DNA from: Deltaproteobacteria bacterium
Lineage (GTDB): Bacteria > Desulfobacterota > BSN033 > UBA1163
Length of the DNA stretch: 8,862 nt
Assembly (NCBI GenBank): GCA_016875155.1
Contig: VGSD01000089.1
Coordinates: 1-8,862, forward strand
Direction of reading: 5' to 3'
Every line of letters starts with the position of its first letter. Positions within the stretch are counted from its first letter, which is position 1. The translations under genes and the position numbers were made by a program. The notes under the pieces are model-generated. The model made no database searches. It was not told where the DNA came from and saw only the letters and a list, made by a program, of their open reading frames with translations. Shown in pieces: positions 1 to 8,862 of this stretch.

Positions 1-563
1 GTATTGACCTTCTCCTTATCCCGCTCATCATAGATGAGAATGCCCTCCATCTTCTTCCCTTGGATTGGAACTTTATCGACATAGAGGACAAATCCATCAA
101 AGACATCGTTGAAGACCCGTTCTTTGATTTCAATATCCGCCTTCGATTGAGCCATTAGATAGAGCGTTGCCTTGAATCCGCGGTTTCCCCATGGGAGGCC
201 ATAGATGACCAGAAAAGTGGTAAGGAGATAGGTCCCGACGGAAAAAAGGAGAACGGGAAGATAGAGCTGATAAAGGCTTATCCCGGAGGCTTTAAAGGCG
301 GTGATTTCGCTGTCGCCTGAAAGTCTTCCGAAGGAGAGGAGAAGGCCCAGAAGGAAAGCCATCGGAATAGTGAAGATGAGGAACGAGGGAGAGATAAAAA
401 GAAGGAGCATAAGAATCTGCGAAAGGTTTACCCCCTGGGTCACAATCAGCTCGATCAGCTTTAAAATCTTATCCATCAGAAGGATCACAGTGAAGGTCAT
501 CAGTCCGATGAGAAAGATCGGGGAGATTTCTTTCAGGATATAGAGGTGGGTTGTTTTTTTCAT
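1..563 (-). CDS. lptF: LptF/LptG-family LPS export permease, N-terminal part (cut by window edge)
   Basis: Reading the minus strand from ATG at 563 gives 187 codons with no stop before the window edge; the C-terminal half lies outside. The protein begins MKKTTHLYILKEISPIFLIG and has hydrophobic segments at about residues 13-35, 52-78 and 98-122. It carries hallmarks of the YjgP/YjgQ permease family: the stretch FGRLSGDSEITAFKASGIS (78-96), the LPWGNRGF motif (123-130) and a following domain with IKERVFNDVFDGFVLYVD (146-163). In this family LptF and LptG form the inner-membrane part of the LptB2FG ABC transporter, which extracts lipopolysaccharide and passes it to LptC. LptF is preferred over LptG from the N-terminal motifs, but the two are paralogues. 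An in-frame stop lies four codons upstream, so the start cannot be extended. It is a host gene, outside the mobile element. Confidence 0.88.
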   Translation of the reverse strand, partial: MKKTTHLYILKEISPIFLIGLMTFTVILLMDKILKLIELIVTQGVNLSQILMLLLFISPSFLIFTIPMAFLLGLLLSFGRLSGDSEITAFKASGISLYQLYLPVLLFSVGTYLLTTFLVIYGLPWGNRGFKATLYLMAQSKADIEIKERVFNDVFDGFVLYVDKVPIQGKKMEGILIYDERDKEKVN

Positions 564-785
564 TCTCAGTCTATTCTAAGAAAGAGGGGAGGGGATGTCA
601 ACCCTTCGACTCCTTCGACTCCTCAGTATAAACGAAAGGGCTTGCCTTAGGGCCGAGGCTTTCGCGAGCTCAGGCGAATCGCTTAGTCCGAGGGCTCAGG
701 GTTGACCCTGAGCGGCACTTCTTTCCTCAACCTTCGAATACAGGGCTTAATGCCGTCGGATGGGTCAAGAAATGGCTCGAAAAAC
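564..785. repeat. Intergenic repeat-like DNA with palindromes
   Basis: There is no gene between lptF and the tRNA promoter. The stretch has two tandem copies of CCTTCGACT (603-611 and 612-620) and a perfect hairpin with arms GCTCAGGG (694-701) and CCCTGAGC (706-713) around a TTGA loop. It also has related fragments such as GCTTAGTCCGAGGGCT (680-695) and CTTAGGGCCGAGGC. No T-tract follows the hairpin, so it is not an obvious terminator. The composition resembles dispersed intergenic palindromic repeats, but whether copies exist elsewhere cannot be told from this window. Confidence 0.45.
573..601 (-). promoter_or_regulatory. Sigma70-type promoter for lptF
   Basis: On the minus strand a perfect -35 box TTGACA (601-596) is followed after exactly 17 bp by TAGAAT (578-573), five of six to consensus. 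Transcription would begin near 564-566, only one to three bases before the ATG at 563. The lptF transcript may therefore be almost leaderless. Confidence 0.65.
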
Positions 786-814
786 TTGACAAATTCCTAT
801 GAATGGATTAGTGT
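786..814 (+). promoter_or_regulatory. Probable promoter of tRNA-fMet
   Basis: A perfect TTGACA (786-791) lies 34 bases before the mature tRNA. A 17-bp spacer leads to TAGTGT (809-814), a weak -10 with three consensus positions. The -35 and the distance to the tRNA are convincing; the exact -10 is not. Confidence 0.5.
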
Positions 815-824
815 TAGCTCAGAT

Positions 825-901
<77 letters not shown>

Positions 902-907
902 ATAATA

Positions 908-2077
908 TTAAGGGGTTACGGCACATGCTGTGACTCCTTTTTCTTTGCTGGTGCCTATATAGGTGCCTACCGTTCCGGTTTTTCCACAAGTATCAGGCCA
1001 TTTAATTTGACTTAACTCATCCTCTGAAACCAGGTTATAGCGTTTAAAAACCGATATAGTTTTATGACCGGAGAGGCTCATAATTTGAAAGAAATCATTG
1101 CCCGCTCTTCGGAGATTGTTCAGGGCGCAGTGTCTCAGGTCATGGAAACAAAAATTTGTGAGTCCTGCTTTCTTACAAGCGGTCTGAAAGCTATGTTTTG
1201 TCTCATCGAAGGATTGACCATTGCGAAGGAATACTCTTTCAGTGTGGATTGAGCGTGGGATTCTTTCAAGGGTAGCTCTTACTACCGGATGAAGGGGAAT
1301 GCTTCTTCCGCAATCGGTTTTGGTTCGTTCCTTAGCGAGTCGAACAAAGCCTTTCTTTATATCCACTTCAGGCCATGTCAGTTTAACGATCTCATCCCGA
1401 CGCATGCCCATATAATAGGCCATTTCGATTATTGGCTTTAAATGGCTTTCAGACGCATCGAGAAGGGCTTGAAACTCATCATCGGTCAAAATGCTTTGCC
1501 TAACATTGTTTTCAGTCAATCTCTTTATACCTGCAATGGGGTTGATGCTTAGTTTTCCATGCCGGACAGCACGGTTAAAGATGGTTTTTAGGCAGACCAC
1601 CTCTTTATTTACTTCCGATGGGGTGATGGTTCTATCCGGATGGACTTTAGATGGTTCGCTTAGCCGGATCGTTCGGAAAGATTCGATTTTACCAGGGCTG
1701 ATGGCTTTTATCTTCGTTCCTTCACCTAATAACCTTTTGAGATGAGCCGTGAAGTGCTTATCTCTTCGGTAACTATCCTTTGCTTTCACTTCCGGGAGTG
1801 AGAGATACCATTCGCAAAGTTCTCCCAATGTTAGCCTGGCGGCTTTGTCTTTCTCAATGAACCGCTCTTCCGTTCTTAATTTTAACAGATCCCGTTCTTT
1901 CTGTTCGGCTGCCTCTTTATTAGGGCCGATTCGCTCCCTATGCTTTCGACCGTTGAGATATACGCTAATCCAGTATATTTTGCCTGAGTATTTCTTCATC
2001 GAGAAGCCGCATGAACAGGACTTCTTCTTAATCGCCCACCTCTTCTTACATACCGGACATTCCTGTAATAAAGCCAT
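908..2077 (-). CDS. int: Tyrosine recombinase (phage-type integrase)
   Basis: This 389-residue site-specific recombinase would catalyse integration and excision at tRNA-fMet. The N-terminus has a small zinc-ribbon-like cluster (C7-x2-C10, C21-x-C23), followed by an AP2-like arm-binding region (about 25-75) and a SAM-like core-binding domain (about 82-175). The catalytic domain (about 195-350) has the full set of residues: R226 in GMRRDEI, K253 in RTKTDCGRSIPL, H312-x-x-R315 in HDLRH, H338 in LSGHKT and the nucleophile Y347 in FKRYN. An AAAGGAGG ribosome site lies eight bases before ATG 2077. The gene follows the 2094-2708 gene by 16 bp and is probably co-transcribed with it. The last codons (GTVGTYIGT) encode DNA repeats that look like arm-type binding sites. 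No key residue is missing, so it should be active. Confidence 0.96.
   Translation of the reverse strand: MALLQECPVCKKRWAIKKKSCSCGFSMKKYSGKIYWISVYLNGRKHRERIGPNKEAAEQKERDLLKLRTEERFIEKDKAARLTLGELCEWYLSLPEVKAKDSYRRDKHFTAHLKRLLGEGTKIKAISPGKIESFRTIRLSEPSKVHPDRTITPSEVNKEVVCLKTIFNRAVRHGKLSINPIAGIKRLTENNVRQSILTDDEFQALLDASESHLKPIIEMAYYMGMRRDEIVKLTWPEVDIKKGFVRLAKERTKTDCGRSIPLHPVVRATLERIPRSIHTERVFLRNGQSFDETKHSFQTACKKAGLTNFCFHDLRHCALNNLRRAGNDFFQIMSLSGHKTISVFKRYNLVSEDELSQIKWPDTCGKTGTVGTYIGTSKEKGVTACAVTP
948..970. repeat. Left pair of putative integrase arm-type sites
   Basis: Two direct copies of GGTGCCTA (950-957 and 962-969), 12 bp apart, lie inside the 3' end of int, about 50 bp from the tRNA. The 23-bp block matches 8773-8795 with only two differences. 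Paired direct repeats flanking an att core are typical of lambda-type integrase arm sites; the function is inferred. Confidence 0.6.
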
Positions 2078-2093
2078 ATCGTCTGCCTCCTTT

Positions 2094-2708
2094 CTAAAGT
2101 TGAGTTTTAAAAATTCTACGCTGCTTCCTTGCCTTAACGTGTCGGTATCGCCTTTTTGACAATTGCTGATGTTTTTTTAAATGAGCTTTGTATCGTTTAG
2201 GATCGGCCTTAATTATTTCATATTGCCTTTGGGCATAGTATTTCATTGTGCATGGAGGGGCGCAAAATCTTTTAAACCGTCCTGTTACGTTAATAAATAA
2301 ACGACGGCATTGAGGGCACACTCCAAGAACATCGGAGGGAAGCCCATCGAGCAAAGAAGCGAGTCTGTAGCGGGCCGTTGCTTCAATATCACTGTGCTGA
2401 TGTCCAAGAGAGAAGCAACCTTCCACTATGGAAAAGATGGGTTTCACGGAATCCAAAAATTTAATATGAGGACTTTCTCTCTCGGTGAGCAATATCTCCC
2501 GAAGGAATGATGCCAGAGTTTTCTGAACCGTAAAAAGAGATTCTTTCACTTGCTCAATATCCAATTCACTTTTTGATTGTGGAAACACACCATAAAGAAA
2601 GGTATTCATTTCTTCCGCAAACTGTTTTATTTCCTCATCGGGAAAAACATCTAAGTTGCCCTTTACCAGGTTCATCGCCCACTGAAGCATTTTCTTTTTT
2701 TCGTTCAT
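2094..2708 (-). CDS. CGNR-like zinc-finger protein, candidate element regulator
   Basis: This 204-residue protein is mostly helical up to about residue 125. A treble-clef-like cysteine cluster follows: C131-P-Q-C134, then C149-A-P-P-C153, inside CPQCRRLF...RFKRFCAPPCTMKYYAQR. The spacing and context resemble the CGNR zinc finger, with CTMK replacing the CGNR signature itself. A very basic tail (about 170-202) could bind nucleic acid. The start is set by a GAGGTG ribosome site seven bases before ATG 2708. It is the first gene of the leftward operon and is followed by int. It is transcribed divergently from alpA, the position where staphylococcal islands carry the master repressor Stl. That role is inferred from position only; it has no classic helix-turn-helix. 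Confidence 0.7.
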   Translation of the reverse strand: MNEKKKMLQWAMNLVKGNLDVFPDEEIKQFAEEMNTFLYGVFPQSKSELDIEQVKESLFTVQKTLASFLREILLTERESPHIKFLDSVKPIFSIVEGCFSLGHQHSDIEATARYRLASLLDGLPSDVLGVCPQCRRLFINVTGRFKRFCAPPCTMKYYAQRQYEIIKADPKRYKAHLKKHQQLSKRRYRHVKARKQRRIFKTQL

Positions 2709-2729
2709 AGTGTGTCACCTCTATACTTT

Positions 2730-2758
2730 AATATATATAATCAAATATCGTTTGTCAA
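2730..2758 (-). promoter_or_regulatory. Leftward promoter for the zinc-finger gene and int
   Basis: On the minus strand a perfect TTGACA (2758-2753) and TATATT (2735-2730) are separated by exactly 17 bp. This strong sigma70-type promoter starts transcription about 15 bases before the ATG-proximal ribosome site of the gene ending at 2094. Confidence 0.78.
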
Positions 2759-2807
2759 GGGTTATTATTTAATATATAGTAATAAACATCGTTTTGGACG
2801 AGTTATT

Positions 2808-2824
2808 TTATAGTATTACTATAA
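2808..2824. promoter_or_regulatory. Perfect 17-bp palindromic operator candidate
   Basis: TTATAGTA and TACTATAA flank a single T, giving a perfect 8-bp dyad. It lies between the two divergent promoters, about 50 bp upstream of the leftward -35 and 15 bp upstream of the rightward -35. A related half-site TATAGTA lies at 2775-2781. It is a plausible site for a dimeric repressor; the protein is unknown. Confidence 0.5.
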
Positions 2825-2838
2825 CATACTGATTTTGC

Positions 2839-2867
2839 TTGACTAACACGAAAAAATACTGTATGTT
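2839..2867 (+). promoter_or_regulatory. Rightward promoter for alpA and the replication genes
   Basis: TTGACT (2839-2844) and TATGTT (2862-2867) are spaced by 17 bp, five and four positions to consensus. The -10 box is itself part of a palindrome at 2862-2879, so this promoter could be blocked directly by a repressor. Confidence 0.65.
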
Positions 2868-2879
2868 AAAAGTAACATA
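2862..2879. promoter_or_regulatory. Operator-like inverted repeat over the rightward -10
   Basis: The perfect 7-bp arms TATGTTA (2862-2868) and TAACATA (2873-2879) are separated by AAAG. A third exact copy of the half-site, TAACATA, lies at 2822-2828, overlapping the other palindrome. The position over the -10 and the start region suits a repressor site. Confidence 0.5.
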
Positions 2880-2900
2880 TAAACGAAGGAGGTTTTTATT

Positions 2901-3086
2901 ATGGAAAATTCTTTGATGACGTTGAGGGAAGTAGCAAGGAAACTCTCTCTTTCACCGAGTACCCTTCGGACGTGGACATTTCAGAAGCGCATCCCTTTTG
3001 TGAGATTGGGCAGGCGAATCGCTTTTAGAAATGAGGATGTCGAAAAACTCATCGAGCGTAACTTAGTGGAGTCTGAAGAGGTGTGA
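2901..3086 (+). CDS. AlpA-like excisionase/regulator (MerR-type HTH)
   Basis: This 61-residue protein consists almost entirely of one winged helix-turn-helix of the HTH_17/AlpA type: LREVARKLSLSPSTLRTWTF (residues 8-27), then IPFVRLGRRIAFRNEDVEKLI (31-51). The tryptophan after the recognition helix and the R-x-G-R-R-x-x-F pattern are typical. Family members act as excisionases (recombination directionality factors) and as transcriptional activators of integrase or satellite genes. A GGAGG site lies eight bases before the ATG. It is the first rightward gene, directly behind the operator-covered promoter, and the primase gene follows after 13 bp. That position fits an early switch protein that promotes excision; which DNA it binds is not visible. 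Confidence 0.85.
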   Translation: MENSLMTLREVARKLSLSPSTLRTWTFQKRIPFVRLGRRIAFRNEDVEKLIERNLVESEEV

Positions 3087-3099
3087 AAGGAGTTTAGAA

Positions 3100-5274
3100 A
3101 TGCCGATCCTCGATGGGCTTCACCCAGATCACCTTGCAGATCTTCGCAAATCAGGATTAACGGATGAAACGATAGCGGCAGCCAAAATCTACAGCGTCCG
3201 GCCTGCCGACATCAACAAAAAGCTGGGGATGAATCTTCCCTGGGTTGAATCCGTAATGGCCTTTCCGTACCCCGGATGTGATGAGTCTGAAGTCTATAAA
3301 ATCTTTCCTTCCCGCAATGGCCTAAAATACATTCAACCAAAAGGGACACAGAGCCGTGTCTATTTTCCTCCTCCGGTTCGAGAAATCCTTTCAAACCAAT
3401 CCATTCCTATTTACGGCACAGAAGGTGTAAAGAAAGCTCTTAAATCAACACAGGAAGGTGTTCCGTGTTTTGCATTGAGCGGTTTGTGGAACTGGAGCGA
3501 TGGATCAGAGGAAAAAAAATTAATCCCTTATTTTGATCTCATCAATCTGGATGGCCGGACTATCTACTTCACCCCGGACAACGACTGGGAGCTACCGAAT
3601 CGGCATGGAGAGCAACGGAATCTCCGCCAGGCCGTCTATGAGCTGGCGTATCGTTTGATAGATCGGGGAGCGAAGGTTTACGTTATCGAACTCCCACCCG
3701 GGCCGCTAAAGGGCGTGGATGATTACCTCTGCCAGCACTCCATTGAAGATTTTCATTCACTGCCGAAGAGGGAAATAAAAAAGCAGACAATCGAGGAGAT
3801 GATTCAGGCTGCCTCCCTGGAGAATCTCCGGGACATCATAAAAAGATTGGCCGGGCTTCACGAGACGGAGCGGGCAGTCCACGTCAATGCGCTGGCAAAA
3901 AAACTGAACGTTTCAAAGCGGGCGATCCAGAAGGATATTGATGGATTGACCAGGGGGAAGACCGAGCCTACCGACATTGACAGGCTCCTCGAGGGTGGGG
4001 GAGATCCGGCGTCGAGGTATTCGGCTCAAAATTTTATTGACGATGTTCTTTCATTCGGGGCCATCATTGGCGGGGAGCGATTACTTGTTCAGTCAAACGG
4101 GGAAATCCTCTTCGAGGATGGAGAATCATTCCGGTTCAATAGAACATCTATAACAGCAGAAGCAGTCAGGCGTTATCGAGCCGGGGATGATGTTATTGGG
4201 GCCGACCTTATTAACCGAATACAGGGACTCCTTATCGACCACGTTGTGTTTAAGGATGATCGTCTTCCAACTTTATTGGCTGTCTGGATTGTGGGAACTT
4301 ACTTTTATAAAATATTCCGATTTTACGGTTATATCTGGGTGAACTCCCCTGTCAAAAGATGCGCAAAATCTTTAGTCCTGGAGATCATCAGTCTCATTGC
4401 CTTCAATAGCACAACACGGCTCGTGAACCCATCATCCTCTTTCCTGTTCCGTGAAGTAGACCGGAACGATAGGACGCTCGTTATAGATGAGGTTGAATCA
4501 TTAGGGGCCGGAGATAAAGAGCAGAAGGCCGAGATTATGGGACTGCTGAATGGTGGTTTTCAGTCTGGCTCACAGGTTCCACGAATGGAATCAAAAAACA
4601 AAGAATTTGTAGTCGCCTACTTTAACGCGTATTCCCCGAAGGCGCTGGCAGGGATAAAAACCATTGTGGATACCATCGAAGATCGATCATTCAAAATTCC
4701 GATGATCAGAAAAAAGAGGACAGAAAAAGTCAAGAGGTTCAATCTACGGGCCCTGGATTCTTTCATCGAAAAAATCAAAGAGGACTGTTTCGTATGGGCC
4801 TTACGATACGCCGGGGATGTTTCAGAAGTTTACCGTGAGGGACTGGATTGGAAAGGGACTGAGAACTTAGACGATAGGATGCGAGACATCCTGGAGCCTC
4901 TTCTTTCCATCGCTGCCGTGGTCGATACACAGGCGGGGGGCGGTGAACTCGCAAAAACACTTATTAGCGTATCGAAGGACATAGGCCGGGGCAGGGAAGA
5001 TCAGGAGGCTCTCAATGGTTCGGTTCCCGCTGTTGTATCCGTCATGAAGAGCCTGGTTGATGGGGCCGATGAGAAGTTCGTGTCGGCAGATGAGTTGTTC
5101 GGTAAGTTTAAAGAGGATGAGGATCTCGGGTGGATCGAGTCAAAACGGGGGCTGGCTTTCTTTCTGGCAAAGCTGGAACTCCCTCGTATCCGTAAAGGTA
5201 GCGGGAAGGAAACCGTGCGCGGATACAAAGTCCAACGTGCTTGGATCGACGATCTGGAGCAGCGATATGCGTGA
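3100..5274 (+). CDS. Primase-helicase-like replication protein (DUF3854 TOPRIM + DUF3631 ATPase)
   Basis: This 724-residue fusion protein is the likely replication initiator of the element. Residues 5-225 match the DUF3854/TOPRIM pattern: YPG (57-59), the acidic TEGVKKA motif (E108), the D160-x-D162 pair in TPDNDW, and a closing KGVDDYL (204-210). Residues 255-284 form a small helix-turn-helix. Residues about 385-545 resemble the DUF3631 ATPase. They have a P-loop-like SPVKRCAKS (416-424), Walker B TLVIDE (D463, E464), LLNGGF, a P-K-A-L-A-G-I stretch (513-519) and an arginine-finger-like DTIEDRSFKI (524-533). The Walker A glycine before K423 is replaced by alanine, which is unusual. An AAGGAG site precedes ATG 3100. 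The gene directly precedes the iteron region, as rep genes do in phage satellites. Primer synthesis and unwinding are inferred from the families, not shown. Confidence 0.85.
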   Translation: MPILDGLHPDHLADLRKSGLTDETIAAAKIYSVRPADINKKLGMNLPWVESVMAFPYPGCDESEVYKIFPSRNGLKYIQPKGTQSRVYFPPPVREILSNQSIPIYGTEGVKKALKSTQEGVPCFALSGLWNWSDGSEEKKLIPYFDLINLDGRTIYFTPDNDWELPNRHGEQRNLRQAVYELAYRLIDRGAKVYVIELPPGPLKGVDDYLCQHSIEDFHSLPKREIKKQTIEEMIQAASLENLRDIIKRLAGLHETERAVHVNALAKKLNVSKRAIQKDIDGLTRGKTEPTDIDRLLEGGGDPASRYSAQNFIDDVLSFGAIIGGERLLVQSNGEILFEDGESFRFNRTSITAEAVRRYRAGDDVIGADLINRIQGLLIDHVVFKDDRLPTLLAVWIVGTYFYKIFRFYGYIWVNSPVKRCAKSLVLEIISLIAFNSTTRLVNPSSSFLFREVDRNDRTLVIDEVESLGAGDKEQKAEIMGLLNGGFQSGSQVPRMESKNKEFVVAYFNAYSPKALAGIKTIVDTIEDRSFKIPMIRKKRTEKVKRFNLRALDSFIEKIKEDCFVWALRYAGDVSEVYREGLDWKGTENLDDRMRDILEPLLSIAAVVDTQAGGGELAKTLISVSKDIGRGREDQEALNGSVPAVVSVMKSLVDGADEKFVSADELFGKFKEDEDLGWIESKRGLAFFLAKLELPRIRKGSGKETVRGYKVQRAWIDDLEQRYA

Positions 5275-5306
5275 GTTTTTCGATATACCCTGTATCCCTG
5301 GAAAAC

Positions 5307-5442
5307 AAGTGTCGCAAGTGGCACATTCCTATAATATCAACAACTTAACCCGTTTTTGCAAGTGTCGCACTCCCTATCCTGCGACACTTAATTTTTTAAG
5401 ATAAGTCCTTGAAATTATTAACTTACGACACTTGCGACACTT
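5307..5442. other. Iteron-containing putative replication origin
   Basis: This non-coding stretch, just behind the primase gene, carries six copies of the 9-mer AAGTGTCGC. Forward copies lie at 5307-5315, 5316-5324 (two mismatches) and 5360-5368. Inverted copies lie at 5381-5389, 5425-5433 (one mismatch) and 5434-5442. The outer copies are tandem pairs pointing inward; the two middle copies face each other over a 10-bp loop. Two AT-rich blocks (5325-5357 and 5390-5424), the first with a perfect TATAAT at 5330-5335, lie between them. Iterons flanking AT-rich DNA next to a rep gene is the known plan of satellite origins. Origin function is inferred. Confidence 0.68.
5360..5397 (+). terminator. 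Possible intrinsic terminator formed by two opposed iterons
   Basis: AAGTGTCGCA (5360-5369) and TGCGACACTT (5380-5389) form a perfect 10-bp stem with a 10-base loop. AA and then six Ts (5392-5397) follow. The hairpin is about 85 bases past the primase stop and could end that transcript, although the same bases are also origin iterons. Confidence 0.4.
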
Positions 5443-5475
5443 AATTCCCAGGGGAAAGGGGGGTATACAAAAAAA

Positions 5476-5868
5476 ATGGGTGAGTTGGCAAAGAAGGCAC
5501 TCGCAGAGATCCGAGGGAACCGGAAGGGGGGCATCGATACTACCTTGATAGAGCGAACATTGCAAGAAATCAATTCGGACTACCCCGCGGGGCTGCTGGC
5601 GTGGATTCAGAAGGAAAAGCCGGAGGACTGGCAGAGGACGATGGATATTGAAGGCCGGATCAATAAGGCTGCACTGTCGGGTAATAGAGAGGCCCTAACA
5701 TCTGCCCTGGATGACTACAAGGGGTTTTTCACAGCAGTCTCGAAGGACTACCGGGAGACGGAAAGGCAAAGACCAGGGGAATATCAACGGTCACATGATG
5801 TAACCGTTGCCCCTACCCTCTCTGAGTTGGGTATAACGAAGCGGGAGCGCAGGATCGAGGAGTTTTGA
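5476..5868 (+). CDS. Hypothetical protein, first gene of the accessory operon
   Basis: I do not recognise this 130-residue protein. It is soluble, charged and mostly helical, with no signal peptide or membrane segment. The middle (about residues 38-97) has the pattern GLLAWIQKEKPEDWQRTMDI followed by EGRINKAALSGNREALTSAL and an aromatic helix. This kind of helical hairpin is often encoded behind primase/ATPase genes of integrated elements, though I recall no named function. The start at ATG 5476 follows a G-rich tract (5458-5463) by about twelve bases, a loose ribosome site, so the start is less certain than those of its neighbours. Its stop overlaps the next start in TGATG, coupling it to the S21-like gene. 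Confidence 0.72.
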   Translation: MGELAKKALAEIRGNRKGGIDTTLIERTLQEINSDYPAGLLAWIQKEKPEDWQRTMDIEGRINKAALSGNREALTSALDDYKGFFTAVSKDYRETERQRPGEYQRSHDVTVAPTLSELGITKRERRIEEF

Positions 5869-6062
5869 TGATAGCCGTTCTTGTGAAAAATAATAACATT
5901 ACGGAGGCGATCCGGCAATTAAAAAGGAAGATTCAAAAAAATGGCCTCCTAAGAGACATGAAGCGTCACGAATACCACCTTAGTCGATCTGAAAGGCGCA
6001 AGGAAAAGAATCATGAGGCACTCAAGAGGCTAAGGAAAAGGGAGAGGAGAAATTATTCGTGA
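5868..6062 (+). CDS. rpsU: Ribosomal protein bS21 homologue
   Basis: This 64-residue, strongly basic protein aligns along its whole length with small-subunit protein bS21. VKNNNITEAIRQLKRKIQKN (residues 6-25) matches the N-terminal helix, GLLRDMKRHEYHLSRSERR (26-44) matches the conserved middle, and the tail is rich in Lys and Arg. bS21 sits near the anti-Shine-Dalgarno end of 16S rRNA and helps mRNA engagement at initiation. Host rpsU is normally a housekeeping gene; here it lies inside an integrated element between an origin-proximal gene and unknown genes. Phage-encoded bS21 is known. The start is taken as ATG 5868, which shares its A with the upstream TGA and has GAGGAG five bases before; a TTG one codon earlier is less likely. 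A role in biasing host translation during induction is inference. Confidence 0.87.
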   Translation: MIAVLVKNNNITEAIRQLKRKIQKNGLLRDMKRHEYHLSRSERRKEKNHEALKRLRKRERRNYS

Positions 6063-6089
6063 CTGGAGTGAATAAGTAAGGGAGAGGGG

Positions 6090-6158
6090 GTGACTGAAGA
6101 GGATCGAAAGGTTGTTATGGATTTAGAAGAGACAGAAAAAAGTCAAGGAAACAAATAG
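6090..6158 (+). CDS. Possible 22-residue peptide
   Basis: A GTG start behind a GGAGAGG tract opens a 22-codon acidic reading frame (begins MTEEDRKVVMDLEE) that fills most of the gap between the S21-like gene and the glycine-rich gene. The ribosome site is very close to the start. It may be only a leader sequence; there is no evidence of conservation. Confidence 0.2.
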   Translation: MTEEDRKVVMDLEETEKSQGNK

Positions 6159-6168
6159 GAGGTGTGAG

Positions 6169-6561
6169 ATGAGCGACGGGATAGGAGGAGGAACCGGGGA
6201 TTTTGGTCTTACGGAAGCAGAAATGGCTATAGCTGAAGCAGCCAAAGGGCAGCAAGTCGCAGACATTGAGACTGGTGTATTAGGACATCCTGGCCCTGGC
6301 GAAGGATTTGGTGGTCCGGCTGGAAATGTGGCCGCAGACTTTGGCGGGGAAGCAGAAGGTGAAGGTTTTGGCGGCGGAGGAGGTGGCACTTTAGGAGAGG
6401 TTATACAGCAGCAGGCACCAGAAATACCTAAACCAGAGAAAGAGTCTAAGGCTATCACCAAAGAAAAGTCAAGAAAGAAGAGACGAAGACCTACTCTGCT
6501 GGAAGCTGAGGAAGGTTTAATTTCGTCTGTTCCCTCGTTTGGCCGGTCGTTGCTGAGATAA
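6169..6561 (+). CDS. Glycine-rich protein with phage-like C-terminal motif
   Basis: This 130-residue protein of unknown function has a strong AGGAGG ribosome site nine bases before ATG 6169. The first 75 residues are low-complexity, rich in Gly, Ala and Glu, with GEGFGG repeated at 44-49 and 64-69 and a run of glycines at 68-73. A Pro/Glu/Lys linker leads to a basic patch (SRKKRRRP, 101-108). The end, TLLEAEEGLISSVPSFGRSL (109-128), recalls the short C-terminal motif (TxL...GL...G..SLL) of small proteins encoded near the portal gene in some tailed phages. That likeness is from memory and weak. It could be a minor virion or head-assembly factor that helps the satellite use helper particles. 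No membrane segment or catalytic motif is seen. Confidence 0.75.
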   Translation: MSDGIGGGTGDFGLTEAEMAIAEAAKGQQVADIETGVLGHPGPGEGFGGPAGNVAADFGGEAEGEGFGGGGGGTLGEVIQQQAPEIPKPEKESKAITKEKSRKKRRRPTLLEAEEGLISSVPSFGRSLLR

Positions 6562-6620
6562 GTGAAGGGACATTAGGGGAAAATATGAGTTTTTGATTAC
6601 AAAACAAAAGGAGGATTGAG

Positions 6621-6962
6621 ATGATACCTATCGATGCAGTAACAAAACAAAATTGGCAACGCATGGAGCGGGGTCTCCCGCCTGTGAGTGAGAAGAAGAC
6701 TCCACGGAAGGAGCCGACGCCTCCAAAAATTGATAATCAAATTCGGTTCGAGGATGTTGAACTAACCTCTGGATTAAAGCTTCTCAGTAAGGCAGGAGAC
6801 CATCGGCGGAATAGCGAAGGGGTGTTGTTTACCGGTTACAGAGTCTGCATAGAAATCGAGCCGAAAAGGACTTTAACTGGATGGATCGGCGATGGGGATT
6901 TGAGTAGGTTATTGCCTTTTCTCAGGGAAAATTCAGACCCCAGAATTTTAAGCGCACTCTAA
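6621..6962 (+). CDS. Hypothetical protein
   Basis: This 113-residue protein is not recognised. AAGGAGG lies about seven bases before ATG 6621, a strong ribosome site. The N-terminal third (to about residue 40) is basic and proline-rich, apparently disordered. Residues 41-113 look like a small mixed alpha/beta domain with FEDVELTSGLKLLSK, GYRVCIEIEPKRTLTGWIGD and DLSRLLPFLREN. No metal-binding cluster, signal peptide or transmembrane helix is present. It lies in the same rightward gene run, 18 bases before the next start, so joint expression with its neighbours is likely. Its family cannot be named from sequence reading alone. Confidence 0.72.
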   Translation: MIPIDAVTKQNWQRMERGLPPVSEKKTPRKEPTPPKIDNQIRFEDVELTSGLKLLSKAGDHRRNSEGVLFTGYRVCIEIEPKRTLTGWIGDGDLSRLLPFLRENSDPRILSAL

Positions 6963-6980
6963 ATTTAGGAGGTGAAGATT

Positions 6981-7559
6981 ATGAATGAAAGCGGAAGCCC
7001 ACAAAATGTTATGCCAGCTGGTCTTGGTGAGCCGGATTATGACAGCCTGAGCGAGTCTGAGGCGTCGGCTGAATATCAGCAGCTTTTTAACGACAGAATA
7101 CAGGGGAAAAATCGTTGGTCTTCTGAAAAATATTCAGAAATCTCCGACAAGCTCTTTCGCAAAGCTTATTCTAAAAAGATTGAAGAAAACCAGGGTAAGT
7201 CAGAGCAAGAGAGCCAGGAGTGGCTGGAGGCAGAGACCGACCGCATTGAAAGGCGAGATTCCACCCGTGAGCTGGGCGAGGCACGAAGGGAGGCTGCAAA
7301 ATATTTCGGCGGCGAGTCAGCAATGGAAAGGGTTATAGAGCAGGCCGAGTCTGTTTTGGAGGCTGTGAAAAGAGAAGAAGACCCCAGAGCAGATTACGAA
7401 TTTCTCAAAGAAACAGGTTTAGCAATCAATCCCAGGATCATCGAAATTATAGCTAACCTGCACGGCCACAAGGAACTCTACCCCATTGTTAGAAAAATCG
7501 GTGTGGCGGATTTGTTAAAACTTGGCCAAACGGCACTACGGAGAAGGGAGAAAAAGTGA
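6981..7559 (+). CDS. Acidic helical protein, scaffold-like (tentative)
   Basis: This 192-residue protein starts at ATG 6981, chosen because AGGAGGT (6967-6973) lies seven bases upstream; an in-frame GTG at 6972 overlaps that site and is unlikely. The N-terminal 30 residues are acidic and Ser/Gly-rich. The middle (35-135) is highly charged and helical, rich in Glu, Lys and Arg (SEQESQEWLEAETDRIERRD; ESAMERVIEQAESVLEAV). The C-terminus has FLKETGLAINPRIIEI followed by a short helical, basic end. An FL..TGL.n.P.vi..La pattern near the C-terminus occurs in some tailed-phage scaffold-type proteins, so a role in helper capsid assembly is conceivable. This is a low-confidence comparison from memory. 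Its stop overlaps the next start in TGATG. Confidence 0.72.
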   Translation: MNESGSPQNVMPAGLGEPDYDSLSESEASAEYQQLFNDRIQGKNRWSSEKYSEISDKLFRKAYSKKIEENQGKSEQESQEWLEAETDRIERRDSTRELGEARREAAKYFGGESAMERVIEQAESVLEAVKREEDPRADYEFLKETGLAINPRIIEIIANLHGHKELYPIVRKIGVADLLKLGQTALRRREKK

Positions 7560-7900
7560 TGGATGTTAAAAAAAAGATTCAGACGAAACTAAAAGAGAAT
7601 GTTGATCGTTCCTTTAAAACTTTTAATTCTCAGAGAGAGACAGATATTGAAGAACTGTCCACTCTATATCAGCGACTGGAAACTTTATCGGATCAAAGAA
7701 GAGTGCTAATTGAAACTCAGGAATCTGAAAGCAAAAACTATCTTCCTAACCGAAAAGTGATGAACCAGTGCGAATTAAAGTTATTCGATGTCGAGAAGAA
7801 AGTCAAGGAGGCTGAAAAAAAATCCGATCTTCTCTTTAAAAGGCTGACAGCACTTCCTGATGGATTCCTGCAAGTTTATCCATTCTTTAAGATGATATGA
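7559..7900 (+). CDS. Hypothetical coiled-coil protein
   Basis: This 113-residue protein of unknown function starts at ATG 7559, which shares its A with the TGA of the upstream gene; GGGAG lies eight bases before. A GTG one codon upstream is in frame but less likely. The sequence is dominated by heptad-like charged helices: DIEELSTLYQRLETLSDQRR (about 29-48) and CELKLFDVEKKVKEAEKKSD (about 71-90), joined by a break at NYLPNRK. This predicts an antiparallel helical hairpin or dimeric coiled coil. The C-terminus is hydrophobic and aromatic (GFLQVYPFFKMI). No catalytic motif is visible. Overlap with both neighbours suggests a translationally coupled set with the genes on either side. Confidence 0.7.
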   Translation: MDVKKKIQTKLKENVDRSFKTFNSQRETDIEELSTLYQRLETLSDQRRVLIETQESESKNYLPNRKVMNQCELKLFDVEKKVKEAEKKSDLLFKRLTALPDGFLQVYPFFKMI

Positions 7901-8013
7901 TGGAAAAAGAAGAGGAGGAAAGGATACTTCAGGAACTGCTAATTGGTGAGATGTGGAAAGCCGCTTTGGATGAGTTTGGTTTTCCACGAGACAGCGGATT
8001 AGTTGAAGCATGA
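7900..8013 (+). CDS. Small acidic protein (37 residues)
   Basis: This short reading frame begins at ATG 7900, which overlaps the preceding TGA as TGATG, the same junction used at 5866-5870 and 7557-7561; an in-frame ATG at 7897 is an alternative. The product starts MEKEEEERILQELLIGEMWK and is an acidic amphipathic helix with a short FGFPRDSGL tail. It has no ribosome site of its own, so it would depend on re-initiation after the coiled-coil gene. The consistent coupling is the main reason to call it; function is unknown. An acidic partner for the basic coiled-coil neighbour is possible but speculative. Confidence 0.5.
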   Translation: MEKEEEERILQELLIGEMWKAALDEFGFPRDSGLVEA

Positions 8014-8015
8014 GG

Positions 8016-8058
8016 TTCAATTGAAGTTGAAGCATAGAACGTCATGCCTTCAATTGAA
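8016..8058. promoter_or_regulatory. Inverted repeat/hairpin in the terS leader
   Basis: The palindrome TTCAATTGAA occurs twice, at 8016-8025 and 8049-8058, 33 bp apart. In RNA the arms TTCAATTGAAG (8016-8026) and CTTCAATTGAA (8048-8058), plus GCAT (8032-8035) with ATGC (8044-8047), make a long stem with a five-base bulge and an eight-base loop. The terS ribosome site lies just outside it. An 11-bp repeat AGTTGAAGCAT (8001-8011, 8025-8035) overlaps the left arm. It may be a regulatory hairpin or a double operator controlling terS. Confidence 0.45.
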
Positions 8059-8079
8059 TCAAGACTGGAGGTGGTAAGC

Positions 8080-8664
8080 ATGGGTAAGATATTGGATACT
8101 AAACTACTTCTTCAAATGCGGGAGGAAGGTAAAACCTTAAAGGAGATTGCCAGTCGTTTTAATGTCTCATTTCAGGCTATATCTCAAAGGTTGAAACTGC
8201 TCCAGGGTTATTCAATGCCTGCATCATTGGATAAGCTCACCGAGAAGGAAAAGAAATTTGCCGTTGCTGTTGCTGGTGGTAAATCTCAAACTCAGGCCGC
8301 TTTCGATGCATACGACGTGGTTGATCGAGTCTCCGCCAAAGCCATTGGGCACAAATTAATGAAAGATGAGGGTGTGAAAGCCGCTGTAACGGATTTGATG
8401 GAGATGGAGGGATTGACTAAAAGAAACAGGGTAAGGCGATTAAAAGAAATCGTGTATCACAAAGACCCCAATGCTGCCATACGGGGTTTGGATCAATGCT
8501 GGAAACTTGACGGGTCTTACGCTCCTACAAAGGTGGTTACTATGAACTTTGAATATGCTGATATGATAAAACGAAAAAGGGAAATCCTTGCCGAGATGGC
8601 AGAACTTGAAGAAAAGTATGGTAAAGATGCTTTAGAGGCTGCCATCGAAGAGGATGATGATTAA
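8080..8664 (+). CDS. terS: Terminase small subunit (TerS)
   Basis: This 194-residue DNA-recognition subunit of a phage packaging motor would bind the packaging site and recruit a large terminase. Residues 9-42 form a helix-turn-helix (LLLQMREEGKTLKEIASRFN, then VSFQAISQRLK). Residues 52-112 match the Terminase_2-type core: LTEKEKKFAVAVAGGKSQTQ, then AAFDAY, a KLMKD-x-x-V helix and EMEGL. A helical stretch with GLDQCWKLDGSYAP (136-149) and an acidic oligomerisation-type tail follow. ATG 8080 is chosen because GGAGGTGG lies seven bases upstream; an in-frame ATG at 8044 has no ribosome site and lies inside a hairpin. No large subunit is encoded, which fits a satellite redirecting a helper's TerL. 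The stop lies at the junction of a 15-bp tandem duplication. Confidence 0.85.
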   Translation: MGKILDTKLLLQMREEGKTLKEIASRFNVSFQAISQRLKLLQGYSMPASLDKLTEKEKKFAVAVAGGKSQTQAAFDAYDVVDRVSAKAIGHKLMKDEGVKAAVTDLMEMEGLTKRNRVRRLKEIVYHKDPNAAIRGLDQCWKLDGSYAPTKVVTMNFEYADMIKRKREILAEMAELEEKYGKDALEAAIEEDDD

Positions 8665-8677
8665 GAGGATGATGATT
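8648..8677 (+). repeat. 15-bp tandem duplication at the terS stop
   Basis: AAGAGGATGATGATT occurs twice in direct succession (8648-8662 and 8663-8677). The junction creates the TAA stop at 8662-8664. Past it the same frame stays open to a TAA at 8716-8718. Confidence 0.85.
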
Positions 8678-8718
8678 CAAGCCAAAATTCTGATTCGTTG
8701 ACACAGGAGATAGACTAA

Positions 8719-8862
8719 CTTTTGCGCCAGGGGAGCGAAGGGGGGGGTAGGGGTGAAAAAGAGGGGGGGTATCTGGTGCCTGTATAGGTGCCTATCCTCC
8801 CCCGTTTGGTGCCTACAGATGTGCCCATAAGCGATGTTATTCTTTATCACTTAATGTGACTT
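8719..8862. other. Gene-free right end of the element with G-rich tract
   Basis: No gene is seen after terS. The plus strand has four G-runs of 4, 8, 4 and 7 bases (8730-8733, 8740-8747, 8750-8753, 8763-8769) with short spacers, able in principle to form a G-quadruplex. They are followed by the right-hand arm-type repeats. The end of the window holds no copy of the tRNA 3' end. Confidence 0.6.
8775..8827. repeat. Right-hand putative integrase arm-type sites
   Basis: The copies are GGTGCCTG (8775-8782), GGTGCCTA (8787-8794), GGTGCCTA (8808-8815) and the degenerate TGTGCCCA (8820-8827). Within each of the two pairs the spacing is 12 bp, the same as in the left block at 950-969. All are in the same orientation. 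They are most simply read as the second arm of attP. Confidence 0.62.

Follow-up and report, generated by a model that had tools for sequence, protein, structure and literature searches.

The window, meaning the whole 8,862-nt stretch of DNA analyzed here, carries an integrated element that starts beside a tRNA gene and continues to the contig end, and the question it raises is whether this element is a phage satellite or a part or remnant of something else. The first-pass annotation, made from the letters alone, had proposed a compact PICI-like satellite. We assign a probability of roughly 70% to the reading that an integrated phage satellite of ∼8.0 kb lies almost entirely within the window.

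Gene content

Features are listed by coordinates and strand; sites and repeats are given without strand.

3–563, minus: left-flanking host gene lptF, 187 aa of its N-terminus (TIGR04407, 8.8e-43; 100% identical to L005, the host contig)
825–901, plus: tRNA-fMet (tRNA-Met, anticodon CAT), integration site (ARAGORN; Rfam tRNA)
856–920: probable attL core, placed by the 65-nt attL/attR repeat of another element at the same site in the same species
908–2077, minus: tyrosine integrase (PF00589, 4.7e-22; phrog_1, 4e-55)
948–969: left arm-type repeat pair, GGTGCCTA units (repeat search)
2094–2708, minus: zinc-finger protein, probable regulator, divergent from alpA (CxxC...C, by eye)
2722–2803: possible operator between the divergent genes, a pair of imperfect 41-nt direct repeats (71%)
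2901–3086, plus: AlpA-like excisionase/regulator (PF12728, 1.5e-11; TIGR01764, 9e-11)
3100–5274, plus: DUF3854 + DUF3631-like primase/helicase (DUF3854, PF12965, 2.9e-19; 178 relatives)
5306–5442: replication origin candidate, five iterons and a divergent sixth (5315–5325), in two inverted half-arrays
5476–5868, plus: orf130, of a family common to the L001, G007:C39 and G002:C120 elements
5868–6062, plus: ribosomal protein bS21 homologue (PF01165, 6.2e-17; start chosen by reading)
6169–6561, plus: Gly-rich orf, no convincing family (profile search)
6621–6962, plus: orf113, no family (profile search)
6981–7559, plus: orf192, no convincing family (profile search)
7559–7900, plus: orf113b, no convincing family, coupled to the preceding stop (listed as 7556–7900 from GTG)
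8080–8664, plus: small terminase (TerS), HTH and Terminase_2-like domain (phrog_51, 1.2e-9)
8773–8825: right arm-type repeats, matching the repeats beside attL

Profile matches confirm the layout first described, with integrase and a regulator-like gene leftward and AlpA, primase, iterons, small genes and TerS rightward. The accompanying statement that TerL, portal, capsid and tail genes are lacking also holds, as none of these families matched among the main ORFs of the element up to 8862; ORF 7556–7900 was checked for structural families by Pfam. PADLOC returned HTH-type and primase-like matches only, taken as no defence gene. Added to that annotation here are the bS21 gene at 5868–6062 and the arm-type repeats, which lie at either end of the element.

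The small size and phage-type genes might suggest a prophage in decay, with its late genes gone, which we regard as highly improbable: the main ORFs are open and tightly packed, most of the 11 genes examined are preceded by an SD-like purine-rich sequence (less clearly for orf130), the element retains an origin array and arm sites, and the same plan occurs at many tRNAs across different genomes.

Host and integration site

Positions 1–947 are 99.7% identical to the MAG contig VGSS01000018.1 (L005), located by an lptF scan of genome contigs, and the host is therefore a deltaproteobacterium, in agreement with the suggestion that the host is Gram-negative and not from the groups best studied. The source is a lake, probably Lake Tanganyika to judge by the MAG name. 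As lptF is truncated at the contig edge, its TIGR04407 score lies under the cut-off set for the complete protein. On VGSS01000018.1 a different element occupies the same tRNA, and the tRNA-fMet site named earlier is indeed the tRNA-Met(CAT) gene at 825–901. This other element, from the same species, measures 13.1 kb and carries TerL, with no capsid or portal match in the 10 ORFs scanned (TerL and primase included). Its attL/attR repeat (L040, 3240–3304 versus 16364–16428) is 90.8% identical between the copies. The last codons of the integrase cross the att/terminator segment, giving the tail KEKGVTACAVTP, and a near-identical integrase tail is found in the other element at this tRNA.

Regulatory region

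The product of ORF 2094–2708 gave weak matches only (DUF6076, 0.054; an HNH-type PHROG, 0.016); it is 24% identical (E 2e-15) to the protein at the same position in the viral relative L001, and G007:C39 has a protein resembling it in type. The zinc-finger gene, transcribed divergently from alpA, would be the likely switch. For the gene between AlpA and primase in G007:C39, an identity as SpoVG was considered and rejected, with no Pfam family matched.

Primase and candidate origin

The TOPRIM/ATPase reading of the replication protein stands in part: residues 74–221 fit a DnaG-like PADLOC model (3.9e-6), whereas no Toprim family proper was matched. The DUF3631 (PF12307) match, at 1.3e-4, is under its cut-off. 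The primase cluster P0001 comprises 7 contigs, of which the longest has 27,761 nt. A viral sequence scan with the primase alone gave no matches and one with primase alignment A1 gave four loci; alignment A1 against genome contigs returned 25 stretches and no relatives.

Downstream of the primase lie five copies of AAGTGTCGCA with at most one mismatch (5307–5442; 0.28 expected), a count reached in 0 of 200 shuffles. Their 53/74/53 geometry is common to the window, L001 and L002, with a different motif in L001. Among 19 other loci only L090 matched this geometry, with three mismatches, and that match is taken as chance; the geometry arose in 0 of 20 shuffles.

The right end

The score of the right arm-type repeats was reached by none of 2000 mononucleotide shuffles. 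In 11 of 12 att-closed elements of the same phylum the best arm-type repeat ends 114–155 nt before attR, L087 being the sole one off this spacing; the signal in L083, L092, L150 and L155 is weak to moderate taken singly. Because of these repeats and this spacing, attR is expected ∼46–120 nt past 8862, which gives a predicted length of ∼8.0 kb, in keeping with the compact element first proposed, and the contig would stop just before attR. Searches for attR through the tRNA repeat found none in 6 of 15 loci of a first set and 5 of 8 of a second (L079 is common to both, with a weak 32-nt repeat in the second).

The closest comparison bears on whether the window instead covers the left part of a whole prophage, with terL, head and tail genes beyond 8862 and TerS as the first packaging gene. 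L001 (IMGVR_UViG_3300031999_004976), found again as L159 in the integrase viral scan, has an integrase 59% and a primase 64% (best segment) identical to those of the window, and shares the zinc-finger gene, AlpA, the orf130 family, bS21 and the origin geometry. After this same left half, minor-tail-Z, a Nu1-like TerS and gpA TerL replace the small genes and TerS of the window, and the contig stops after TerL. L002 is almost identical in sequence to a section of L001 and is not independent. The TerL of L001, found together with the shared integrase, AlpA, primase, bS21 and origin geometry, speaks against a module restricted to satellites. TerS normally precedes TerL in phages, an order that also suits a prophage. 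Nevertheless, we consider a prophage unlikely: the repeats after TerS form a layout that is followed by attR within 114–155 nt in 11 of 12 cases, the TerS of the window belongs to phrog_51 and that of L001 to phrog_57, and the contigs with strong relatives of the window TerS lack matches to two TerL families, as described next.

The TerS family

The gene was scanned as 8044–8664, with a likely start at 8080. Its PF03592 match (0.0013) is under the cut-off; Terminase_2 is stronger in its relatives, with 5 of 100 ORFs of 13 elements at E ≤ 1e-4, and the relatives L078 and L079 match phrog_51 at 3.6e-12 and 2.5e-14. A structure model (pLDDT 70.6) had no PDB match at E ≤ 0.001. The window TerS was not found among 50,697 phage records, and the family was not found in IMG/VR pattern scans of limited sensitivity.

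Among 395 genomes of the phylum the family has 10 strong matches, counted after 11 weak rows (E ≥ 4.6e-7) were dropped; the weak-match regions L157 and L158 were left out of the analysis. A PF00589 integrase and a tRNA gene each occur at 9 of the 10 loci, a primase-type gene at 7, and 4 are closed islands of 7.1–10.4 kb. In the phylum, the family recurs in compact islands at tRNA genes. Searched with two TerL families (14 phrog_2 and 2 phrog_15 matches in phylum genomes), none of the 10 contigs has a TerL match; several of them are short or cut (G166:C80 is cut inside the TerS gene), and there a TerL may lie further on. At L149 (G239:C139) no integrase was seen on the contig, and a large neighbouring ORF is without a Pfam match. 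No TerL, portal or capsid is among the Pfam matches listed (down to 2.5e-8) for the 100 ORFs of the 13 elements.

The family accompanies unrelated replication genes, namely DUF3987 (L150), Prim-Pol (L154), NrS-1-type/DUF5906 (L155) and DUF3631/Toprim (L079), and this recurrence suggests selection for a packaging role. It also argues against an integrative island that excises, replicates and spreads unpackaged, by conjugation of a neighbour or transformation, with the TerS-like protein as a DNA-binding regulator. Closed islands with the same primase type and without this TerS (L076 in G117, L092 in G080, L093 in G127) speak for such an island; the single TerS-family match of G117 sits on a contig other than that of L076. 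The TerS match is also partly HTH, but the phrog_51, phrog_641 and phrog_2606 matches fall outside the HTH, and we judge unpackaged spread to be rather improbable.

The bS21 gene

The bS21 homologue scores 61.5 bits against a curated PF01165 cut-off of 27, and its start overlaps the orf130 stop codon (TGATG). Its relatives include P0126 and P0125, the latter at 98% and on an 8049-nt contig, and the L001 copy matches PF01165 at 6.2e-8. Viral scans with bS21 matched L001, L002 and two phage-like contigs; those with orf130 matched only L001 and L002. Recent capture from the host was rejected on the 31–40% identity to chromosomal bS21 (14 loci). That bS21 is standard island cargo was likewise rejected, PF01165 occurring inside none of the primase-bearing loci of 25 genomes and G007; one sub-threshold match in G080 is on the primase-locus contig but ∼32 kb away.

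The gene resembles the viral, often aquatic, bS21 homologues described in the available parts of PMC6375957 and PMC9723584. According to the former, phage bS21 enters E. coli ribosomes, in vitro translation by such ribosomes is ∼5% of the normal level, and 3 of 1310 viral bS21-encoding sequences had temperate signatures as of 2019. Unlike those sequences, mostly without temperate signatures, the present gene sits in an 8-kb integrated element. A tentative possibility is that, at a late stage of infection, satellite bS21 takes the place of host or helper bS21 in the 30S subunit, biasing ribosomes towards satellite messages or starving the helper. In the literature searched, translation-level parasitism of phage was not shown as described for satellites.

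Comparison with known satellites

In the available part of PMC6092414, Gram-negative PICIs are defined by integrase, replication module and master regulator in conserved order, absence of phage structural or lytic genes, an att site never occupied by prophages, a size of ∼12–15 kb, and helper-dependent induction, packaging and interference. The element has this gene order, as its early description on the PICI plan implied, with AlpA or the zinc-finger protein as putative master regulator. No structural or lytic genes were found up to 8862, the stretch from there to the predicted attR lying outside the window, and the predicted ∼8.0 kb falls below that size. Left integrase, regulator, AlpA and primase with origin are shared features, and some Gram-negative PICIs have a TerS, as the element does; it is set apart by its size, its bS21 cargo, its host phylum and a zinc-finger gene that diverges from alpA (PMC6092414, available part).

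The PICMI of PMC10803314, in its available part, are alike in being very small with an integrase, AlpA and primase core. There, excision needs AlpA and integrase, the model uses DUF3987/DUF5906 primases (PF13148/PF19263) with fis optional in one version, and none of the prototype's six genes is named terS; the element differs from these in its TerS, bS21 and tRNA-fMet site. Integrase and alpA are present in the element, its primase is PF12965 and weakly PF12307, unlike the PICMI primases, and it is integrated at tRNA-fMet and not beside fis.

Capsid-forming PICIs (cf-PICIs) make their own capsid. As generally known, these integrated satellites have an integrase, a regulator and a primase, and in this the element resembles them; no capsid genes were found in it up to 8862. 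Capsid-forming PICIs are named in the available part of PMC11389934.

The best reading is a satellite of the TerS-redirecting kind, functioning much as a PICI does while departing from part of the PICI definition. Judging from gene families and arm sites, integrase and AlpA would excise the element at tRNA-fMet; the primase, by position and conserved geometry, would act on the adjacent iteron origin; and the element's own TerS would bind a site on satellite DNA and recruit from a helper phage its TerL and empty heads, no TerL or capsid having been seen in the element. Speculatively, bS21, which lies in the same rightward gene string, would probably enter ribosomes in the lytic phase and tune translation.

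Implications

What is new relative to known satellites is the host phylum and the bS21 cargo. A full-text literature search did not find satellites of the TerS-bearing plan for Desulfobacterota/Deltaproteobacteria, to which the present element extends that plan. The TerS family marks compact tRNA islands in the phylum and offers a handle for finding more, and paired arm repeats provide a way to locate an element's missing end where the contig is broken. The presence of bS21 in a satellite gives a specific, testable idea, that of a satellite that may act on the ribosome.

Gene content of the element

Family searches and tRNA prediction agree with the gene content proposed in the first-pass annotation, recovering the integrase, AlpA, primase and TerS by family match and the tRNA by ARAGORN. 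TerL, portal, capsid and tail genes, which that annotation had reported missing, are likewise unmatched among the main ORFs scanned within the window. The bS21 ribosomal protein gene had been overlooked; its start codon overlaps the stop of the small ORF orf130.

Principal features of the window
825–901, tRNA-Met(cat), ARAGORN
908–2077, minus strand, integrase (PF00589, 4.7e-22; phrog_1, 4e-55)
2901–3086, AlpA (matches HTH_17 and excisionase domain)
3100–5274, primase, 724 aa (DUF3854, 2.9e-19; DUF3631 weakly)
5868–6062, bS21 ribosomal protein, 64-aa ORF (PF01165, score 61.5 bits, cut-off 27)
8080–8664 (scanned from 8044), TerS (phrog_51, 1.2e-9)

A structure model of TerS is of middling quality, and the fold search performed with it returned no significant match. 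A 38-aa ORF, read by eye at 7897–8013, shares an ATGA overlap with the stop codon of the gene before it.

Replication module and bS21

The primase has 178 relatives, of which the best 120 were listed. The IMG/VR contig L001 shares with the window an integrase (59% identical), a primase (64% in the best segment), a zinc-finger gene (24%), an orf130 relative (40%) and bS21 (30%; PF01165, 6.2e-8), and also carries AlpA. Both have the same origin geometry, with iterons at offsets 0, 53, 74 and 127, the last two reversed, and the identically spaced arrays lie at L001:4454–4589 and window 5307–5442. The iteron motif is AAGTGTAAC in L001 and AAGTGTCGC(A) in the window, which suggests that the iterons and the primase, as putative initiator, may co-evolve. 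Downstream in L001 are genes for minor-tail-Z, Nu1-like TerS and gpA TerL, after which the contig ends, so that L001 may be either a phage or a terminase-bearing satellite. Because L001 has TerL, the same module also serves an element carrying a large terminase, and this is the strongest evidence against the module being satellite-specific.

Genome G001, of the same species, has two chromosomal bS21 genes. Recent capture of the window gene from a host is ruled out because it is only 31–40% identical to chromosomal copies (14 loci compared). PF01165 has no match inside any primase-bearing locus in the 25 genomes of the primase-alignment search plus G007. According to PMC6375957, 1310 viral genomes and contigs encode bS21, only three of them with temperate signatures, and one phage bS21 is incorporated into E. 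coli ribosomes, where it reduces translation; PMC9723584 proposes that phage bS21 favours phage messages late in infection. A full-text literature search combining satellites and bS21 found no bS21-bearing satellite among the matches listed.

TerS loci across the phylum

Five TerS queries (P0122–P0124 from the protein search, and L078 and L079 from two genomes) were searched against 395 Desulfobacterota genomes, giving any match in 19 and 10 strong matches (E <= 9.6e-27) in 9. A PF00589 integrase is present at nine of these ten loci (exception L149), a tRNA gene at nine (exception L156), and a primase-type gene at seven: DUF3854 primase (L078), DUF3631/Toprim (L079), DUF3987 (L150), DUF3987 with a CHC2 zinc finger (L152), Prim-Pol (L154), DUF5906 (L155) and a region hit by the primase alignment at 1.4e-9 (L156, G166:C80). 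L153 has a helicase in place of the primase, L151 is a cut locus, and family searches gave no match for the large ORF of L149. Several unrelated replication proteins occur among the islands, and TerS therefore recurs independently of the replication module. Four loci are closed by tRNA repeats (L078, tRNA-Gln; L150, tRNA-Arg; L154, tRNA-Lys; L155, tRNA-Leu) and span 7.1–10.4 kb between cores.

Two TerL families, searched in 11 genomes, gave matches (phrog_2, 14; phrog_15, two, one being the G001 element described below), none of them on the ten TerS contigs, some of which are cut near TerS. All eight phrog_51 matches in these 11 genomes are the TerS genes of these loci. A census took in 13 loci, eight of them closed and the other five cut or weakly closed, and drew from these 100 ORFs no shorter than 70 aa; L040, L083, L087, L090 and L152 were left out. 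In it TerL, portal and capsid are absent from the best 25 of 37 Pfam families (down to 2.5e-8) and from the best 25 of 85 PHROGs, and TerS PHROGs, with five members, top the PHROG ranking.

In a single genome, two islands (L078:5426–7082 and L149:5884–7714) show on visual reading rows of small lipoprotein-like genes, possible cargo, in the interval from tRNA to TerS. The high-GC IMG/VR elements L003 and L004 (contigs of 11.6 and 15.7 kb) have a DUF3631-like helicase and, on visual reading, also terL, portal and capsid-like genes, and so look similar to capsid-forming satellites.

Host and integration site

With the flanking LptF fragment as query, VGSS01000018.1 ('Deltaproteobacteria bacterium isolate K_DeepCast_250m_m2_302'; G001:C18) was retrieved, with a 100% identical LptF and a 99.7% match to window 1–947. 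The same tRNA is occupied there by a different element with TerL (phrog_675, 5.7e-95) and an AEP-type primase (PF22548, 1.3e-40), closed by a 65-nt repeat (90.8%) at 16364–16428 of L040. This att-closed element (L040:3236–16428, 13.1 kb, gpA-type TerL) gave no capsid or portal match in the ten ORFs scanned, TerL and primase among them, and may carry a terminase yet lack head genes. Its closing repeat is followed by a host gene of the MBL fold (PF12706, 1.9e-19). In the relatives L006 and L007 the counterpart of this gene lies 122 nt and 111 nt, respectively, beyond the tRNA; these loci are empty sites, of the kind that the first-pass annotation had proposed seeking in related genomes.

Both integrases at tRNA-fMet end in KEKGVTACAxTP, since the final codons of each gene read across the att/terminator segment. 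By eye, a terminator-like hairpin after the tRNA (902–947) coincides with the last integrase codons.

Right end and arm repeats

The repeat CTGGTGCCTrTATAGGTGCCTA occurs at window 948–969 and 8773–8794, with a poorer additional copy at 8807–8825, and the end-repeat score was reached in 0 of 2000 mononucleotide shuffles of both ends. For comparison, 12 elements with both att repeats found (9 of 15 loci in one set, 3 of 8 in another) were reached by way of the primase (8, L078 also via TerS), TerS (3) or the host site (1, L040), and the comparison paired the first 200 nt inside attL with the 320 nt that lead up to attR. The best shared repeat ends 114–155 nt short of attR in 11 of the 12; in the exception, L087, it ends 70 nt before attR and is not above chance (107/300 shuffles). 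Taken alone, the signal is weak to moderate in L083 (40/300), L092 (17), L150 (7) and L155 (4), and the remaining seven gave 0/300. The attR of the element is accordingly expected 46–87 nt beyond the window when measured from 8794, or 77–118 nt when measured from the final copy (8825), and the element, its attR lying outside the window, would be about 8.0 kb. A near-identical bS21, P0125, is located on an 8049-nt contig, which would suit a circular form.

At L083:5431–5466, about 2.1 kb outside the island, there is a partial (36-nt) extra copy of the tRNA-Glu att repeat, as if from a tandem second element or a remnant.

Proposed mechanism and relation to known satellites

Literature searches for phage satellites in Desulfobacterota and for phage-inducible chromosomal islands in Deltaproteobacteria found none, and such elements may already have been detected automatically. 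Gene content and order, host, site, origin pattern and arm repeats are established for the element. On a mechanism consistent with these features, the integrase and AlpA would excise the element, the primase would replicate it at the iterons, TerS would direct packaging into helper heads, the zinc-finger protein would exert control and bS21 might, more speculatively, control translation. The four criteria for Gram-negative PICIs given in PMC6092414 served as yardstick: the element has their gene organisation, no structural genes were matched as far as the window reaches, and its predicted size does not conform. As to the site, which in PICIs is never occupied by prophages, the same tRNA holds in the same species the 13.1-kb TerL-bearing element described above. 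From PICMIs, as described in PMC10803314, it differs in site, in primase family and in having TerS. Because the agreement with PICIs is partial and the element differs from PICMIs, it is described here as working like a PICI without being filed as one.
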